A stretch of 63,831 bases of DNA from Candidatus Zhuqueibacterota bacterium (lineage in GTDB: Bacteria > Zhuqueibacterota > Zhuqueibacteria > Residuimicrobiales > Residuimicrobiaceae): the NCBI GenBank assembly GCA_963169875.1, contig CAUJEL010000048.1:1-63831 (forward strand). The letters are read 5' to 3'. The notes beneath the pieces were generated by a model that made no database searches, was not told the origin of the DNA, and saw only the letters and a program-made list of their open reading frames with translations. Every line of letters begins with the position of its first letter. Within the stretch, counting starts at the first letter, position 1. Below are positions 1 to 63,831 of this stretch, in pieces. Both the position numbers and the translations under genes were made by a program.

Positions 1-218
1 TTCTTTTTTCGCGGATCGATTTGATAAGGTATTTTGAGCATCTTGGCGAAAGTGCTCAGGGGGATGAATTCAAAATGGCCCGCTTCAAGAACTGGGATCG
101 TGGCCAAAATGGCTTTGCTGGATGCGTCAATGAAGGTGATCACTTTGGTTTCGCTGCGCGCAGGGTTGATGGAACATAGAACAATGGCTGCAAGCAAAAC
201 CAGGAGGTTATTTTTCAT
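1..218 (-). CDS. Partial secreted protein, N-terminus only (possible amidase/stalk-domain protein)
   Basis: The reading frame opens at ATG 218 and runs off the left edge of the window, so only about 72 residues are visible. It starts with a clear signal peptide (MKNNLLVLLAAIVLCSINPA) followed by a stretch ending EFIPLSTFAKMLKIPYQID. That pattern resembles the 'copper amine oxidase-like' stalk domain often found at the N-terminus of secreted N-acetylmuramoyl-L-alanine amidases. The start lies 26 bases after the stop of the rhomboid gene on the same strand, so the two are probably co-transcribed. The amidase role is a guess, because the catalytic part is outside the window. Confidence 0.6.
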   Translation of the reverse strand, partial: MKNNLLVLLAAIVLCSINPARSETKVITFIDASSKAILATIPVLEAGHFEFIPLSTFAKMLKIPYQIDPRKK

Positions 219-244
219 ACCAGGGCTTCCCACCGGCGTCCCGT

Positions 245-1081
245 TTAATCATCAGAAACCTTTCTGCTGGCCTTTTTGAGCAAATCCTTTTCTCTTTCGG
301 GCAAGGCGTCGTAACCGACTTCATTGATATGATCGAGGATGCGATCGATTTCTTCCTGTTTCTGCTTTTTGACGGCTTCTTTTCTCTTCAACGCCGCCAT
401 GCGCCGCCATTCGCGCTTTTTACGCAGGGTGAAGCGCCAATCCTGCCACAGCGGTCCCAGCCGCAGCAGGAGAAATCCGCTCAAGGCGCCGCCGAGATGG
501 GCCAGATGGGCGATGCCGTCGCTGACGCCGAAAACCTGGCTCTCGACTCCGGAGAAAACTGAAATGGCGATGAATATGGCCACCAGGTATTTCGCTTTAA
601 GTTGCACGGGAAGAACAAAAAACAGCAACAACGTCACGACCCGTTCCGGAAACAGCACGGCGAATGCGACGAGAATGCCATAGAGGGCGCCGGAGGCGCC
701 GATGACCGGGGCCGCTGAATGAGGATTAAAAATCAGATGGAAAAGGCCCGCGCCGATGCCGCTGAGAAGATAGAGATGCAGAAAGCGTTTCGATCCCAAC
801 GCGCGCTCGACTTCGCAGCCGAACATCCACAGGGTGAACAGATTGAAGAGAATATGGAAAAAGCTGCCGTGCAGGAACTGGTAGGTGAGCAGTTGCCAGA
901 GGGCGAACTGGTGCAGCACCTGATCCGGCCGTAAGGCCAGATAACGCAGCAAGGCTGCTTCCGGTCCCATGCGCGCGGTGAGCAGCTGACTGATATAAAT
1001 GACGGCATTGACCAGGAGCAGGCTGCGAACCACCGGGGTCAGCGCACTGCCCAGCCCAAAAGAAACTCTTCTTTCGATCAT
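245..1081 (-). CDS. Rhomboid family intramembrane serine protease
   Basis: A 278-residue inner-membrane protease that would cleave transmembrane substrates inside the bilayer. The family signatures are visible in order. An HxxxxHxxxN-like stretch (HGSFFHILFN, about residues 71-80) lies in the second helix. The catalytic serine is in GASGALYG (Ser130), and the catalytic histidine is in AHLGGALSG (about His195). Six or so hydrophobic segments fill residues 15-210. The last 65 residues form a charged cytoplasmic tail ending in a short helical motif (EREKDLLKKASRKVSDD), a tail type common in FCB-group rhomboids. The partial secreted-protein gene follows 26 bases downstream. The substrate is unknown. 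Confidence 0.93.
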   Translation of the reverse strand: MIERRVSFGLGSALTPVVRSLLLVNAVIYISQLLTARMGPEAALLRYLALRPDQVLHQFALWQLLTYQFLHGSFFHILFNLFTLWMFGCEVERALGSKRFLHLYLLSGIGAGLFHLIFNPHSAAPVIGASGALYGILVAFAVLFPERVVTLLLFFVLPVQLKAKYLVAIFIAISVFSGVESQVFGVSDGIAHLAHLGGALSGFLLLRLGPLWQDWRFTLRKKREWRRMAALKRKEAVKKQKQEEIDRILDHINEVGYDALPEREKDLLKKASRKVSDD

Positions 1082-1138
1082 AGCAACCGGGAGAAAAAGG
1101 GAGCGGCAGAGGTACGAGACACCTGCCGCGGTAATGAA

Positions 1139-1780
1139 TTAACGTACTTCCAGAAGAACGCCGAGCCGTACCCCAAATCCGGACAAATCGACCCGTTCCG
1201 ACATGGGCAGACCGGCGGTGGTATTCTCGACTTTGCGGCTGACCTTGCTGTTGTTGTAAAATACATCGCCGGTCAGGGTCGAGCGGCTGCCGATTTCATA
1301 ATAGATGCCCGCGCCGGCCTGCCAGCACCAGCCGTTGAAATTGCGCGTCTCGTTGGTCCCTTCCTCGTAATTCTTTTCCTTGGACCACAGGAACGCGTAA
1401 CCGAGATTGCCGCGCAACATGTATCCCATGTATCTGCCCATCGGCACCTTGACATTGATCTCACCCATGATGGGGATCACGGTACGCGAGTACTCCAGTT
1501 CGGTGACAATGGTTTCGGATTTGATATCATCGCTGGTATATTTGGCAACCTGTGTCTCTTCCTGGTAGGAGCGGTGGAACACATCAAAGCCGATGCCGAT
1601 GTCCACGGCTTCGTCCACGGAAGTGCCCCAGGTGCCTCCTATGGACAGGCCGCTTTTGATGTCATTCGGCTTGATGAATCCGGCATGGATGCCGAGCATG
1701 CCCCGCTGAGCAAAAGCAGCCGAAGAGATTAAAAGAAAGGTCAAGACGGCTGTCATCGAGCGGATGTGTTTGCTGATCAT
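1139..1780 (-). CDS. Outer-membrane beta-barrel protein, function unknown
   Basis: I chose the ATG at 1780 because it is preceded by a strong AGAGGAGG ribosome site and opens a textbook signal peptide (MTAVLTFLLISSAAFAQ, cleaved after AFA). The frame continues 96 bases further upstream, but that part is not signal-like. The mature protein, about 190 residues, has alternating hydrophobic/polar strands, aromatic girdle residues (YMGYMLRGNLGYAFLW) and a final strand (GFGVRLGVLLEVR), as expected of an 8-strand OmpW/OmpA-type barrel. Nothing in it indicates a specific substrate. The distance to the rhomboid gene is 57 bases. Confidence 0.8.
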   Translation of the reverse strand: MISKHIRSMTAVLTFLLISSAAFAQRGMLGIHAGFIKPNDIKSGLSIGGTWGTSVDEAVDIGIGFDVFHRSYQEETQVAKYTSDDIKSETIVTELEYSRTVIPIMGEINVKVPMGRYMGYMLRGNLGYAFLWSKEKNYEEGTNETRNFNGWCWQAGAGIYYEIGSRSTLTGDVFYNNSKVSRKVENTTAGLPMSERVDLSGFGVRLGVLLEVR

Positions 1781-1860
1781 GGAATGCCTCCTCTGGAAAG
1801 TCGTATTATGGCGCAATTGATACCTAATAATAGAAAAAGATCGCTTAAAAATCAAGTAAT

Positions 1861-2328
1861 TCATTGATCCGGCCAAATATCCTGCAACAGCTGCGCCACT
1901 TTACCCAGGCCGGCGGCGTCTTCCTCATCAAAGTCGTTCAGCGCGGCGCTGTCGACATCGAGAACCGCGCGGATAACGCCGTGGCGATCATAAACCGGCA
2001 CAACGATCTCCGATTGCGAGCGTTCATCGCAGGCCACATGTCCGGGGAAAGCGTGCACATCCGCGACGAGAACGGTCTCGCGGGTGGTGACCGCGCGGGC
2101 GCAGACGCCGCGATCCGGTTTCAGTTTCACGCATGCCGGCGGACCCTGGAACGGTCCCAACAGTAAATAATCCGGCTTGACGAAGTAAAATCCCACCCAG
2201 AAAAAGTTGGGGAAATACTCTTTGAGGATGGCGCTGGTGTTGGCCAGGGTCGCGATGACATCCACCTGGCGCAGCACCTGGGCGCGGATGCGTTTAGCCG
2301 CCCATTGATAGGACTCTTGCTTTTTCAT
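1861..2328 (-). CDS. msrC: Free methionine-(R)-sulfoxide reductase (GAF domain)
   Basis: A 155-residue single-GAF protein that reduces free L-methionine-(R)-sulfoxide to methionine, repairing oxidative damage in the cytoplasm. The family hallmarks are all present: NFFWVGFYFV, GPFQGPPACVKL, RGVCARAV and DVHAFPGHVACDERSQSEIV. The three conserved cysteines are Cys66, Cys76 and Cys100. The last, in the HVACD motif, corresponds to the nucleophile in characterised members. The length matches the family. It sits 16 bases after leuD on the same strand and may be a passenger of the leuCD operon. There is no sign of another signalling domain, so a plain GAF sensor is less likely. Confidence 0.92.
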   Translation of the reverse strand: MKKQESYQWAAKRIRAQVLRQVDVIATLANTSAILKEYFPNFFWVGFYFVKPDYLLLGPFQGPPACVKLKPDRGVCARAVTTRETVLVADVHAFPGHVACDERSQSEIVVPVYDRHGVIRAVLDVDSAALNDFDEEDAAGLGKVAQLLQDIWPDQ

Positions 2329-2344
2329 AAAGTTCCCCGGAAAG

Positions 2345-2845
2345 TTAACGATCGGTTCCCAAAATTTTGCGCGTGTGCGGGATCAGGCCGCCGTCGTTGA
2401 AAATGCCGATGACCGCTTCGGGCAGCGGCGGAAATTTGAAAACGCCCGCCTCGCAGCGTATGGTGCCTGCGGACAGATCGATTTCAATGGTCTCCCCCGC
2501 CTTGAAGACGTCCGGTGATTCCGGCAGGGTGAGCGCCGGCAATCCGGCGTTGATGCAGTTGCGGAAATAGAGCCGCGAAAAGGAGCGCGCCACCACGGCG
2601 CCGACGCCGGCATATTTGAGACAAAACGCCGCCTGTTCGCGCGAGCTGCCGCAACCAAAGTTCTTGCCGCCCACCACCACATCGCCCGGCTGCACCTGTT
2701 TGGCGAAATCGCTGTCCAGATCTTCCATGGCGATTTTTGCCATCTCCTGCGGATCGGTGACCGTATAGGTATATTTTCCCGGAAAAATGACATCTGTATT
2801 GACATCGTCGCCGTATTTCCACACCCGGCCTTTTATGATAGCCAT
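2345..2845 (-). CDS. leuD: 3-isopropylmalate dehydratase small subunit
   Basis: The 166-residue swivel-domain subunit of isopropylmalate isomerase. With LeuC it interconverts 2- and 3-isopropylmalate in leucine synthesis. It has the short archaeal/anaerobe-type form. Diagnostic segments are WKYGDDVNTDVIFPGKY near the N-terminus and GGKNFGCGSSREQA in the middle, followed by RSFSRLYFRNCINAGLP, which shapes the substrate pocket. A strong AAGGAG site precedes the ATG. The gene follows leuC by 17 bases. Close relatives act as homoaconitase or dimethylmalate dehydratase small subunits. The absence of other leu or lys genes in the window leaves the exact substrate open. Confidence 0.93.
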   Translation of the reverse strand: MAIIKGRVWKYGDDVNTDVIFPGKYTYTVTDPQEMAKIAMEDLDSDFAKQVQPGDVVVGGKNFGCGSSREQAAFCLKYAGVGAVVARSFSRLYFRNCINAGLPALTLPESPDVFKAGETIEIDLSAGTIRCEAGVFKFPPLPEAVIGIFNDGGLIPHTRKILGTDR

Positions 2846-2862
2846 GAGATACTCCTTTTGAA

Positions 2863-4116
2863 TTACAGTAAATCGCGAAAGTCGCTGATTTCACCGGTCA
2901 AGGCGCTGACCGCGGCGATGAGCGGACTGCTGAGATAGACTTCGGCGTCTTTGCAGCCAAAACGGCCCTTGAAATTTCTGTTCGAGGTGCTCAAGACCCG
3001 TTCGCCGGGCGCGAGAATGCCCTCGTGGTTGCCCATGCACGGCCCGCAGCCGCTGTTGACGATGGTGGCGCCGGCTTCGGCCAGAATCTGAATGTATCCC
3101 TTGGCCAGGGCTTCGAGAAAAATCGGCTGCGAAGCGGGGATGACGATCATGCGGCACGACGGATGCACTTTTTTGCCTTTGAGTACGCCGGCGACGATCT
3201 CGAAATCCTCGATGCGCGCGTTGGTGCAGGATCCGAAGAAAATCTGATCGACTTTGGTGCCCTTGACCGCGCCGATGGGCTTGACATTGTCGACGGTGTG
3301 GGGACAGGCAATCATGGGCTCGAGATCGCTGACGTCAAATTCCACCACGCTCTCGAATTCTGCATCCGCATCGGATTTAACCACCTCAAAGGGTGCGCGG
3401 GCGCGGTCTTTGAGAAAAGCCAGGGTTTTAGCATCGGGTTCCATATAGCCATTTTTGGCGCCGAACTCCACCGCCATGTTGGTCAGCACCATGCGGCTGG
3501 CCACGCTCATGGCGTCAATGGCCGGGCCGGTGAACCACACTGATTTGTACAAGCCGCCGTCGGCGCTCAAGTCGCCCATGATTTTCAGCATGACATCCTT
3601 GGAACTGACGCCTTGCGGCAGCGCGCCCTTGACGATGATTTTCATGGTTTCCGGCACGCGCAGCCAGATTTTGCCGGTGGCAAAGATGACCGCCATCTCG
3701 CTGCGGCCGATGCCGGTCGCCAGGGCGCCGAAAGCGCCGTAGGTGGTCGTGTGCGAATCGCTGCCCACCATAAGATAGCCCGGCAGGGCAAATCCCTCTT
3801 CCGGCAGGACCTGATGACAGATGCCGCGGTTGATATCGTAAAAATGTTTGATCCCCTGTTCCTGAACAAAGGCGCGGATATCCTTATGGTTCTGGGCAAA
3901 TTTATCGTTGGCAGCCGGCACACAATGGTCCAGAACAATCACATGGCGATCGGGATCATCGATCCGCGCCACGCCGATTTCCTTGAAGGTCTTGGATATG
4001 GCGGCCGTGTTGTCATGGCTCATGGCAATGTCGGGTTTGACTTCGACGATCTCGCCCGGGACCACTGGTTTGCCCGCTTTTTTGCCGAGAATTTTTTCCG
4101 CAAAGGTCTTGCCCAT
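2863..4116 (-). CDS. leuC: 3-isopropylmalate dehydratase large subunit
   Basis: The [4Fe-4S] catalytic subunit of isopropylmalate isomerase, aconitase superfamily, 417 residues (the short archaeal-type form). The cluster ligands are in FFGSCTNARIEDF and NSGCGPCMGNHEG. Other family landmarks are DHCVPAANDKFAQNH, YDINRGICHQVLPE, GSDSHTTTYGAFGALATGIG and the C-terminal STSNRNFKGRFG. I start at ATG 4116 because GTGGAG six bases upstream is its ribosome site. A GTG four codons earlier falls inside that site. A good sigma-70-like promoter lies 47-75 bases upstream. leuD and msrC follow closely, forming a three-gene operon. Confidence 0.94.
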   Translation of the reverse strand: MGKTFAEKILGKKAGKPVVPGEIVEVKPDIAMSHDNTAAISKTFKEIGVARIDDPDRHVIVLDHCVPAANDKFAQNHKDIRAFVQEQGIKHFYDINRGICHQVLPEEGFALPGYLMVGSDSHTTTYGAFGALATGIGRSEMAVIFATGKIWLRVPETMKIIVKGALPQGVSSKDVMLKIMGDLSADGGLYKSVWFTGPAIDAMSVASRMVLTNMAVEFGAKNGYMEPDAKTLAFLKDRARAPFEVVKSDADAEFESVVEFDVSDLEPMIACPHTVDNVKPIGAVKGTKVDQIFFGSCTNARIEDFEIVAGVLKGKKVHPSCRMIVIPASQPIFLEALAKGYIQILAEAGATIVNSGCGPCMGNHEGILAPGERVLSTSNRNFKGRFGCKDAEVYLSSPLIAAVSALTGEISDFRDLL

Positions 4117-4162
4117 GGTATACTCCACTGTAAATTCTGCGATAGGTGTTTTTTAGCTGGTT

Positions 4163-4191
4163 ATATTAGCACAATTTGGAGAAATTTGCAA
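4163..4191 (-). promoter_or_regulatory. Predicted promoter of leuC-leuD-msrC
   Basis: Reading the minus strand there is TTGCAA (4191-4186), a 17-base spacer and TAATAT (4168-4163), about 47 bases before the leuC ATG at 4116. The spacing and hexamers fit a housekeeping sigma factor. No leucine-leader peptide or T-box is obvious in the short untranslated region. Confidence 0.45.
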
Positions 4192-4249
4192 CAGAAAAGG
4201 GGACAGGCAGGGAAGAGCCGAGGAAGGGTGGAAAAACCTTCCCTGCCTG
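4192..4249 (-). terminator. Rho-independent terminator after the DUF483-like gene
   Basis: A perfect 12-base inverted repeat (CAGGCAGGGAAG at 4204-4215 with CTTCCCTGCCTG at 4238-4249, 22-base loop) is followed on the minus strand by TCCCCTTTTCTG. It begins 11 bases after the stop codon at 4260 and separates this gene from the leuC promoter. The long loop makes it less than ideal. Confidence 0.55.
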
Positions 4250-4259
4250 GTGAGGAAAC

Positions 4260-5609
4260 TTATTGCAGCAGGGCGGTCAATGCCGCTGCATCGATTACAC
4301 CTTTATGTAGATCGCCTTGATACGAAAAACTGCCGCAGTGCAGATAATGTACGGCGATGATGGGAATATCCATGCGCGCATTTTTCACCGGATTCACGAG
4401 TTCCAGGTAGCCCATGTTGATCGATTGCCCGCAGCTGTGGCACATTTCCAGACCTTTGGCCTGATGTTCGATCACATAAACGCGATCTGCCTGCACCTCT
4501 CGTGGCAGTCCATCCAGTGCTATCCCCAATGTATGCGCCTGCGCCTGAAGGGCCGGGTCCGCTGCCGCACCGAGAAGATGGGCGGTGCCATCGCCCTGAA
4601 GGATGATGCGCAGCAGTGCGGCATTGACGCGGCCTTCGCCGTGCAGGCTGCCGTCATAGCTGAAACTGCCGTGTTTGAGAAAGTGGTGCAGGAACAGATA
4701 GGGCAGTTCCATCTCCAGATTCTCCAGCGGATTGACCAGCCGCGCATAGCCCATATTAACCGTTTGCTGACAGACATTGCACTGTTCCAGTCCGCGCAGC
4801 ATGTGGTCTTCCACGTACGGCCCGTCCGTCCGCGGCGTGTTGGGCAAGGCAAGATACGAAGGCAGCAGCGCAAGGGCCAAATCCGGGCCATCCATCAGGC
4901 CGTCGCCATCAGAGTCCTTGTCCCGGTTGTCCAGTCCAAGGATGGGCTCGTAGCGGTCTTCGAGAAAGTCTTGATCCCCGTCAACATCACCCGGCAGGGC
5001 AAAAAGATGAGGATTGACTTCAAAGGGAGGCGGGATCGTGATCCAGTCGGGATCGCAGTGCACGGTTCCGAGCGCTAAAATGGAAATGGATGCGGCAATT
5101 GCCAATGAACGGCGCAAGGAGTTGCCAGCGGGAACCATTTCTGAAGGTATATGCTGGTCGCGGAGTATACGATGGATACGATGATATGCGGGCAAGAGTT
5201 TCCCTGTTGCACGACAATTTGGACAAGCCCAGTGAAACAGCACCCTTTGATCCGCAGGCGATAATCCGTTAACATCATAAGGTCTGCGAATAAAGTGCTC
5301 CACGCAGCAGGAGGGGTATCCAAACAGGCGGCCTTCGTCACGCTGGTGCTGCGGCGATTTGCTCAAGGGTTGACCATAAAAAAGCTGGATGTACTCGGTG
5401 ATGCATTCAGACCGGGCACTGAATATGACTTCCTCCACCCACGAGCCGTTGCGCAGAAGCCGCGGCACCCGTGCCACGGATAAACCAAGTTTTGCCAGTG
5501 TCTGTGTGGCCCGGAGGGGCAGAGCTGATTCCCAGCGGCTCAAGGGCTTTATGCCTTCCTGCGTCAGCAGGGCCAGACAGGCCAGTTCAAAATCAAGTTG
5601 TTTAATCAC
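4260..5609 (-). CDS. DUF483-like / lipoprotein-like fusion with duplicated CxxC module
   Basis: A 449-residue mosaic. I use the GTG at 5609 (GGAAA site 9 bases upstream). A longer frame to 5717 lacks support. Residues 1-150 carry RLFGYPSCCVEHFIRRPY and CPNC, resembling the DUF483 family. At about residue 164 there follows what looks exactly like a lipoprotein signal peptide: RR, a hydrophobic stretch and a lipobox-like GTVHC (Cys185). After it comes a TSP3/dockerin-like acidic calcium-binding stretch (DVDGDQD... DKDSDGDGLMDG, about 208-241). Two copies of a roughly 65-residue module follow, each with GLExCxxCxQxxNMGY, a NP turn and HGSFSY/CGSFSY. The function is unknown. It may be a fusion of two genes, with the lipoprotein half able to start at ATG 5138. 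Confidence 0.75.
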   Translation of the reverse strand: MIKQLDFELACLALLTQEGIKPLSRWESALPLRATQTLAKLGLSVARVPRLLRNGSWVEEVIFSARSECITEYIQLFYGQPLSKSPQHQRDEGRLFGYPSCCVEHFIRRPYDVNGLSPADQRVLFHWACPNCRATGKLLPAYHRIHRILRDQHIPSEMVPAGNSLRRSLAIAASISILALGTVHCDPDWITIPPPFEVNPHLFALPGDVDGDQDFLEDRYEPILGLDNRDKDSDGDGLMDGPDLALALLPSYLALPNTPRTDGPYVEDHMLRGLEQCNVCQQTVNMGYARLVNPLENLEMELPYLFLHHFLKHGSFSYDGSLHGEGRVNAALLRIILQGDGTAHLLGAAADPALQAQAHTLGIALDGLPREVQADRVYVIEHQAKGLEMCHSCGQSINMGYLELVNPVKNARMDIPIIAVHYLHCGSFSYQGDLHKGVIDAAALTALLQ

Positions 5610-5765
5610 GGGGCAATTTCCTTTTTTTTCGTATGACCTCCACGCCCGGTGCGCGTCGAGAATGGCCATACAGCCATTAAGACTGAAATACCTGTGCTGC
5701 AGGTCGGCGTGCCTCATCGACCTGCAGCAGTGTCCGGAGAAGATCAGACGGGCAGATCGCGTCGA

Positions 5766-6236
5766 TTATGGCTTTTCGGCAATGACAAATGGGGGAGAAA
5801 CGATCTTTTCCATGGATGCGCATTGCGCCTGACTGACGGGTTTATCGGGCAGGCAGCCGTGGTAAACCGGCACCATAAATCGATTGAGTTCATTAAAGAT
5901 GGATGCCTCATGCTGTTCTTCATAGGTAGCATGGGGCAACACGGTGATGGCGAATCCTTCCCAGACGCAGACGCGCATCACGGCTGTGGCCCAGCCGGTG
6001 TCCGTGCTGGTGCTCACGTAAATCGGATTGCAGCCTTCGAGGAAAATCGTCGAGTCGCTGTTGTTGTGAACCGTCACGCGGACGGTGTCCTGCGGCAGAT
6101 AGACGAGTTTGTCGGTTGTGACCACGATGGCCGGTGGCAGCAGATTGCCAGGATCAAATATTGGCAAAACCTCTTCACAGGCGATGGCCAGGAGAACCAT
6201 AAACAGCAAGGCGATAATCAGAACTAATGATCGCAC
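5766..6236 (-). CDS. Lipoprotein, function unknown
   Basis: A 156-residue protein with a short lipoprotein signal (MRSLVLIIALLFMVLLAIAC, lipobox LAIAC). The mature part has VVTTDKLVYLPQDTVRVTVHNNSDSTIF, the look of an Ig-like or 'intracellular proteinase inhibitor'-type beta-sandwich of the kind that opens many secreted proteins of this group. The start is GTG 6236, set by an excellent AAGGAGG ribosome site eight bases upstream. Three later cysteines could form a disulfide. It follows the large repeat protein on the same strand. The 156 bases between this gene's stop and the next upstream gene start (5610-5765) hold nothing recognisable. Confidence 0.75.
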   Translation of the reverse strand: MRSLVLIIALLFMVLLAIACEEVLPIFDPGNLLPPAIVVTTDKLVYLPQDTVRVTVHNNSDSTIFLEGCNPIYVSTSTDTGWATAVMRVCVWEGFAITVLPHATYEEQHEASIFNELNRFMVPVYHGCLPDKPVSQAQCASMEKIVSPPFVIAEKP

Positions 6237-6257
6237 AATAAACCTCCTTGAAACGAA

Positions 6258-6290
6258 CAGGATGGTGGTCAGGCGATGGCCACCATCCTG
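6258..6290 (-). terminator. Intergenic hairpin (possible terminator or attenuator)
   Basis: A perfect 11-base stem (CAGGATGGTGG at 6258-6268 with CCACCATCCTG at 6280-6290, 11-base loop) sits just after the stop of the 1034-residue protein at 6300 and just before the ribosome site of the lipoprotein. No T-run follows, so it may limit read-through or protect the mRNA end rather than terminate fully. Confidence 0.4.
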
Positions 6291-6299
6291 ACGATATGT

Positions 6300-9200
6300 T
6301 TAGCGCAGCAAGGCCATTTTGCCACTCCTGGTCCATCCCGGTGCAGCCAGACGATAGATATAGATGCCGCTGCTCATCGTGTTGCCGGAGGCATCGCGGC
6401 CATCCCAGAGCAGGCTGTGCTCACCGGCGCCGAGAACGCCCTCATGGACGCGTTTGATTTCACGGCCGAGGCGGTCATAAATGACCAGGCGGATCTCCAT
6501 CGTCCCCGGCAGCGCAAAGCGGATGTGCGTCTCCGGATTGAACGGATTGGGATAATTGCCATAGAGAACGAGCGTTTCCGGCACAGCCGGCTTGTCATCG
6601 ACGCCTGTGCTTCCGGAGACATTGAGGATGATTTCAATGGTCGTGGTGCCATTGCCCAGCGAAAATGGCGTGGTTTGTTCCATACTGGGCGCGATGCCGT
6701 TGAAATTAGTGTCGTAGCCGATCTTGCCGGCCTGTACATAATACTGTCCGGGCGGGACGCCGATGATCTCATAATTGCCATTCTGATCGCTGACGGTAAA
6801 AGATACAGCCTGACCATCACTGTTGATCAGATAGATACCCGCGCCGGACAAGGCGTTGCCGTTTTCGTCGACAACGCTGCCGGCAACATTCGCGGTGAGC
6901 GTCGACGCGCCGCGGTTATCGCCCTCCTTGAGCCGGTACCACATCTGGTTGAGGATAAAGTCGATGTCCGCTTTGACTTCGTCCTGTTCCAGATGCACCA
7001 ATTCGGCCTGAGCCGGATCGAACTGCTCTTTGTAGTATTGCAGCATGTGTCCGGGCGCAAAGCTCATCACATAATATTCTCCGGCGGGCAAACCCTTCAA
7101 AGAGTAATGACCATCCGGATCGGTGACAGCGGTGTAGAACATTTCCGATTGCGGATACATCATGATGGTGACCGCGGGTTTGGCCATGACCACCGCGATT
7201 TCCGGGATGTATTCCTGTTGCAGCATAAAACGTCCCGCTTCCGGTCTGTCATCACCGGGTTCCAGCTGACGTATGCCATAATCACCGCTGACGCGGCCGG
7301 TGATGGCGGCGGTGCCTTCCTGCCGCAGCGCCAGGCTGAAATTGGTTTCGCTTTTTTCGCCGCCGACCACCTGCACCAGTTTGCCCATTTCAGGCACGAC
7401 GGCATCCGGATAGATGGCAAAACCACCGTTGGCATAGACCGAGACCTGGTATTCACCTTCCGGCAGCCAGTCAACCGCGTATTGACCGTTCATATCTGTT
7501 ATGGCATGATAGGGCCAATAGGCGTATGGTCTGAAGGCGATTTCGCTGTTGTTGTGCTGGTAGCGAATTTCCACATAAGCGCGTTCGATCGGCGCTCCGG
7601 TCGCTGCATCCGTCACCATGCCGGTGATGGCGCCGTAGATCGGTTTAACGTTGAGATCAAAGTTGATCTCCCGGCGGCTTTCATTGTCCTGCAGTGCGAT
7701 GATGGCTGCGGACGTTTCATTGTCGGCGTGATCATGCCATTGCTGGCCAAAGCTCTGATTTTCCCAATAAGAAACATAGGCGAGATAGTCCCCCGCGGGG
7801 AGTGCCTCTACCAGGTAGAAACCTGAGCTGTCCGTGGATGTGTAGGCATAGATTCGTTCCGTATAGCCCGCCGCATCCGGCGGGGCGGACGAGGTGATTT
7901 GCACATAGGCGTTCGCGAGCGGCGCCCCAACCTGATTGCGCACAAATCCGCTTACGGAAGCCGAACCCTGCTTGATGGGCAGATTGAAATCGATCCGCCA
8001 GTCCGGGGACGTCTCATGGATGGATATCACCTTGGCCTCTTCCGGTATCCGCGCATCGGGCCAATAGCGATGGACGAATTGCCAGCCGTTCTGGGCATAG
8101 CAATAAGCCACATAATCGCCCTCCGGGATTTTTTCGATGCGGAATTCGCCATCAAGGCCTGTCACGGTCGAAAACCACATCCATTTTCCATCCGCGTTTG
8201 CCTGCGGCGCCGGCTGCAAATAGAAGTAGGCATGGGCTATGGGATTGCCAGCAGCGTCGGTGACTTTGCCGTGAATGACGCCGATGGAGGAGGGAAGCGA
8301 CATATGAAAATCCATGCCGCTGATTTCCTCATTCTCAGTGACATAGACTGTGTCGGCAGCAGCAGGATCTTCGACGCCCGGGAACCAGACAGTGATGCCG
8401 CCCCACTCGGTCCAGTAATCCGCTTTGAGCAGATAGGCGCCCGGCCTCAGGCCGGATAACTCGTAATAGCCATCCAGGTCAGTACCATAGCCCGGATTAT
8501 AGGGATCCTGCCATTGGCCGGCGTCGAACGCCAGGGGTTCCGCCTGCACATAGACGCGGCCCATGGGGTGGCCGTTTTGATCGTACACATGGCCGCTGAT
8601 TTTGCTTCCGGTGCTGAGGGAGAAATCGATGCCCGTCACATGATCGGGTTCGACCACCGGAATGAGGGTGGCCTGGGCGTAATCGAACACATGGTCATAG
8701 ATTTCGCTCACATACCCATCCGCGAGAACTTCCGCCACATAGTCGCCGCTTTTGAGTTCGCCGATCTCATAATAACCGTTCTCATCGGTCATGTTTTTGC
8801 CGTACTGAAAAGGTTCCGAGAGGGTTCGGACATAGACGACGGCGCCGGCGATGGGTGCATTGTCCTTGTCGGCGCGCACGTAACCGCTGATTTTGCCCGT
8901 GCCGACGACGACGGGTGTGAGAACGAAATCAATGTCCGGTGTGACGGCATTTGCCAGAACTCCGACCGTGGTGGCGGCGTCCTGGCTATTGGTCAGCTGA
9001 TAATATTGCAGCTCGTAGCCGTCGGCAAAGGCCATGACGATGTATTTGCCCACGGCCAGACTGTCGATGCGATAGGTGAACTGGCTGTCTACAACCGCAA
9101 AGCCCTCGGTGTAATCACCCTTGGGTTGATCAGGGTCGAGCGGAACCGCACGGACGTAAGCCATGCTGATGGCGCTGGAATCCAGGCCCCGGACGTGGCC

Positions 9201-9404
9201 GGAGATGCTGCCTTTTTCGGACATGGAGAGATGCTGCGAGGCAGCGGCAGCGAATTTGAGCTGTTGCGGATTTTGAAACAGCCGCATGGATTGATTCCAG
9301 AGGTCGTCCGGCTGTGGTTGTCCGGCTGCGATGGCGATGGTTGCAGCGATCAAAACCAAAACCGTGAAAAGCGTGGACCATGAAAGTTTGTGAGTGATGC
9401 GCAT
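6300..9404 (-). CDS. Secreted carboxypeptidase-regulatory-repeat protein with FlgD-like sorting domain
   Basis: A 1034-residue exported protein. A signal peptide (residues 1-27) is followed by at least eight consecutive beta-sandwich repeats of the carboxypeptidase regulatory-like / SdrD-B type. Each starts with a G-x-I/V-x-G-x-V motif (GSISGHVRG, GKISGYVRAD, SKISGHVYD, GVIHGKVTD, ASVSGFVRN, GAITGMVTD, AAITGRVSG, ANVAGSVVD) and contains a GxYxxxxLpxGxY stretch. The last 90 residues (NYPNPFNPETHIRFALP ... WDGRDASGNTMSSGIYIYRL) form the FlgD-Ig-like C-terminal domain used as a surface-export signal in FCB-group bacteria. The likely role is a surface scaffold or adhesin-like protein; no catalytic residues are seen. 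A CAGGAG site supports the start. Confidence 0.85.
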   Translation of the reverse strand: MRITHKLSWSTLFTVLVLIAATIAIAAGQPQPDDLWNQSMRLFQNPQQLKFAAAASQHLSMSEKGSISGHVRGLDSSAISMAYVRAVPLDPDQPKGDYTEGFAVVDSQFTYRIDSLAVGKYIVMAFADGYELQYYQLTNSQDAATTVGVLANAVTPDIDFVLTPVVVGTGKISGYVRADKDNAPIAGAVVYVRTLSEPFQYGKNMTDENGYYEIGELKSGDYVAEVLADGYVSEIYDHVFDYAQATLIPVVEPDHVTGIDFSLSTGSKISGHVYDQNGHPMGRVYVQAEPLAFDAGQWQDPYNPGYGTDLDGYYELSGLRPGAYLLKADYWTEWGGITVWFPGVEDPAAADTVYVTENEEISGMDFHMSLPSSIGVIHGKVTDAAGNPIAHAYFYLQPAPQANADGKWMWFSTVTGLDGEFRIEKIPEGDYVAYCYAQNGWQFVHRYWPDARIPEEAKVISIHETSPDWRIDFNLPIKQGSASVSGFVRNQVGAPLANAYVQITSSAPPDAAGYTERIYAYTSTDSSGFYLVEALPAGDYLAYVSYWENQSFGQQWHDHADNETSAAIIALQDNESRREINFDLNVKPIYGAITGMVTDAATGAPIERAYVEIRYQHNNSEIAFRPYAYWPYHAITDMNGQYAVDWLPEGEYQVSVYANGGFAIYPDAVVPEMGKLVQVVGGEKSETNFSLALRQEGTAAITGRVSGDYGIRQLEPGDDRPEAGRFMLQQEYIPEIAVVMAKPAVTIMMYPQSEMFYTAVTDPDGHYSLKGLPAGEYYVMSFAPGHMLQYYKEQFDPAQAELVHLEQDEVKADIDFILNQMWYRLKEGDNRGASTLTANVAGSVVDENGNALSGAGIYLINSDGQAVSFTVSDQNGNYEIIGVPPGQYYVQAGKIGYDTNFNGIAPSMEQTTPFSLGNGTTTIEIILNVSGSTGVDDKPAVPETLVLYGNYPNPFNPETHIRFALPGTMEIRLVIYDRLGREIKRVHEGVLGAGEHSLLWDGRDASGNTMSSGIYIYRLAAPGWTRSGKMALLR

Positions 9405-9458
9405 AAGATGGCTCCTGTTGTTATCTGAATATAATCATTCGTTGCAAACAATTCAAAT

Positions 9459-10706
9459 TCATTGCCATTGCGGTGCAAATATTTTTCCAATGAACAGGGC
9501 GGTGTGGCTGTGATGATCATGGATGACGAAAATAAACGGCTTGTCGACGCGCACAATGCGATGATTGGATCCGCCCGCCGAGGTGGCGCCAACGCCGACG
9601 ATCGTCACCGCGGCTGCTTCCGTGCCCTCTTCGTCCACCTGCACGAAAGAGACATGCTGCACGTAACTGATGTAAAGAGGAAGGGTTTTGCATATATTGC
9701 TAAAATCGGCCTGATAGGGATCAAAGGCCCGGGTCATGCCCATAGTTTGCAGCATCGGATTCAGGAGGACGTCATAGTTCATTTTCAATTTGGGCATATG
9801 CAGGGTGATGGGCTCTTTGGACATGCTGTTATGCCAGGTTTGCCAATTAGCTGCGGTGAGGGCGTTCGCCACCTCTGTGACCGCTGTTTTTGGCAGAATG
9901 ATGGTCATGGCAAATTGTCCATCGCCGTAGGGCAGATCCACCATCTGCACGAGGTCGTTCTCGTAATAGGCCAGATCCGTGCTCTGCGCCATCATTTTGC
10001 AGGGCGATGGATTGTCCGGCGTCCGGTAGAAAAGATCGTCGCGGGTGTCTTTGGGCAGAAATTCGAACGTCCAGGTGCCTTTGAAATAGATGGCGTTGAT
10101 GAGAAACAGCATCAGCTCTGCATCGATGGATTTCACGACATCCTGAATGCGTCCGTGGGCCTTGGCGGATATCCAGTCGTTGATGGTTTTCGGCGCCAAC
10201 GCGGAGTTGAAATCCAGCGCACGGACTTCAGCATCATAAAAGGCCTGATTCCGTTGCACAAAATCATTCTCAACGGGCAGTCCCATGCGATACCAGATGG
10301 AGTTGGCAATCTGGAGATTGACCTTGTTGTCGAGTCCGGTCAACAAGCGGCTCAAACCGGCCAGCGAAGCATTGAGTTCCTGGCGGGTCATATCCGGGAA
10401 CCCGAGGACGTTGCGCATCTCGGTTTCGGTCGCCTGGGCGGCGCCATTATAGGCCATGGCCAGGGCAAGAGTCACACTCAAGGGGGAGATAAAAATATTT
10501 ACATCCGGTGCCGCCAGGGAGGTCTCCTGAAACAGCCGCATGCCGAACTCGTTGCTGCTGTGCACCAGCGATTTTTCCAGGGATGTTAATTCACGGGCGG
10601 GGCCCCGCTGGATGTCATCCGGAGGGGATACAGGCGCCATATCCCTGGAGCATCCGGCCACCAGCAGGAGAAGAGCGAGGCAAAGGGCGCACATCAAGGT
10701 TTTCAT
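9459..10706 (-). CDS. Serpin (serine protease inhibitor), lipoprotein
   Basis: A 415-residue serpin, a suicide inhibitor of serine or cysteine proteases. It is exported and probably lipid-anchored (signal ending LLLVAGC, Cys19). The canonical fold signatures are present: NIFISPLSVTLALAMAYNGA, NSIWYR, LINAIYFKGTW and the C-terminal DKPFIFVIHDHHSHTALFIGKI. The reactive-centre hinge reads VDEEGTEAAAVTIVGVGA. The small hinge residues (E-G-T-E-A-A-A) are those required for loop insertion, so it should be inhibitory. The exact scissile bond is not assignable by eye. The gene stands between the repeat protein and another lipoprotein on the same strand and may protect the cell from host or predator proteases. 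Confidence 0.93.
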   Translation of the reverse strand: MKTLMCALCLALLLLVAGCSRDMAPVSPPDDIQRGPARELTSLEKSLVHSSNEFGMRLFQETSLAAPDVNIFISPLSVTLALAMAYNGAAQATETEMRNVLGFPDMTRQELNASLAGLSRLLTGLDNKVNLQIANSIWYRMGLPVENDFVQRNQAFYDAEVRALDFNSALAPKTINDWISAKAHGRIQDVVKSIDAELMLFLINAIYFKGTWTFEFLPKDTRDDLFYRTPDNPSPCKMMAQSTDLAYYENDLVQMVDLPYGDGQFAMTIILPKTAVTEVANALTAANWQTWHNSMSKEPITLHMPKLKMNYDVLLNPMLQTMGMTRAFDPYQADFSNICKTLPLYISYVQHVSFVQVDEEGTEAAAVTIVGVGATSAGGSNHRIVRVDKPFIFVIHDHHSHTALFIGKIFAPQWQ

Positions 10707-10738
10707 CTTTTGGTCTCCGTTATTGATGGTTTACAGTG

Positions 10739-11590
10739 CTAATCCAGTTGTATGGTCCGCGCCAGAGGCGTGCCGCCGGGGACTGAGAATAATTTTCCCA
10801 GGATCGCCACAGAACCTCGTACAGCGCGCCCCTGTTCATCCGTGCCGTCCCAAAAGGCGCTGAATGTGATGGGTTGGTGGGGGCGCAGCAGACCGTTGTT
10901 TTGCGCCTCGGCGATGGGCGGCAGCAGAGAAAAATGCCGCACCGGTTGGGTGAAGGCGTCACGATTCTCAGGGTAGACGAGAAATTCCACGCCCTGGTTG
11001 GGCGGAAATGCCAGGAACAGACGCGTTGAGGCTGACGTTATCATTTCCAGGTTCAGCAGATAACCTTTTATCCCGTTCTGGATTGCGGGCGTCACGGTGA
11101 GCGTTATGGAGAGTTCGTCATGGACAATCTCTTTGATGGCATCATCAACAAGTTGCAACAGAACATGTTTCGCGTCCGTGCCGGCATTGATTTCCTCCCG
11201 GACAACATCCTGGTAATAGATTTCATAACAGCCGTTCGGGCTGATCTCAACGCCTTTTGAGGATGGAGGTATGCTGTTCGCCATCTGAATCACGTTGTCC
11301 CGGAGTTGCTGCATGCGCGCGGGAGATAAAGTCCGCCATTTTTCCAAATAGGCCGGGTGGTTGACGACCTTGACAAATCCGGCGTTGTAGGCCATGAGCT
11401 TTTCCAGGCTGTCGCTGCCGGGTTGTTTGATATAGGTGACGAGCCATAACGAATCAGCCGCGGCTGAAAACAGATGGGTATCCTTTTTTTCATTCACATT
11501 GGACAGGATATCCACAGACTGGCATGAAGTTAATATTGCCAATCCCAGGCATGCAATTAATATAGCAGCTGATTTTTTCGTCTGTGTCAT
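10739..11590 (-). CDS. Lipoprotein, function unknown
   Basis: A 283-residue lipoprotein: the signal peptide ends in LAILTSC (Cys23). The mature part is mixed alpha/beta without a family I recognise. Its C-terminal third (LLRPHQPITFSAFWDGTDEQ ... GSVAILGKLFSVPGG) has the WDGTDExGxxVxxG signature of a FlgD-Ig-like beta-sandwich, the same fold used as an export tail in the large repeat protein of this cluster. It lies 32 bases before the serpin gene and is probably transcribed with it from a divergent region at 11591-11896. Confidence 0.75.
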   Translation of the reverse strand: MTQTKKSAAILIACLGLAILTSCQSVDILSNVNEKKDTHLFSAAADSLWLVTYIKQPGSDSLEKLMAYNAGFVKVVNHPAYLEKWRTLSPARMQQLRDNVIQMANSIPPSSKGVEISPNGCYEIYYQDVVREEINAGTDAKHVLLQLVDDAIKEIVHDELSITLTVTPAIQNGIKGYLLNLEMITSASTRLFLAFPPNQGVEFLVYPENRDAFTQPVRHFSLLPPIAEAQNNGLLRPHQPITFSAFWDGTDEQGRAVRGSVAILGKLFSVPGGTPLARTIQLD

Positions 11591-11896
11591 GATACGCTCA
11601 CAAAATAAGTTAAGACAACCAACGTTGACTCGGAAGGCTTAAAGCAATCCTCGTGCCATTTATGGCGTTTTTGTATAAAAGGTATTGTTTTAAATATAAT
11701 AAAATCAATTAATAAAAATAGCGGTTACAAGCAAGCCGGTTCCATGAATTCAGCAAATATTGTTTTTCATCAGAAATCTGATGGAACTATCGGATTTTCT
11801 GACGGGGGAGCCCTTTGCTGGAGATAAACTCCTTGCAAAAGTGGGCAGATTTTAATAATATGAGCCGGGAAAATGGCGTTAAAAGAGGATAAACCT
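11591..11896. other. Divergent AT-rich intergenic region
   Basis: These 306 bases separate the minus-strand lipoprotein/serpin group from the plus-strand amidase group. They are strikingly AT-rich in the middle (11690-11730). One plausible plus-strand promoter is TTGTAT (11671-11676), 18 bases, TATAAT (11695-11700). An imperfect hairpin (11770-11803, TCAGAAATC paired with GATTTTCTGA) is also visible. I see no gene. Confidence 0.4.
11671..11700 (+). promoter_or_regulatory. Candidate promoter for the DUF1460 gene
   Basis: TTGTAT at 11671-11676 and a perfect TATAAT at 11695-11700 are 18 bases apart. It is nearly 200 bases upstream of the start codon at 11897, so the untranslated leader would be long, and this is only a candidate. 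Confidence 0.3.
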
Positions 11897-12778
11897 ATGA
11901 TGCGCAGCATAAGTATATTCATGTTTTTATTGTTTTTGCACTGTAATGGTCAATCTCCGCAGGCCGGGGAAAAGCTGTATTATCTCATGCCCGCCGTGGA
12001 AATCGACCAGGATTTGCGGCGCGTGGCCGGGCTGCCCATGGGCGCGGCTGAAAAGATGACGTATTTTTCCGAGCGCTTTGCCGGCGCGCCCTATCTGCTG
12101 GTTTGTGAGGGCGAAGGCGAGAATGGTCTCTACGAGACTGAGCCGCTGCTCAATCTCAAAAAGATCAACTGTATGACCTACTGCGAGATCGTCCTCGCCA
12201 TGACGCTCTCCCGTGACTATGAAGAGATGTTCAATGTCTTGCAGCACATTCGTTACCGCGATGGCTTTATCAGCATGGCCACGCGCAATCATTATACGAT
12301 GGTGGATTGGCTGCCGGCCAACCGCTGGTGTCTGGATGATGTGACGGCCGTCGTTGGCGGCGGCGACTGTGCCACATCCACCAGAACCATCCGCCATGGC
12401 GCCTTTTTTAAGGGCAAAGGCATCGAAGATTTGCCGGCGGTGTTGCCCGACCGCACGGTGACTCTTGCTTACATACCACTGGACAAGCTGGAGGCGCACA
12501 AATCTGCGCTGCGCAGCGGTGATATCGTCGCGCTGATCCAGGACAAGCCCGATATTTTTTCCGCGCATATGCTGATGATCGTGGAAAAGAAGGAGGGGCT
12601 TTTCTTTCGTCATGCCAGCATGAGCGCCGGCAAAGTGGTGGACGAGGAATTTTCGCAATACATCCATGGATTAAAAACAAAGCCGCGTTATCAGGGCATG
12701 TGCTTCATACGGGTCAAAGAACAGGTCGACTGGATCTTGCCCGGCGCCCGCCGCGGTGTAAATCCATTGATGAATTAG
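11897..12778 (+). CDS. DUF1460 family N-acetylmuramoyl-L-alanine amidase-like protein
   Basis: A 293-residue exported protein of the DUF1460 family (NlpC/P60 fold), whose members act on peptidoglycan or muropeptides. The start is ATG 11897, preceded by AGAGGA; it opens a signal peptide (MMRSISIFMFLLFLHCNG). The putative catalytic cysteine lies in KINCMTYCEIVLA (family consensus DCtTfvE). Downstream, NHYTMVDWLPANRWCLDDVT and the histidine in FSAHMLMIV match the expected catalytic-core positions. The gene is followed 16 bases later by a lytic transglycosylase, so the pair probably works on cell-wall turnover in the periplasm. Confidence 0.85.
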   Translation: MMRSISIFMFLLFLHCNGQSPQAGEKLYYLMPAVEIDQDLRRVAGLPMGAAEKMTYFSERFAGAPYLLVCEGEGENGLYETEPLLNLKKINCMTYCEIVLAMTLSRDYEEMFNVLQHIRYRDGFISMATRNHYTMVDWLPANRWCLDDVTAVVGGGDCATSTRTIRHGAFFKGKGIEDLPAVLPDRTVTLAYIPLDKLEAHKSALRSGDIVALIQDKPDIFSAHMLMIVEKKEGLFFRHASMSAGKVVDEEFSQYIHGLKTKPRYQGMCFIRVKEQVDWILPGARRGVNPLMN

Positions 12779-12794
12779 TAATTCGGGAGGATGG

Positions 12795-13811
12795 GTGAAA
12801 CAAGGATGCAAGACCCTGTTGTGCCGGTTAGGGTTCGCCGTAGGTGTGATTTCATTGTTGTCCAGCCTTGGTTGTGAATTGCTGCAATCCGCGGGCAGTT
12901 ATCCGGAGACGGCCGCCTGGCAGGTCTCCATGGATACCGTGTTTCCTGAAGGAAAACCCGCCAATCCGTTCATTCAGCAGCTCATCGATTCCTTAAAGTC
13001 CAGGACGCTTTCGGGCGCCGAGGTCTCTGAAGAGGAATTCAAGGAATTGCTGCAATGCGCATCCACAGTGGTCTATCAGGAAAAAGTGATCAAATACGCC
13101 ACGCCGCAGAGTGTGGAGATTCAGAACAAAGAGCACGAAGATTTCAGCCGGATATTTCTCAAGAGCAAACGCATCAAGCAGGGCGCCGAGTTTTTACAAA
13201 CCCATGACTCGACGTTGACCGCCGCCCAGGTGAAACATCAGGTCAAGAAGCAGGATATCGTTTCCATCCTGATGTGGGAGTCCGGTTTGGGCGAGTTCGT
13301 CGGAGATCATCTGATTTTCAATATCTTTTTAGGTCAGCTCCTCTATCTGGATGAAGCGCGCACTGTGGCGGTCAAACATCTGATCGCGGACGGAGCGCTC
13401 GATTCATCGGCGGTCACCATCACCGCGGCTGAAAAGGCCCGCTTGCAGCGCCTGAAAAAAAGCGCCTTGAGGAACCTGATCTCGCTGATCCGCATGGGCA
13501 AGGAAAAGGGGTATGATGCAGCCCGGGTGAAAGGTTCCTGGGGCGGCGCCATCGGCTATGTTCAATTCATGCCCAATTCCATGCAATTCGCCGTCGATGG
13601 TGATGCCAACGGGCAGATCGATCTCAGCACCTGGCCCGACGCGATTTTTTCGGTGGCCAATTATTTGCAGAAAAATGGCTATGGCGCTTCAGACCGGGCG
13701 CGCCGCCGCGCCATACACGCCTATAATCCACTCGACTCCTATGTCGCCGGGGTCGTAAAATACGCCAATGCAATCTGGGAGAGGTACGAATCATCGCACA
13801 AGAAAAACTAG
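12795..13811 (+). CDS. Lytic murein transglycosylase, MltB/SLT_2 type, lipoprotein
   Basis: A 338-residue periplasmic enzyme that cleaves peptidoglycan glycan strands with 1,6-anhydro product. It starts with GTG 12795 behind GGGAGG and has a lipoprotein signal (LLSSLGC). The catalytic glutamate is in SILMWESGLGEFVG, and the family block GSWGGAIGYVQFMPNSMQFA plus VDGDANGQIDLSTWPDAIFSVANYL is typical of the MltB (GH103) group. RRAIHAYNPLDSYVAGV is the end of the domain. An N-terminal extension of about 130 residues is not recognised. Its 3' end overlaps the most likely start of the following methyltransferase by about 19 bases. Confidence 0.9.
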   Translation: MKQGCKTLLCRLGFAVGVISLLSSLGCELLQSAGSYPETAAWQVSMDTVFPEGKPANPFIQQLIDSLKSRTLSGAEVSEEEFKELLQCASTVVYQEKVIKYATPQSVEIQNKEHEDFSRIFLKSKRIKQGAEFLQTHDSTLTAAQVKHQVKKQDIVSILMWESGLGEFVGDHLIFNIFLGQLLYLDEARTVAVKHLIADGALDSSAVTITAAEKARLQRLKKSALRNLISLIRMGKEKGYDAARVKGSWGGAIGYVQFMPNSMQFAVDGDANGQIDLSTWPDAIFSVANYLQKNGYGASDRARRRAIHAYNPLDSYVAGVVKYANAIWERYESSHKKN

Positions 13812-14536
13812 ATTCCACCAGCCCATCGGGGCAGGTCAGGCATTACACGCGATTCAAATTTGAGGGACAGTTTGTCAAAGGGTATGATGCCTTCAACCAC
13901 GTGGCCAGCTTTGGCCTGGACTTTTACTGGCGCTGGCGTACCTCCAGACGCCTGAAGCGGGACCTGGCGTCCCTGGCGCAGCCATTGCGCATTCTCGACC
14001 TCGCTTGTGGCACGGGGGACATGGCGCGTTCGGCGGCTCGGGTCAATGCGGGAAGCCGAATCATTGGCACAGATCCCTCCATGAGCATGCTCGGCAGAGG
14101 CCGTGTCAAGCTGGCGCCGTTTGAGGATCGCATCAGGCTTGTCCGCGCGGTGTCCCTTCTGCCTTTCCGGGACCAGACCTTTTCCGCCATCACCTGCGCG
14201 TTCGGCATGCGAAATTTTACCCACCTGGCTGACGATCTGCAGGAATCTCTCCGGCTCCTCAAACCCGGCGGCCGGGTTTACGTCCTCGATTTTTTCAAAC
14301 CGGGAAATAAATTCAGCGCATTTCTGTTAAAACTCTATAATGTTTTGGTTTTCCCGTTTCTCGGATTTTTACTCACGGGAAAGATTGGACCTTATCGTTA
14401 TCTCTTTTCGTCCATTTTTACTTTCAAGTCCATTCCCGATTTCACCGAGATGCTGCTGCAGGCCGGCTTTTCAGAGATATACGTCAAGCGTTTCTTTTTC
14501 GGACTGGTACATCTGGTCAGCGGCCGTCGCGGTTGA
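13793..14536 (+). CDS. menG: Demethylmenaquinone methyltransferase (UbiE/MenG family), unusual start
   Basis: A class I SAM-dependent methyltransferase with the UbiE/MenG pattern, doing the last C-methylation of menaquinone. The N-terminal family motif is present (FVKGYDAFNHVASFGLDFYW), then ILDLACGTGDMARSAARV (SAM site), GTDPSMSMLGRG, LPFRDQTFSAITCAFGMRNF and the C-terminal GFSEIYVKRFFFGLVHL. The only conventional in-frame start (GTG 13901) falls inside the conserved N-terminal motif, so translation must begin upstream. No ATG, GTG or TTG exists there. The best fit is ATC 13793 (or 13790) behind GAGAGG, overlapping the previous gene. menA follows 32 bases later, supporting the assignment. 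Confidence 0.82.
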   Translation: MAQEKLDSTSPSGQVRHYTRFKFEGQFVKGYDAFNHVASFGLDFYWRWRTSRRLKRDLASLAQPLRILDLACGTGDMARSAARVNAGSRIIGTDPSMSMLGRGRVKLAPFEDRIRLVRAVSLLPFRDQTFSAITCAFGMRNFTHLADDLQESLRLLKPGGRVYVLDFFKPGNKFSAFLLKLYNVLVFPFLGFLLTGKIGPYRYLFSSIFTFKSIPDFTEMLLQAGFSEIYVKRFFFGLVHLVSGRRG

Positions 14537-14568
14537 AAATCTTATCATAAACGTCAGGAGAATTTTTC

Positions 14569-15486
14569 GTGGCTCAAATTAAAGCCTATTGGCGTTCCGT
14601 TCGCCCCTGGTCTTTCACGGTCAGTGTCATCCCCCCGATCCTGGGCATGGTCATCGCCTTGCTCGATTATCCGGAGGTTCCGGTCAAGTGGCTTCATTTT
14701 ATGCTCACCTTGATTGGTTGTGTGCTTTTTCACGGCGGCACCAACGCTTTTTCCGATTATTTTGATTTCAAGAAGCGGGTGGACCGTGAGGGCACCTATG
14801 GCGGGAGCCGCGTACTGGTCGATAAATTGATGGCGCCCCGCGAATTATGGTGGTGGTCCGTGGTGTTGTTCGTCCTCGCTGGTGCGATCGGGATCTGGCT
14901 GGTGCTGCAGTCTCCGGATCCGTCGCTGATGATCGCTTTGATCATTGTGGGTTTTGTTCTGGGCGCGTTTTATACGATGGCGCCTTTGCGCCTTAAATAT
15001 CTGGCACTGGGCGATGTGGGCGTTTTTCTCGCATTTGGCTCGCTGATGGTGCTGGGATCTTATCTGGTGCAAACCGCCCGTTTTTCATGGAGCCCGGTTC
15101 TGTATGCCCTGCCGGTCGCGCTGCTGGTCGATGCGATTCTGCACAGCAATAACTTGCGCGATATCCCCTTCGATGCCGCGGTGAACATCAAGACGGTGCC
15201 GATCCTGATTGGTGAAAAACGGGCGCAGCAGATGTACTACACCCTGGTGGTGGGCGCGTATGTGCTCATTCCTGTTCTGATTTTGACGGCAAAACTTCCC
15301 TGGATCTCCCTGATCACCTTTTTGTCCCTGCCGGTTGCCTTGAAATTGATGCGCATGGTCCGGGACAAAAATAAAATGCCGCTTGAAAAATTTGCGATCA
15401 TCGATGGCGCCACGGCGCAGCTGCACATGATGTTCGGTGTGCTTCTGATTGTGGCCCTGCTGCTGCATTATTTTCTTTTCCGGTGA
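14569..15486 (+). CDS. menA: 1,4-dihydroxy-2-naphthoate polyprenyltransferase
   Basis: A 305-residue UbiA-superfamily integral membrane enzyme that attaches the isoprenoid tail to DHNA in menaquinone synthesis. The first aspartate motif is NAFSDYFDFKKRVD and the second is HSNNLRDIPFDAAVN, both on cytoplasmic loops. KTVPILIGEKRAQQMYY follows as in MenA. About eight to nine transmembrane helices fill the rest. It starts with GTG 14569 behind CAGGAG. It sits directly after the UbiE/MenG methyltransferase, and the pair implies quinone-based respiration. Confidence 0.9.
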   Translation: MAQIKAYWRSVRPWSFTVSVIPPILGMVIALLDYPEVPVKWLHFMLTLIGCVLFHGGTNAFSDYFDFKKRVDREGTYGGSRVLVDKLMAPRELWWWSVVLFVLAGAIGIWLVLQSPDPSLMIALIIVGFVLGAFYTMAPLRLKYLALGDVGVFLAFGSLMVLGSYLVQTARFSWSPVLYALPVALLVDAILHSNNLRDIPFDAAVNIKTVPILIGEKRAQQMYYTLVVGAYVLIPVLILTAKLPWISLITFLSLPVALKLMRMVRDKNKMPLEKFAIIDGATAQLHMMFGVLLIVALLLHYFLFR

Positions 15487-15494
15487 GGGCTGTC

Positions 15495-16127
15495 ATGCAA
15501 AAACGCGTTGTATGGATCAGTATGGGGCTGGCATTTGTGCTCTGGTACGTCATGTTTGTCGAACGGCCTTTCAATTTCTGGTTGATGATGAGTTTCAGCA
15601 CGGCCCTGCTCTCGTTGATCACCCTTTGGGTGGGCCGTCCGTTGCTGACTCGTGATGAATGGACCGCTACTAATGTCCTGATAGGCATCGGTTCCGGCAT
15701 GGTGCTCTATTTTATTTTCTGGCTGGGGCATCATGCGCTCATAGTGATGGAACAGTGGATGCCGGGCTTGCTGCAGAACCGCGCCGCGAATCTGGGCGCC
15801 ATCTATGCGAATCGCGGTGAGCTGCCGGCGCAATGGGTGGCGCTGCTGCTGTTTTTCCCCATCGGATTTGGGGAAGAGTTTTACTGGCGCGGTCTGGTGC
15901 AGAAATATTTCAGCAAACGCTATTCACGCTGGGGCGGTTTACTGTTGACCGCGCTGCTCTACACCGCGGTGCATGTTGCCACCGGCAATGTGGTGCTGCT
16001 GCTGGCCGCTGTGGTCTGCGGTCTTTACTGGGGCGCATTATATGCCTGGCGCGGGCAGCTGCTGCCCGTGCTCATCTCGCATATGCTCTGGGATCCCTTC
16101 ATTTTTATCGTCCGGCCGATTATGTAG
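15495..16127 (+). CDS. CPBP family intramembrane metalloprotease
   Basis: A 210-residue membrane protein of the CPBP (Abi/Rce1-like) family. The zinc/catalytic motifs are EEFYWRGLVQKYF (EExxxR), YTAVHVATGN and SHMLWDPF. Five or six hydrophobic helices surround them. I take ATG 15495 (GAGGG upstream) over the GTG 12 bases earlier. It lies 8 bases after menA and probably shares its transcript. Family members process CAAX-like or bacteriocin peptides, but the substrate here is unknown. Confidence 0.87.
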   Translation: MQKRVVWISMGLAFVLWYVMFVERPFNFWLMMSFSTALLSLITLWVGRPLLTRDEWTATNVLIGIGSGMVLYFIFWLGHHALIVMEQWMPGLLQNRAANLGAIYANRGELPAQWVALLLFFPIGFGEEFYWRGLVQKYFSKRYSRWGGLLLTALLYTAVHVATGNVVLLLAAVVCGLYWGALYAWRGQLLPVLISHMLWDPFIFIVRPIM

Positions 16128-16188
16128 CCGCATTTGGCCGGATATAATCCGAGGGTCGCGCCGTAAAGCCCGATAGAGGCTAACTGAT

Positions 16189-16352
16189 CTGTTCTATTTA
16201 TAAACCGCCGAGTGCGCCGAGCGATTTTTATTTCAATTATCAAAATTTTATCGATTCGATTTTGATCTCGGTCATCAAGGTTTTTGTCAATGCCATCTTT
16301 ATGTTTTTCTTTTCTTTGCGTACCTTTGCGTCCTCGGCGGTGAGTAATTCAG
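16189..16352. repeat. Dispersed intergenic repeat, copy A (MITE-like)
   Basis: It begins TGTTCTATTTATAAACCGCC and ends near CTCGGCGGTGAGTAATTC. ACCGCCGAG at 16204-16212 is the exact reverse complement of CTCGGCGGT at 16333-16341, so the element is bounded by inverted repeats. Copy B (42812-42985) shares the left end (CTGTTCTATTCATAAACCGC), the inner TTTCTTTGCGTA and the right end, while the centre has diverged. There is no coding capacity. It is probably a non-autonomous or REP-like palindromic repeat. Confidence 0.6.
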
Positions 16353-16382
16353 GCTAACAACTTGTTAAAAAAATAAAAAATA

Positions 16383-16419
16383 CCGGAAACGCCTTGAAAA
16401 GTGCTTCCGGCTTTTTTTT
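16383..16419 (+). terminator. Rho-independent terminator
   Basis: CCGGAA (16383-16388) pairs with TTCCGG (16405-16410), extended by CGC/GTG, and is followed directly by a run of eight T. This is the best terminator in the window and probably closes the transcript of the MenG-MenA-CPBP genes. Confidence 0.65.
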
Positions 16420-16545
16420 GCCTTGCAAATTACCTCCCCGTGTTATATGTTTAATCATGTGCATCTGAGCATTCATTCCCCTTACCATCAATCCAGAGGC
16501 TGTGTGTTTTTTCATTCGCAACCGTGCGTACAAAATCCTGCGGCG

Positions 16546-17784
16546 ATGGCGCCACTTCAGCGGCTGCCCGTTTTTTCCCGTTTCAGGGCATGGACGAGAA
16601 AGTGCTGTTGCCAAAGCGCCTGGTATTTTCTGTTGCTCGGTTGTTTACTTTCAGGGAGGGCTGAGGCCAGGGGTGCTGTAGCGCAAGATTCCCTGCTGCA
16701 CCACCTGGAGGCCGACATCAGCGATGGCCGCCTCGACCATTTCCGTTTGATCGAAGCCGCGTTTGTCCTGTCGGGCGTCACGCAAGCGGACACTCTGGCT
16801 CTGTGTAATCGGTGGTACGAGGGGATTCTGGAAAAATTGCGCGCTTTCCGCTTCGATGCATCCGATCGCATCGGCTCTGCCTCCACGGTTTTTGCTTATC
16901 TGCATCTCGAGCATCTCGTGCACTATAAAGAAGAAGCGACAACGCTTGTGGATGTCATCCGGGAAAAGCGCTATAACTGTGTTGCGGGCACGATTCTATT
17001 CAACATCATCTGTACAGACCTGGGATGGAGCGTCGATGCGTTTGAAACACCAACCCATGTTTATACCATTTTCCCGCACTATACGCGGGAGTATCGCATC
17101 GAAAACACCTCTCCCATGGGGTTCAATATCATGGCGAATCTGCGCAGTTATTCTCAATACCTGTTAAGATATTATCCGCAGCACCGGGCTGCGCAGATCG
17201 GCCTGGACCGGATTTATGCGTACGAAAATGATAACGGCCGGCGCATCAACAATGTAGAGCTGCTCGGCCTGCTGGCGTACAATCAGGCCTATTTTGCGAT
17301 GAAAAAGAATGAATTTGGCAAAGCGTACGAGTACGTCCTGTTGGCGCAAAAATTCAACCAGGATTCCAAATCGAATGTCCAATTTGAGATCGCGCTTTAT
17401 TTTCAATGGGGCAAGGTGTTGTTCGACGCTCAACAATTCAGGCAGGCGTTCACCGTATATGCGGATGGATATTATCGCTATCCGGATGAATCCGATTTGG
17501 GGCAAAACTGCCTGGCGGCCTTTTTTCACAGCATGCGATTGTATTGGCACAACCGCCAATGGGCGGAGACCGGGCGGATTATACAGGAGCTGTTGGTACT
17601 GGAGGTATTGAAACAGGAAGATAGCGCCCGTCTCCAGCAGATGCTCTCCGCCTGGATCCTGTATCATCAACAACGGCGCGACCGCGGCGGTTTGCTGGAA
17701 AGCCTCGATGTGCTGGAACAGAGCGGTGCTGACATGGGCGGGTGGCGGCAGGTTCGTGAAAACGCCATGAATCTGCCAAACTAG
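16546..17784 (+). CDS. Transglutaminase-like and TPR protein, probably exported
   Basis: A protein of about 412 residues. I start at ATG 16546 because it opens an N-terminal basic/hydrophobic segment (SAWYFLLLGCLLSG) that looks like a membrane anchor or signal. The open frame reaches 16423. Residues 45-190 contain YNCVAGTILFNIICTDLGW and FETPTHVYTIFP, which fit the Cys and His of a SirB1/transglutaminase-like fold. After it come helical repeats (LLGLLAYNQAYFAMKKNEF, FQWGKVLFDAQQFRQAF and others) of TPR type. The function is unknown. A peptidase or peptidoglycan-related role is possible. The HD protein follows 23 bases later. Confidence 0.72.
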   Translation: MAPLQRLPVFSRFRAWTRKCCCQSAWYFLLLGCLLSGRAEARGAVAQDSLLHHLEADISDGRLDHFRLIEAAFVLSGVTQADTLALCNRWYEGILEKLRAFRFDASDRIGSASTVFAYLHLEHLVHYKEEATTLVDVIREKRYNCVAGTILFNIICTDLGWSVDAFETPTHVYTIFPHYTREYRIENTSPMGFNIMANLRSYSQYLLRYYPQHRAAQIGLDRIYAYENDNGRRINNVELLGLLAYNQAYFAMKKNEFGKAYEYVLLAQKFNQDSKSNVQFEIALYFQWGKVLFDAQQFRQAFTVYADGYYRYPDESDLGQNCLAAFFHSMRLYWHNRQWAETGRIIQELLVLEVLKQEDSARLQQMLSAWILYHQQRRDRGGLLESLDVLEQSGADMGGWRQVRENAMNLPN

Positions 17785-17807
17785 TTTTATCACGAGAAAA
17801 GATCGGA

Positions 17808-18956
17808 ATGATTATGGATCTATACGATCTGAATACCTTTTTCCGGCTCTCCGCGGATCTTAATTATCAACTGGTGGCCATGACCATCGACAGCAAGAGC
17901 CTTTTGTCCATCATTCTGGAACGCCGCCGCCTCCCCAAAGAGAAGGAGCTGATATTAGAAGCCACCATCACCTATTTGCTGGAGATTTATCAGAAGCGCA
18001 GGCGCCATCTGGGCGCGCAGGCGAGCATCCACCCCTTGCGGGCGACGGCGCTGCTGGCCCGCGCGATGCCGGAGCCGCAGTTCCTCGATCTCATGGCTGA
18101 GCTTCTGCATGACCGCTTTGAAGATTTCAAGCCCGCGGAAAATGTCTCCAGCCTGGAGACGCCGGTCGATGACAAATTGCGCCTCATTCTCAACAAGCTG
18201 ACGGATCAGGAGCGCTGGTTTTTGATGGAACGGCTCTACTGGTTGACCAAACGTCCGCCGGAAATCTATTATCAGTACATTGGCCGCATGCTGGTGGAAT
18301 CTGAGCGAACGCCTGAGACCATCCGGGTGAAGCTGGCAGATCGTCTGGATAATACCCTGGATATGCGCATGGGACTCGAGGAGGCTTTTGAGGAGGTGCA
18401 TTTTTTCGAAGAGATGTTCCAGATGATGTACCTGCCCAAGTATAAAGGATTCCGTACCGAAATTCCCCACGCTGAAAGTCCGTCCATGAATGGCGCACAA
18501 AGACTGTACCAGCTCTTTAAAAATATCACCTTGATGTCGCTGATCCGGCAAAAAAAGGCGGCTTGCAACGATGCCATCGTCAATATACTGTTTGACAATC
18601 TGGTGCATGCCAGCATCAAAGAGGCGCAACGCATCTCTCTGCATATTTTTGCCTACCATCAGACGGACATTGCGCGGCTGCGAGAACTCATGATTGAAAC
18701 CATGGTCTATGTGCAACAAGGCGGCATCGACGCGGTGACGCCGCCGACGGTGGGCCAACGCCTGGATGGGCTGCTGGTTTCCCGTTTCAATGATCCGGAC
18801 AAGCGCTCGCGCAACAAAAAATTGTCGGAACTCTACATCGACAAGGATTTGATGGTCGAGGCTTCGATCGCCTTCATGGTCATATTTTACAGTTTTCTCA
18901 ATGATCCCAACTATTTTGTTCACGGGATCAGCGAAAGCGGCATCCGCCCCGAATAG
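17808..18956 (+). CDS. HD-domain protein related to the RelA/SpoT hydrolase domain
   Basis: A 382-residue cytoplasmic protein. Helical HD-fold signatures can be placed: His75 in SIHPLRATALLA, His101-Asp102 in LMAELLHDRFED, and Asp178 in VKLADRLDNTLDMR. The last motif is very close to the KLADRLHN of (p)ppGpp hydrolases. No synthetase, TGS or ACT domain is present, so it would be a hydrolase-only or degenerate small-alarmone-type enzyme, or another metal-dependent phosphohydrolase. The C-terminal 150 residues are unassigned helices. The start is ATG 17808. Confidence 0.72.
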   Translation: MIMDLYDLNTFFRLSADLNYQLVAMTIDSKSLLSIILERRRLPKEKELILEATITYLLEIYQKRRRHLGAQASIHPLRATALLARAMPEPQFLDLMAELLHDRFEDFKPAENVSSLETPVDDKLRLILNKLTDQERWFLMERLYWLTKRPPEIYYQYIGRMLVESERTPETIRVKLADRLDNTLDMRMGLEEAFEEVHFFEEMFQMMYLPKYKGFRTEIPHAESPSMNGAQRLYQLFKNITLMSLIRQKKAACNDAIVNILFDNLVHASIKEAQRISLHIFAYHQTDIARLRELMIETMVYVQQGGIDAVTPPTVGQRLDGLLVSRFNDPDKRSRNKKLSELYIDKDLMVEASIAFMVIFYSFLNDPNYFVHGISESGIRPE

Positions 18957-19020
18957 AATTGTTGCTCCCCTCCTGTATAGAATCGTTTGTGAAACGTCTA
19001 TAAACAGAGGAGATCCTGTC

Positions 19021-19191
19021 ATGGCGCATCACACACGCCACTCCGGTTATGCCCGTTTTGTTGAGCGAATCAACAAGTTTCCCCAGGGCGCTCCGCCGGC
19101 CAAGGCGCTGTACCGGATTCTATCCCTGCTCATGAATGCACGCGAGGCCGAGCGCATGGCGCTGCTGAGAATGCATCCGTCACAACATTAG
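19021..19191 (+). pseudogene. Truncated N-terminus of a ferredoxin-like (4Fe-4S) protein
   Basis: Behind a good GGAG ribosome site an ATG opens a 56-residue frame containing ERINKFPQGAPPAKALYRIL and LLMNAREAERMALLRM. From memory this resembles the start of a longer 4Fe-4S protein family of FCB bacteria (RLNRFPQGAPPSxxLYxIL ... FSExEAxLVxxLP). Here the frame stops right after that block (MHPSQH, stop), and nothing cysteine-rich continues in any frame of the following 260 bases. It is probably a decayed or truncated gene. A genuine small protein is the alternative. Confidence 0.5.
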
Positions 19192-19280
19192 CTTTATAAT
19201 AGGCTTCATCCGGGAAAGCCAACAGCTCGACGCTTGCAAAAGCATTTACCACGAAAGCCCTGATCGTCTCACATTTTATT

Positions 19281-19308
19281 TTGATTTGTGGCTAAAATTG
19301 AATAATTT
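19281..19308 (+). promoter_or_regulatory. Candidate promoter for the GH2-like gene
   Basis: TTGATT (19281-19286), 16 bases, TAATTT (19303-19308), about 145 bases before the start at 19453. The same TAATTT -10 is found upstream of smc and of the lytic transglycosylase at 46992. Nothing else is recognised in 19192-19452. Confidence 0.35.
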
Positions 19309-19452
19309 ATCATTCAGCTTTTAAGTTGCACCGCGGCAAGTCCCATTTCTGCGGCTCCATGATTGCAGGCAACCAACGAGGCTGTCCGGCGCGTAACACC
19401 CTGTTTTCCGAAATATTAAACCTGAGACACTAGAGCGAGTGACCACAGCATT

Positions 19453-22008
19453 ATGAGAAACGTCTTTCGACACTATTTTTATGCAACTGTTATTATCGCG
19501 CTTTTTCTCTGTACGGCTCTCAAGGCGGCAGAGCTGACCTATACCCTCGCCGATTACAGCCAAACCGATTCATTAAGCCGGCGCGCGCAGCTGGTTTTGG
19601 GCGGTGATTGGCAATATAAAACCAATGAAAATGATCCCTGGAAGCACATCCAGGTGCCAGTGCCCTTCCGGCTGCGGGATATTTTCATCCTCAAAAAGCA
19701 GTTTGCGCTGGACAGTTCCATGTCCGCGCAGCATTATGAGATGGAGTTTCAGGGCATTGATGGCCCCTGTACCGTACACCTGAATAAACGAATCGTCGGT
19801 ACGCATTCTGCCGGCACATCCCCCTTCAGAATAACCTTGAAACGGGACGAGCTTTTCTTCAATGAACCAAATGAGCTCATCCTGCAGGTGGATACGCGGC
19901 TCGACAACCGCAAATCGCTGCCAATGCTGACGCGAAACCGTGGTGTTCCGGCAGCGGGAGATGGCATCTTCCGCCCCATCATCCTCCGCACCGGTCTTGC
20001 CCCCTATGTCTCTGAAGTCAGGGTGAAGACGCTCGATGGAATTGGCGTGTTGCAGGGCACCCTGCAGAGCATGGTCCAACTCGGAGGAAGCGACAGTCTG
20101 ACGCGCGCATTACTGCAATCTTCCGGTCCATTGCGCGGGCAACTTGAAATTCTGGATGGGCAGACATCACAGCCGCTATTTTCAAGTCCGGCGCTTCCGC
20201 TCCTGGTGGCGGAGCAGGACAGCGCCCGGCTGGATATCGATTTTTCATTGCCGGGCTTTTCCTATTGGCAGCCGCGGCAGCCCAGTCACTATCTTGTCAA
20301 GATACAATTGTACCAGGGTGTTGAAATCGTCGATCGCGTCATGCTCCCCTTTGCCCTGGCGCAACCGCAGGCCTGGTTTGGCAAAAGCCGGGTTTTCCAG
20401 GGCGATTTCCGCTATCAGATCGTGGAGTGGATTGAAGATGTTTCCTTCCGCTTTCTGTCGGCCGAGGAGCAGCGCAGCGTCATAGAAAAGGACTTGGCTG
20501 AGATTTACGAACTGGGCGCCAATATGGTTCGCGTTCCGGGCAATGCACCCGCGCCTCATTTTCTCGAATTGTGCGACAAGCAGGGGCTCGGCGTCCTGCT
20601 TGAAATCCCGGTGACCAATATCCCCTCTGAACATCTCGCCAGTGCTGCGGTTCGTTTAAGTGCCAAAAAATCGCTGCAAAGCCTGATCACCGCTTACAGA
20701 TCACATCCGAGTGTGGCGGCCTGGGGTTTGGGATCGGGATTTGACGGCGGGGACGTCAAGACCGAGCAATTTCTCCAGGAGCTGGCTGCTGAGGCAAGAA
20801 AACTGGATGATCGTCCTTTGTATGCAGGCGTGCGCGGGAAAATGCCCGGTTTTCAGAAACTGCCCGTTGATTTTCAGATCCTCGAAGTGCCCCCTGAAAA
20901 ACTGCCGGAAATTTCTCAATGGTATCGTAATGTGCAGGGGTTTTATATCCTGCAATTCATTTCACCGCTTCCCTCGCTGGTCGGGGATACGCGATCCGGT
21001 CAGATGAGTCAGGCATTCCATTTGAAAACCGCTTTTCAGGAGGCGAAGCAGCGTCAGGGCGCTCTGGGCATTTCGGTATCGCCGTTTCGGGATTGGAGCG
21101 GCGATGCACCGCATGGTTATTGGGGACCGCGCGAGAACAGCAACCTCTTCACGGCCGGATTGATCGATGCAAACGGTCAACAGCGCATGGTCTATGAAGT
21201 CGTCAAGGCGGCCTTCACCCATGCCGCCATGCCGGAATTACTGCCCGGTGATATTCCCGCAGCTGATCCCGCTGTTTTTCAGATTGTCGGCATTGTGCTG
21301 ATCGTGCTTTTACTCTATTTTATCCGCCGCGACAAACGCATGAGCAATTATATGCGACGCGTGTTTGTTTATTCGCATGGTTTTTATGTGGATTTGAACG
21401 AAAACCGCCAGATCAACCCGTTTCTCACCGGACTCATCGGCATGGCTTCTTTTTTAACCCTTGCCACCATCCTGGCGAGTTTTGTCTACTTTGTTCGTGA
21501 TAATTCTCTTTTCGATGAAGTATTGACCTGGTTTTTCCCGGATGCTGACGCCAAAAATCAGGCTATCAGCCTGATCTGGCATCCCGAAAGGCTGGTGCTG
21601 TTTTTCACGGGTGTTCTCCTGGGACTGGCTTTGCTGCAAAGCATCATTTACAAGCTGTTCGTCATCGGTCAACGCCGTTATCTGCGTTTCAGTCAAATCG
21701 TCACCTTTGTGTTATGGGTGCCGGCCAACTTGATCTTTGCGCTTCCCCTCGCGGTGGTTCTATTCCGGGCGCTGTCGCGATCGAGTCTTGTGACCATCAG
21801 TTTATTTTATTTTCTCATCATGATCCTGTGGTTTCTCCTGCGTTCGGTGCGCGGCGCCAAGGTCATCATGCAGGTGAGCGCCGGCAAGGCCATCCTGTTG
21901 CAGCTGGCCGGACTGGCCATGGTGCTGCTGGTCATCGGCTTGTATCTTGAACAATCCCGCGCCTTGCTGGCATATGCCGCGTATTATTGGTCGCTGTTGG
22001 GGCTGTGA
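19453..22008 (+). CDS. GH2-like protein with degenerate active site fused to a polytopic membrane domain
   Basis: An 851-residue protein. A signal peptide (1-27) precedes a jelly-roll like the sugar-binding domain of family-2 glycoside hydrolases (GDWQYKTNENDPWKHIQVPV ... YEMEFQGIDGPCTVHLNKRI), an Ig-like stretch, and a TIM-barrel-like part (NMVRVPGNAPAPHFLELCDK, EIPVTN). The normal GH2 acid/base motif (W-SLGNE) is replaced by AAWGLGSGFDGG, without the glutamate, so glycosidase activity is doubtful. From about residue 615 to the end there are six or seven transmembrane helices resembling a Yip1-type bundle. This is probably a carbohydrate-sensing or envelope-assembly protein, facing the periplasm with its N-terminal part. 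Confidence 0.72.
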   Translation: MRNVFRHYFYATVIIALFLCTALKAAELTYTLADYSQTDSLSRRAQLVLGGDWQYKTNENDPWKHIQVPVPFRLRDIFILKKQFALDSSMSAQHYEMEFQGIDGPCTVHLNKRIVGTHSAGTSPFRITLKRDELFFNEPNELILQVDTRLDNRKSLPMLTRNRGVPAAGDGIFRPIILRTGLAPYVSEVRVKTLDGIGVLQGTLQSMVQLGGSDSLTRALLQSSGPLRGQLEILDGQTSQPLFSSPALPLLVAEQDSARLDIDFSLPGFSYWQPRQPSHYLVKIQLYQGVEIVDRVMLPFALAQPQAWFGKSRVFQGDFRYQIVEWIEDVSFRFLSAEEQRSVIEKDLAEIYELGANMVRVPGNAPAPHFLELCDKQGLGVLLEIPVTNIPSEHLASAAVRLSAKKSLQSLITAYRSHPSVAAWGLGSGFDGGDVKTEQFLQELAAEARKLDDRPLYAGVRGKMPGFQKLPVDFQILEVPPEKLPEISQWYRNVQGFYILQFISPLPSLVGDTRSGQMSQAFHLKTAFQEAKQRQGALGISVSPFRDWSGDAPHGYWGPRENSNLFTAGLIDANGQQRMVYEVVKAAFTHAAMPELLPGDIPAADPAVFQIVGIVLIVLLLYFIRRDKRMSNYMRRVFVYSHGFYVDLNENRQINPFLTGLIGMASFLTLATILASFVYFVRDNSLFDEVLTWFFPDADAKNQAISLIWHPERLVLFFTGVLLGLALLQSIIYKLFVIGQRRYLRFSQIVTFVLWVPANLIFALPLAVVLFRALSRSSLVTISLFYFLIMILWFLLRSVRGAKVIMQVSAGKAILLQLAGLAMVLLVIGLYLEQSRALLAYAAYYWSLLGL

Positions 22009-22027
22009 GCGGGGCCATAAATTGTAC

Positions 22028-22056
22028 TTGACTTTTGTATAGATGGAACGTAATTT
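22028..22056 (+). promoter_or_regulatory. Predicted promoter of smc
   Basis: TTGACT (22028-22033), a 17-base spacer and TAATTT (22051-22056), 40 bases before the smc start. It is nearly the same as the element at 46924-46952. Confidence 0.5.
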
Positions 22057-22096
22057 TACTTCCTTTTGCGTTTAAAACCTATTGAAGTGGAGCAGT

Positions 22097-25000
22097 GTGT
22101 ATCTTTCTGAATTAACAATAGTTGGCTTTAAATCATTTGCCAAAAAAACCCACATCGTTTTTCATGATGGCATGACGGGCATCGTAGGCCCCAATGGCTG
22201 CGGCAAGAGTAACATCGTTGATGCCATCCGCTGGGTGATGGGGGAGCAGAAAAGCGGCGCGCTTCGCAGCGAAGTCATGGGCAATGTGATTTTCAATGGC
22301 TCCGCGACCGCCAAGCCGGTCGGCATGGCGGAAGTATCGCTCAAAATTGAGAATACCAAGAACATCCTTCCGATCGATTATTCCGAAGTCATTATCACGC
22401 GTCGGCTTTTCCGTTCCGGGGAGAGCCAGTATCTTCTCAATGGCAACAACTGCCGTCTCAAGGATATCCTTGATCTTTTCATGGATACAGGGGCGGGCCC
22501 GCATACCTATTCGGTCATCGAGCTGCCTCAGGTCGAGCGTATTTTGAACGGCAAAGAGGATGAACGCCGCCGCATTTTCGAGGAAGCAGCGGGTATCACC
22601 AAGTACAAGCTGAGACGGAAAGCCACCTTTCGCAAGCTTGAATCCACAGAAAAGGACTTGATTCGCATTGAAGACATCATGTCGGAAGTGGAAAAAAATG
22701 TCCGCTCCTTGCGGCGCCAGGTGGCCAAGGCGGAACGGTATCAGGAATTGGCCGTTGAACTCCGTGATCTGGAGATCAAGCTGGCGGATTTTGAATACAG
22801 TAAAATTGTCGATGAATTGGAGCCGCTCGAAACGCAGCTGGATCTGATCCGCGATGAACGGGAAGGCGCTTCGAGCGCTCTGGCGACCCAGGACGCGGAC
22901 TATGAGGCCACGCGCACGCGGCTTTTGGAGATCGAGAAGAAGCTCAACGAAAATCAGCGCCTGGTATCCGATCTCAATCGCGAAGTGCAAAAATTTGAAG
23001 AGCGGATTCTGGTGAACAAGGAACGCATCCGTTCCTTGCAGGAGAGCAACGTCCGCTATACCGAAGAGATGTCCACTTTCAAGACGCGTCTCTCCGAGCT
23101 GCAAGAGCAGTACGATAAAACCGTGATCCTGGTGCAAACGGCGGAGAAGGGGCTCAACGAGAAGCGCCTCGAATATGACCGCATCAACGCCGATTATCAG
23201 GCCGTCAAGCAGGAGTTCGAAAGCAAGCGTTCGCAGGCGCGCGACGCGGAGGCACAGGTCCTTCGCATCACGGAGGAGCTGAGCCGCAAGCAGAATGAAG
23301 GGGAGCGTCTCAAGGCGACGGAGGAGAATGTTTCCCGCCGCATCAAACAGCTGGAAAATGAACTGACCCAGGAGAGCGGTCGTATTGCTGAATTGGGCGG
23401 TCTGATTCAGCAGACGCGGGCGCAAGAGGAAAAGCTGACCGCTCATATTTCCCAGCAGAAGCAGCGCCTGGTTGATATCAGCAAATTTGAAGAAGACGCC
23501 AAGCGCGCCTTTGAAGGCCTGCAAAAAAGTGATTCCCAGGATCGCAATCGCGTCGAAGTGCTGGGTCATCAGGCCGAGCTGGTGAAGCGTCTCATAGAAA
23601 ATTTTGAGGATTATCCGGCGGGTGTCCGCTATCTGGCCACACTCAAGAATCAGGGTTTTTCCACCTATGGTCCTTTGGCCAATATCGTGCATGTGGAGAA
23701 TATCCATCGTTCTGCCGTGGCGGCCGCGTTGGGAGAGTCCGCGACGTATCTCGTCGTTGAGGATAGTGACACCGCGTTTTCGGGCATCGCGTTGCTGAAA
23801 GAGGAGAAGCGGGGTATTGTCACCTTTGCACCGCGGGCCAGTCTTGCCACGCCGCTCGCCAACCGGCCGCAAGTCTCTGATCTGGGTGTTTTGGGTTGGG
23901 CTGATGAGCTGGTCGCCTGCGATGAGCGTTTCCGGCCATTGGTTCACAGCATATTGGGCGTTTATCTGGTTGTACAGGATCTGCAGACCGCAAACCGCGT
24001 CTACGGGCAGCTGCGGAGCCAGTCCTATAATGTGGTGACACTGACCGGAGAAGTGCTGGGTCATGCCGGTTTCATCCGCGGTGGTTTGCTGAGCAAGAAT
24101 CAAACTGATTTTGTCGGCCGGCAGGAACAGCTTGCCGCTCTCACACAGGAAATCGAAAAATTGCAGCAGGCTTCCGAGGCCAGACGCGCATTGATGGCGC
24201 AGCGCGAGACGGAGATCCAGCAGAATAAAATCGAGGCCGAGAATCATCGCAAAACGATACAGGAAGCGGAACAACAATTGGGTTCCGTGCGTATTGAATT
24301 GGGCAGGCAGACCTTTGAAGAGAAAGCGTTGCAGGAATCGCAGACGCGGCATGAAGCGGAGAAGCAGCGTCTGTTGGGCGAAGTGAGTCAGCTCGGTCAT
24401 AATCTTGAGTTGCAGACGCTGGGTGCTGATGAGTTGCTGGCGCGGCGCCAGGAGAACTCGCAGAAAGCCCTTGTATTGGGTGAAGAGATCAAGACGATCG
24501 AGCAGAGCGTCAATCATTCGGCCGTTCAGGTGCAGGAGCTGAGTGTTCAGGTGGCGCGGCAGCAAAGCGAGTATGAAGCCATGCGCCGGGAAAATGAGGC
24601 TGTGCACCGCCAGGTTCAAGAGACGAATGCCCTGATTCAGACTCGGCAACTGGAGACGGAACGGGCGGCCAAGGAGATTGAGGAGTTGACCGAGGTCAAC
24701 GAGACCTATGCCGGCGATGTTGAAAAATTGAAGGGTCAGCGAGAACAGGCGCAGGCTGCTCTGGATGCGTTGGAAGAGCAGCAGTACGAGGCCAACACGC
24801 GGGTGGCTGAAGCGGAGAAGATGATCCGTGCGGCGCGCGGGAAATTCGACAATCTTTCAGAGAGCGCCCATCATGTGGAATTGCGGGTTTCGGAACTCAG
24901 ACTGCGCGCTGAAAACCTGAGCGCGCGTTTGTGGACCGAGTTCGAGCACAAGCTCAGCCGCAAAGCGATGGAGCCTGAATTCAATGTGGAGACGAGCCGG

Positions 25001-25681
25001 CAGCGCGTCGATTCCATACGCGAGCGCATCAAGGAGGTGGGCCCGGTCAATTTGCTCGCGTTGAAAGAGTTCCAGCAGGAAAAGGAGCGGCTCGATTTTC
25101 TCCAGACCCAGCGCGATGATTTGATCAAGGCGCGTAAAAACTTGATGGAGACCATCGAAATCATCAACACCACCGCGCGGCAGAAATTTATCGAGACTTT
25201 TGAACAGGTGCAAAAGAATTTTGCGGAAGTGTTCAGCAAGTTTTTCGAAGGCGGCAGAGCCAACCTCGTCTTGCAGGAGACGGCCGACCCCCTCGAGTCC
25301 GAAATTGATATTTTGGCCACACCGGGCGGCAAAAAACCGGCGGCTCTGACCCTGCTTTCCGGTGGTGAAAAATCATTGACCGCCATTTCATTGCTGTTTG
25401 CCATCTATCTGGTCAAACCAAGCCCCTTCTGTATTTTTGATGAAGTCGATGCGCCCCTGGATGACCAGAATGTGCAACGGTTTACCCATGCACTGCATGA
25501 TTTTTCGACGAATACCCAATTCATCGTGGTGACGCATAACAAACTGACCATGCGTGCGGCCAATCAACTGTATGGCATCACTATGGAGGAGAGGGGTGTT
25601 TCAAAAGTGGTGTCGGTTAAATTCGACGCCCTGAAAAAGGATCAACTCGTCCCCGTGGGAGAGCCGGCAGCGGAAAACTGA
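22097..25681 (+). CDS. smc: Chromosome segregation protein SMC
   Basis: A 1194-residue SMC ATPase, normal length for the bacterial family. It folds back on itself into a long coiled coil and, with ScpA/ScpB, organises and segregates the chromosome. The start is GTG 22097 (YLSELTIVGFKSFAKKT), behind GGAG; the upstream TTG gives a non-family extension. Walker A is GPNGCGKSN. The Q-loop region and coiled coils span about residues 170-500. The hinge is around 505-680 (NFEDYPAGVRYL ... EVLGHAGFIRGG), followed by the returning coil. The ABC signature is TLLSGGEKSLTAISLLFA, and Walker B is FCIFDEVDAPLDDQNVQRF. scpA and scpB are not in the window. Confidence 0.96.
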   Translation: MYLSELTIVGFKSFAKKTHIVFHDGMTGIVGPNGCGKSNIVDAIRWVMGEQKSGALRSEVMGNVIFNGSATAKPVGMAEVSLKIENTKNILPIDYSEVIITRRLFRSGESQYLLNGNNCRLKDILDLFMDTGAGPHTYSVIELPQVERILNGKEDERRRIFEEAAGITKYKLRRKATFRKLESTEKDLIRIEDIMSEVEKNVRSLRRQVAKAERYQELAVELRDLEIKLADFEYSKIVDELEPLETQLDLIRDEREGASSALATQDADYEATRTRLLEIEKKLNENQRLVSDLNREVQKFEERILVNKERIRSLQESNVRYTEEMSTFKTRLSELQEQYDKTVILVQTAEKGLNEKRLEYDRINADYQAVKQEFESKRSQARDAEAQVLRITEELSRKQNEGERLKATEENVSRRIKQLENELTQESGRIAELGGLIQQTRAQEEKLTAHISQQKQRLVDISKFEEDAKRAFEGLQKSDSQDRNRVEVLGHQAELVKRLIENFEDYPAGVRYLATLKNQGFSTYGPLANIVHVENIHRSAVAAALGESATYLVVEDSDTAFSGIALLKEEKRGIVTFAPRASLATPLANRPQVSDLGVLGWADELVACDERFRPLVHSILGVYLVVQDLQTANRVYGQLRSQSYNVVTLTGEVLGHAGFIRGGLLSKNQTDFVGRQEQLAALTQEIEKLQQASEARRALMAQRETEIQQNKIEAENHRKTIQEAEQQLGSVRIELGRQTFEEKALQESQTRHEAEKQRLLGEVSQLGHNLELQTLGADELLARRQENSQKALVLGEEIKTIEQSVNHSAVQVQELSVQVARQQSEYEAMRRENEAVHRQVQETNALIQTRQLETERAAKEIEELTEVNETYAGDVEKLKGQREQAQAALDALEEQQYEANTRVAEAEKMIRAARGKFDNLSESAHHVELRVSELRLRAENLSARLWTEFEHKLSRKAMEPEFNVETSRQRVDSIRERIKEVGPVNLLALKEFQQEKERLDFLQTQRDDLIKARKNLMETIEIINTTARQKFIETFEQVQKNFAEVFSKFFEGGRANLVLQETADPLESEIDILATPGGKKPAALTLLSGGEKSLTAISLLFAIYLVKPSPFCIFDEVDAPLDDQNVQRFTHALHDFSTNTQFIVVTHNKLTMRAANQLYGITMEERGVSKVVSVKFDALKKDQLVPVGEPAAEN

Positions 25682-25690
25682 GGATATGCT

Positions 25691-27127
25691 ATGAAAAAAA
25701 TAATCGCTTGCAAATGGGGTGCTGCGTTGCTTCTGGTGCTGTTCATATCCTCGCAGATCAACGCGCAGGATCAATTACCCGAGAAGCCCCGTTTTCAATT
25801 CAATGTGGATTATAACCGTTTCCACTACTCCGACAGCCTGACATACCTCGAATATTCCGCATCGCTCTTGCGTTCGCTTCTGCTGTATCAACCGGAAAAT
25901 GGCAAGTATAAAGGGGAATTTATCGTCGATGCCCGGATATTTGCCAAAGATTCCCTGGTGGCTTCCAAACAATGGAAAAACGTCAATCAGGTCGACAGCC
26001 TTGCGGAGATCAATGATCATCAACGTTTGTTTGTCGTTAATCATTTTCTCCTGGCGGATGGGGAATACACCATGGCTGTTCGTATCGAGGATGGCCATGA
26101 TGCGCAAGGAAATGCGGAATACAAATTTCCGGTGCAGATTCGCGCTTTTGCCGGCAACGAACTGGCGATCAGCGATTTGCAATTGAGCACTTCCATCGAA
26201 CGGGATACGAGCACGAGTACCTTGACGAAGAACGGATATCGCATCATTCCCAACCCAACCGGCCTTTACGGCCTGAATCTGCCGATTCTCTATCTTTATT
26301 CCGAAATATACAATTTCGCCCCGGCCAGCAGCGACAGCGGCGCCAGATACCAGGTGGTCTATAAAATATACACTGCCGACGGACAGATCGTCAAGCAAAC
26401 GGACCCCAAGTTGCGCAAAAAACCGGGTGACTCTGCGGTGGAGGTGAGCGGGATCAATGTGGTGTCGCTGATCTCCGGCGCCTATCGCGTGGAACTCGCT
26501 GTCAAAGACATGGAAACAGGCGCAGAGACCAATTCCTGGCGCAAATTTTTTGTCTATCGCGAGGCGGACTATGCCGAAGGGGGCGCCGTCTTCAAACGTC
26601 AGGAGGAGATGAAAGGCGCCGGAAGTCCGGGAACGGATGCGGACCGCTATGCCGTGCTCAGCGAGAAGGAACTGGATCGTGAATTTGAGTTCACGCGCTA
26701 TATCAATGCCAAGGAGCAGCGCGATACCTATAAAAAGCTCAATCTGGACGGCAAACGAAATTATATCAAGGAATTCTGGGCGGAGTGGGATCAAACGCCC
26801 GGAACGCCGGAAAATGAATTCAAGCAGGATTATCTGGGCCGGGTGGAAATGGCCAATATTTCCTACCGTGGATCCTTCAAAGAAGGCTGGCGTACTGACC
26901 GGGGGCGGATTCTCCTGGTCTATGGCAGGCCCGATGAAGTCGAACGCTATCCTTTCAGCAATGAAAATCGCACCTGGGAAGTCTGGCATTATTTTTCCCA
27001 GCAGGGTGGCATCGATTTCTATTTTGTCGACAAACGCGAGACCGGCGAGCTGGAACTGGTGCACTCCACGGCGCGCGGGGAGCTTTACGATACCGAGTGG
27101 CAACGCTGGATCGATCCAAATAGTTAA
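25691..27127 (+). CDS. GWxTD domain-containing secreted protein
   Basis: A 478-residue exported protein with signal peptide (LLLVLFISSQINAQ). The C-terminal region has the defining GWRTDRGRILLVYGRPDEVE block at residues 399-418, followed by RTWEVWHYFSQQGGIDFYFVDK, typical of the GWxTD domain found almost only in Acidobacteria and FCB-type candidate phyla. The middle is beta-sandwich-like. The molecular function of the family is not established. It follows smc by 9 bases behind an AGGA site, and this linkage may only be transcriptional. Confidence 0.9.
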   Translation: MKKIIACKWGAALLLVLFISSQINAQDQLPEKPRFQFNVDYNRFHYSDSLTYLEYSASLLRSLLLYQPENGKYKGEFIVDARIFAKDSLVASKQWKNVNQVDSLAEINDHQRLFVVNHFLLADGEYTMAVRIEDGHDAQGNAEYKFPVQIRAFAGNELAISDLQLSTSIERDTSTSTLTKNGYRIIPNPTGLYGLNLPILYLYSEIYNFAPASSDSGARYQVVYKIYTADGQIVKQTDPKLRKKPGDSAVEVSGINVVSLISGAYRVELAVKDMETGAETNSWRKFFVYREADYAEGGAVFKRQEEMKGAGSPGTDADRYAVLSEKELDREFEFTRYINAKEQRDTYKKLNLDGKRNYIKEFWAEWDQTPGTPENEFKQDYLGRVEMANISYRGSFKEGWRTDRGRILLVYGRPDEVERYPFSNENRTWEVWHYFSQQGGIDFYFVDKRETGELELVHSTARGELYDTEWQRWIDPNS

Positions 27128-27165
27128 AAATGACTTGTGACCTCTTTCTCTGATTTGGTTTTGCG

Positions 27166-28008
27166 ATGCACTCCTGGAAAGCTGCAAGATCTCTTATTAT
27201 ATTATCGCGGCCGGTCAACGTGATCATCGCTTTTCTGTCGATTATGCTGGCAGGCTATCTTTGCGGCATCGGTAACCACTGGACGGAGTTGCTGCTGGCC
27301 TGCATTTCCGGCGCGCTGGCGACGGCGGGCGCCAACGCCATCAATGATTTTTTTGATCTTGAAATTGACCGCATCAATAAGCCGTTTCGTCCGCTGCCCA
27401 GCGGCAGCATCCAGCCGCGCCAGGCTGCAGTATTTGCCGGCATTTCATTTTCAGGCGCCCTGTTGGCGGCGTTTTACATAAACCTGATGGCTGTGGTGGT
27501 CGCCTCGGTTTCGACGCTATTTTTATATTGGTACAGCGCCCGGCTCAAACGTACCGTATTGTGGGGCAATCTGACCGTCAGTTTTATCACCGGATTGGCG
27601 TTCGTCTATGGCGGCATCGCGGTCGGCCGCGTCGAATACGCGCTCATTCCCGCTGGATTCGCATTTTTCATGCACTTTGGCCGCGAGATCGTCAAGGACA
27701 TGGAAGATGTGAGCGGCGACCAGGCTCACGGCGCGCGCACGCTTCCGGTTGTGCATGGCTTGCGGCCGGCGCAATGGCTGGTGACAGCCCTTTTTGGCCT
27801 TCTCATCGCCGGGACTTTATGGCCCTATTATGCGGGCATCTATGGGGTGCGCTATCTGATCGTTGTGGTTGCGGGCGTCAACCTGGTTCTGATCGCGGTG
27901 ATCGCTGCCATCTGGAAAAGGCCGACGCTGGCAACTTTCAGAATATCAAGCGCGCTGCTCAAAGCGGACATGCCGATCGGGCTGCTGGCCATTTATCTGG
28001 GACGATGA
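27166..28008 (+). CDS. UbiA-family prenyltransferase, (di)geranylgeranylglyceryl phosphate synthase-like
   Basis: A 280-residue membrane prenyltransferase with about eight helices. The first aspartate motif is NAINDFFDLEIDRINKPFRPLPSG (N-D-x-x-D-x-x-x-D) and the second is GREIVKDMEDVSGDQAHGARTLP. The NKPFRPLPSG sequence and the KDMED-GD-GARTLP motif are typical of the branch of digeranylgeranylglyceryl phosphate synthases, the archaeal ether-lipid enzymes, rather than MenA or UbiA. Homologues are known in FCB bacteria. Whether it makes ether lipids or another prenylated product cannot be told. No GGGP synthase is seen in the window. Confidence 0.85.
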   Translation: MHSWKAARSLIILSRPVNVIIAFLSIMLAGYLCGIGNHWTELLLACISGALATAGANAINDFFDLEIDRINKPFRPLPSGSIQPRQAAVFAGISFSGALLAAFYINLMAVVVASVSTLFLYWYSARLKRTVLWGNLTVSFITGLAFVYGGIAVGRVEYALIPAGFAFFMHFGREIVKDMEDVSGDQAHGARTLPVVHGLRPAQWLVTALFGLLIAGTLWPYYAGIYGVRYLIVVVAGVNLVLIAVIAAIWKRPTLATFRISSALLKADMPIGLLAIYLGR

Positions 28009-28023
28009 CAGGGGAGTGAATTT

Positions 28024-28476
28024 ATGCGGGCATTATTACAACGCGTCAGCAAGGGCAGTGTACAAGTTGATGGAAAAACGCTGGGTGAAATCAGCCGCGG
28101 TTTGGTGATCCTGCTCGGCGTCCGCGATGGCGACGGCCAGGAGGCGGTCGATCATCTCGCCGAGCGCATCGCTCATCTGCGCATCTTTGAAGATGGCGAA
28201 GGCAAGACCAATCTCTCCGCCGCGGAGGTGGGGGCCGAAATGCTCGTCATTTCGCAGTTTACATTGTACGCCGATTGCCGCCGAGGGCGCCGGCCCGGCT
28301 TTTCCTATGCAGCGCGTCCGGAAATTGCCGCGCCCCTTTATGAGGCTTTCAAACGCAAACTGGGGGAACTGGGATTCAAAGTGGCCGGGGGCCGGTTTGG
28401 CGCCATGATGTGTGTGGAAATCCATAATGACGGCCCTTTCACCATTATGCTCGACAGCGACGAAAAACGTCTATGA
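28024..28476 (+). CDS. dtd: D-aminoacyl-tRNA deacylase
   Basis: A 150-residue proofreading enzyme that removes D-amino acids (and glycine from tRNA-Ala) from mischarged tRNAs. Family signatures are MRALLQRVSKGSVQVDG, SQFTLYADCRRGRRPGF (active-site SQFTL) and the Gly-cisPro motif in NDGPFTIMLDS. GGGGAG precedes the ATG. The length is standard. It overlaps maf by four bases, so translation of the two is coupled. Confidence 0.96.
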   Translation: MRALLQRVSKGSVQVDGKTLGEISRGLVILLGVRDGDGQEAVDHLAERIAHLRIFEDGEGKTNLSAAEVGAEMLVISQFTLYADCRRGRRPGFSYAARPEIAAPLYEAFKRKLGELGFKVAGGRFGAMMCVEIHNDGPFTIMLDSDEKRL

Positions 28477-29084
28477 CCGCTTTTCCCGAACATCGCCTGC
28501 CGCAGCGGCCTTTTTATCTCGCCTCTCAGTCGCCGCGACGCAAGCAGTTGCTGCAACTGATCGGATTGAAATTTCATATCCTGCCGAGTGCGGTGGACGA
28601 GGACGCCTGCGCCGAGACCGATCCGGTGCGGCATGCAGAAACGCTGGCGCTGGCCAAGGCGATGGATGTCGCCAGGGGGGTTACCGAAGGTATCGTTGTC
28701 GGCGCTGACACCATCGTTGTTCTCGACGGGAACATCCTCGGCAAACCCGTTGATGCAGCGGATGCCGCCCGCATGTTGAAACGCTTGAGCGGACGCATTC
28801 ATCAGGTCTACACGGGGTTTGCCATCGTCTGCCAGCCGGAAGGACGATCTGTGACCGGCCACGAGATGACGCGTGTGCATTTCCGTCATTTGCAGGAGTG
28901 GGAGATCCAGAGTTATGTCGCCACGGGAAGTCCGATGGACAAAGCCGGGGCGTATGGTATTCAGGATCAGAGTGCGCTGTTTGCAGACCGGATCGAAGGG
29001 TGTTTTTACAATGTAGTTGGTTTTCCACTGACCAAATTCTATTTGACGTTACTCAAATTTTGGGATGAGACTTGTCGTGAATGA
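28473..29084 (+). CDS. maf: Maf-like nucleoside triphosphate pyrophosphatase
   Basis: A 203-residue Maf-family house-cleaning pyrophosphatase acting on non-canonical or pyrimidine nucleoside triphosphates. Motifs: LASQSPRRKQLLQLIG (phosphate-binding SxSPRR), GADTIVVLDGNILGKP (the catalytic region with the conserved Asp), RLSGRIHQVYTGFAI and the C-terminal DKAGAYGIQDQSALFADRIEGCFYNVVGFP. It overlaps dtd by four bases at its start and the next gene by 20 bases at its end. Without more, the dTTP/UTP versus m7GTP subtype cannot be fixed. Confidence 0.95.
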   Translation: MTAFPEHRLPQRPFYLASQSPRRKQLLQLIGLKFHILPSAVDEDACAETDPVRHAETLALAKAMDVARGVTEGIVVGADTIVVLDGNILGKPVDAADAARMLKRLSGRIHQVYTGFAIVCQPEGRSVTGHEMTRVHFRHLQEWEIQSYVATGSPMDKAGAYGIQDQSALFADRIEGCFYNVVGFPLTKFYLTLLKFWDETCRE

Positions 29085-29967
29085 AACATTAAAAATTTTG
29101 GGTGAAGAGATCACCCGACAGCGCGAAAGCAAGGGCCTGACCATAAATCAGGTCGCCCAATCCAGCAAAATCTCCGAACGGTTCATCGAGAAGATGGAAC
29201 AAGGCGCGTTCGATTTTCTTCCGGAAGCGAATATGAAGGCTTTTTTGCGTCTGGTGAGTTCAGAGATCGGCCTGGATCCGGATGTGATGGTGCGCCGCTT
29301 GATGGCGGAATTGCATCCATCGGCGCCACTATCCGTCCCTGATGAAGCGGTTGCGGAAGAAAGCCAATCCCCCGAGATCGCGCCCCTCTTCCAGCCGAAA
29401 GAGGTGGAATCTTCGATCGAACGGAACGACAGCAAATCGAGGACGCCGGAAGACGTCACGCAATGGATCAAGAATCCACTGATACTTGGCGCCGTCCTGG
29501 TGGCCGTGCTTGCAGCGTTCTGGTTCTTGTTCTATCGTACGCCGGCGCAGCCGCCTTCTGCCATGGATAGCGGCATCTCGGTGCCGTCCACAACGCTTGA
29601 GAGCTCCACCGATACCACCGTAACCCTTGTGCCAATCACCGAGGAAAACAAGCCTGATAGTGTCAGAGCGGAGCTTCTGACTCTGAACCTGAAGGCATCG
29701 GAAACAGCCTGGGTTAGAATTGTATACCAGGACACGCTGGCCGAGGAGGGCGTATTCACGGCAGGGATTGATCGCAGCTGGACGAGCCGTGAAAAATTTT
29801 ATCTCAAGATCGGCAACGCGGGCGGTGTGCGGCTGTTTCTCAACAGCCGCGATTTGGGAACGCCGGGCGACGTGGGCCAGGTCGTGAATATTCTGGTGGA
29901 CCAGTCGGGCATCACACCCATTTCACTGTCCGAGTTGCCGGCTGCCATGGGCAGCTCAACGCCGTAA
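29065..29967 (+). CDS. RodZ-like helix-turn-helix membrane protein
   Basis: A 300-residue protein of the RodZ type. It has an N-terminal HTH_25 domain (EITRQRESKGLTINQVAQSS ... FIEKMEQGAFDFLPEANMKAF), a proline/acidic linker, a single transmembrane helix (LGAVLVAVLAAFWFLF, about residues 138-155) and a periplasmic beta-domain of DUF4115 type (ETAWVRIVYQDTLAEEGVF ... FYLKIGNAGGVRLFLNSRDL). RodZ links the MreB cytoskeleton to the cell-wall elongation machinery. The ATG at 29065 overlaps maf; a GTG at 29077 is an alternative. Its place beside mpl and a Jag-like R3H gene supports an envelope role. Confidence 0.82.
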   Translation: MRLVVNETLKILGEEITRQRESKGLTINQVAQSSKISERFIEKMEQGAFDFLPEANMKAFLRLVSSEIGLDPDVMVRRLMAELHPSAPLSVPDEAVAEESQSPEIAPLFQPKEVESSIERNDSKSRTPEDVTQWIKNPLILGAVLVAVLAAFWFLFYRTPAQPPSAMDSGISVPSTTLESSTDTTVTLVPITEENKPDSVRAELLTLNLKASETAWVRIVYQDTLAEEGVFTAGIDRSWTSREKFYLKIGNAGGVRLFLNSRDLGTPGDVGQVVNILVDQSGITPISLSELPAAMGSSTP

Positions 29968-29979
29968 AGGAATGAGCTT

Positions 29980-31389
29980 ATGAATGGAAAGGCGCCCAAG
30001 CGCATTTATTTTCTCGCCATCTGCGGAACCGCCATGGCTTCGTTGGCGGCCATGCTCAAGCAAAAAGGTTACCAGGTCTACGGTTCGGATAGCGGTATCT
30101 ATCCACCGATGAGCGATTTTCTCGCAGAGGAGAAAATCCCGGTTTTTGAAGGCTTTAACATCTCCAATCTCGACCCTGCGCCGGACCTGGTCGTCGTCGG
30201 CAATGTGATTTCGCGCGGCAATGTCGAGATCGAAGAGATTCTCGATCGCCATATCCCCTATCTTTCACTTCCGGACGCGCTGCGCGAGTTTTGTATTCGC
30301 GGGCATCGCTCCATCGTGGTGACCGGAACGCACGGGAAAACGACCACCACCACGCTCATCGCCTGGTTGTTCGAGTCGGCGCGACGCAGCCCCAGTTTTC
30401 TTCTGGGCGGCATTCCCAATAACTTTGGCCGCGGGTATCAGATTGGCACGGGCTCAGATATCATCCTCGAAGGCGATGAATACGATTCCGCTTACTTTGA
30501 CAAGGCCGCCAAATTTTTGCGCTATCTGCCCGATATCGGCGTCATCAATCATGTCGAATTTGATCATGCGGATATCTACAATTCGCTGGATGAAATCAAA
30601 CTGGCTTTTCGCCGCTTTGTCAATCTGATCCCGCGCAGCGGATTGCTGGTGGCGTGCGCGGACCACGACACCGTGCTCGAGGTCTGTCAGAAAGCCTTTT
30701 GTCCGGTTGAGACCTTTGGTTTTTCAGAGAAAGCCCTTTGGCGGCCGGACCAGCTTCGGATCACGGATCACGGCGTTCGTTTCGCTGTGCTCAAGGACGG
30801 CGATGTTCTGGGTGAGGTGGAGGTGCCGGTATCGGGTGATCATAATGTGCGCAATGTCCTGGCGGCGGTTGCCGTGGCGCACCATGCCGGTATCCCGTTT
30901 GCTGAAATTCAACAAGGATTGCAGACATTCAAGGGCATCAAGCGGCGCATGGAGCTCAAGGGGACGGCGGCGGGCATCGAGATATACGACGATTTTGGCC
31001 ATCATCCGACCGCGGTGCAGGAAACGCTGGCGGGTTTCCGCCGTCAGCATCCGCAAAAACGCATTTGGGCGCTCTTTGAGCCGCGCTGCGCCACCACGCG
31101 GCGTTCCATATTCCAGCAAGAGTTGGTGACTGCGTTCGCCGAAGCGGACGGCGTGCTGCTCGCACCTGTGGATAGGCCCGATAAGGCGCCCCCTGGGCAG
31201 GTTCTGTCCACGGAAAAACTGGCACAGGACCTGAGAGCGTTGGGAAAGGATGCCCAGGCCTTGTCCTCCGTAGAATCCATTTTGAATTATTTACTATCCC
31301 GGCTTAAATCCGGAGATGCTGTGATTACGTTCAGCAACGGCCCCTTCGGCTATATTCATGACAAGCTGCTGACAGCGCTGCGGAAATAA
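29980..31389 (+). CDS. mpl: UDP-N-acetylmuramate:L-alanyl-gamma-D-glutamyl-meso-diaminopimelate ligase
   Basis: A 469-residue Mur-ligase family enzyme that reattaches the recycled murein tripeptide to UDP-MurNAc. The N-terminal Rossmann region (FLAICGTAMASLAAMLKQKG, GSDSGIYPPMSDFL) and SRGNVEIEEIL are typical of Mpl. The ATP loop is VVTGTHGKTTTTTLIAW; INHVEFDHADIY and YDDFGHHPTAVQETLAGF complete the family pattern. The length fits Mpl better than MurC. Presence of mpl implies a diderm that recycles its wall, in line with the transglycosylases and amidase in this window. Confidence 0.94.
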   Translation: MNGKAPKRIYFLAICGTAMASLAAMLKQKGYQVYGSDSGIYPPMSDFLAEEKIPVFEGFNISNLDPAPDLVVVGNVISRGNVEIEEILDRHIPYLSLPDALREFCIRGHRSIVVTGTHGKTTTTTLIAWLFESARRSPSFLLGGIPNNFGRGYQIGTGSDIILEGDEYDSAYFDKAAKFLRYLPDIGVINHVEFDHADIYNSLDEIKLAFRRFVNLIPRSGLLVACADHDTVLEVCQKAFCPVETFGFSEKALWRPDQLRITDHGVRFAVLKDGDVLGEVEVPVSGDHNVRNVLAAVAVAHHAGIPFAEIQQGLQTFKGIKRRMELKGTAAGIEIYDDFGHHPTAVQETLAGFRRQHPQKRIWALFEPRCATTRRSIFQQELVTAFAEADGVLLAPVDRPDKAPPGQVLSTEKLAQDLRALGKDAQALSSVESILNYLLSRLKSGDAVITFSNGPFGYIHDKLLTALRK

Positions 31390-31430
31390 AAGTTTTGGGA
31401 CCAATTTCCATATAAGAGAGGTCGTAACAC

Positions 31431-31892
31431 ATGGAAAGAAGAGAGCGGCATCATTCGGGTGCAGATGAAAAAATCAACAAAATCGTCCGCAAAGTGGAAG
31501 ATGATTTGCGCGATTCAATCGTACCGGTTTCCCTGATGGGTTTGCCGGCATCGGAGCGGCGCTTGATTCATCAGCACTTTGATCGTGATTCAGATATCGT
31601 CACCAAAACGTATAAAATCAATGAAGAGGAATACGAACTGCGGGTTTATCCGGTTGGCAATTTGAAACGCTATGCGGAAAAGCGGGCTGCCGAGGCCATG
31701 CAGAACGGACAAAAAGCCGAATTGCCGCCCATGAGCAGTTACGAACGCTTTGTCATCCATGAGGCGCTCAAGGATAACGATGCTTTGAAGGTGGCAAGTT
31801 TTGGTGAAGGGGCGGAGCGGCACATTGTGATCGAACCGAATCTTTTCGGCCGCGGCCTGAAAAAAATCATCAAAAAGATCAAATTGTTTTAA
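31431..31892 (+). CDS. R3H-domain nucleic-acid-binding protein (Jag-like)
   Basis: A 153-residue cytoplasmic protein. Residues 110-145 form an R3H domain (LPPMSSYERFVIHEALKDND ... SFGEGAERHIVI), with the defining Arg-x3-His in RFVIH. This is the domain that closes Jag/KhpB proteins, which bind RNA and influence cell elongation. The KH part is absent or very divergent: the N-terminal 100 residues are mainly charged helices. The start is supported by an AGAGGT site. The last four bases overlap the stop of the convergent PHP gene. Confidence 0.82.
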   Translation: MERRERHHSGADEKINKIVRKVEDDLRDSIVPVSLMGLPASERRLIHQHFDRDSDIVTKTYKINEEEYELRVYPVGNLKRYAEKRAAEAMQNGQKAELPPMSSYERFVIHEALKDNDALKVASFGEGAERHIVIEPNLFGRGLKKIIKKIKLF

Positions 31893-33532
31893 ATCTTCGC
31901 GCTGTCATCGGGCTCGAAAAAAATCGGGTTGGTCAGACAGCGGAAAATTTGTCCGGCGCGACGACTCGACACTTCCAGGCGAATGTAGCCCGACGACGGA
32001 ACCTGCGACAATGGATACGTCATTTCCACGAGATCCGAAGCTCCTGTGAACAGGGAGATGCGGGTCTCTTTTTTTTGTGCATGATCTCCCACGAACAACG
32101 CCGCTGATTGAATCGGACCATAGGCCGTTGACGAGCACGCCCTCACCGCAACTGTCACCGCTTTCGATTTCGTCGCATCGCCAAGAACCGCATCCGCCCC
32201 CTCCGCGGTCTTTATCTTCATCTCAGCAAACGGGCCACTGCTCACCAGACAACGTCCTTTTTTCAGGGCTTGCAATAGTTTGTCGAGTGTGGGCCGGTGA
32301 CTGGTTTTTAGCACGCCGGTCCGGACCTGGCCAAACAGCTGCGTCTCTTTTTCATGCATGGAAAAGAACGGGATGGATATCTGGCGGCAGCGGCCGAAAT
32401 GCCCGTGCGCGTCGTTTCCGGCGATGAGCACGGGCCGCTGTTGCGCCAGCAGCAGGTCGATCCATTGTTTGCGGCCGTCTTCCATGTCCGCATCATCCAG
32501 CCCATTCCAGAATTGCAATCCTGTGAGTCTGTCATCGCGCAAGTCTTCAGGATGCCAGCGGTCGCGGCCGAAGAGGAGCCGTTCCATAAACGGCGGATGT
32601 TTTGCCGGGTGTGCCGCGAATGCCAGGGCGTGGGGGGCGAGTTGATCGAGAATTTGCGGGATCGACAACTGCGGCGTCGTGCGCAGCCATTTTTCCGCCG
32701 AGTCGCCATGACCGGGAAGATAGTCGGGGTGATTAATAACGAGAAAATGGATGTTGTGTCCCCTGTGGTTGCCCGCGGAGACCTCTTCACCGGCGATCAT
32801 CAGCGGCGCGGCATGATGGGCATTCCACGTCCGCACCAGGTTCTGCAAGTAGTGCCATTTGGGCGTGGCGGGATGGTTGTGCAGATAATCCTCCCAGTGA
32901 TCATCGAGATCATAGGAATGGTCGGTGACGGCAAAAAAGTCCAGTCCCATGGCTTGGGCCATGCGGGCGGCGACTTGCGGATGCGCGCCAAATTCAACCT
33001 GATCCGACGTCAAATGGCTGTGGTAGTGCAAGTCCCCGTAGTGGCACCTGTCAGCGCCGGGAAGCGGTTGCGCATCGCAATAGACCGAAAAAGGCCGGTG
33101 GCTGGTTTTGACATAATTATCGTTGTCAATGACCTGCGTCACCCCGTCGCGACTGATGAAAAGGCGGCACGCCACCTCAACTGCACCGTGCATCCCGTGC
33201 GGCGGTTCCACTTCGATGATGCGATGCCACGCTCCGTCGCTGACCGGTTCATTTGAAAAGCCGGTTGTTTGTGTGGCAAGCACGGCGCCGCCGCTCAAAA
33301 AGGAAGTTTCAAGCTGATGGAGCACGATGGGGAAACGCTGTGCGTCCTTGATCAACACGAGGACGGGCAGGGTTGCGCCGGGAGCGAGGCGATGAGGCAC
33401 ATCCAGGATGACTTCCGGCATGCGTTTGAACAACCGGCTCGGCACCAGGGGGATGCGGTAATGGATTTCGGCATAGAGCAAAAAGAGCACGCCCGGCAGC
33501 CAGAGGTCGATGTGGCTATTCTCGATGATCAA
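31889..33532 (-). CDS. PHP-domain metallohydrolase (CehA/McbA-like)
   Basis: A 547-residue protein. After an N-terminal beta-domain of about 160 residues comes a PHP fold: GDLHYHSHLTSDQVEFGAHP (metal-binding H-x-H), DFFAVTDHSYDLDDHW, GEEVSAGNHRGHNIHFLVIN, FAAHPAKHP and NDAHGHFGRCRQ supply the usual histidines and acidic ligands. This is the set-up of CehA/McbA-type metallohydrolases and phosphoesterases. The C-terminal 130 residues are again beta-rich. The start is TTG 33532 with GGAG upstream, overlapping the preceding radical SAM gene by 17 bases. It is the last gene of the glycosyltransferase/radical SAM cluster; the substrate is unknown. Confidence 0.8.
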   Translation of the reverse strand: MIIENSHIDLWLPGVLFLLYAEIHYRIPLVPSRLFKRMPEVILDVPHRLAPGATLPVLVLIKDAQRFPIVLHQLETSFLSGGAVLATQTTGFSNEPVSDGAWHRIIEVEPPHGMHGAVEVACRLFISRDGVTQVIDNDNYVKTSHRPFSVYCDAQPLPGADRCHYGDLHYHSHLTSDQVEFGAHPQVAARMAQAMGLDFFAVTDHSYDLDDHWEDYLHNHPATPKWHYLQNLVRTWNAHHAAPLMIAGEEVSAGNHRGHNIHFLVINHPDYLPGHGDSAEKWLRTTPQLSIPQILDQLAPHALAFAAHPAKHPPFMERLLFGRDRWHPEDLRDDRLTGLQFWNGLDDADMEDGRKQWIDLLLAQQRPVLIAGNDAHGHFGRCRQISIPFFSMHEKETQLFGQVRTGVLKTSHRPTLDKLLQALKKGRCLVSSGPFAEMKIKTAEGADAVLGDATKSKAVTVAVRACSSTAYGPIQSAALFVGDHAQKKETRISLFTGASDLVEMTYPLSQVPSSGYIRLEVSSRRAGQIFRCLTNPIFFEPDDSAKI

Positions 33533-34547
33533 TCAGATGCTCCAGTATTTCACAGGCAGGCCGGGGATCGAGGACGCCCAGCCATCTTTTGCCACGATAG
33601 CGAATGTATTTGTCAATGCTGTACTTTATTTTCGCCCGCATGCTTTTAACAAAATATGCGTCCAGACGGTAGATAAAACCGGGATCGAAATAGCAATTCA
33701 AGACGCAGCCCTGGCAATGATCCCAGCGCCCTTGCTGCGCGCGCTGCGGCGCGAGCCGGTCACTCCGCCAAAGTGCGGCCAGATCCTTTTGCAGGGGAAT
33801 GCGCTCCCGGGCGAAATGATAGCACGGGACGAGCAGCTCGTTCCGCGGCGAGATCACCACCACCGCATCCATGACGCGGCAGCCGGGGCGACTCGCATCA
33901 TTGCCGCCACTCTGCCGCAGCGCATGCAGTGCGGTGTTGATATAGACGCCCGGTTTTTTTCTATAACGTTCAATTTCCTGGATTTGTTCGCGGGTTAACT
34001 CTCTTTTTTGACGATGAGAAAAAACGGGATTGACGATCAATATCAATCCGAGCCGTTGGGTCCATGCGCTCAAAGCGGGCAAGTGATGCAAGTTTTTTGC
34101 CGTGGCCGTGAAAAGGATGTCCGGCTTTTCGCCAAGCGTTCGCGCGATATCGATGCTCTCCATCACTTGCGTGAAAGCCTGGGCGCCGCGCATGTTATCG
34201 TGATCTGCCGCGGTGGCGGCATCGAGGGAAAAATGGAGAAAATCAATTTTTCCCGCCAGTTCGCGCGCCCGCTGTGGATAGAGCAATCCATTGGTGGTGA
34301 TGGTGGTGCGCAGCTGCTGTTTTTGGGCGCTGCTGAGCATGTCAGGCAATTCGGGATGCAGCAGGGGCTCGCCGCCGGTGAAATCGACAAAGCGTACGCC
34401 CAGCTGCGCCGCCGCGTTCAGGTTGGCGATGACATCGGCCAGTTGCGCACGTTCGGGCGCAGCCTGCGGCCAGATATCACAGAACTCGCACCGGCAGTTG
34501 CATTGTTCGCTGATATAGTAGTGGAGCAGAAGCGGAGGCAGCCGCAT
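33516..34547 (-). CDS. Radical SAM protein with SPASM-like C-terminus (1)
   Basis: A 343-residue radical SAM enzyme. The [4Fe-4S] motif is SEQCNCRCEFC (Cys16, Cys20, Cys23), followed by FVDFTGGEPLLHPELPDML (GGE motif that holds SAM), TTITTNGLLYP and LHFSLDAATAADHDNMRG. A cysteine set near the end (GCRVMDAVVVISPRNELLVPCYHF ... CQGCVLNC) resembles a truncated SPASM/twitch domain for an extra cluster. Such enzymes modify peptides, lipids or sugars. It is one of three in this cluster. GAGGTGAT precedes the ATG. The product cannot be named. Confidence 0.88.
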   Translation of the reverse strand: MRLPPLLLHYYISEQCNCRCEFCDIWPQAAPERAQLADVIANLNAAAQLGVRFVDFTGGEPLLHPELPDMLSSAQKQQLRTTITTNGLLYPQRARELAGKIDFLHFSLDAATAADHDNMRGAQAFTQVMESIDIARTLGEKPDILFTATAKNLHHLPALSAWTQRLGLILIVNPVFSHRQKRELTREQIQEIERYRKKPGVYINTALHALRQSGGNDASRPGCRVMDAVVVISPRNELLVPCYHFARERIPLQKDLAALWRSDRLAPQRAQQGRWDHCQGCVLNCYFDPGFIYRLDAYFVKSMRAKIKYSIDKYIRYRGKRWLGVLDPRPACEILEHLIDHRE

Positions 34548-34564
34548 ATAGGTATCACCTCATT

Positions 34565-35683
34565 TCAGCCGTGGACGGAAAAATCCTGATCCTTCCATTT
34601 TATGCGGCGGTCGAAGAGTAATGAAAAAGGAATGATCAGGCTGTACAAACCGTAAAACCATTCGAAAGCGATAAAAGCGACAAGGGAGATGCGGCTGTTC
34701 GTGTGCCCGGCCATGATGCGAATGATCTGGTAATCCGATGCCATTTTACCCATGGTGAACAGACCGCTGATCCAGGGTGCGAAAAAAAGACCAGCCAGTA
34801 GAAGGCAGTGCATGATCGCACTGCTGAGCATGAGCAGTTTCCCCAGTGGCCGGACCGGCCGGATGCCCATGGCCCAGCGGCGCCGCTGCTGATAAAGCAG
34901 GCCCAGCGAAGGCACCGGGGTGCTGGCCACCACCGCTGCATGATCAGGCTGTACGGCGACTGAATAGTTGCTTCTGCGTGAAATCGCGTCCAGCAGCGTA
35001 AAATCTTCGATCAGGCTGTGTCCCAGAGCCGGGTAGCCCCCAACCGCTTCATAGGCGCTGCGGCGAAACGCCATGTTGTTGCCCATCCAGCTCAGGGGTT
35101 TGTTCATGTCCATGGCCACGGCCGCGATGCCGAGCAGAAACAGCCAGTCGAGCGTCTGAATGTCGTCAAAAGAGCGGTTTGGCGTTTCAAGGGCGCGCAA
35201 AACCGTGAATCCTCCAACCAAACCCGTATGCGGCGAAAAGGCGTTTAGGAGCGACTGAATCCAGGCCGGAGGCACCTGGCAGTCGGCATCTGTGAGGAAA
35301 ATGACTTCGCCGGTCGCCTGGTCCATCGCGCGCAGCACCGCTCCCGCCTTGCCCGGCAATTTTTTTTCATCCTGCTTTAAATGGATGGCCTGCATCTGCG
35401 GATGCGCCCCGCAGAAGGCATCGATATGTGCCCCGGAGGCATCGCGCGAGTCGTCATTGACGATGAGAATCTGAAGTTTGTCCGCGGGATAATCAAGCCC
35501 CGCAAGACTTTGCAGACAGGGCATGAGGACCGGCACTTCGTTGCGAACAGCGACGATGACCGATACCAGTGGCTGCCATTGCTGCTGCGGATATTTTTTG
35601 CCATTGAGGCGGTGCAGCCGCAGCGCGATCAGAGACGCGATGACGCAGTAGAGAACGCCTGCTATCATCAGAACGAGCGCCAT
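34565..35683 (-). CDS. Membrane glycosyltransferase, family 2 (1)
   Basis: A 372-residue GT2 enzyme with one N-terminal helix, a cytoplasmic GT-A domain and three or four C-terminal helices. Motifs: SVIVAVRNE, QILIVNDDSRD, FLTDADCQVPPAW (DxD metal site), SLIEDFTLLDAI (ED base) and LLYQQRRRWAMG (QxxRW acceptor motif). It ends with IKWKDQDF, a WKD tail shared by all five GT2 proteins here. I prefer ATG 35683 over the GTG one codon earlier; both lie behind AGAGG and overlap the stop of the DUF3108 gene. Such enzymes transfer sugars to lipid or polysaccharide acceptors. Confidence 0.9.
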   Translation of the reverse strand: MALVLMIAGVLYCVIASLIALRLHRLNGKKYPQQQWQPLVSVIVAVRNEVPVLMPCLQSLAGLDYPADKLQILIVNDDSRDASGAHIDAFCGAHPQMQAIHLKQDEKKLPGKAGAVLRAMDQATGEVIFLTDADCQVPPAWIQSLLNAFSPHTGLVGGFTVLRALETPNRSFDDIQTLDWLFLLGIAAVAMDMNKPLSWMGNNMAFRRSAYEAVGGYPALGHSLIEDFTLLDAISRRSNYSVAVQPDHAAVVASTPVPSLGLLYQQRRRWAMGIRPVRPLGKLLMLSSAIMHCLLLAGLFFAPWISGLFTMGKMASDYQIIRIMAGHTNSRISLVAFIAFEWFYGLYSLIIPFSLLFDRRIKWKDQDFSVHG

Positions 35684-36438
35684 CACCGTTCCTCTGGATA
35701 AAACGACTTGAGTTTCATGGTGACCTGTTGACCTTCATTGCCAAAAACCAGCTGCAGCGGCAGATGCCTTGGTCCGGGGCCGAGATAGATGCAGAGTTTT
35801 CCCCCGGGCCTGGCGATGCGGTTGGTGAGCAGATCTGTTTTCCAGGTGCGGGGGCGATTGTCCTGCGCAGGGATGAAAAGCAGCTCGATGATCTTGACGG
35901 GCATGTCTCCAACAGGGGTACTCAGCATGCCGCCGGTTTTGACCTCGCCTTGCGTTTGAAAAGAGTGACTTTCGATGTGCACGGGGTATTGCACCCGAAT
36001 GCTGGAATCGGTCAGCGATGCACGGATGTGATAGAGCAGGCTGAAGAGATCCAGCGCATCCTCACCCAGCGGCCAGGAGGCGCCATCCCCGGTGATGGCC
36101 AGGTGTTGGCCATGATCGAACCGCATGGACAGGATCTGTTGGATGTTGCGCTGATTGATTTCTTTTTGCACCTGACAGGGCAGACCGTTGCCGGGGTCAA
36201 GGATGGTCTGGTAGTGATTATGAATTTTGAAGAGCAGGCTGGTCCAGGGTTTGGTGTCGATGCGCACGTGAATGGAATCGCAGGCGCCGCGGGCAAAATT
36301 AAATTCCGCCTCTGCGGCGCCCAGGCTGCCGAGGGAGAGGGAATAGGTCAGACGTTCGTGATCGAACAAATCCCATCGCGGTTGTGCATTCAGGAGTGCC
36401 GGGATGAGAGCGGCCATATAGAGGATGTGTTTGCGCAT
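35683..36438 (-). CDS. DUF3108 family exported protein
   Basis: A 251-residue protein with a signal peptide (MRKHILYMAALIPALLNAQ), starting at ATG 36438, which shares its last base with the stop of the preceding radical SAM gene. The N-terminal mature part (ERLTYSLSLGSLGAAEAEFNF) is the DUF3108 hallmark (Y-x-x-x-xG-G-x-A), and the remaining beta-strands, with RPRTWKTDLLTNR and RPGGKLCIYLGPGPRHLPLQ, agree. Family members are periplasmic beta-structures of unknown biochemical function. Location between glycosyltransferases suggests an envelope-glycan transport or assembly role. Confidence 0.8.
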   Translation of the reverse strand: MRKHILYMAALIPALLNAQPRWDLFDHERLTYSLSLGSLGAAEAEFNFARGACDSIHVRIDTKPWTSLLFKIHNHYQTILDPGNGLPCQVQKEINQRNIQQILSMRFDHGQHLAITGDGASWPLGEDALDLFSLLYHIRASLTDSSIRVQYPVHIESHSFQTQGEVKTGGMLSTPVGDMPVKIIELLFIPAQDNRPRTWKTDLLTNRIARPGGKLCIYLGPGPRHLPLQLVFGNEGQQVTMKLKSFYPEER

Positions 36439-37508
36439 TATCTCAGGGCGCCTTTCTGGATGCGGCGCATGCGGATCATCTTGCGCAGATTGTCGGCGCC
36501 CTCGCGCAGCGAGCGCGGTTTGATCAAGAGATAGCGCTGGGTATAACAGGTTGTCCAGCATCCCTTGCACTGGCTGTATTCGCCGAGCCGTTCTCTATAA
36601 ATCGGTCCGTCAAATATCTGCTGCAAGGAGGACTCGAAGAGATTACCGATGGGTCCGCCCCAGCAGAGGTGGAGATCGCCATTTTCCATGATGGTCAATC
36701 GGGTCATGAGCGTTCGCGAAGCGACAAAGGGGCAGCGCGTCGTCTCTCCGCTGGTGATGAAAGGTTCGATCCCGCGAATGAATGCATTGAGGTTGAGGAT
36801 ATCCGGATTGTGATCCAGAAAGGTTAGCAGCTCATGCAGTTCCGGGCCGGGTCGCACCGAAAGATCTTCGTCTTCCCGGGTTGTTTCCGTGAGATGGTGG
36901 TAGAGCCCGATGGTGGCGCGCCAGCCAACCTCGCGGGCGCGGGCGATCAGGTCCGGCACCTGGTGCAGATTCAGGCGGGAGAGGACGATATTGACATAGA
37001 GCAGCGATTGCGAATGTTCCTTCATGTTGGCGATCATCTCCATATGACGCAGCACCTGATCGGAGAACCCCTTGACGCCGCGCAACTGGTCGCCCACTTC
37101 GCCAAAACCATCCAGGGATGTTTGCATATTGATGTTGTTGTCGAGACACAATTGGCCGATATCCCGGATGATTTCACGTTTATTGTAGAGGCCGGTGACC
37201 AGGGTGGTGGCCACCGGAAACACTTTTTTCGCTTCGAGGAGAATTTCGGGCAGATCGGGCACCATGGTGGCCTCGCCGCCGGAAATGAAGCCGATGTAAG
37301 CGCCATACGCTTGCAGCGCGGTAGCGACTTTTCGAAACATGGGCAGATCCATGCTGGCCGGTTCGGTGCGGCGTTCATAGACCTGACACTGGCGGCAGCG
37401 CTGCGTGCACAGACGCGTCAGGCGGATTTCGGTGCTGGAGTTCAGAGGACGGCGATGCAAGCCGTGCCGTACACCATGGAGGAGGTTTACACCCAGAGTT
37501 CGATTCAT
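36438..37508 (-). CDS. Radical SAM/SPASM-type protein (2)
   Basis: A 356-residue radical SAM enzyme. The cluster motif is LTRLCTQRCRQCQVYE (Cys34, Cys38, Cys41). FISGGEATMVPDLPEIL holds SAM, and TTLVTGLYNKREIIRDI and QTSLDGFGEVGDQLRGVKGF complete the barrel. The C-terminal part has RCPFVASRTLMTRLTIMENG, LHLCWGGPIGNLFESSLQQI and CKGCWTTC, the pattern of a SPASM auxiliary-cluster domain. Both ends overlap the neighbours (ATGA with the next GT2, TAATG with the DUF3108 gene), so these genes are translationally coupled. The substrate is unknown. Confidence 0.88.
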   Translation of the reverse strand: MNRTLGVNLLHGVRHGLHRRPLNSSTEIRLTRLCTQRCRQCQVYERRTEPASMDLPMFRKVATALQAYGAYIGFISGGEATMVPDLPEILLEAKKVFPVATTLVTGLYNKREIIRDIGQLCLDNNINMQTSLDGFGEVGDQLRGVKGFSDQVLRHMEMIANMKEHSQSLLYVNIVLSRLNLHQVPDLIARAREVGWRATIGLYHHLTETTREDEDLSVRPGPELHELLTFLDHNPDILNLNAFIRGIEPFITSGETTRCPFVASRTLMTRLTIMENGDLHLCWGGPIGNLFESSLQQIFDGPIYRERLGEYSQCKGCWTTCYTQRYLLIKPRSLREGADNLRKMIRMRRIQKGALR

Positions 37509-38650
37509 ATCGTTGCCGAATGGTTACGATCTTTCCAGCTGAAATTGCCGAAGGTGCCAAGCAGTCCGACCAGGGCAACATAGGGAATCTGCAGGAAAAA
37601 CCACAGTGGAAAATAAATCAAAAGATCTTCGCGATGAAAACGCCGCGCGCTGACCATGGCGATGAGACCCTCAAACAGGGCCTTGATCGCCATCGAAGCG
37701 AAAAAGACCAGCGTATATTGTTTCAGCACCACAGCCAATGGGATGCCGATGAACAGCACGCTGGTGTAGGCATGCACCATGATCAGATAAGCAAAAAACG
37801 GAATGTTCAGGAAAATCTGGAAAGAGCCGTTGGAGGCCCAGCGCTTGCGCTGGTTGACGAACTGTCGCAGCGTCGGTTGCGGCGCGGAGCTGGCAAAAGC
37901 CTCCTGATTGGAGGCGAAGACAATGCGATATGATGAATATTTGCGCACCAGCTGCAGCAGCAGCACATCATCGCCGGAGACGCGGCCGGCGATGCGTTTG
38001 TAGCCGCCCACCGCCAGAAACGCATCACGGCGGTAGGCGAGGTTCTGGCCCGAGGCCGCCAGCGGCAGACCGAGATTGCAGCTGCCTTCTGCCACCCCCA
38101 TCAAGGGGATGAAATCAAACGCCTGCAGCCGTTCGATGAGGTTCTGCGGATCGCCTCTGCGGCCGTATTGGGAAAAACCGATGACAAATCCGACATCCGG
38201 CAGAAAGTGTCGCACCATGCCTTTGATCCAATCCGGGCCGACGCGGCAGTCGGCATCGGTGGCGAGGATGATCTCGCCGCTGGCGTGCTCGACGGCGTTT
38301 TGCAGGGCATATTTTTTCGGACTGAAACCGGGCGGGCACGCATCAATGGTGACGGGGATAATAAATGCGTGCTTTTCCGCATAGGCTTGGATGATCTCCG
38401 CGGTTCGATCCGTGGAGCCGTCATCGACGATGATGATTTGCAGGCGTTCCCGCGGCCAGGTCTGGGCGCAGAGATCGTCGAGGAGCTTGCCCAGATGCTG
38501 CTCTTCATTGCGCGCGGCCACCACCACGGTGACGTTGGGCTCGGCCGTGTTGCTGGCGGGGTGCTTTTTGCGCAGCCCGATGAGAAAGAGGATGATGGTC
38601 GTTGCGTAGAGCAACGTCAGGACGGCGCAGATCGTGGTCAGTATCGTCAT
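37505..38650 (-). CDS. Membrane glycosyltransferase, family 2 (2)
   Basis: A 381-residue GT2 paralogue. VTVVVAARNEEQHLGKLLDD, IIIVDDGSTDRTAEIIQ, ILATDADCRVGPDWIKGM, GDDVLLLQLVRKYSSYRI and FVNQRKRWASNGSFQ are the nucleotide-binding, metal, base and acceptor motifs in order. Three C-terminal helices end in FSWKDRNHSATI. It overlaps the following radical SAM gene by four bases and the preceding GT2 by four bases. The closest general type is the CrtQ/HpnI-like membrane GT2 group that glycosylates lipids. Confidence 0.9.
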   Translation of the reverse strand: MTILTTICAVLTLLYATTIILFLIGLRKKHPASNTAEPNVTVVVAARNEEQHLGKLLDDLCAQTWPRERLQIIIVDDGSTDRTAEIIQAYAEKHAFIIPVTIDACPPGFSPKKYALQNAVEHASGEIILATDADCRVGPDWIKGMVRHFLPDVGFVIGFSQYGRRGDPQNLIERLQAFDFIPLMGVAEGSCNLGLPLAASGQNLAYRRDAFLAVGGYKRIAGRVSGDDVLLLQLVRKYSSYRIVFASNQEAFASSAPQPTLRQFVNQRKRWASNGSFQIFLNIPFFAYLIMVHAYTSVLFIGIPLAVVLKQYTLVFFASMAIKALFEGLIAMVSARRFHREDLLIYFPLWFFLQIPYVALVGLLGTFGNFSWKDRNHSATI

Positions 38651-39804
38651 GGCGCCACCCGCGCAACCTGCGTCATGTGCTTTTCCTTCCAGCGGATTTT
38701 AGACAGGGGTCCCCAGGCGCCGATGACGAGGACATAGACGATATGCAGTAATTCGGCGATGGGGAAAACAGCGAGATAGTGCACGCGCTTCATCGGCCGG
38801 GCGAAACGGCTGACCAGGAAGAGTTCGCCGCCGCTCTTTAGAAGCAGCGCCAGCCAGGGCCACAGCGCCCGGGATGTGATCGAGAAGCTCAGCACCAGGC
38901 TGGTGAACATCATGAGATTGAAGAGATAGACCAGCATCAGGGTACCGGTCATGCGCCAGCCGTAGTGAAATCCCTTGGAGGCATGGCGCAAGCGCTGGCG
39001 CACAAAGGCCTTGAATCCGGAAAGATGGCGCGTCGGCACGATGGTCTGTGGATCCAGGGCATAGCGGATTTGCCAGCCGGAGCGCTCATGGACCAGTTTG
39101 AGAAAGAGGTCATCATCGCCCGAAACGAAATGGGCGATGGCGGCGAATCCGCCCACATCGGCGTAGACCTGTTTGCGATAAGCGAGATTTCTGCCGCTGC
39201 AGGTGGCGGGCCGGCCCCGGGCGGTTGTTGCTGCTGCGAGGGCGGCGAGGGCGAGCGATTCGAGCGCGACGAGTCGATGAAAAAAGGTCCGGGGCGGCGG
39301 CACTTCATAGGGAGAAAAACCGATCACCATGCCGGTGCTGGCATCGAAATGGGACAGCATCGTATGCACCCAGGACGCGGGCGGCATGCAGTCGGCATCG
39401 GTGAAGAGCAGGATTTCGCCGCGGGCGGCGGCGATGCCCTGTGCCAGGGCGTGTTTTTTGGGAGAGAGGACCTGATCCCGTTCCCGGCTGTGGAGGAGTT
39501 TAAATGTGCGTTGCGGGTGTGTTTGAATAAAGTTTTGGATCAAGTGCACCGTGTCGTCATGCGAGGCATCGTCGACGATGATGACCTCATAGTGATCCCC
39601 GGGCATGTCCTGCAGGAAGAGCGCTTGCAGCAGGTTCTCGATGTTTGTGCTCTCGTTGCGCGCCGCCACAATGACGGAAACCAAAAGGCGCGAAGATTCG
39701 GTGGAAGAGGTTGATTTTAGCCGAAGATCCGCTGCCATCCAGATGAGTGCCGCTGCATACAACGCTGAGAGGAGCAAAAGAATTAGTAACATCCAAGTGA
39801 TCAA
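38647..39804 (-). CDS. Membrane glycosyltransferase, family 2 (3)
   Basis: A 385-residue GT2 paralogue with VSVIVAARNESTNIENLL, VIIVDDASHDDTVHLI, LLFTDADCMPPASWVHTM, SGDDDLFLKLVHERSGWQI and FVRQRLRHASKGFHYG. In the last motif His replaces the Trp of QxxRW, as also in the GT2 at 45732. The C-terminal helices end with IRWKEKHM. The TTG at 39804 is used; ATG 39792 is a possible alternative, and neither has a strong ribosome site. It follows the Wzi-like gene by 16 bases. Confidence 0.88.
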   Translation of the reverse strand: MITWMLLILLLLSALYAAALIWMAADLRLKSTSSTESSRLLVSVIVAARNESTNIENLLQALFLQDMPGDHYEVIIVDDASHDDTVHLIQNFIQTHPQRTFKLLHSRERDQVLSPKKHALAQGIAAARGEILLFTDADCMPPASWVHTMLSHFDASTGMVIGFSPYEVPPPRTFFHRLVALESLALAALAAATTARGRPATCSGRNLAYRKQVYADVGGFAAIAHFVSGDDDLFLKLVHERSGWQIRYALDPQTIVPTRHLSGFKAFVRQRLRHASKGFHYGWRMTGTLMLVYLFNLMMFTSLVLSFSITSRALWPWLALLLKSGGELFLVSRFARPMKRVHYLAVFPIAELLHIVYVLVIGAWGPLSKIRWKEKHMTQVARVAP

Positions 39805-39820
39805 GAGATAAATGAAGGGC

Positions 39821-41386
39821 TCAATAGTTTAGGTAGCATTCAAAGCGCGCCAGGTGATCGCGGCTGTTTCTGCCCGGCTGGCGCAGCACATTTTTCGTAT
39901 TCGCATAGGTGTAGGCCACGGCGACGAAGAGATCGCGGCGGATCTGGTTTTGCAGCCGGATGCCGGCCAGGTGTTTTTCTTCCACCGTGCCAGCGAGAAA
40001 GTATTTGCTCTCGCCTTGATCGGGACGTGCGCGGGTGCTGGCATCGCCGGCGCCTTTGCGAATGCGCTCCAGGGTGGCCTCGATGCGGAAATCGCGGCCC
40101 GCTTGATAAGCCGCCAGCAAAAACGCCGAATCGGAATTGGGCCCGAGCCAGTGGCCGATGGTTTTATCATAGTTGTTATAGATGTTGATGGAATCGTCGT
40201 GCGCGTAGACGAAGGGTTCGACGCGCGCATATTCGAGGCGAAGATCGAGGTTATCGATGCCGCACGGGTCGACCCAGTAAGCGCCGCCCAAAAAAGCGAA
40301 TTTATTGCCGAAATAGCGCGTCAAGCTTTTGGTGGAGGTCATGTCGTCGATGAAATATTCGCCGTAGAGTTTGAGTCCCGGAAAAGGCCGCGCCGTGAGG
40401 TTGAAAAAGAGCGTGTTGTTATCGCGGTCGCCGAGATGGTGCTCGGCCACGTGATACAGCATCAACGGATTGAGATAAGCCGGTTCGATGTCGCGCAGGC
40501 CGTAGATGACGGTCTCGCCGGCGCCGAAGAGCAGGTTCGAGGTGATGGATATGTCGATGCGGTGGGCGGCGAGATATTTGGCGCCCAGGGGGCTGCGCAG
40601 AAAAATATGCGCGCTGCTTAAGGAGAAGCGCTTGAAGCGGCTGGCGAGGCGGAGCATGTCCGCGGGCGGCATGTTGCGCGTCAGCGCCAGTCCGCTGTGA
40701 GACCCCGGTCCCCAATCGATTTCGTCGCGTCCGGCCTGAATGCGCAGCCACGGTTTTTCCCAGATGAAATAGGCGAGGGCGCGGTCGCGAAAGAGGTTCG
40801 GCCCCGAGATGGTCACGGGCGAGCCTTTGGAGACATCGAAATTTTCATCCGCTTCCTGCACATCTTTTTCGCCGCGGGTCAGGGCGTTTTGGGCATCGGC
40901 GTAAAAGCCGATGGTCGAGCCGAGATGGCCGCGCAGGATGCCGCCCAGGGTGGTCTCGGAAAGGAGCTGCGCGGGCTGGAATTGTCCGCCGCGGTTGGAA
41001 ATCACCGAAAAGCGGCCGTAGAGGTCGACGTGGAATCGGCTGGAGGCTTCCTGATGGGAATAAATATGGCGTTCGCTGGTTATGGGCGCCTGGCCGGGTT
41101 GGAGTTCGTCGGCGAAATCACCCTGGAGTTGTGCGAACAGGCGCTGATCTGTTTTTGAGAGCAGCGAAGGTTGCGCGCGGTGTTTTTGGCTAATTTCCTC
41201 AATCGCCGCGGCGATCTGGTTGCGGGATAAGGGCCGCTCCTGCCAGGCGACGCAGGTGAACAGGCCCTTGCTGTAAAGGCGGTCGAGAAAGGAGTAGCCC
41301 CAGTAATCCAGCGGCACATTGGCGGACTGGGCCAGCAGCGAGGCCGCAAAGCCCCCTATGAGAAGCAGAAATGAGAGTCGTTTCAT
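39821..41386 (-). CDS. Capsule assembly Wzi-like outer-membrane protein
   Basis: A 521-residue exported protein with signal peptide (SFLLLIGGFAASLLAQ). It begins with ANVPLDYWGYSFLDRLYSKG, the typical 'W-x-Y-x-x-L-x-x-L-x-x-x-G' opening of the Wzi/capsule-assembly family in Bacteroidetes-like organisms, and continues with an alternating beta-strand pattern ending in RDHLARFECYLNY, as expected for an 18-strand barrel. LRIQAGRDEIDWGPGSHSGL is another family landmark. Wzi binds surface polysaccharide at the outer membrane, so this gene links the neighbouring glycosyltransferases to a surface glycan. Confidence 0.85.
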   Translation of the reverse strand: MKRLSFLLLIGGFAASLLAQSANVPLDYWGYSFLDRLYSKGLFTCVAWQERPLSRNQIAAAIEEISQKHRAQPSLLSKTDQRLFAQLQGDFADELQPGQAPITSERHIYSHQEASSRFHVDLYGRFSVISNRGGQFQPAQLLSETTLGGILRGHLGSTIGFYADAQNALTRGEKDVQEADENFDVSKGSPVTISGPNLFRDRALAYFIWEKPWLRIQAGRDEIDWGPGSHSGLALTRNMPPADMLRLASRFKRFSLSSAHIFLRSPLGAKYLAAHRIDISITSNLLFGAGETVIYGLRDIEPAYLNPLMLYHVAEHHLGDRDNNTLFFNLTARPFPGLKLYGEYFIDDMTSTKSLTRYFGNKFAFLGGAYWVDPCGIDNLDLRLEYARVEPFVYAHDDSINIYNNYDKTIGHWLGPNSDSAFLLAAYQAGRDFRIEATLERIRKGAGDASTRARPDQGESKYFLAGTVEEKHLAGIRLQNQIRRDLFVAVAYTYANTKNVLRQPGRNSRDHLARFECYLNY

Positions 41387-41446
41387 GGCATATGAGCAAG
41401 GTTATCAGATTAGAATTTATGCTCAAATATACCAAGAAAGCAGGTT

Positions 41447-41481
41447 AATTCAAACGATTTTGTCAGGAGGGGGATGCAAAA
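41447..41481. repeat. Short direct repeat, copy 1 of 2, upstream of the Wzi-like gene
   Basis: A 35-base unit (AATTCAAAC, six variable bases, GTCAGG, then GGGATGCAAAA) recurs 72 bases away at 41519-41553 with about five mismatches and no gaps. Both lie between the candidate promoter and the start codon of the Wzi-like gene. Confidence 0.5.
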
Positions 41482-41518
41482 ACTATCTTAACAGGCCAGA
41501 AGGACGGTTAGCTTGAAT

Positions 41519-41553
41519 AATTCAAACTTTTTTGTCAGGGAAGGGATGCAAAA
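41519..41553. repeat. Short direct repeat, copy 2 of 2
   Basis: This is the second copy of the unit at 41447-41481, aligned without gaps at an offset of 72 bases. The 72-base period is close to seven turns of DNA, so a regulator could bind both copies on the same face. A duplicated remnant is the alternative. Confidence 0.5.
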
Positions 41554-41587
41554 TCATACCCCCTTGTCATGCTTGTAAGCATCTTTT

Positions 41588-41616
41588 AGTAAAAGCAGCC
41601 TAATGATCGTTGTCAA
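41588..41616 (-). promoter_or_regulatory. Candidate promoter for the Wzi-GT2-radical SAM operon
   Basis: On the minus strand TTGACA (41616-41611), 17 bases, TTTACT (41593-41588), just past the end of the upstream GT2 gene. The untranslated leader of about 200 bases would contain the two direct repeats. Confidence 0.35.
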
Positions 41617-41657
41617 CTGGCACAAGTTTGGAAGTCTGGAGCCGTGGCGTGAGCGCC

Positions 41658-42797
41658 TCAATTTGTTTTCACCCGTCCCCGTTCGTAGCTGCGGTCTTTC
41701 CACACAAACCGGCCGCGCAAGCCGAGAAGGCCGATCACCGGAATATAGATCAGGTGCAGCGCCGAGGCGGACAGGAATGCGGGCACATGCAGCGGCCGCT
41801 TCACCAGGCGCACGCCTTTGCGCAGCAGGAAATAGTCGCTCGCCATCTTGGCGGCGAAATAAAACAGCGGCAGCCACAACGGATAGGAGAGGATCAGATA
41901 CAGGGGAATGGCCAGCCAGAGAGCGAGATAGTAGAAAAAGATGCCGGTTTCAACCAGTTTGATCCAGTTCGGATAAAAGGAGGCTTTGGAGCTCCAGCGC
42001 AAGCGCTGCTGGAAAAAGTGTTTCCAGGATTTGTTGGCGAAGGCCGTGACCGCCGCATCGGGATCCACGGCGAAGAGAATGCGTCCCGCGCCCTTGCGGT
42101 GGATTTTTTGCAGGAAGAGATCATCATCTCCGGAGCCCATCTGGGCGAATCCCTGGTACCCGTTCACCTGCTGATAGGCCGCTTTTGTGAATGCGAAATT
42201 GGCGCCATTGGCGAGAAAGGGCCGGTTCCAGCCGATGGCCGCGGCACCGATGAGCTGCAGACTGAAGGCGTCGAGAAATTCAATCTGGCTGCGCAGGTTT
42301 TTTTCGTCCGGGATCAATACCCAGGAAGCCACGGCGGCGACGCCCGGGGTGAAGAGGGGGCGGATTTTCCGGATCCACAGCGGCGGGGCGCCGCAGTCGG
42401 CGTCCAGCGTGAAGATCAGTTTCCCCTGAGCCTGTGAGATACCGAGGTCGAGCGCGGCTTTTTTGGGGGCCATGTGCGGCAGCTCTTGCGGCGCCGCAAG
42501 GACCTTGACGCGGGAAAACTTGTCCGCGCAGCGCTGCGCCAGCGTCAGGGTCTGATCCCGGGAATGATCGTCGACGATGATGATCTCAAAATCTTCCCGG
42601 GGGATTTCCTGTTTCAACAGGGTGCCGACACAGTAGCCGATGTTCTCCGCCTCGTTGCGGGCCGGGATGATGACGGACACGCTGCCCGGGTTTTCGCTGC
42701 GTCCGCGGCTGCCCAGACGGTTGAGGCCTTGATAGACAAAATAGATCGCCAGGATGTACCCGGCTGTCAGACAAAAATAGATGAAGCCGACAATCAT
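41658..42797 (-). CDS. Membrane glycosyltransferase, family 2 (4)
   Basis: A 379-residue GT2 paralogue. N-terminal helix, then VSVIIPARNEAENIGYCVG, IIIVDDHSRDQTLTLAQ, IFTLDADCGAPPLWIRKI, GSGDDDLFLQKIHRKGAGRI and FFQQRLRWSSKASFYPNW. The C-terminal helices end in FVWKDRSYERG. GAGGTGTT precedes the ATG. It is separated from the next upstream gene by the MITE-like repeat, so it may start its own transcript. Confidence 0.9.
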   Translation of the reverse strand: MIVGFIYFCLTAGYILAIYFVYQGLNRLGSRGRSENPGSVSVIIPARNEAENIGYCVGTLLKQEIPREDFEIIIVDDHSRDQTLTLAQRCADKFSRVKVLAAPQELPHMAPKKAALDLGISQAQGKLIFTLDADCGAPPLWIRKIRPLFTPGVAAVASWVLIPDEKNLRSQIEFLDAFSLQLIGAAAIGWNRPFLANGANFAFTKAAYQQVNGYQGFAQMGSGDDDLFLQKIHRKGAGRILFAVDPDAAVTAFANKSWKHFFQQRLRWSSKASFYPNWIKLVETGIFFYYLALWLAIPLYLILSYPLWLPLFYFAAKMASDYFLLRKGVRLVKRPLHVPAFLSASALHLIYIPVIGLLGLRGRFVWKDRSYERGRVKTN

Positions 42798-42811
42798 AAC
42801 ACCTCGTTTGC

Positions 42812-42985
42812 TTAGCCTGTTCTATTCATAAACCGCCGAGTGCGCAGAGTCCGCCGAGCGGTTTTTGTCGGGATTATAGAACAAGATTTGAATTGAATTG
42901 CATTATATTTTAAATGTTACTATCGATGTTATTTTTCAGTTTTTTTTCTTTGCGTATCTCGGCGTTCTTTGCGGTTAAAAATTCT
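42812..42985. repeat. Dispersed intergenic repeat, copy B (MITE-like)
   Basis: It is related to 16189-16352: the same left end (CTGTTCTATTCATAAACCGC), a GC-rich CCGCCGAG run, an AT-rich middle, and TTTCTTTGCGTATCTCGGCG near the right end. AACCGC (42831-42836) is matched by GCGGTT at 42971-42976, giving inverted ends. It fills the whole gap between a GT2 gene and the flippase-like gene. Confidence 0.6.
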
Positions 42986-42987
42986 TT

Positions 42988-43941
42988 TTAGAGGTGTTTC
43001 CTGAAGGTGCTGTCGCGCATCAAAAAAACAAAGCCGCCAACGGCCGGCAGCAACACATTGATAAAAAAGAGCAGCATGGATCCGTTGAAAGCGGCCGCTT
43101 CGGGCACACCGAGTTCGCCGAGAAAATAGATGGCGGCACTCTCGCGGATGCCGAGATCGCCGATGGAGATGGACAGCAGCGTCTTGACCCAGAGTGTGGC
43201 GGCCAAAGCCCTCAGACCCTGGACCAATGGCACAACGGCAAACGCGCGCACCAGCAGAAAAAACTGGAAAGTGTAAGTGCAGACTTGTCCCAGAGCCAGC
43301 AAGGAGAGTTTCATGGCCACGCGGGAGGGCAGCAGGTCCAGGCTGGAGACCAGCAGGTGCAATTTTTTATGTTTGTGCCAATATTTTTGATAGCGGCGCA
43401 GGATGGCGGCGAGAAAGGGTGGATGAATGAGGAGCAGATAGAGCAAGACAAAAAAGATCAGGGCCGTGATGATCAGGGGCATCCACACCAGCAGTTCGAC
43501 ATGGCGCTGCAAAAAGGGCAGAATGCCCAGCAGACCGAAAAAATAGAGGACGAGCAGGGCGTAAAATTTATCCAGGGCGGTCAATCCCAGCAGCAGGGGC
43601 CATTTCCCCTCGCGAATGAAGAAAGCGCGGCCAAACTCGCCGATGCGTCCCGGCGTGATAAAACCCAGGGTCACACCCGAGAGCAGGGACGAAAAGATGC
43701 GTTTGCGGGTGGTGTCCGGTTCAGAGAGGCGGACGAGGATGGCCCAGCGTTTATACTGGAAGAAGAGGTTCAAGGCCAGAAGGAGCAGGGCATAGAGAAT
43801 CCACTGCCAGTCCGCCTGGAAGAGCGCCTCTTTGAGCTCCTCTGCACTGATGCGTCGAATCAACAGTCCGATCACCAGAAAGGCGATGATCAGCTTGATG
43901 AGGATGAAAATTCGTTTATGTCGGGTATATTTTGAGACCAT
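42988..43941 (-). CDS. Flippase-like / lysylphosphatidylglycerol synthase-type membrane protein
   Basis: A 317-residue polytopic protein of the UPF0104/AglD-type family. I use ATG 43941 (VSKYTRHKRIFILIKLIIAF). The open frame extends 102 codons further but only as an overlap with the radical SAM gene. About eight helices; family motifs are FFQYKRWAILV, GFITPGRIGEFGRAFFIRE and ISIGDLGIRESAAIYFLGEL. Relatives transfer or flip lipid-linked groups. In this context it could translocate a lipid-linked sugar across the inner membrane. It overlaps the preceding radical SAM gene by 26 bases. Confidence 0.85.
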   Translation of the reverse strand: MVSKYTRHKRIFILIKLIIAFLVIGLLIRRISAEELKEALFQADWQWILYALLLLALNLFFQYKRWAILVRLSEPDTTRKRIFSSLLSGVTLGFITPGRIGEFGRAFFIREGKWPLLLGLTALDKFYALLVLYFFGLLGILPFLQRHVELLVWMPLIITALIFFVLLYLLLIHPPFLAAILRRYQKYWHKHKKLHLLVSSLDLLPSRVAMKLSLLALGQVCTYTFQFFLLVRAFAVVPLVQGLRALAATLWVKTLLSISIGDLGIRESAAIYFLGELGVPEAAAFNGSMLLFFINVLLPAVGGFVFLMRDSTFRKHL

Positions 43942-44929
43942 TGCTGCAGTTTCCACATAGTTCCGGCCATTGCTGATGCAACAGACGTGTGCGAAAATCG
44001 GAAAAAGCCTGGTTGTGCCAGATCTCGCGCAGCGGCTGCGTCGCCTGGCCCAAGATGTATGAATCGTCTTTATCGAAACAGCACGGCACCACATGTCCGT
44101 CCCAATGCACCACCAGAGAATACCACAGCCGCGGACACGACCCGCGGCGGATGCCCAGGGTGCGGAGCCGGCCCTCTTCAATACCGTAGCGCCGGTAGCG
44201 CGGCTCAGAGGGCAGCAGTTCCGCGGCAGCGGCAGCGCTGCGCACATAGGGTGATTTGAACAACACCCGGTCCGCGCCCCAGGCGGTCAGGGTGTTTTCC
44301 GCGTCCTCAAGCTCGTGTTCGTTGTGGCGCATCACCACGAACTGCACCTGTATGTGCGGCGTGCGCCGGTGCAGCCGCAAGCGCATCTCGTTGACCAGGG
44401 CCATGGCGGTTTTAACTTTTTCCAGCGAACCACCGCGGCGGTAGGCACCATAGCTTTCCTGGGTGATGCCGTCGGCCGAGAGCATGAGCACATCGAGGCC
44501 GCTGTGCACCAGTTCGCGGGCATAATCCGCGTCCGCGAGGCGCTGGCCGTTGCTGCTGCAGACCACATAGAGGCGATGCCGCTTGGCGATGCGGATCATC
44601 TCGATATAGTCCGGGTGCAGGGTCGGTTCGCCCTGATCGTACAGTATAAGATAGATCAGGTGCCGGGCATTGCGCTCGATGATAGTACGATACAACTCCA
44701 GGGGCATAAAGCCCTTTGCGCGTGTCGAGCGCCCGGCGCCGGTGTCGCACTGCGGACAGGCCAGGTCGCAGGTGTTGGTGGGCTCGATATGCGCGACAAA
44801 CGGCGCCCCCCAGAGGTGCTCTTTCTTGCGCCACCGGGATATCTGATAGCTGGCCAGACTTTGCAGCGCTGTTGCGGCTTTGGGGATGGTCAGGGCGCGC
44901 AGCAGCTGCGGCCAGTATATTTCTTTCAT
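43916..44929 (-). CDS. Radical SAM/SPASM protein (3)
   Basis: A 337-residue radical SAM enzyme starting at ATG 44929, which forms an ATGA overlap with the stop of the methyltransferase. HIEPTNTCDLACPQCDTGAG carries the cluster cysteines (Cys54, Cys58, Cys61). ILYDQGEPTLHPDYIEMI is the SAM-binding region, then VVCSSNGQRLAD and LSADGITQESYGAYRRGG. The C-terminal SPASM set is CPRLWYSLVVHWDGHVVPCC, FDKDDSYILG and CGNCSNG. SPASM enzymes typically modify peptides, but in glycan clusters they can act on sugars or lipids. The role here is open. Confidence 0.9.
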   Translation of the reverse strand: MKEIYWPQLLRALTIPKAATALQSLASYQISRWRKKEHLWGAPFVAHIEPTNTCDLACPQCDTGAGRSTRAKGFMPLELYRTIIERNARHLIYLILYDQGEPTLHPDYIEMIRIAKRHRLYVVCSSNGQRLADADYARELVHSGLDVLMLSADGITQESYGAYRRGGSLEKVKTAMALVNEMRLRLHRRTPHIQVQFVVMRHNEHELEDAENTLTAWGADRVLFKSPYVRSAAAAAELLPSEPRYRRYGIEEGRLRTLGIRRGSCPRLWYSLVVHWDGHVVPCCFDKDDSYILGQATQPLREIWHNQAFSDFRTRLLHQQWPELCGNCSNGLKIYPT

Positions 44930-45732
44930 CGTTTTCTCGCCAGGATGAAGAAGGTCGGCATGGTGCAGCGATTCATCCAACCGCTCCTATCAGAAACCAT
45001 TTTACCGAGAAGTCGCGTCAGTCCCAAGCTGTGAACGAGCGCGATCAGACGCAGGTGCCAGGTGCGGTTCCACAAGCCGCGCGGATTCTCCATGGCCGCT
45101 GTGAAAACCTGGTGATTGATAAAGCGCCAGGAAAAGCCCGCAGCGGTCAGCAGCCGGTCAATGGCTGCCAGTGAAAGCAGTTCCGGGAAATCAGGTTTGG
45201 CGCGGTTGTGCCAGCCGAGCCACTCCGCCACAATGCGGCGCACCTGGTGGCGCGGCAGCAGCGATACCAGGGGCAGGCCGTAGTGCGGATCGCACAGCGC
45301 ATTGATCCAGGAGCCGCGGTTGGGCGTGGCGATGAGCAGCAGGCCGTCTGTTTTCAATGAACCGGCCAGGGCTTTCAGGGCGTCCAGCGGGTTTGATAAA
45401 TGTTCGAGAACATCCCAGAGGACGATGCCATCGCAGGCTTTTTCCAGGGTGAGCGTTTCAATGGACTGGTTTAGCCAGGTGATCTCTTGCGTCCCTGGCG
45501 GCCGGGAGTGGCCGTGTGTCGGCGCGGCCGGGAGTTGGATATCCATGGCGATCACTTTTGCGCCGCGTTGGGCCAGGGCGCGGCTGATGCCGCCCGAGCC
45601 GCAGCCCGCATCGAGGAGGGTGGCGCCTTCCAGCGTCAGGTGCCGGGAGAAAAGATCCGCCACCAGTTGACCGCGCAGGCCGCTGAAATCGCGGTAATTG
45701 CGCCAGAGTTTCTGATGCCAAATGCCGGCCAT
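44926..45732 (-). CDS. SAM-dependent methyltransferase
   Basis: A 268-residue class I methyltransferase of the UbiG/Methyltransf_11-23 type. The SAM-binding motif is LLDAGCGSGGISRALAQRG, followed by VIAMDIQLP, DGIVLWDVLEHLSNPLDAL and a post-motif LLLIATPNRGSW. I use ATG 45732, whose first base is the last of the GT2 stop (TGATG). An extended frame upstream is an overlap artefact. The acceptor is unknown: the GT2/radical SAM neighbours suggest a sugar or lipid hydroxyl or carboxyl group. Confidence 0.88.
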   Translation of the reverse strand: MAGIWHQKLWRNYRDFSGLRGQLVADLFSRHLTLEGATLLDAGCGSGGISRALAQRGAKVIAMDIQLPAAPTHGHSRPPGTQEITWLNQSIETLTLEKACDGIVLWDVLEHLSNPLDALKALAGSLKTDGLLLIATPNRGSWINALCDPHYGLPLVSLLPRHQVRRIVAEWLGWHNRAKPDFPELLSLAAIDRLLTAAGFSWRFINHQVFTAAMENPRGLWNRTWHLRLIALVHSLGLTRLLGKMVSDRSGWMNRCTMPTFFILARKR

Positions 45733-46838
45733 CAGTCGGCGTCCTTCCAGCCGGGTCTCCTGGCCAAACCGATCAGCCAGGCGGCAGCCTGGTAGACCGG
45801 GAAGAGCAGCTCCCAGAGCAGCAGTCCCGGCAAGTTGATGGGGGTTCGCAGCCGCCGGCCCAGGCATCCGAGCAGGAGTGCGTCCATTAGAAGCTTGGCG
45901 GGAAAAAAGAGCGCCGCCGCGGATGGACGGAAAACACCTATGAAAAAGAACAGCAGCAGGCTGACGTGGGCGAGGTGCGCCACGCTGTAAAGTAATTGAG
46001 CAGCGTGTGGATAGTAGCGGCCTGCTGAAAGGTGCCGGGTTTTCTGGCGCATGAATGCGCGCCAGTCCGCAGGACCTCGCGCCGGGACCATCGAACCAGG
46101 GTGCCAGGCATATTTCACTGTGCCGGGCGCGTGCCTGGCACGGGTGCGTTGTAGCAGAAAATCATCATCTCCGGAGACGGAATCCGGAAAATGGGCATAT
46201 CCATCCTGGTCGAGGAGCATCTGCCGTTTGCAGGCGAGGTTGCGGCCGGTGGCGGTGACGCCGTGGCCGTGGCCGATGCTGCCCGCGGCCACCAGGGCGC
46301 TGGCCAGGGTGTCGACGCGGATGAACGCCTGCCACAGTCGGCTGGACGCGGGCGTTTGCAGCGGCGAATAGCCTGCCACCACAGCGGTTTTGGGCGAGAA
46401 GCAGCGTACCGTGTGACTAACCCACCCCGGGGGCGGGGTACAATCCGCATCGGTGAAGAGCAGCACCTCGCCGGTCGTGTGGGCCAGGGCGGTGGCCAGG
46501 GCGCCTTTTTTGCGGCTGCGCCAGCGCTCGGGGTGGGCGTTTTCGAGCACGAGCCAGTTGTCTTTGCCGCGCGCGGCTGCCTGCGCGATCTGCCGGGTAT
46601 TATCCCGCGATTGGTCGTCCACGATGAGCACCTGCAGCTTGCCTGTGTAGGTCTGACCGGCCAGAGCATGCAGGCACGCGGGCAGGGTGGCGGCTTCGTC
46701 GCGCGCGGCGACGATCACGGAGACATCCGGGAGTGCCGTGTTGCTGCTGGGGGCCGACTGAGCCCGCTGCATCCCGCTCGCCAGCCAGGCGAGGATCAGA
46801 ATATAGATTGTTAACAGGATAATGGCTAACGCGATCAT
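45732..46838 (-). CDS. Membrane glycosyltransferase, family 2 (5)
   Basis: The first gene of the cluster, 368 residues from ATG 46838 (a TTG 12 codons upstream is possible). VSVIVAARDEAATLPACLHA, VLIVDDQSRDNTRQIAQ, LLFTDADCTPPPGWVSHT, SVSGDDDFLLQRTRARH and FMRQKTRHLSAGRYY are the GT2 motifs, with RH in place of RW in the last. It ends GWKDAD. The divergent region 46839-46991 holds a promoter for the other direction; no clear one is seen for this gene. Confidence 0.88.
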   Translation of the reverse strand: MIALAIILLTIYILILAWLASGMQRAQSAPSSNTALPDVSVIVAARDEAATLPACLHALAGQTYTGKLQVLIVDDQSRDNTRQIAQAAARGKDNWLVLENAHPERWRSRKKGALATALAHTTGEVLLFTDADCTPPPGWVSHTVRCFSPKTAVVAGYSPLQTPASSRLWQAFIRVDTLASALVAAGSIGHGHGVTATGRNLACKRQMLLDQDGYAHFPDSVSGDDDFLLQRTRARHAPGTVKYAWHPGSMVPARGPADWRAFMRQKTRHLSAGRYYPHAAQLLYSVAHLAHVSLLLFFFIGVFRPSAAALFFPAKLLMDALLLGCLGRRLRTPINLPGLLLWELLFPVYQAAAWLIGLARRPGWKDAD

Positions 46839-46923
46839 GTGCGGCAAAATATCCAAAATTGGGCAAACAAGCAAGGCTTTTTCGCGAATAATGAGCGCCA
46901 GGTCTACATTCCCGGGAAAAAGG

Positions 46924-46952
46924 TTGACAGCGCAGGTGGATTTTCGTAATTT
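46924..46952 (+). promoter_or_regulatory. Predicted promoter of the lytic transglycosylase gene
   Basis: TTGACA (46924-46929), 17 bases, TAATTT (46947-46952), 40 bases before the start codon at 46992. It is essentially identical in design to the smc promoter. Confidence 0.5.
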
Positions 46953-46991
46953 GTATTAATATATTACTAGTGACAGCTCATTGGAGAAAGC

Positions 46992-47693
46992 ATGCCAGCA
47001 AAAAAGGAAAAAGTGTCGCAGTATCTGCATCTGGCGATGTGGATTTTGATCGGCGTCGCGTTGATCATCATCATCGCTTCGGGCATTCGTTATGTCTACA
47101 ACCAAAAGTATGTCCGTAAAATCGCCGAGCTGGAAGAGGTGATCAAGGGGATGCGCACCACCATGAATGTGGAGAGCGTGCGCCAGTACAACATGCAGCG
47201 CATCATCGCATACATCTCGCAATACAATCGCCTGATGCCGACGCATATGAAATATGCCATCGCCCAGGAGATTTACGACTGCAGCATCCGTTACACGAAT
47301 CTGGACATTGATTTGATCTGCGCCTATGTAACCAATGAGACCAATGGCACGTGGAATCCGGATTTCATCTCCGATTTCGGCGCCATGGGGTTGATGCAAT
47401 TGATGCCGACCCTGGGTGTGTTCATCGCCAAGTCGGAGCACCTCAACTGGGTGTCGCCGGACGAGGTGTTGTTGAATCCCATTTACAATATCCGGCTGGG
47501 CAGCCGTTATTTGTCGGCGTTGATCGATGCCTATGATGTGGATGGGGCTTTGGTGGCGCGCAGTGTGGGTGAGCGCCGCGCGGCCTTGTGGATCAAGAGC
47601 GGCCGCAGCAACGCCATCCTGCCGCGGGACACCATCTCCTATATTGAGGAGATGCTGAAACAGTACGAGAAGATGAAGGAGTTTAAGATATAG
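46992..47693 (+). CDS. Lytic transglycosylase, SLT domain, membrane-anchored
   Basis: A 233-residue protein with an N-terminal transmembrane anchor (AMWILIGVALIIIIASGIRY), a short coiled coil, and an SLT-type lysozyme-like domain. The catalytic glutamate is in CAYVTNETNGTW, then ISDFGAMGLMQLMPTLGVFI (the GLMQLMP motif) and NPIYNIRLGSRYLSALIDAY. It cleaves peptidoglycan strands in the periplasm. GGAG lies seven bases before the ATG. It stands alone between the glycan cluster and the CRISPR region. Confidence 0.9.
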   Translation: MPAKKEKVSQYLHLAMWILIGVALIIIIASGIRYVYNQKYVRKIAELEEVIKGMRTTMNVESVRQYNMQRIIAYISQYNRLMPTHMKYAIAQEIYDCSIRYTNLDIDLICAYVTNETNGTWNPDFISDFGAMGLMQLMPTLGVFIAKSEHLNWVSPDEVLLNPIYNIRLGSRYLSALIDAYDVDGALVARSVGERRAALWIKSGRSNAILPRDTISYIEEMLKQYEKMKEFKI

Positions 47694-47902
47694 GAATATA
47701 GGGTGCCCTCACTTGGAAATTTCGAGGTGAATTACGACGGATGCAAATCAGCTGCGATCCCTGTGTCACTCCAACAGAAACAGGTATAGAGTTTGGCCTT
47801 GAGGAAGTACTTTACGAAAGATATATCGGGTTGTTTTGATTTGAAAGCCGGGACAAACAAGTGCGTAACTGCGATCCAGAACAATTTTGTGGAACTGGTT
47901 TT

Positions 47903-49345
47903 ATGAACATATCCGAACTGCTAAAGGCCGAAGAAGGCAAGACCCTGGAGTTTAAACAGGATATCTCTTCTCCGCGGAATCTGCTCAAGACACTGGTAGC
48001 TTTTGCCAATACAGCTGGTGGTAAAATAATCATCGGCGTGGAGGACAAAACACGTGAGCCGGTTGGGATCAATAATCCTCTGGATGAAGAGGAACGGCTT
48101 TGTAACCTGATCGCCGACTCTATTAGTCCTCGTCTGGTACCTAATGTCGAAATGACTACTGTTGAGGGGAGAACGTTGCTTGCAGTTGAGGTATTCCTTA
48201 GCAATTCCCGTCCCCACTTTATTCGCTCTGAAGGTCCGGAAACTGGAGTTTACGTCAGGCTCGGTTCCACCAATCGCCAGGCCGACCGGGAGTTGATCGC
48301 AGAGTTACATCGATCTGTTGAGGGAGTTTCTTTTGATGAATTGCCCATGCCGGAATTGTCCAATGGAGATTTGGATCTTATAGCAGTTCAAGAAGTTTTT
48401 GGCACTAGCCGCAAGTTGGACGACAAGGCACTTTTGACCTTAAAGGTGCTGGTCCGTCATCAGAATAAACTGATGCCGACAAAAGGCGGGATTCTGCTCT
48501 TTGGTAAAAAGCGAACGAACCACTTTTCAGATGCATGGATTCAATGTGGCCGCTTCTTTGGTACCGAAAAAATCGACATCTTTGACCATATGGAAATCGA
48601 CGTACCGCTGCCCAAAGCAGTTGATGAAGTGATGCTATTTTTTAAAAAGCATGCATTTCGCGGTGCAGATCTCTCCGAGGTGCGCCGATAAGATGTCTGG
48701 AGCATCCCACTGGGGATTTTGCGCGAGGTGATCATCAACGCCCTTGTGCACAGCGACTATTCACAACGTGGCGCCCCCATTCGGATAGTATTTCTCGATG
48801 ATCGTATCGAAGTGGAAAGCCTGGGGATTCTCTTACCAGGCTTAACCATCGAAGAAATGAAACAAGGCACTTCGCGCATACGTAATCCGGTTATAGCCCG
48901 TGTTTTTAAGGAACTCCACCTTATAGAGCAATGGGGGACTGGCGTGCGCCGCATATTTGCAGAAGCCCGGGACCTGGGTCTTCCTGAACCGAAAATTGAA
49001 GAGATTGGTCTGCGCTTGCGATTTACCGTCTATCTGGCACGATTGCACAGAATAAAGACTGGAGAGAAAGAGACTCAATCAGGGGTAGAGTCAGGGGTAG
49101 AGTCAGGGGTAGAGTCAAAGATGTTTTTCAGAGTACTGTCATTTCTGAAAGAGAATAATTTTTCCAAATCAGAGTTGGCAAAGCGACTTGGCAAAGTTAA
49201 ACCAACCCGTTATCTTAATGACCTGATGGCCAGACTGATGCGTTTAGGATATGTGGAATATACCATCCCGCAAAAACCCAAGAGCCGGCTGCAAAAATAT
49301 CGATTAACTGAAAAAGGTAAAAGCGTACAGGATACTATCAGCTGA
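47903..49345 (+). pseudogene. AlbA_2/Schlafen-type ATP-binding transcriptional regulator, broken by one stop codon
   Basis: From ATG 47903 the frame shows an AlbA_2 (Schlafen-like) domain (EGKTLEFKQDISSPRNLLKT, AFANTAGGKIIIGVEDKT) and an ATPase-like second half. A single in-frame TAA at 48689-48691 interrupts it. The same frame then continues as DVWSIPLGILREVIINALVH, GAPIRIVFLDDRIEVE, VIARVFKELHLIEQWGTGVR and a winged-helix C-terminus. Intact relatives read RR-x-DVWSIP, so the stop replaces one sense codon. No frameshift is needed. It is either a fresh pseudogene, two separately translated pieces (a GTG exists at 48728), or a sequencing error. The 209 bases upstream (47694-47902) hold no clear gene. 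Confidence 0.75.
49079..49114 (+). repeat. 12-base tandem repeat (three units) inside the broken regulator gene
   Basis: TCAGGGGTAGAG is repeated three times, encoding Ser-Gly-Val-Glu units in the linker before the winged helix. A unit length divisible by three allows copy-number change without frameshift. Confidence 0.85.
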
Positions 49346-49795
49346 ACCAAAATTCCGTATAGTACGTCTTGGTCTCAGATTCAAACATCCTTGATTTATT
49401 GTAATGAGAAACGATTGAATTGAAGGATGGATGCAGAGAAACCCGAATACAAAAATTCACCACACCTGTATGAGAGAACAGAGAATTTGATAGTCGAACT
49501 GGATATTCGTAATTGGAAATATGGTATCCATATCTCAAAATAAACGTTTATCAGGTACTCCCATAACAATAATAGTATCGCGAAAAATATATTAAAAATC
49601 CTTTGCGTTTGTCTTTCATTTTTCTAAATTAGATCATAATCAGCCAAACGCAGGGGATGGGTTGTGGATTCTTCATAGTTTTTCCTCTTTTGATTCCTCG
49701 TTATCTTTTTAGACAAAATCGATCCTGTTCAAATCGATTTAATGCCATCCAATTATTGTCCCTTTTTCATTTTAAAACACCAATGGGGTCTGCTG
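49346..49795. other. AT-rich region upstream of the cas operon
   Basis: No gene is recognised in these 450 bases. The sequence is much more AT-rich than its neighbours, which agrees with an acquired island border. A weak candidate promoter for the cas genes is TTTGCG (49602-49607), 17 bases, TAAATT (49625-49630). No terminator for the upstream gene is evident. Confidence 0.35.
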
Positions 49796-52246
49796 ATGAG
49801 TGATGCGAAAGATCGGGCACTCCTTCTGGGAGCCCTTTTACACGACATTGGTAAATTTCGGATGCGCCAGGATAAGCCCCAGGCCGGAAGAGACCACAGT
49901 ACCATCGGGGCTGAATGGGCCAAAAGTTATGTAATGCAAAATCTCCCTCCTGATGTTCCCAATTTGATTCAGTGGCACCACAAAAAGTATTGGGATGATT
50001 TCCACGAGTATAACGATAATCTTATCGTCTATCAAGCGGACAATCTTGCCGCCCAAAGTGAACGGGAACACAAGGACGATGCCGAGTTCAAGTCAGACGC
50101 GCCCTTGACCGCCATCCTTTCGACCATCCGGCTGGATCAAGACAACGAACGGGCCTATTGGCCCATGACGCAGTTGGATGGCCATCTGATATTTCCGGAA
50201 AAGAATCATTCTGGGCTTGCAGGGCCAGAAAAATACAAAATGCTATGGGAAAAATTCGATCAGGATTTTTCTCTTTGGTGCCGCGCGGGCTGCCATGTGA
50301 ATGGTCTTTTAGCCCTGCTGGAACAATATACCAGTTTCATCCCCTCTGAAACATTATGGTCCGATGCCGATGATAAAGCCAATCCGGACATTTCTCTATT
50401 CGATCACTGCAAGTCAACGGCCGCGATCGCGATCTGTTTGAAAAGAGTCCTTGAAGAACGGCTTGGTGCGATCAATAACCATCAGGATTTGGAGCATGCC
50501 ATTCTGGATGGGCAGCAGGAATATTTTACCCTGGTCGGGGGCGATCTGTCCGGCGTGCAAAATTTTATCTACACCATCTCTTCTCGTGGCGCCTTGAAAA
50601 CGCTGCGGGCCAGATCCTTTTTCCTCGAACTTTTGTGTGAGCATCTTGTCAGTCAGTTGCTGCAAATGCGCGATCTGGCGCGCACCAACATCATTTATAC
50701 CGGCGGCGGCAGGTTCTATCTTTTGGCACCGCATGGCGACAAGACTACAACAGCTCTGACAAAACTGGAGCAAACCTGCAACCAGTGGCTGATCGATCAA
50801 TTCGGTGGAACACTCATGCTGGTCACGGCGCAACAGGCATTTTGTGGTGATGATTTCAAAACAGCACATATCAGCGACATCTGGAGCCAACTCAGCGCCA
50901 GGCTTAATGAAAAGAAACGGCAAAAATACACGCCATTTCTTGCGCAGATGCTGGCGCCGGCTGAACCGGTGATGGCTGAGACTAGTTGCCAGATTTGTCA
51001 CCGCGATGATGTTAAAGTGCGGCCATCGACGCGTGATGAAAAAATTACAGCCATCTGTTCATTCTGTGACCATATTCTCGAATTAGGGTCGCAATTGCCT
51101 CGCTGTAAATATATCGTGCAGAGCAGTTCAGGGACCGATGCGTTGGCGCGACTGGAAGTGTTTCCGGATTTGACCGAACAGAATGCCAGCACTTTGTATT
51201 TTTACGAAAAATGGCCTGCGGCCGCATCCAGCCGCATGGTTTATGCCATCAATGGCGAGGGACTGTATAAAATGGATCACCCCAATCTGGCTGATTTGCA
51301 GGTCAGTGTTTACGCCCGGCGGCAGGGACAACTTGATGGTGGCGCCGAAAAATCGACCGGCATGGCAAGTTTTGAAGATTTGGCACAAGCCGCTGCCGGG
51401 AAAGCCATGATTGCGGCTTTGCGGATGGATGTGGATAACCTTGGCGCCATTTTTATACGCGGCATCCAAACTGAAAAACGTACCTTCACCAGACTCGCAG
51501 CTCTATCGCGGCAGTTCTCCTTGTTTTTCAGATCCTATGTCGATACACTGCTGGAAGGGAGACATGTGCCAGATAATCTTCCGCTTGCAGATTTCAGCGG
51601 CAAGCATCCGCGCCAAAATGGACGCAATGCAGCGGTCGTATATTCCGGTGGGGATGATCTTTTTATCGTGGGCGCCTGGGATGAAATTGCTGAAATCAGT
51701 TTCGATATCCATGATTGTTTTCAGCTCTTTTGCGCTCACAATGCCAATGTAACGCTGTCGGGTGGTTTTGTTTTTCAGCATCACGATTTTCCACTCTATA
51801 AACTGGCTGATTTGGCCCAGGCGGCTGAGCAGTCGGCAAAGGATGCTGGAAGAAACCGGCTTGCCCTTTTCTATGATCCTGACCTTGATGCCGTCCAACA
51901 CGGTAAAATGAATGCACTGGTACAAACAGTGACTTGGAATGATATGGAAAGCCGGGTGATCGAACCGCTGCAAAAGTTTTTACTGTTTGGAAAAATTATC
52001 TCGCAAAATGGGCATGCGCATTTCGATTTTCAAAAAATAAGCAAGAGCGATTTGGGCAGACTGTACCATATCATGCGCACCTGGGAAAGAGAAGGGGTGA
52101 TGTATCTGCCGGCCATGGCCTATATCCTGGGTCGCGCTCATGAGGAGTTTCGAAATTCTGAAATGGCTGTCAAGTTGATGGATCCGGAATATGTGCAAAA
52201 TCTGAGAAATAGTATACTCTGGATTACCATGCTTTCAAGCAAATAA
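49796..52246 (+). CDS. csm1: Type III-A CRISPR effector Cas10/Csm1
   Basis: The large subunit of the Csm complex, 816 residues. On target RNA binding it cuts DNA with its HD domain and makes cyclic oligoadenylates with its palm domain. HD: LLLGALLHDIGKFRMRQ (His16-Asp17). A C4 zinc site is at Cys398, Cys401, Cys421 and Cys424 (SCQICHRDD ... CSFCDH). Palm: LRMDVDNLGAIF and VVYSGGDDLFIVGAW, with an intact GGDD at residues 618-621. I start at ATG 49796 because the HD motif then begins at the usual distance; the frame is open to 49742. All catalytic residues look functional. Confidence 0.95.
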   Translation: MSDAKDRALLLGALLHDIGKFRMRQDKPQAGRDHSTIGAEWAKSYVMQNLPPDVPNLIQWHHKKYWDDFHEYNDNLIVYQADNLAAQSEREHKDDAEFKSDAPLTAILSTIRLDQDNERAYWPMTQLDGHLIFPEKNHSGLAGPEKYKMLWEKFDQDFSLWCRAGCHVNGLLALLEQYTSFIPSETLWSDADDKANPDISLFDHCKSTAAIAICLKRVLEERLGAINNHQDLEHAILDGQQEYFTLVGGDLSGVQNFIYTISSRGALKTLRARSFFLELLCEHLVSQLLQMRDLARTNIIYTGGGRFYLLAPHGDKTTTALTKLEQTCNQWLIDQFGGTLMLVTAQQAFCGDDFKTAHISDIWSQLSARLNEKKRQKYTPFLAQMLAPAEPVMAETSCQICHRDDVKVRPSTRDEKITAICSFCDHILELGSQLPRCKYIVQSSSGTDALARLEVFPDLTEQNASTLYFYEKWPAAASSRMVYAINGEGLYKMDHPNLADLQVSVYARRQGQLDGGAEKSTGMASFEDLAQAAAGKAMIAALRMDVDNLGAIFIRGIQTEKRTFTRLAALSRQFSLFFRSYVDTLLEGRHVPDNLPLADFSGKHPRQNGRNAAVVYSGGDDLFIVGAWDEIAEISFDIHDCFQLFCAHNANVTLSGGFVFQHHDFPLYKLADLAQAAEQSAKDAGRNRLALFYDPDLDAVQHGKMNALVQTVTWNDMESRVIEPLQKFLLFGKIISQNGHAHFDFQKISKSDLGRLYHIMRTWEREGVMYLPAMAYILGRAHEEFRNSEMAVKLMDPEYVQNLRNSILWITMLSSK

Positions 52247-52267
52247 AACTAACTTGGGAGGTTTTTG

Positions 52268-52717
52268 ATGAACCAGAATAAACCTTATAACCCTCCAAAC
52301 CAGGGGCCTGATGTTGCCAGGGCGATTGTAGATAAAATTGGCAAACTGGACAACTTGGCTGCGTTGAAGGGACAAGAACTGGTAGACTATGCGAATGATC
52401 TTGGAAAATTTTTAAAAGAAAGAGAGTTGAAAACCAGCCAGATACGCAAATTCCTGGATGCGGTTAAGCGATTAAAATATCTCGAAAGGAATGATAGGGG
52501 CTTTGATTTTCGCAACGAGGCCATGATGATAAAGCCCAAATTGGCTTATGCATCAGGAAGACAGGAAAATCCCAAAAAACCTAATCCAGTGCGGCCGTTG
52601 ATGGACGTTATGAATATTTGTATAGATAAAATTAGGGGCAGAGAAGATTTTGAAAAATTTGGTCAATTTGTCGAGGCTATTGTAGCCTATCACAAATATT
52701 ATGGCGGAAATGAATAG
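52268..52717 (+). CDS. csm2: Csm2, type III-A small subunit
   Basis: A 149-residue helical protein, the small subunit that forms the minor filament of the Csm complex along the crRNA-target duplex. The C-terminal 100 residues are typical (LKTSQIRKFLDAVKRLKYLE, MIKPKLAYASGRQ, FVEAIVAYHKYYGG). GGGAGG lies seven bases before ATG 52268. It sits in the usual order between csm1 and csm3. Confidence 0.93.
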   Translation: MNQNKPYNPPNQGPDVARAIVDKIGKLDNLAALKGQELVDYANDLGKFLKERELKTSQIRKFLDAVKRLKYLERNDRGFDFRNEAMMIKPKLAYASGRQENPKKPNPVRPLMDVMNICIDKIRGREDFEKFGQFVEAIVAYHKYYGGNE

Positions 52718-52731
52718 TAGGAGAATTGATC

Positions 52732-53535
52732 ATGTCAAACGAACGGCAAAAACCAATCATCGGCAAAGTGATTATAAAAGGTTCACTCAAGTGTGAGACC
52801 GGTTTGCATATTGGCAGCTCCAAGGACAACCTGGAAATTGGCGGCTTGGACAGTCAGGTGGTCCGGGATCCTGTTTCCCGCGAACCTTATATCCCAGGCT
52901 CCAGCTTGAGAGGAAAACTGCGCAGTATATTTGAACGCCAGCAGGGGGTGGAATTCAATCGTGATAGTGGACAAGGCGTTTACAGGCACGAATGTACAGA
53001 TAAAACTTGTCCGGTTTGCCGGCTTTTCGGGGCAACAGGGAGCAAAGAGGGCGAAAATCAGCCCGCACGGCTGGCTATCCGCGATATCCGGTTGACGGGT
53101 GAGAGTAGAAAAATGCTGGAATCGATCGATACCGGCTTGCAATATACCGAACTCAAATTTGAAAATGCACTGGATCGAATAACTGCATCAGCAAATCCGC
53201 GCCAGATCGAACGTGTGCCAGCCGGCGCTGAATTCGACTTTGAAATGGTTTATACGGTTGAGACGCAAGATAAAGAACAAGTTGTGAAGGACCTGCAACA
53301 TATCATCGGTCTTTTGAATATGCTCCAGGACGATAGCCTCGGCGGGCATGGCGCCAGGGGTTATGGCAAGGTCACCATTAACTTCAGCAAAGACAAACCA
53401 GCTTTTCAGATTCGAAAGACCGGATTTTATACTGGCCAGGATAAAATCCAGAATGAAAAGCACTTTATCGTGGAAACGATGGACCAGGCATTGTCGGACG
53501 TGATAAATATGGCCATTTTCCTGGATCTCCATTGA
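52732..53535 (+). CDS. csm3: Csm3, RAMP backbone subunit and target RNase
   Basis: A 267-residue RAMP protein that polymerises along the crRNA and cuts target RNA every six nucleotides. The catalytic aspartate is expected in EIGGLDSQVVRDPVSREPYI (GLD-x-x-VxRDP). PGSSLRGKLRSIFE is the RAMP motif, and DDSLGGHGARGYGKVTI is the glycine-rich loop. Cysteines in CTDKTCPVCRLFGATG are typical of Csm3. The ATG at 52732 lies behind GGAG. Confidence 0.95.
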   Translation: MSNERQKPIIGKVIIKGSLKCETGLHIGSSKDNLEIGGLDSQVVRDPVSREPYIPGSSLRGKLRSIFERQQGVEFNRDSGQGVYRHECTDKTCPVCRLFGATGSKEGENQPARLAIRDIRLTGESRKMLESIDTGLQYTELKFENALDRITASANPRQIERVPAGAEFDFEMVYTVETQDKEQVVKDLQHIIGLLNMLQDDSLGGHGARGYGKVTINFSKDKPAFQIRKTGFYTGQDKIQNEKHFIVETMDQALSDVINMAIFLDLH

Positions 53536-53548
53536 GGAGCAAATTCCT

Positions 53549-54496
53549 ATGCCCGATTTATTATTGAAGTTTAATTTTAGCTCACCTCTGCGTATAGGCC
53601 GTGAAGAGATCGATTTGCAGGGCATCGCTGATGGCTTGCATTCGGACACGCTCTTCAGTGCCGTTTGTCACACGCTGGCAGAGCTCTATGGACATGCCTG
53701 GGTTGATGAATGGTTGAGCAAATATTGTCAAAAGCCGGATTTTTTGCTTTCTTCGGCATTCCCATATTACCAGAATACCTGTTTTTTACCCAGGCCCTAT
53801 CTGCCAGCCCCTGAAGGCGTTGCCAATGCCAGTGACCCCAAATTTTTCAAAAAATTACGCTGGATAAGCGTTGCAGCGCTGACAAAATGGCTGCACGACA
53901 ACGCCATGGATGTTGAGGTTGTCCAAGGGGAGCATAATTCGACGAAAAGTGCGTTCATAGAGTACACACTACCCCGGGTCGCCCTGGATCGTGTCACCAA
54001 TGCATCAAATATCTATTATTGTTCGCAGCTGAGTTTCCAGCCGCAAGGCGGTTTGTATTGTCTGCTCAGACTCATCAACCCGGATTTTCAAGCCGTGCTG
54101 GAAGGCGCTTTTGCCTATCTGGGCGAATGTGGACTGGGCAGTGAACGCAGCAATGGTTATGGCCGGTTTGAGCCCGTCTGGGAAAATCCCGGCGCCGACT
54201 GGGCAACATTGCTTAAAGCCCAGGGCGACCGCCACTATCTGCTGAGCCTCTATCATCCAAAAGAAGATGAAAAAATATCAGAGAGCGCCCAATATGGTCT
54301 GCTGCATCGCCGCGGCTGGTTTTACAGCGTGAGCACAGGTAAGCAATACAAACGCCGCAGTGCGTGGATGCTGCAAGAAGGCAGCATTTTGGTTGCGCAA
54401 CCACAGGGACACTTGCTGGACGTCACGCCCTCTGTTTGCTCAGCGGAGCATCATCGCATTTTTCGGTGTGGGCTGGCCTTAAGTCTGCAATTCTAG
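53549..54496 (+). CDS. csm4: Csm4, RAMP cap subunit
   Basis: A 315-residue RAMP protein that holds the 5' tag of the crRNA next to Cas10. GREEIDLQGIADGLHSDTLF, FSSAFPYYQN-type region and the glycine-rich YLGECGLGSERSNGYGRFE fit the family. Gap to csm3 is 13 bases, and it is 11 bases before csm5, as expected for one operon. Confidence 0.93.
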   Translation: MPDLLLKFNFSSPLRIGREEIDLQGIADGLHSDTLFSAVCHTLAELYGHAWVDEWLSKYCQKPDFLLSSAFPYYQNTCFLPRPYLPAPEGVANASDPKFFKKLRWISVAALTKWLHDNAMDVEVVQGEHNSTKSAFIEYTLPRVALDRVTNASNIYYCSQLSFQPQGGLYCLLRLINPDFQAVLEGAFAYLGECGLGSERSNGYGRFEPVWENPGADWATLLKAQGDRHYLLSLYHPKEDEKISESAQYGLLHRRGWFYSVSTGKQYKRRSAWMLQEGSILVAQPQGHLLDVTPSVCSAEHHRIFRCGLALSLQF

Positions 54497-54507
54497 GGAA
54501 AAATATT

Positions 54508-55671
54508 ATGAAATTATCCTTGCGAACCACTACGCCCCTGCATATCGGGGGCTCGAATGTGCTGACTCCTATGGATTTTGTGCAGCATGCCACTTTTTTA
54601 TATGTCATTGGAGAAGGCAAGTTAGCGGCTGTTTTAGGACAGCATCATTTGATAGATGATTTCGTCACTGAGATGGCTCAATCGGGGCGAAATTTTAATC
54701 TCACCCGTTATCTGCAAAAAAAAGGTCTGCTCACTCCAGAAATCATCGAAGCGGTTTCATTGTACAAATCCAGACTGTTGAGTAATGAACCCAGGGAAGT
54801 CCGCACTTTTATCCGAGATGCTTTTGCCCGGCCATTCGTCCCCGGTTCTTCCATCAAAGGGGCTTTGCGTACAGGTGTTCTTTACAAGGTTTTAAAAAGC
54901 CTGCCGCAAGGAGAAAGAGACAGACGATTGCTGCAGCCGGTGAAACAGAATCTGCTGCAGATTAGGGAAGACAAAGATAAATGCGCAAGTATTGGCTCGC
55001 GTTTTTCTACAGAGCGCTACAAGAAAAATTTTACGAAGGATCTGGAAAAGGATTTGATGCAAGGCTATGATTTGCCGGGAAACCCGGGACAGGCAGACCC
55101 AAAATATGATTTGTTTCGCTGCCTCAAAGTGCGTGATTGCGCCCCGCTTTCTGCGAACGCCCTGGCGATTTACCCTGTGCGGATTTACAGTGCACGGCGG
55201 CAAGATATAAAAAAGGACACAGTCATCCTGGCCGAGTGTTTTCCTGCCGGCCAATCCTTTACGTGTGAAATCCTCTTCGATGAGAACCTTTGGCATGATT
55301 TTTCTGCATCCAACAAAACTACTCATTGGGGGGTACCCCTGTCGCAATTCGATGCCTGGCTGCGCGAACCCTGGTCATGCCTGCGTGAGATGTGCCAGGA
55401 TGTGATCAGTCATGAGCGCACGTTTTTTGAAAAAGAGTTTGGCATCGAAGACTCTTTTCTGCAGAATGCGGATTTGCGCCTGGGATGGGGCGGCGGACTT
55501 TTATCTGCTTCGATCAGTCTGCTTTTGCCGCCTGATTTGCGCCGTGAAATGCGCAATCTGTTGTTTGTCCCCAGGGATGACGCGCCTGCGCCCAAATCGA
55601 GAAAAGTGATTGAACGAAACGATGAGCCCTTCTATTCAATGGGTTGGCTCAAAATCGATCAACCGAAGTAA
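54508..55671 (+). CDS. csm5: Csm5, RAMP subunit at the crRNA 3' end
   Basis: A 387-residue RAMP protein capping the 3' side of the Csm filament and linked to crRNA maturation. It begins MKLSLRTTTPLHIGGSNVL, and FARPFVPGSSIKGALRTGVL is the Csm5 signature. NADLRLGWGGGLLSASISLL near the end is the glycine-rich loop. The open frame extends back to 54364 only as an overlap with csm4. ATG 54508 is the family-consistent start. Confidence 0.94.
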   Translation: MKLSLRTTTPLHIGGSNVLTPMDFVQHATFLYVIGEGKLAAVLGQHHLIDDFVTEMAQSGRNFNLTRYLQKKGLLTPEIIEAVSLYKSRLLSNEPREVRTFIRDAFARPFVPGSSIKGALRTGVLYKVLKSLPQGERDRRLLQPVKQNLLQIREDKDKCASIGSRFSTERYKKNFTKDLEKDLMQGYDLPGNPGQADPKYDLFRCLKVRDCAPLSANALAIYPVRIYSARRQDIKKDTVILAECFPAGQSFTCEILFDENLWHDFSASNKTTHWGVPLSQFDAWLREPWSCLREMCQDVISHERTFFEKEFGIEDSFLQNADLRLGWGGGLLSASISLLLPPDLRREMRNLLFVPRDDAPAPKSRKVIERNDEPFYSMGWLKIDQPK

Positions 55672-55687
55672 TGAAGGAACTATTCGC

Positions 55688-57175
55688 ATGGCTTACACCC
55701 TTTTTTATATGGTTGGTAAATCCGACGTGCAAATCAACCAAATGCCAGTCAAGCAGGAATATTGGCAAGTCTGTCAGCAGTTAAAAAAGCTTGTTTTGAA
55801 ATCCAAACCTGCGGATGTCGATTATGATGTTCTAAATGGTCGTATCAGGTTTTTGCAAACGCAGGAAATTCACATACAAGATGACACCATCCCTGTTGCC
55901 TCGGTCGATTTTCCCATCTTTGCTGCGCTGACAAAAAAGCTGAAACCGTCACCTGACCAATATCTCATAATTGCCACGCAACAAAAAAGCAGGCAACACC
56001 GTCAGAGCGATACCTGGCAGGCTGCAGAATTATTGGCGATATTATTAAAAAAAACGCACCCACAAACCATGGTTGAAATGGTTAAAATTGATAAAAATCC
56101 AAGTGACTATGACCTCATGGCGGATTTTTTTGCGGAATTTACCCGATCACATAGAAAGGCCCTTACCAACAGCCTGCAGAATTACTATTGCTTGAGTTCT
56201 GGCACACCAGCCATGATTTTATCTTTCAGTTTGGCGGTGTTGCCTTATAATCTGATTTATCATTATGTGCCCAACGACAAGCGTCACACCGCAAAAGTGA
56301 TACGTCAATTCGACGAATTCAGAAAAAAGCAGTATGCACAACAAATCGACATTCTGATTGGCAGTTTTCATTATGCAACAGCGCTGCAAATAATTGGCGA
56401 GTCACCATTTCGCAACGATGATGTGTTGGTTCAGATCGTCAGTGCGTTGGATGCACGACAGAGGTTTGCATGGTCTGAGACGATAAAAATATCCAGACAA
56501 ATTGAACCTTCCGCCCAAAAATATTTTTCGTGGATTTCCCATCTGCAGAATCAGGATATTGGATATTATTTGCTGGAGATGCTGGCAAGGATAGAGTTGG
56601 CGATCAGCCAGAAAGACCTCCAGGTGACCCTGGCATGGCTTTTTAATATTCTGGAGAATTGCAGAAATTTACTCCTGCAAAAATATATTGGTATTGAAAT
56701 TAAGCCCGTGAAGAAAGATAAAAAAAACACCTTTCCTGCATGGGAAAAATATATCAATACTTCAGGATTATTTGCCGACAATGAAAAGGATGATTTGTTA
56801 TTTTTTGGCCCAAGCCGGACAAATGTATTAAAGGTTTTGAAAAGGAAACTTTTATTAATGAACCAAGATGTAACTATTTCTGAAAAAGATAAAACTAATC
56901 TGAAGGCTGTCATTGATTTTCTAAAAAAAGTGGAAAGTAACATCAACCTGGAAGATGGCAGCAATAAATCGTTGCAGCAGCTTAGAAATGAGGGCCCCTT
57001 CGCCCATGGCATTCATGGAATAGAACAGGGCTTGTTTGAACAGATTTGGCCCGGTTCGGGCGTGCACGGTTTTTTGCATGAATTAAAAGATTTTGTCAGC
57101 AGGCTCACGCCGATCCCATATAAAGAAAATCCCTTTCAAAAACTTAACACCATCATAAAGACGCATCTTCACTAG
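55688..57175 (+). CDS. csm6: Csm6-like CARF-HEPN ribonuclease
   Basis: A 495-residue protein. The N-terminal CARF-type Rossmann fold (YTLFYMVGKSDVQ, YLIIATQQKSRQ, YYCLSSGTPAMILSFSLAVL) would bind cyclic oligoadenylate from Cas10. The C-terminal half is helical with the HEPN ribonuclease motif LRNEGPFAHGIHGIE (Arg433-x6-His440). Together they make a cOA-activated, non-specific RNase that causes dormancy during infection. The start is ATG 55688 behind AAGGA; the frame upstream overlaps csm5. Its length (a little above classical Csm6) leaves room for a divergent linker. Confidence 0.9.
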   Translation: MAYTLFYMVGKSDVQINQMPVKQEYWQVCQQLKKLVLKSKPADVDYDVLNGRIRFLQTQEIHIQDDTIPVASVDFPIFAALTKKLKPSPDQYLIIATQQKSRQHRQSDTWQAAELLAILLKKTHPQTMVEMVKIDKNPSDYDLMADFFAEFTRSHRKALTNSLQNYYCLSSGTPAMILSFSLAVLPYNLIYHYVPNDKRHTAKVIRQFDEFRKKQYAQQIDILIGSFHYATALQIIGESPFRNDDVLVQIVSALDARQRFAWSETIKISRQIEPSAQKYFSWISHLQNQDIGYYLLEMLARIELAISQKDLQVTLAWLFNILENCRNLLLQKYIGIEIKPVKKDKKNTFPAWEKYINTSGLFADNEKDDLLFFGPSRTNVLKVLKRKLLLMNQDVTISEKDKTNLKAVIDFLKKVESNINLEDGSNKSLQQLRNEGPFAHGIHGIEQGLFEQIWPGSGVHGFLHELKDFVSRLTPIPYKENPFQKLNTIIKTHLH

Positions 57176-57184
57176 AAAGTCATT

Positions 57185-58147
57185 ATGCTGATTGATTATT
57201 CGCAACTCCAATTACCGGTTGCCAGGCTAAGATTTGTTTTTACCGCGATAACGCCGCTTTTTTTGCCCGAATATACCGGTTCCACATTCAGAGGCAGCTT
57301 TGGCACGGCATTCAAAAAAATCTGCTGCGCCGCACCCCAGCGTCCTGCCTGCCCCGGATGTCCCTTCCTGGGCGATTGCGCCTATGCTTACATCTTTGAA
57401 ACACCGCAAACAGGCCAATCCGCACTGCAGGCCACCAACCTGCCGCATCCATTCGTGTTTGAACCGCCGCTCAGCCAGGAGCGCTCAACCATAGAGGCCG
57501 GAGAACAACTGCAATGCGGCATGGTGCTTGTGGGCCGGGCCATCGAACACCTTTTTCATTTTGTGCTGGTTTGGCATGAAATGGGACGTCAGGGGATCGG
57601 AAAACAACGCGGGCGTTTTACGTTGGACGCCGTATACAATGAAAGAAATGAATGCATTTATCAAACAACGACAGGCATCCTGAAAAACAATCTCTGGGTG
57701 CGGCAACCGCTTGATTTCGTGGATGACACTGCTCCATCCGGATGCACGCTTGAAATACATACCCCTCTGCGTATCACCGAGATGGGAAAACTGTGCCGCG
57801 ACGTCTCATTTTCACTGTTCTGGCGCAATCTTCTGCGCCGCGCTTCCTTGTTGGCCTCTGTGCATACGCCGCAAACGTGGGAACTGGATTACACAGCCAT
57901 CATTTCTGAGTCGGAAAAGATATCTGTTACCAGAAGAAATTTGCGCTGGTGGGATTGGGAACGCTATTCCAACCGGCAGCAGCGGCGTATGCAGTTGGGT
58001 GGTATGGTGGGAAAAATGAAACTTACGGGTGATTTGGCGTTGTTTTGGCCCTTGCTCTGTTTCGGGCAATATATCCATGTGGGTAAAAATACCACCTTTG
58101 GCATGGGAAATTATACTCTGCAATCGCTTTTTTCGGAGGAGCACTGA
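57185..58147 (+). CDS. cas6: Cas6 pre-crRNA endoribonuclease
   Basis: A 320-residue RAMP nuclease that cuts within the repeat RNA. LFLPEYTGSTFRGSFGTAFK opens the first ferredoxin fold. A cysteine-rich CCAAPQRPACPGCPFLGDC stretch and YIFE follow, typical of the DUF2276-type Cas6. The C-terminal glycine-rich loop is HVGKNTTFGMGNYTL. The repeat in the array can fold a CCAG/CTGG hairpin just before an 8-base ATTGCGAC tag, a sensible Cas6 site. The start is ATG 57185; the ribosome site is weak. Confidence 0.93.
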   Translation: MLIDYSQLQLPVARLRFVFTAITPLFLPEYTGSTFRGSFGTAFKKICCAAPQRPACPGCPFLGDCAYAYIFETPQTGQSALQATNLPHPFVFEPPLSQERSTIEAGEQLQCGMVLVGRAIEHLFHFVLVWHEMGRQGIGKQRGRFTLDAVYNERNECIYQTTTGILKNNLWVRQPLDFVDDTAPSGCTLEIHTPLRITEMGKLCRDVSFSLFWRNLLRRASLLASVHTPQTWELDYTAIISESEKISVTRRNLRWWDWERYSNRQQRRMQLGGMVGKMKLTGDLALFWPLLCFGQYIHVGKNTTFGMGNYTLQSLFSEEH

Positions 58148-58163
58148 CTCATGAGGTAAAACC

Positions 58164-61088
58164 ATGAAAAGTGATTCATTGTGGCTGAAAATTACAGATC
58201 AGAATAATTTTTACCGGGCCTGGGAACGTCTGCGAGCTAATATGGGCGCGCCGGGAATTGACCGGACTACCATAGCCGATTTTGCCGCGCAAGAAGAAGC
58301 CAACTTGACGCTTCTGCAAAAAATGGTGCAGGAAGAAGCCTATGCACCACTTCCCTTTCTTACGTTCGTCCAAAATAAAAATGGCAAACAACGCACACTT
58401 CACATCCCTGCGTTGCGCGATCGGTTGGTACAGTATGCTGTACTGCAAATAATCGAACCGGTCCTTGAAAAACTGTTTTTGCCTTGCTCGTATGCTTACC
58501 GTCGGGAAAGATCCGCCATAAAAGCCGCAGAAAGGGTGGAGCGCTGGATCAAAAAAGGCAAGAAATGGTTTTACGATGCGGACATTGAACAGTTTTTTGA
58601 TTCCATCGATCGCACGCTTCTCGCCACCCAATTGGGAAAATATCTGCCTGAGCAAAAACTGGTCAAGCTGATCATGTTGCCGGTCCATGCCTACGCAACA
58701 GCCAACCACGCCGGGATTCCTCAGGGTATGATCTTGTCGCCCATTCTTTCCAATCTCTATCTTCATGAGTTTGATCAAAGCATGCAATCTGACAGGCATA
58801 GTTATTTGCGTTACTCCGATAATCTGCTTGCCCTATGCGATGATGAAGAGCATGCTTCCGAAATTTGGCAGCAGGTGCAGGTGCAATTATCTGCGTTAAG
58901 ACTTGCGCTCAATGAGAAGAAAACGTCGACTGGTCCCATAGATGCGGGTTTTGTTTTTTTGGGATTTCATTTCGATGCGAGAGGCCGGAGGCCGGCTTCG
59001 AGTTCCTGGAAGCAATTGCAGGATAATATCCAACACACGCTGCAAAACAGTCATGCTTACACACAAACCAAAATGACGGAGAAATTGGAACAGATCATTC
59101 GCGGTTGGCTTAACTATTTCCAGTTGCCTGACCACCCCGAGTCGTGGTCCACCCATGCTGCGGAGCCATCCAATTCTTTTGATCCCATTGGCACTATAAT
59201 TTATCGTGCTGCTGTGGCGCTGCACAAGGGTGACTTTGCCGCTGCTCAGGAAACACTGTCGCAATGCACGGAGCCTATTCAATCCGCCGATATCAATTGG
59301 CAATGGGGTTTCATCTGTCAGCAACTCGGTTTGGAAGCCGAAGCCAGGGATAGCTACATCTCCGCGTTGCGGGAAAATCCCGACCAGGCAGATGCCTCAC
59401 TGGGGCTGGGTTTAATCTACCTTCAGGAAGGCCAATACGACAAGGCGATCAGGTTTTTGCAAAAAGCAGTCAGCTTGCAGCCGCAGACGGCATTCGCCCA
59501 TTTTGCATTGGGTCTTGCATTGCAAAAATACAATCTGCATGGCGCCGCCCGCAAGTCTTTCCTGCAGGCGGCGCAGTTAGACCCGCAGTTGTCCCAACTG
59601 CCTGAGGCATCCTCTGTTGAGGAGGACCAAAACGTAAAAGGCTATTCGTTCACACAGCAAGATATTGAAACGCTGCAGCATCTGTTCATTGGCCGCGAAG
59701 GCGTTTTCGCCCGTCAATGGTTGCATGATGACGGCCGCATCGGTTACAGCACGCACCGCCAGCCTCTTACCACGGATGAGTGGTCAAAACATTTGCGCGG
59801 TGAGCAAACACTCGGATTATATCCGGTTCGTGCTGACCAGACATCATTTTTGCTTGTCATTGACCTGGATCTGAGCAAACAGGTTCTGGGCGAATTTATT
59901 CACAAGGAGAGTGATCGGGCTGCCTGGATGGATTTAGTACTGCAGGATGCCATCCGGCTGCAAAAGCAGACCAATCAGTTAAAAATGCCTTCCTATATTG
60001 AAGATTCTGGTTCCAAAGGTTTGCATCTCTGGTATTTTTTTAATGAACCCTTGCCCGCAAATGACATGGGGTTGTTTTGCAAAAGACTATTCGACCTCGC
60101 CGGGAGACCACCTGAAGGCGTAAGCCGTGAAGCTTTTCCGCACAAAGGCGAAACCGCTTCAGGATTGGGGTGTCTCATCAAATTGCCTTTCGGTATTCAT
60201 CAGTCCAGTGGCCGCAGGTGTCTTTTCATGGAAGCCTCCGGCAAATACAATGCCAGCTGGCTCTACCCTTTGCCAGCGCCCGAGCGCATCAGCGCCAATG
60301 CTTTTTATGAGGCTTTGGCGAAACTAGGTGCTGGCACGTCGCACTCTCCTGCGGATGTGGAAAATGCATTAGAAATTGCATCTGTTCAGGAAGTATTGCA
60401 GGGATGCCATGTCTTGCGTTATCTAAAAGAAAAAGCGCAAAAAGAAGGCCGCCTGAATCATCTGGAGCGCCTGACTTTTTTGGGCACCCTCGGCTATATG
60501 GGGGAAGATGGCCGGAACGCGCTGCATGCCGTGATGCGGCACACCATAAACTATAACTTTCGCATCACTGACCGCTGGAGTACACGATTGAAAGGGAATC
60601 CGCTCAGTTGCCCGAAAATCCGGCAATGGCATCAGGATATCACGCCTGCGGTCGGCTGCTATTGCAAGCTGGCTCAACCCGAAGGATGTTATCCCTCGCC
60701 GTTGTTGCATGGCAAAAGCGGCGACTATGCGCGGTTGCTGCGGAAGCAAGCCAGGTCACAAGCGATTGTGCAGATCGAGGCGCCTTTGGACAAGGACGAA
60801 GACAGGTCGAGCGGCGGCGCAACACTTCAAACACCAGGCATCCATCCTGAAGGAGAGACAGTAGTAAAGCATGCACCGGCAGTGGATCCAAAAGAACTGG
60901 ACGCATTGGTTCGTCAGTTCATCAAGATAAAAAAAGAGGAACGGCAGCTCGAAGGAAAGAGACAAGAACTGGAAAGACGTCTGAATCAGTGGTTTGAGAA
61001 TACTGGTTGCGAGGAGTTACCAACAGCATTTGGCAAACTGCGCCGTGTGGATCGCGAACACAGCGTCAGTTGGATCATAGAGATATAG
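58164..61088 (+). CDS. Reverse transcriptase-TPR-primase/polymerase fusion (CRISPR-associated, RT-CAPP type)
   Basis: A 974-residue multidomain protein. Residues 1-330 are a group II intron/Cas-type RT: motif A FYDADIEQFFDSID (Asp140), GIPQGMILSPILSNLYL, then RYSDN (217-220 YSDN where YxDD is usual), GFVFLGFHF and IIRGWLNYF (thumb). Residues about 345-480 are TPR-like helical repeats (ADASLGLGLIYLQEGQYDKA). Residues about 495-720 are an archaeo-eukaryotic primase-polymerase: FLLVIDLDLSK (Asp567, Asp569), SGSKGLHLW (His621) and KLPFGIHQSSGRR (motif III). Residues 740-850 carry Cys748, Cys816, Cys832/834 and Cys842, like the PriL iron-sulfur domain. A C-terminal coiled coil follows. It lies between cas6 and cas1, 13 bases before cas1, so a role in spacer acquisition is likely. 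Confidence 0.92.
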   Translation: MKSDSLWLKITDQNNFYRAWERLRANMGAPGIDRTTIADFAAQEEANLTLLQKMVQEEAYAPLPFLTFVQNKNGKQRTLHIPALRDRLVQYAVLQIIEPVLEKLFLPCSYAYRRERSAIKAAERVERWIKKGKKWFYDADIEQFFDSIDRTLLATQLGKYLPEQKLVKLIMLPVHAYATANHAGIPQGMILSPILSNLYLHEFDQSMQSDRHSYLRYSDNLLALCDDEEHASEIWQQVQVQLSALRLALNEKKTSTGPIDAGFVFLGFHFDARGRRPASSSWKQLQDNIQHTLQNSHAYTQTKMTEKLEQIIRGWLNYFQLPDHPESWSTHAAEPSNSFDPIGTIIYRAAVALHKGDFAAAQETLSQCTEPIQSADINWQWGFICQQLGLEAEARDSYISALRENPDQADASLGLGLIYLQEGQYDKAIRFLQKAVSLQPQTAFAHFALGLALQKYNLHGAARKSFLQAAQLDPQLSQLPEASSVEEDQNVKGYSFTQQDIETLQHLFIGREGVFARQWLHDDGRIGYSTHRQPLTTDEWSKHLRGEQTLGLYPVRADQTSFLLVIDLDLSKQVLGEFIHKESDRAAWMDLVLQDAIRLQKQTNQLKMPSYIEDSGSKGLHLWYFFNEPLPANDMGLFCKRLFDLAGRPPEGVSREAFPHKGETASGLGCLIKLPFGIHQSSGRRCLFMEASGKYNASWLYPLPAPERISANAFYEALAKLGAGTSHSPADVENALEIASVQEVLQGCHVLRYLKEKAQKEGRLNHLERLTFLGTLGYMGEDGRNALHAVMRHTINYNFRITDRWSTRLKGNPLSCPKIRQWHQDITPAVGCYCKLAQPEGCYPSPLLHGKSGDYARLLRKQARSQAIVQIEAPLDKDEDRSSGGATLQTPGIHPEGETVVKHAPAVDPKELDALVRQFIKIKKEERQLEGKRQELERRLNQWFENTGCEELPTAFGKLRRVDREHSVSWIIEI

Positions 61089-61101
61089 TGAGTGCGGGCG
61101 A

Positions 61102-62085
61102 ATGAATCCTATTTACATATGTGATCAGGGTGCTATTTTGCGGCAAAAAAGCCGCACTATCATCATCGAGAAGGAACGCAAAAAGCTGCTGCAGATGCCG
61201 GTCATTAAAATTGAACGGATTTGTCTCTATGGCAACATTCAAATCACAACCCAGGCGATGAATTTGCTGATGGAGTCCGGTGTCGATGTCGCTTTTTTCT
61301 CCCTGGCTGGCCGGTTCCGTGGCCGCTTGTTGGCTGTGGAATCGAAAAATGTCATTCTGCGCCTGGCCCAGTACGAGCGCTATCTCGATGAGTCTTTCCA
61401 GGTAAGTCTGGTGCGTCACCTTGTTGGCGCTAAAATAAAAAACGCCCGGGCGCTGCTGAAGAAATATATGCAAAACCATCCAGAGTGCGATATTGCCAAA
61501 GAGATAGGCGCGCTAGAGCAAGTCATGGCACAGTTGCCGGATCAGAAGAATGTATCTTCTCTCCGCGGCAGTGAGGGCATTTCTGCGGCTTCTTATTTCC
61601 GTGGATACGGCAAATTATTTCGCCGCGAGCTGGTCTTTGAACAGCGCAGCCGCCGTCCGCCGAGGGACCCGGTCAATGCGTTGCTCAGCCTGGGCTACAC
61701 CATGATCACCAATGAAATGATGGGCCTGTTGCTGGCACATGGTTTTGATCCCTACATTGGGTTTTTGCATGGTATCGTATATGGCCGGCCCTCTTTGGCT
61801 TTGGATATGATTGAAGAGTTTCGCCATCCGGTGATTGACCGGCTTACCTTAAAGCTGTTTAACAAACGGATAGTCCAGAGATCGGATTTCCAGACGGATG
61901 AGAACAACGGGGTTTTGTTGACCGAAGAGGCGCTCAAAAAATATTTTTCCAACTATGAATCCTGGATGCGCGCCAAGGAAGAAAATGCCAAATCGTATCG
62001 GGATTTGATGCGGCGGCAAGTGCAGCGTCTGAGTATGGCGATACAACAACGCAGGGATTATCATCCTTATGTCCTCGAGCAATAA
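61102..62085 (+). CDS. cas1: Cas1 spacer integrase
   Basis: A 327-residue metal-dependent integrase that, with Cas2, inserts spacers at the leader end of the array. The catalytic set is visible: Glu158 in LRGSEGISAASYF, His223 in GFLHGIVYGRPSLALD and Glu238 in DMIEEFRHPVIDR. It is a standalone Cas1, not fused to the RT. It starts at ATG 61102 and overlaps cas2 by 17 bases. Confidence 0.96.
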   Translation: MNPIYICDQGAILRQKSRTIIIEKERKKLLQMPVIKIERICLYGNIQITTQAMNLLMESGVDVAFFSLAGRFRGRLLAVESKNVILRLAQYERYLDESFQVSLVRHLVGAKIKNARALLKKYMQNHPECDIAKEIGALEQVMAQLPDQKNVSSLRGSEGISAASYFRGYGKLFRRELVFEQRSRRPPRDPVNALLSLGYTMITNEMMGLLLAHGFDPYIGFLHGIVYGRPSLALDMIEEFRHPVIDRLTLKLFNKRIVQRSDFQTDENNGVLLTEEALKKYFSNYESWMRAKEENAKSYRDLMRRQVQRLSMAIQQRRDYHPYVLEQ

Positions 62086-62371
62086 GACATTTTTACTGGT
62101 TTCATATGATATAAGGGAAGACGCGCGGCGTACCCGCGTAGCCCGGCAATTGCAGGATTATGGCCAGCGTGTGCAATTCAGCGTGTTCGAATGCTTTTTA
62201 AATAAGGAGGAATACAGTGAAATGCTAAATAAAGTCAAAAAATACATTGATATGGACAAGGACAACCTGCGTATTTACAAAATTTGCGGCACGTGTTGCC
62301 GCCGCATTGAATCTTATGGAATTGGGCGCGGCTGGCGCGAGGGTGACGATGAACAGATTATTGTCATCTAA
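62069..62371 (+). CDS. cas2: Cas2
   Basis: A 100-residue ferredoxin-fold protein forming the central dimer of the Cas1-Cas2 integrase. FLLVSYDIREDARRTRVARQ carries the conserved Asp, and GQRVQFSVFEC is the second signature. It starts inside cas1 (ATG 62069), so translation is coupled. It is the last gene before the leader and array. Confidence 0.95.
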   Translation: MSSSNKTFLLVSYDIREDARRTRVARQLQDYGQRVQFSVFECFLNKEEYSEMLNKVKKYIDMDKDNLRIYKICGTCCRRIESYGIGRGWREGDDEQIIVI

Positions 62372-62553
62372 GGACCAGTGCCGGGATTGTTATTCGATTA
62401 GCGTTACCTGCATAACTTGAGAAAATAAAAGAGTTGTAAATATTTTCTGCAGTATAATCTCTTGAAAAATGGGCACGAAAAATGTCTAAAAAAGGCGATT
62501 AGGGGAGTAATTCTCCTAAATTTCTGTTTTTTTTAATGTATTTTCTTTCTTAT
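62372..62553 (+). promoter_or_regulatory. CRISPR leader
   Basis: These 182 AT-rich bases lie between cas2 and the first repeat. They contain a perfect TATAAT (62453-62458), though no good -35 at standard spacing, a small GGAG/CTCC hairpin (62504-62516) followed by eight T (62527-62534), and an AT-rich tail abutting the repeat. The orientation agrees with the repeat tag, so this is the end at which new spacers should be added. Confidence 0.75.
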
Positions 62554-63831
62554 CTTTAAAAAGCAGCCAGGCCTCATACTGGATTGCGACTTGGGTGGGC
62601 TGTTAAGGCCCCGGACAGCATAATCAACCTTTAAAAAGCAGCCAGGCCTCATACTGGATTGCGACTTTTATCAGCAGCATTTTTACCTCTGCATCATGTT
62701 TGACTTTAAAAAGCAGCCAGGCCTCATACTGGATTGCGACTCAGAAGGTAGCAGTACCAGCTGAACCTGTGAAGATGTTCTTTAAAAAGCAGCCAGGCCT
62801 CATACTGGATTGCGACCATATACTTTTTGCATTCTGCACAAGGCTCATTATTAAACTTTAAAAAGCAGCCAGGCCTCATACTGGATTGCGACATAGATAC
62901 CACCGAGCAGCAGCACCACGTGCGCCGCGTCTTTAAAAAGCAGCCAGGCCTCATACTGGATTGCGACTGTCTGTTATTCCTTGAAGCCCGGCGGTTGGTC
63001 ACTCTTTAAAAAGCAGCCAGGCCTCATACTGGATTGCGACTCTGATAATTCCTCATCTTCGCGCTTGTCGAACGCAGGCTTTAAAAAGCAGCCAGGCCTC
63101 ATACTGGATTGCGACGTATTACCTTGTTTGTATACATCAGCTGCGAGTGTCTTTAAAAAGCAGCCAGGCCTCATACTGGATTGCGACCTCATGATTGCCA
63201 ATCCTGCTGACGCTTGATAATCTCACTTTAAAAAGCAGCCAGGCCTCATACTGGATTGCGACTATGTATAAGTTAGGCCGGGGAAAAACTTACCCCGATT
63301 CTTTAAAAAGCAGCCAGGCCTCATACTGGATTGCGACCCGAGAAGCTTTAAAGCTTGCCGGGGCTATTTTTCTTTCTTTAAAAAGCAGCCAGGCCTCATA
63401 CTGGATTGCGACAAAAAAGAAAAAAACGGCTGACGACGACAAATAATTTCTTTAAAAAGCAGCCAGGCCTCATACTGGATTGCGACATACAGGGGCAGCA
63501 ATAGAGTGCTACTAACAAGCGTTCTTTAAAAAGCAGCCAGGCCTCATACTGGATTGCGACCTACATAATAAGGCAATTGATATTGATAGCCATCTTGCTT
63601 TAAAAAGCAGCCAGGCCTCATACTGGATTGCGACGAATAATGATCAATGCGCTGCAGCCAATCTACATTACCTTTAAAAAGCAGCCAGGCCTCATACTGG
63701 ATTGCGACATATTTCTTCTTGTTTTGGCATTGTGTTTTTCTCCAAGCTTTAAAAAGCAGCCAGGCCTCATACTGGATTGCGACATAGGGCGGCCTTGCTC
63801 ATCAAACCAGCCGCAATCCTCCTTTAAAAAG
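62554..63831 (+). CRISPR. CRISPR array, type III-A, 17 full repeats plus a partial 18th (continues past window)
   Basis: The 37-base repeat begins CTTTAAAAAGCAGCCAGG and ends ACTGGATTGCGAC; all 17 full copies look identical. Repeat starts: 62554, 62629, 62704, 62780, 62856, 62931, 63004, 63079, 63151, 63226, 63301, 63376, 63450, 63524, 63598, 63672, 63747; the partial copy starts at 63822. The 17 spacers are all different and 35-39 bases long (mostly 37-38). Within the repeat CCAG and CTGG can pair across an 8-base loop, and the 8 bases that follow, ATTGCGAC, are the expected crRNA 5' tag. The array adjoins cas2 through the leader. Confidence 0.98.

Follow-up and report, generated by a model that had tools for sequence, protein, structure and literature searches.

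CRISPR-associated fusions of a reverse transcriptase (RT) with an archaeo-eukaryotic primase (AEP) type primase-polymerase (Prim-Pol), the CART-CAPPs, are a named and biochemically characterised class of proteins encoded together with separate cas1 and cas2 genes (Zabrady et al. 2023, PMC10415136). In both members tested, from Caloramator australicus (CCJ33120) and Geobacillus lituanicus, the RT performed synthesis and the Prim-Pol was inactive, and in the RT-dead controls both aspartates were mutated together, which killed the tested members (PMC10415136). The Caloramator protein, CaCART-CAPP, has 713 residues with the Prim-Pol at 322–521, and no TPR has been described for it (PMC10415136); the reason why these fusions retain an inactive Prim-Pol was left open by Zabrady et al. 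For the CAPP of Marinitoga, both primase/polymerase activity and association with Cas1-Cas2 have been shown (PMC8211822). Production of prespacer DNA for Cas1-Cas2 from RNA or single strands has been proposed, and partly shown in vitro, for CAPPs (PMC8211822) as well as for CART-CAPPs (PMC10415136). RVT, AEP and PrimPol are also named in a figure legend, on adaptation-module associations, of a large CRISPR survey (PMC10910872).

We analyzed a DNA stretch of 63 831 nt (here called the window) that encodes a protein related to these systems (Table 1). A single unbroken frame of 974 residues with RT, TPR and AEP domains had been predicted, and this agreed well with the analysis: the ORF started with ATG, had no internal stops and coincided exactly with the predicted frame, and each of the three domains was matched by a Pfam profile, with RVT_1 at residues 70–269 (1.4e-28) and the GIIM maturase/thumb at residues 283–321 (3.6e-6) in the RT half. 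The Gam-like tail at residues 912–974 was absent from the four-part domain list of that prediction. The NCBIfam model NF040561, ‘CRISPR-associated primase-polymerase type A1’, matched residues 359–939 over nearly its full length with 312.5 bits, well above its curated cutoff of 200 bits, and the window protein therefore consists of an RT followed by a whole type A1 CAPP. All features of such a CAPP were present, i.e. the TPR, the AEP with its DxD, His and acidic residues, and the Cys-bearing C-terminal domain (CTD). The predicted structural model had a mean pLDDT of 77 and a pTM of 0.39, and thus supports the domain folds only, not their arrangement.

Table 1. Features of the type III-A locus and of the fusion protein in the window
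Feature	Position	Strand	Evidence or remark
cas10/csm1	49742..52246	+	HD; GGDD at residue 636; TIGR02578 1e-186
csm2, csm3, csm4, csm5	52265..55671	+	NCBIfam equivalogs
Csm6/Csx1-like CARF-HEPN effector	55610..57175	+	TIGR02672 1.5e-12; PADLOC Csx1 1.4e-30
cas6	57185..58147	+	PF10040 1.9e-19
RT-TPR-AEP-CTD-Gam fusion protein, putative RT-CAPP adaptation polymerase	58164..61088	+	974 aa
Group II-intron-like RT domain, residues 1–325	58164..59138	+	Fingers/palm and GIIM-like thumb; RVT_1, GIIM
RT motif C, YSDN replacing YxDD (Y217 S218 D219 N220)	58812..58823	+	Codons TAC TCC GAT AAT
TPR repeats, residues about 345–480	59196..59603	+	Pfam TPR_2 about 375–480 (6e-14); helices in predicted model
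AEP/Prim-Pol domain, residues 497–700	59652..60263	+	Pfam AEP-TOTE 500–694 (2.7e-30)
CAPP CTD, residues ~745–850	60396..60713	+	Invariant C748, C816, C832, C834
Mu-Gam/Gp157-like TOTE C-terminal domain, residues 912–974	60897..61085	+	PF22709 (Mu_Gam-Sipho_Gp157-TOTE) 914–974, 1.4e-13
cas1, separate gene	61102..62085	+	PF01867 1.2e-93
cas2	62069..62371	+	PF09827 5.6e-24
CRISPR array	62555..63831		17 identical 37-nt repeats, spacers 35–39 nt, runs to contig end

The surrounding locus is a complete type III-A CRISPR system, as the original prediction of a type III-A acquisition-module setting had it, with the csm genes, cas10, cas6, cas1-cas2 and the array all identified. The fusion ORF lies 16 bases from cas6 upstream and 13 bases from cas1 downstream, the latter being precisely the gap that had been claimed. 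The array has the repeat CTTTAAAAAGCAGCCAGGCCTCATACTGGATTGCGAC, and its spacers gave no matches to phage records; no tRNA was found in the window. Further upstream on the forward strand, an SLFN_AlbA_2 ORF (47861–48688) is followed by an ORF (48719–49342) with a RecG-type HATPase_c_4 and a Fic-like C-terminal domain, and the two look like halves of one AlbA/Schlafen-ATPase protein broken by a stop.

Like the CART-CAPPs, the window protein combines a group II-like RT and an AEP Prim-Pol in one polypeptide, operonic with the cas1-cas2 of a type III system. It differs from CaCART-CAPP in being 974 residues long and having a complete TPR-containing CAPP A1 and, going by the published description of the CART-CAPPs, in having intact AEP motifs together with an RT box that reads YSDN, the catalytic states being compared as motifs here and assays there. 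With the type A1 CAPP of Marinitoga (TPR-AEP-PriCT; PMC8211822) it shares the AEP fold and the cas1-cas2 neighbours, but neither that CAPP nor 20 RT-less loci from Thermodesulfobacteriota carry an RT. RT-Cas1 and Cas6-RT-Cas1 fusions (Marinomonas mediterranea) similarly use a group II-like RT for a type III adaptation module, although these RTs are fused to Cas1 instead of a CAPP and have FADD or YADD as motif C in the aligned examples. The UG10/DRT RTs with an AE_Prim_S-like primase are also associated with an AEP-type primase but belong to a different RT class that is not the CRISPR class (PMC8934634), and the PADLOC models for ‘PrimPol - adaptation polymerase’ and for RT adaptation matched the window protein far better than did the UG10 model. 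The four-part architecture with a separate Cas1 had been regarded as unusual, which must be revised, since RT-CAPP fusions with separate cas1-cas2 are already a named class; this architecture varies a known theme, and only its complete TPR-containing type A1 CAPP half is unusual.

The full fusion was found in 5 of 82 genomes of the window's phylum, source genome included, the other four proteins having 36–41% identity to that of the window, and the gene order was unchanged in those with readable flanks. Chance joining or misassembly could thereby be ruled out, since five genomes carry the fusion with a kept gene order. The order cas6 - (a CARF or Csm6 gene in some) - fusion - cas1 - cas2 (- CRISPR array) was common to the window and to the same-phylum and archaeal fusions with readable flanks. 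The archaeal one, from a Methanophagales archaeon (L036), has the same architecture, frameshifted at an A-run. The gene between cas6 and the fusion encodes a Card1-type CARF nuclease in L154 (8748–9932) and L156 (1095–2240), and a Csm6 HEPN protein in the Methanophagales locus L153 (9753–11030). Two CART loci were found in genome G420, which is of the class of G084, taken as Clostridia from hit behaviour and record labels (that of G085 being taken as Bacilli on the same grounds). One of these (L150, 5909–8780) has the same architecture, RT-AEP-CTD-Gam, with an A-run frameshift within the AEP that may be a sequencing error, decay or a programmed shift; the other (L151, 5724–7634) is an RT-CTD-Gam protein with RVT_1, CTD and Gam, from which the AEP is gone. 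Another genome of the same class encodes a 544-residue RT-CTD-Gam protein without AEP directly ahead of cas1 (L152, 5185–6816).

CAPP matches were found in 54 of 395 genomes of the phylum of G923 (Thermodesulfobacteriota by record label), where RT-less CAPPs are common, and among 20 of these CAPP A1 loci cas1 was found in the retrieved stretch of 18 and an RT domain in that of none. Searches elsewhere gave weak evidence of absence: G420 was the only one of 58 sampled genomes of its order to carry a match, none of 400 genomes from G924's phylum (labelled Chloroflexus) had any, and the Caloramator/Geobacillus CART-CAPP was not met among 391 genomes of G084's class or 346 of G085's. The nearest loci by taxonomy, L010 and L014 from the window's own family, encode a separate RT of the FADD type next to cas1-cas2 in place of the fusion, showing that adaptation modules vary within this family. 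A phage or plasmid origin was also considered and rejected, as no fusion was found in IMG/VR (one unrelated RT match only), phages (distant AEP primases only) or plasmids (group II RTs and AEP-helicases only). The AEP-TOTE and Gam/Gp157 domains occur, judging by their Pfam names, also in TOTE conflict systems, and DRT-type RTs act in defence, and both facts would fit with a fusion whose function is DNA repair, or with an independent anti-phage polymerase that merely happens to be sited in the operon. We find this highly improbable in view of the cas1-cas2 adjacency retained by every fused relative whose flanks could be read, from one bacterial phylum, Clostridia and an archaeon, the presence of cas1 at 18 of the 20 RT-less CAPP A1 loci and the binding of Cas1 by CAPPs (PMC8211822).

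The RT half was related to group II maturase RTs, both in a sequence search against the PDB (E 7e-37) and through its predicted fold, which matched 5hhl with a TM score of 0.84. In the alignment its YSDN fell exactly on the YADD of the group II RT structures. Among 91 alignable RTs, motif C was YSDN in four (the window, L004, L006 and L007), and its last two positions were DD in the 87 others. The YSDN box was thus carried by four of the five same-phylum fusions, from four species, and since it is common to four species an assembly or sequencing error could be ruled out. As for the other fusions, motif C was YADD in L005 and L036 and YSDD in the Clostridial one. The canonical box with two aspartates is hence lacking in the window fusion, unlike in the tested CART-CAPP members, but membership of that class is by homology and architecture, independent of the state of the RT box. 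In the RT tree, the four YSDN proteins formed a clade with a modest support of 95/81 and with L005 as sister, nested in a clade of same-phylum fusions (100/95). The AEP+CTD tree left this branching order unsettled but had a branch (88/87) that set the seven RT-fused proteins apart, which is compatible, with moderate support, with a single fusion event.

It seems unlikely that YSDN marks a decaying RT, because the RT palm is conserved no less than the AEP (41–63% against 36–45% identity among the YSDN members) and because the RT keeps every catalytic and structural residue that hardly varies, if at all, in an alignment of 15 rows. A mobile group II intron or retroelement RT was rejected as an explanation, as this was the sole RT of its kind in the source genome at E <= 1e-3, as it lies inside a cas operon and as no Rfam family matched within the window. 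Four CRISPR-linked RTs from Chloroflexota (L060, L063, L068 and L093), for which the motif region remained unaligned, may have an insert separating motif A from motif C.

With regards to the effects of an asparagine at this position, the first motif-C aspartate is indispensable in viral polymerases, and changes of the second lower activity or alter metal use; birnavirus and Mononegavirales RNA-dependent RNA polymerases naturally carry Asn at the second position, with metal use moving towards Mn2+ (PMC4634563). The original prediction of one protein that copies RNA and also primes and extends DNA presumes that both active sites work, yet the RT box is YSDN, and it also goes against the published pattern of an inactive Prim-Pol half in both tested CART-CAPPs. 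Both activities in one chain are possible but are not the default expectation. An arrangement with two active polymerases, in which the RT would make cDNA from RNA and the AEP would prime and make the second strand, could explain why both halves are constrained at 36–41% overall identity with the AEP intact; it would be consistent with the activity of the xDN polymerases of birnaviruses and Mononegavirales, and Asn at the second position would fit with the Mn2+ dependence of CART priming as described in the passage of PMC11014452 that cites Zabrady et al. We nonetheless judge this arrangement unlikely, as the second motif-C position was described as aspartate in all RTs by a structural survey (PMC3394715), as all 87 other RTs aligned here have DD, and as no tested CART-CAPP has two active polymerases (PMC10415136).

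The AEP half was found to be related to the Marinitoga CAPP, with E 3e-26 in a sequence search against its crystal structures (7nqd/7nqf) and a predicted fold matching that of its primer-initiation complex (7p9j) with a TM score of 0.89, which places residues 495–720 inside the primase-polymerase superfamily as originally predicted. The catalytic residues D567, D569, H621 and E656 were all intact, as were the DxD, His and Glu in all five same-phylum fusions and the Methanophagales fusion. D567 and D569 aligned with the metal ligands D177 and D179 of MpCAPP, mutation of which abolishes activity (PMC8211822), and E656 is, in our reading of the alignment, probably the third acidic ligand. The intact motifs may not guarantee activity. 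AEP activity also does not always seem to be required, because an RT-less TPR-CAPP beside cas1 (L175/L180, 687–2549, reverse strand), with no RT within 9 kb, has lost its DxD (AALSVRV) and the His of motif II (RFRLW) and is apparently kept without catalysis. The cysteines C748, C816, C832 and C834 of the CTD were invariant among the relatives, and the corresponding domain of CAPPs has been termed PriCT-like (PMC8211822). Of the PriL-like cysteine domain proposed earlier, a conserved four-cysteine domain thus stands, but the link to PriL was not confirmed, as no PriL match for the CTD was obtained by profile against the PDB or by fold, the Cys-rich end of the model being of low confidence.

Three patterns exist beside cas1-cas2, namely the published one with an active RT and an inactive AEP, one with an intact RT box and the AEP deleted (L151 and L152) or frameshifted (L150), in all cases with a DD box, and one with an intact AEP and a YSDN RT. 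What stayed constant across these patterns was the CTD, in most cases along with the Gam-like tail; neither polymerase did. As the Clostridial relatives keep RT, CTD and Gam either without AEP or with a frameshifted AEP, the two polymerase halves appear separately dispensable, and the fusion resembles a fixed scaffold associated with Cas1, on which either of the polymerases can lose ground, a pattern that comes from a small sample and is not a statistical result. As far as we have found, four features are apparently new, although earlier sightings are possible: a complete TPR-type A1 CAPP joined to an RT, the occurrence of this fusion in an archaeon, Clostridial forms with the AEP deleted, and a conserved YSDN box.

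Based upon these features, we consider it somewhat probable that the fusion is the DNA-synthesis subunit of type III-A adaptation, with the Prim-Pol as main enzyme and the YSDN RT being slow, Mn2+-leaning or dead. The gene order with cas1-cas2, the match to CAPP A1 and the intact AEP motifs all support this reading. The protein would most likely bind Cas1-Cas2 and turn captured single strands into double-stranded DNA prespacers, either making or completing them. The AEP Prim-Pol would probably be the main primer-making and extending enzyme in the YSDN lineage, being favoured because its motifs are intact while the RT box is altered, and the RT would probably be retained to bind the template and to carry out slow synthesis that leans towards Mn2+, or else be catalytically dead, with the TPR, CTD and Gam-like parts forming a constant scaffold. 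The roles could also be the reverse, with the RT performing all synthesis (RNA and DNA priming, extension and strand displacement), the AEP being a silent relic and YSDN being tolerated. The biochemistry of CaCART-CAPP and GlCART-CAPP (PMC10415136), the Clostridial relatives with a DD box and a deleted or frameshifted AEP, the well conserved RT of the window and the finding that changes of the second aspartate in many viral polymerases lower rather than abolish activity (PMC4634563) would all agree with such an RT-driven enzyme; we still hold it to be improbable, since the AEP catalytic residues are fully kept in all same-phylum fusions, as for a working enzyme, and since the catalytic change sits in the RT and not in the AEP.

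With the Prim-Pol as the probable main enzyme, the YSDN lineage looks like a mirror image of the tested CART-CAPPs, having an intact Prim-Pol and an altered RT box. A bolder outcome, which we believe to be only fairly unlikely, is that an active YSDN RT, slow or using Mn2+, hands short cDNA to an active Prim-Pol in the same chain, by which the second strand would be primed and completed; this would be the first CRISPR adaptation protein with two working polymerases, or else one with the published hierarchy between RT and Prim-Pol inverted. The RT, if active, would then be to RTs what the xDN enzymes of birnaviruses and Mononegavirales are to RNA polymerases. The two-metal mechanism of RTs could also be usefully tested on such a natural enzyme, in which xDN replaces xDD. 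The lineage furthermore makes it testable whether a CRISPR adaptation polymerase needs one active polymerase of either kind on a fixed CTD/Gam scaffold, and whether the choice of polymerase decides if spacers can derive from RNA.
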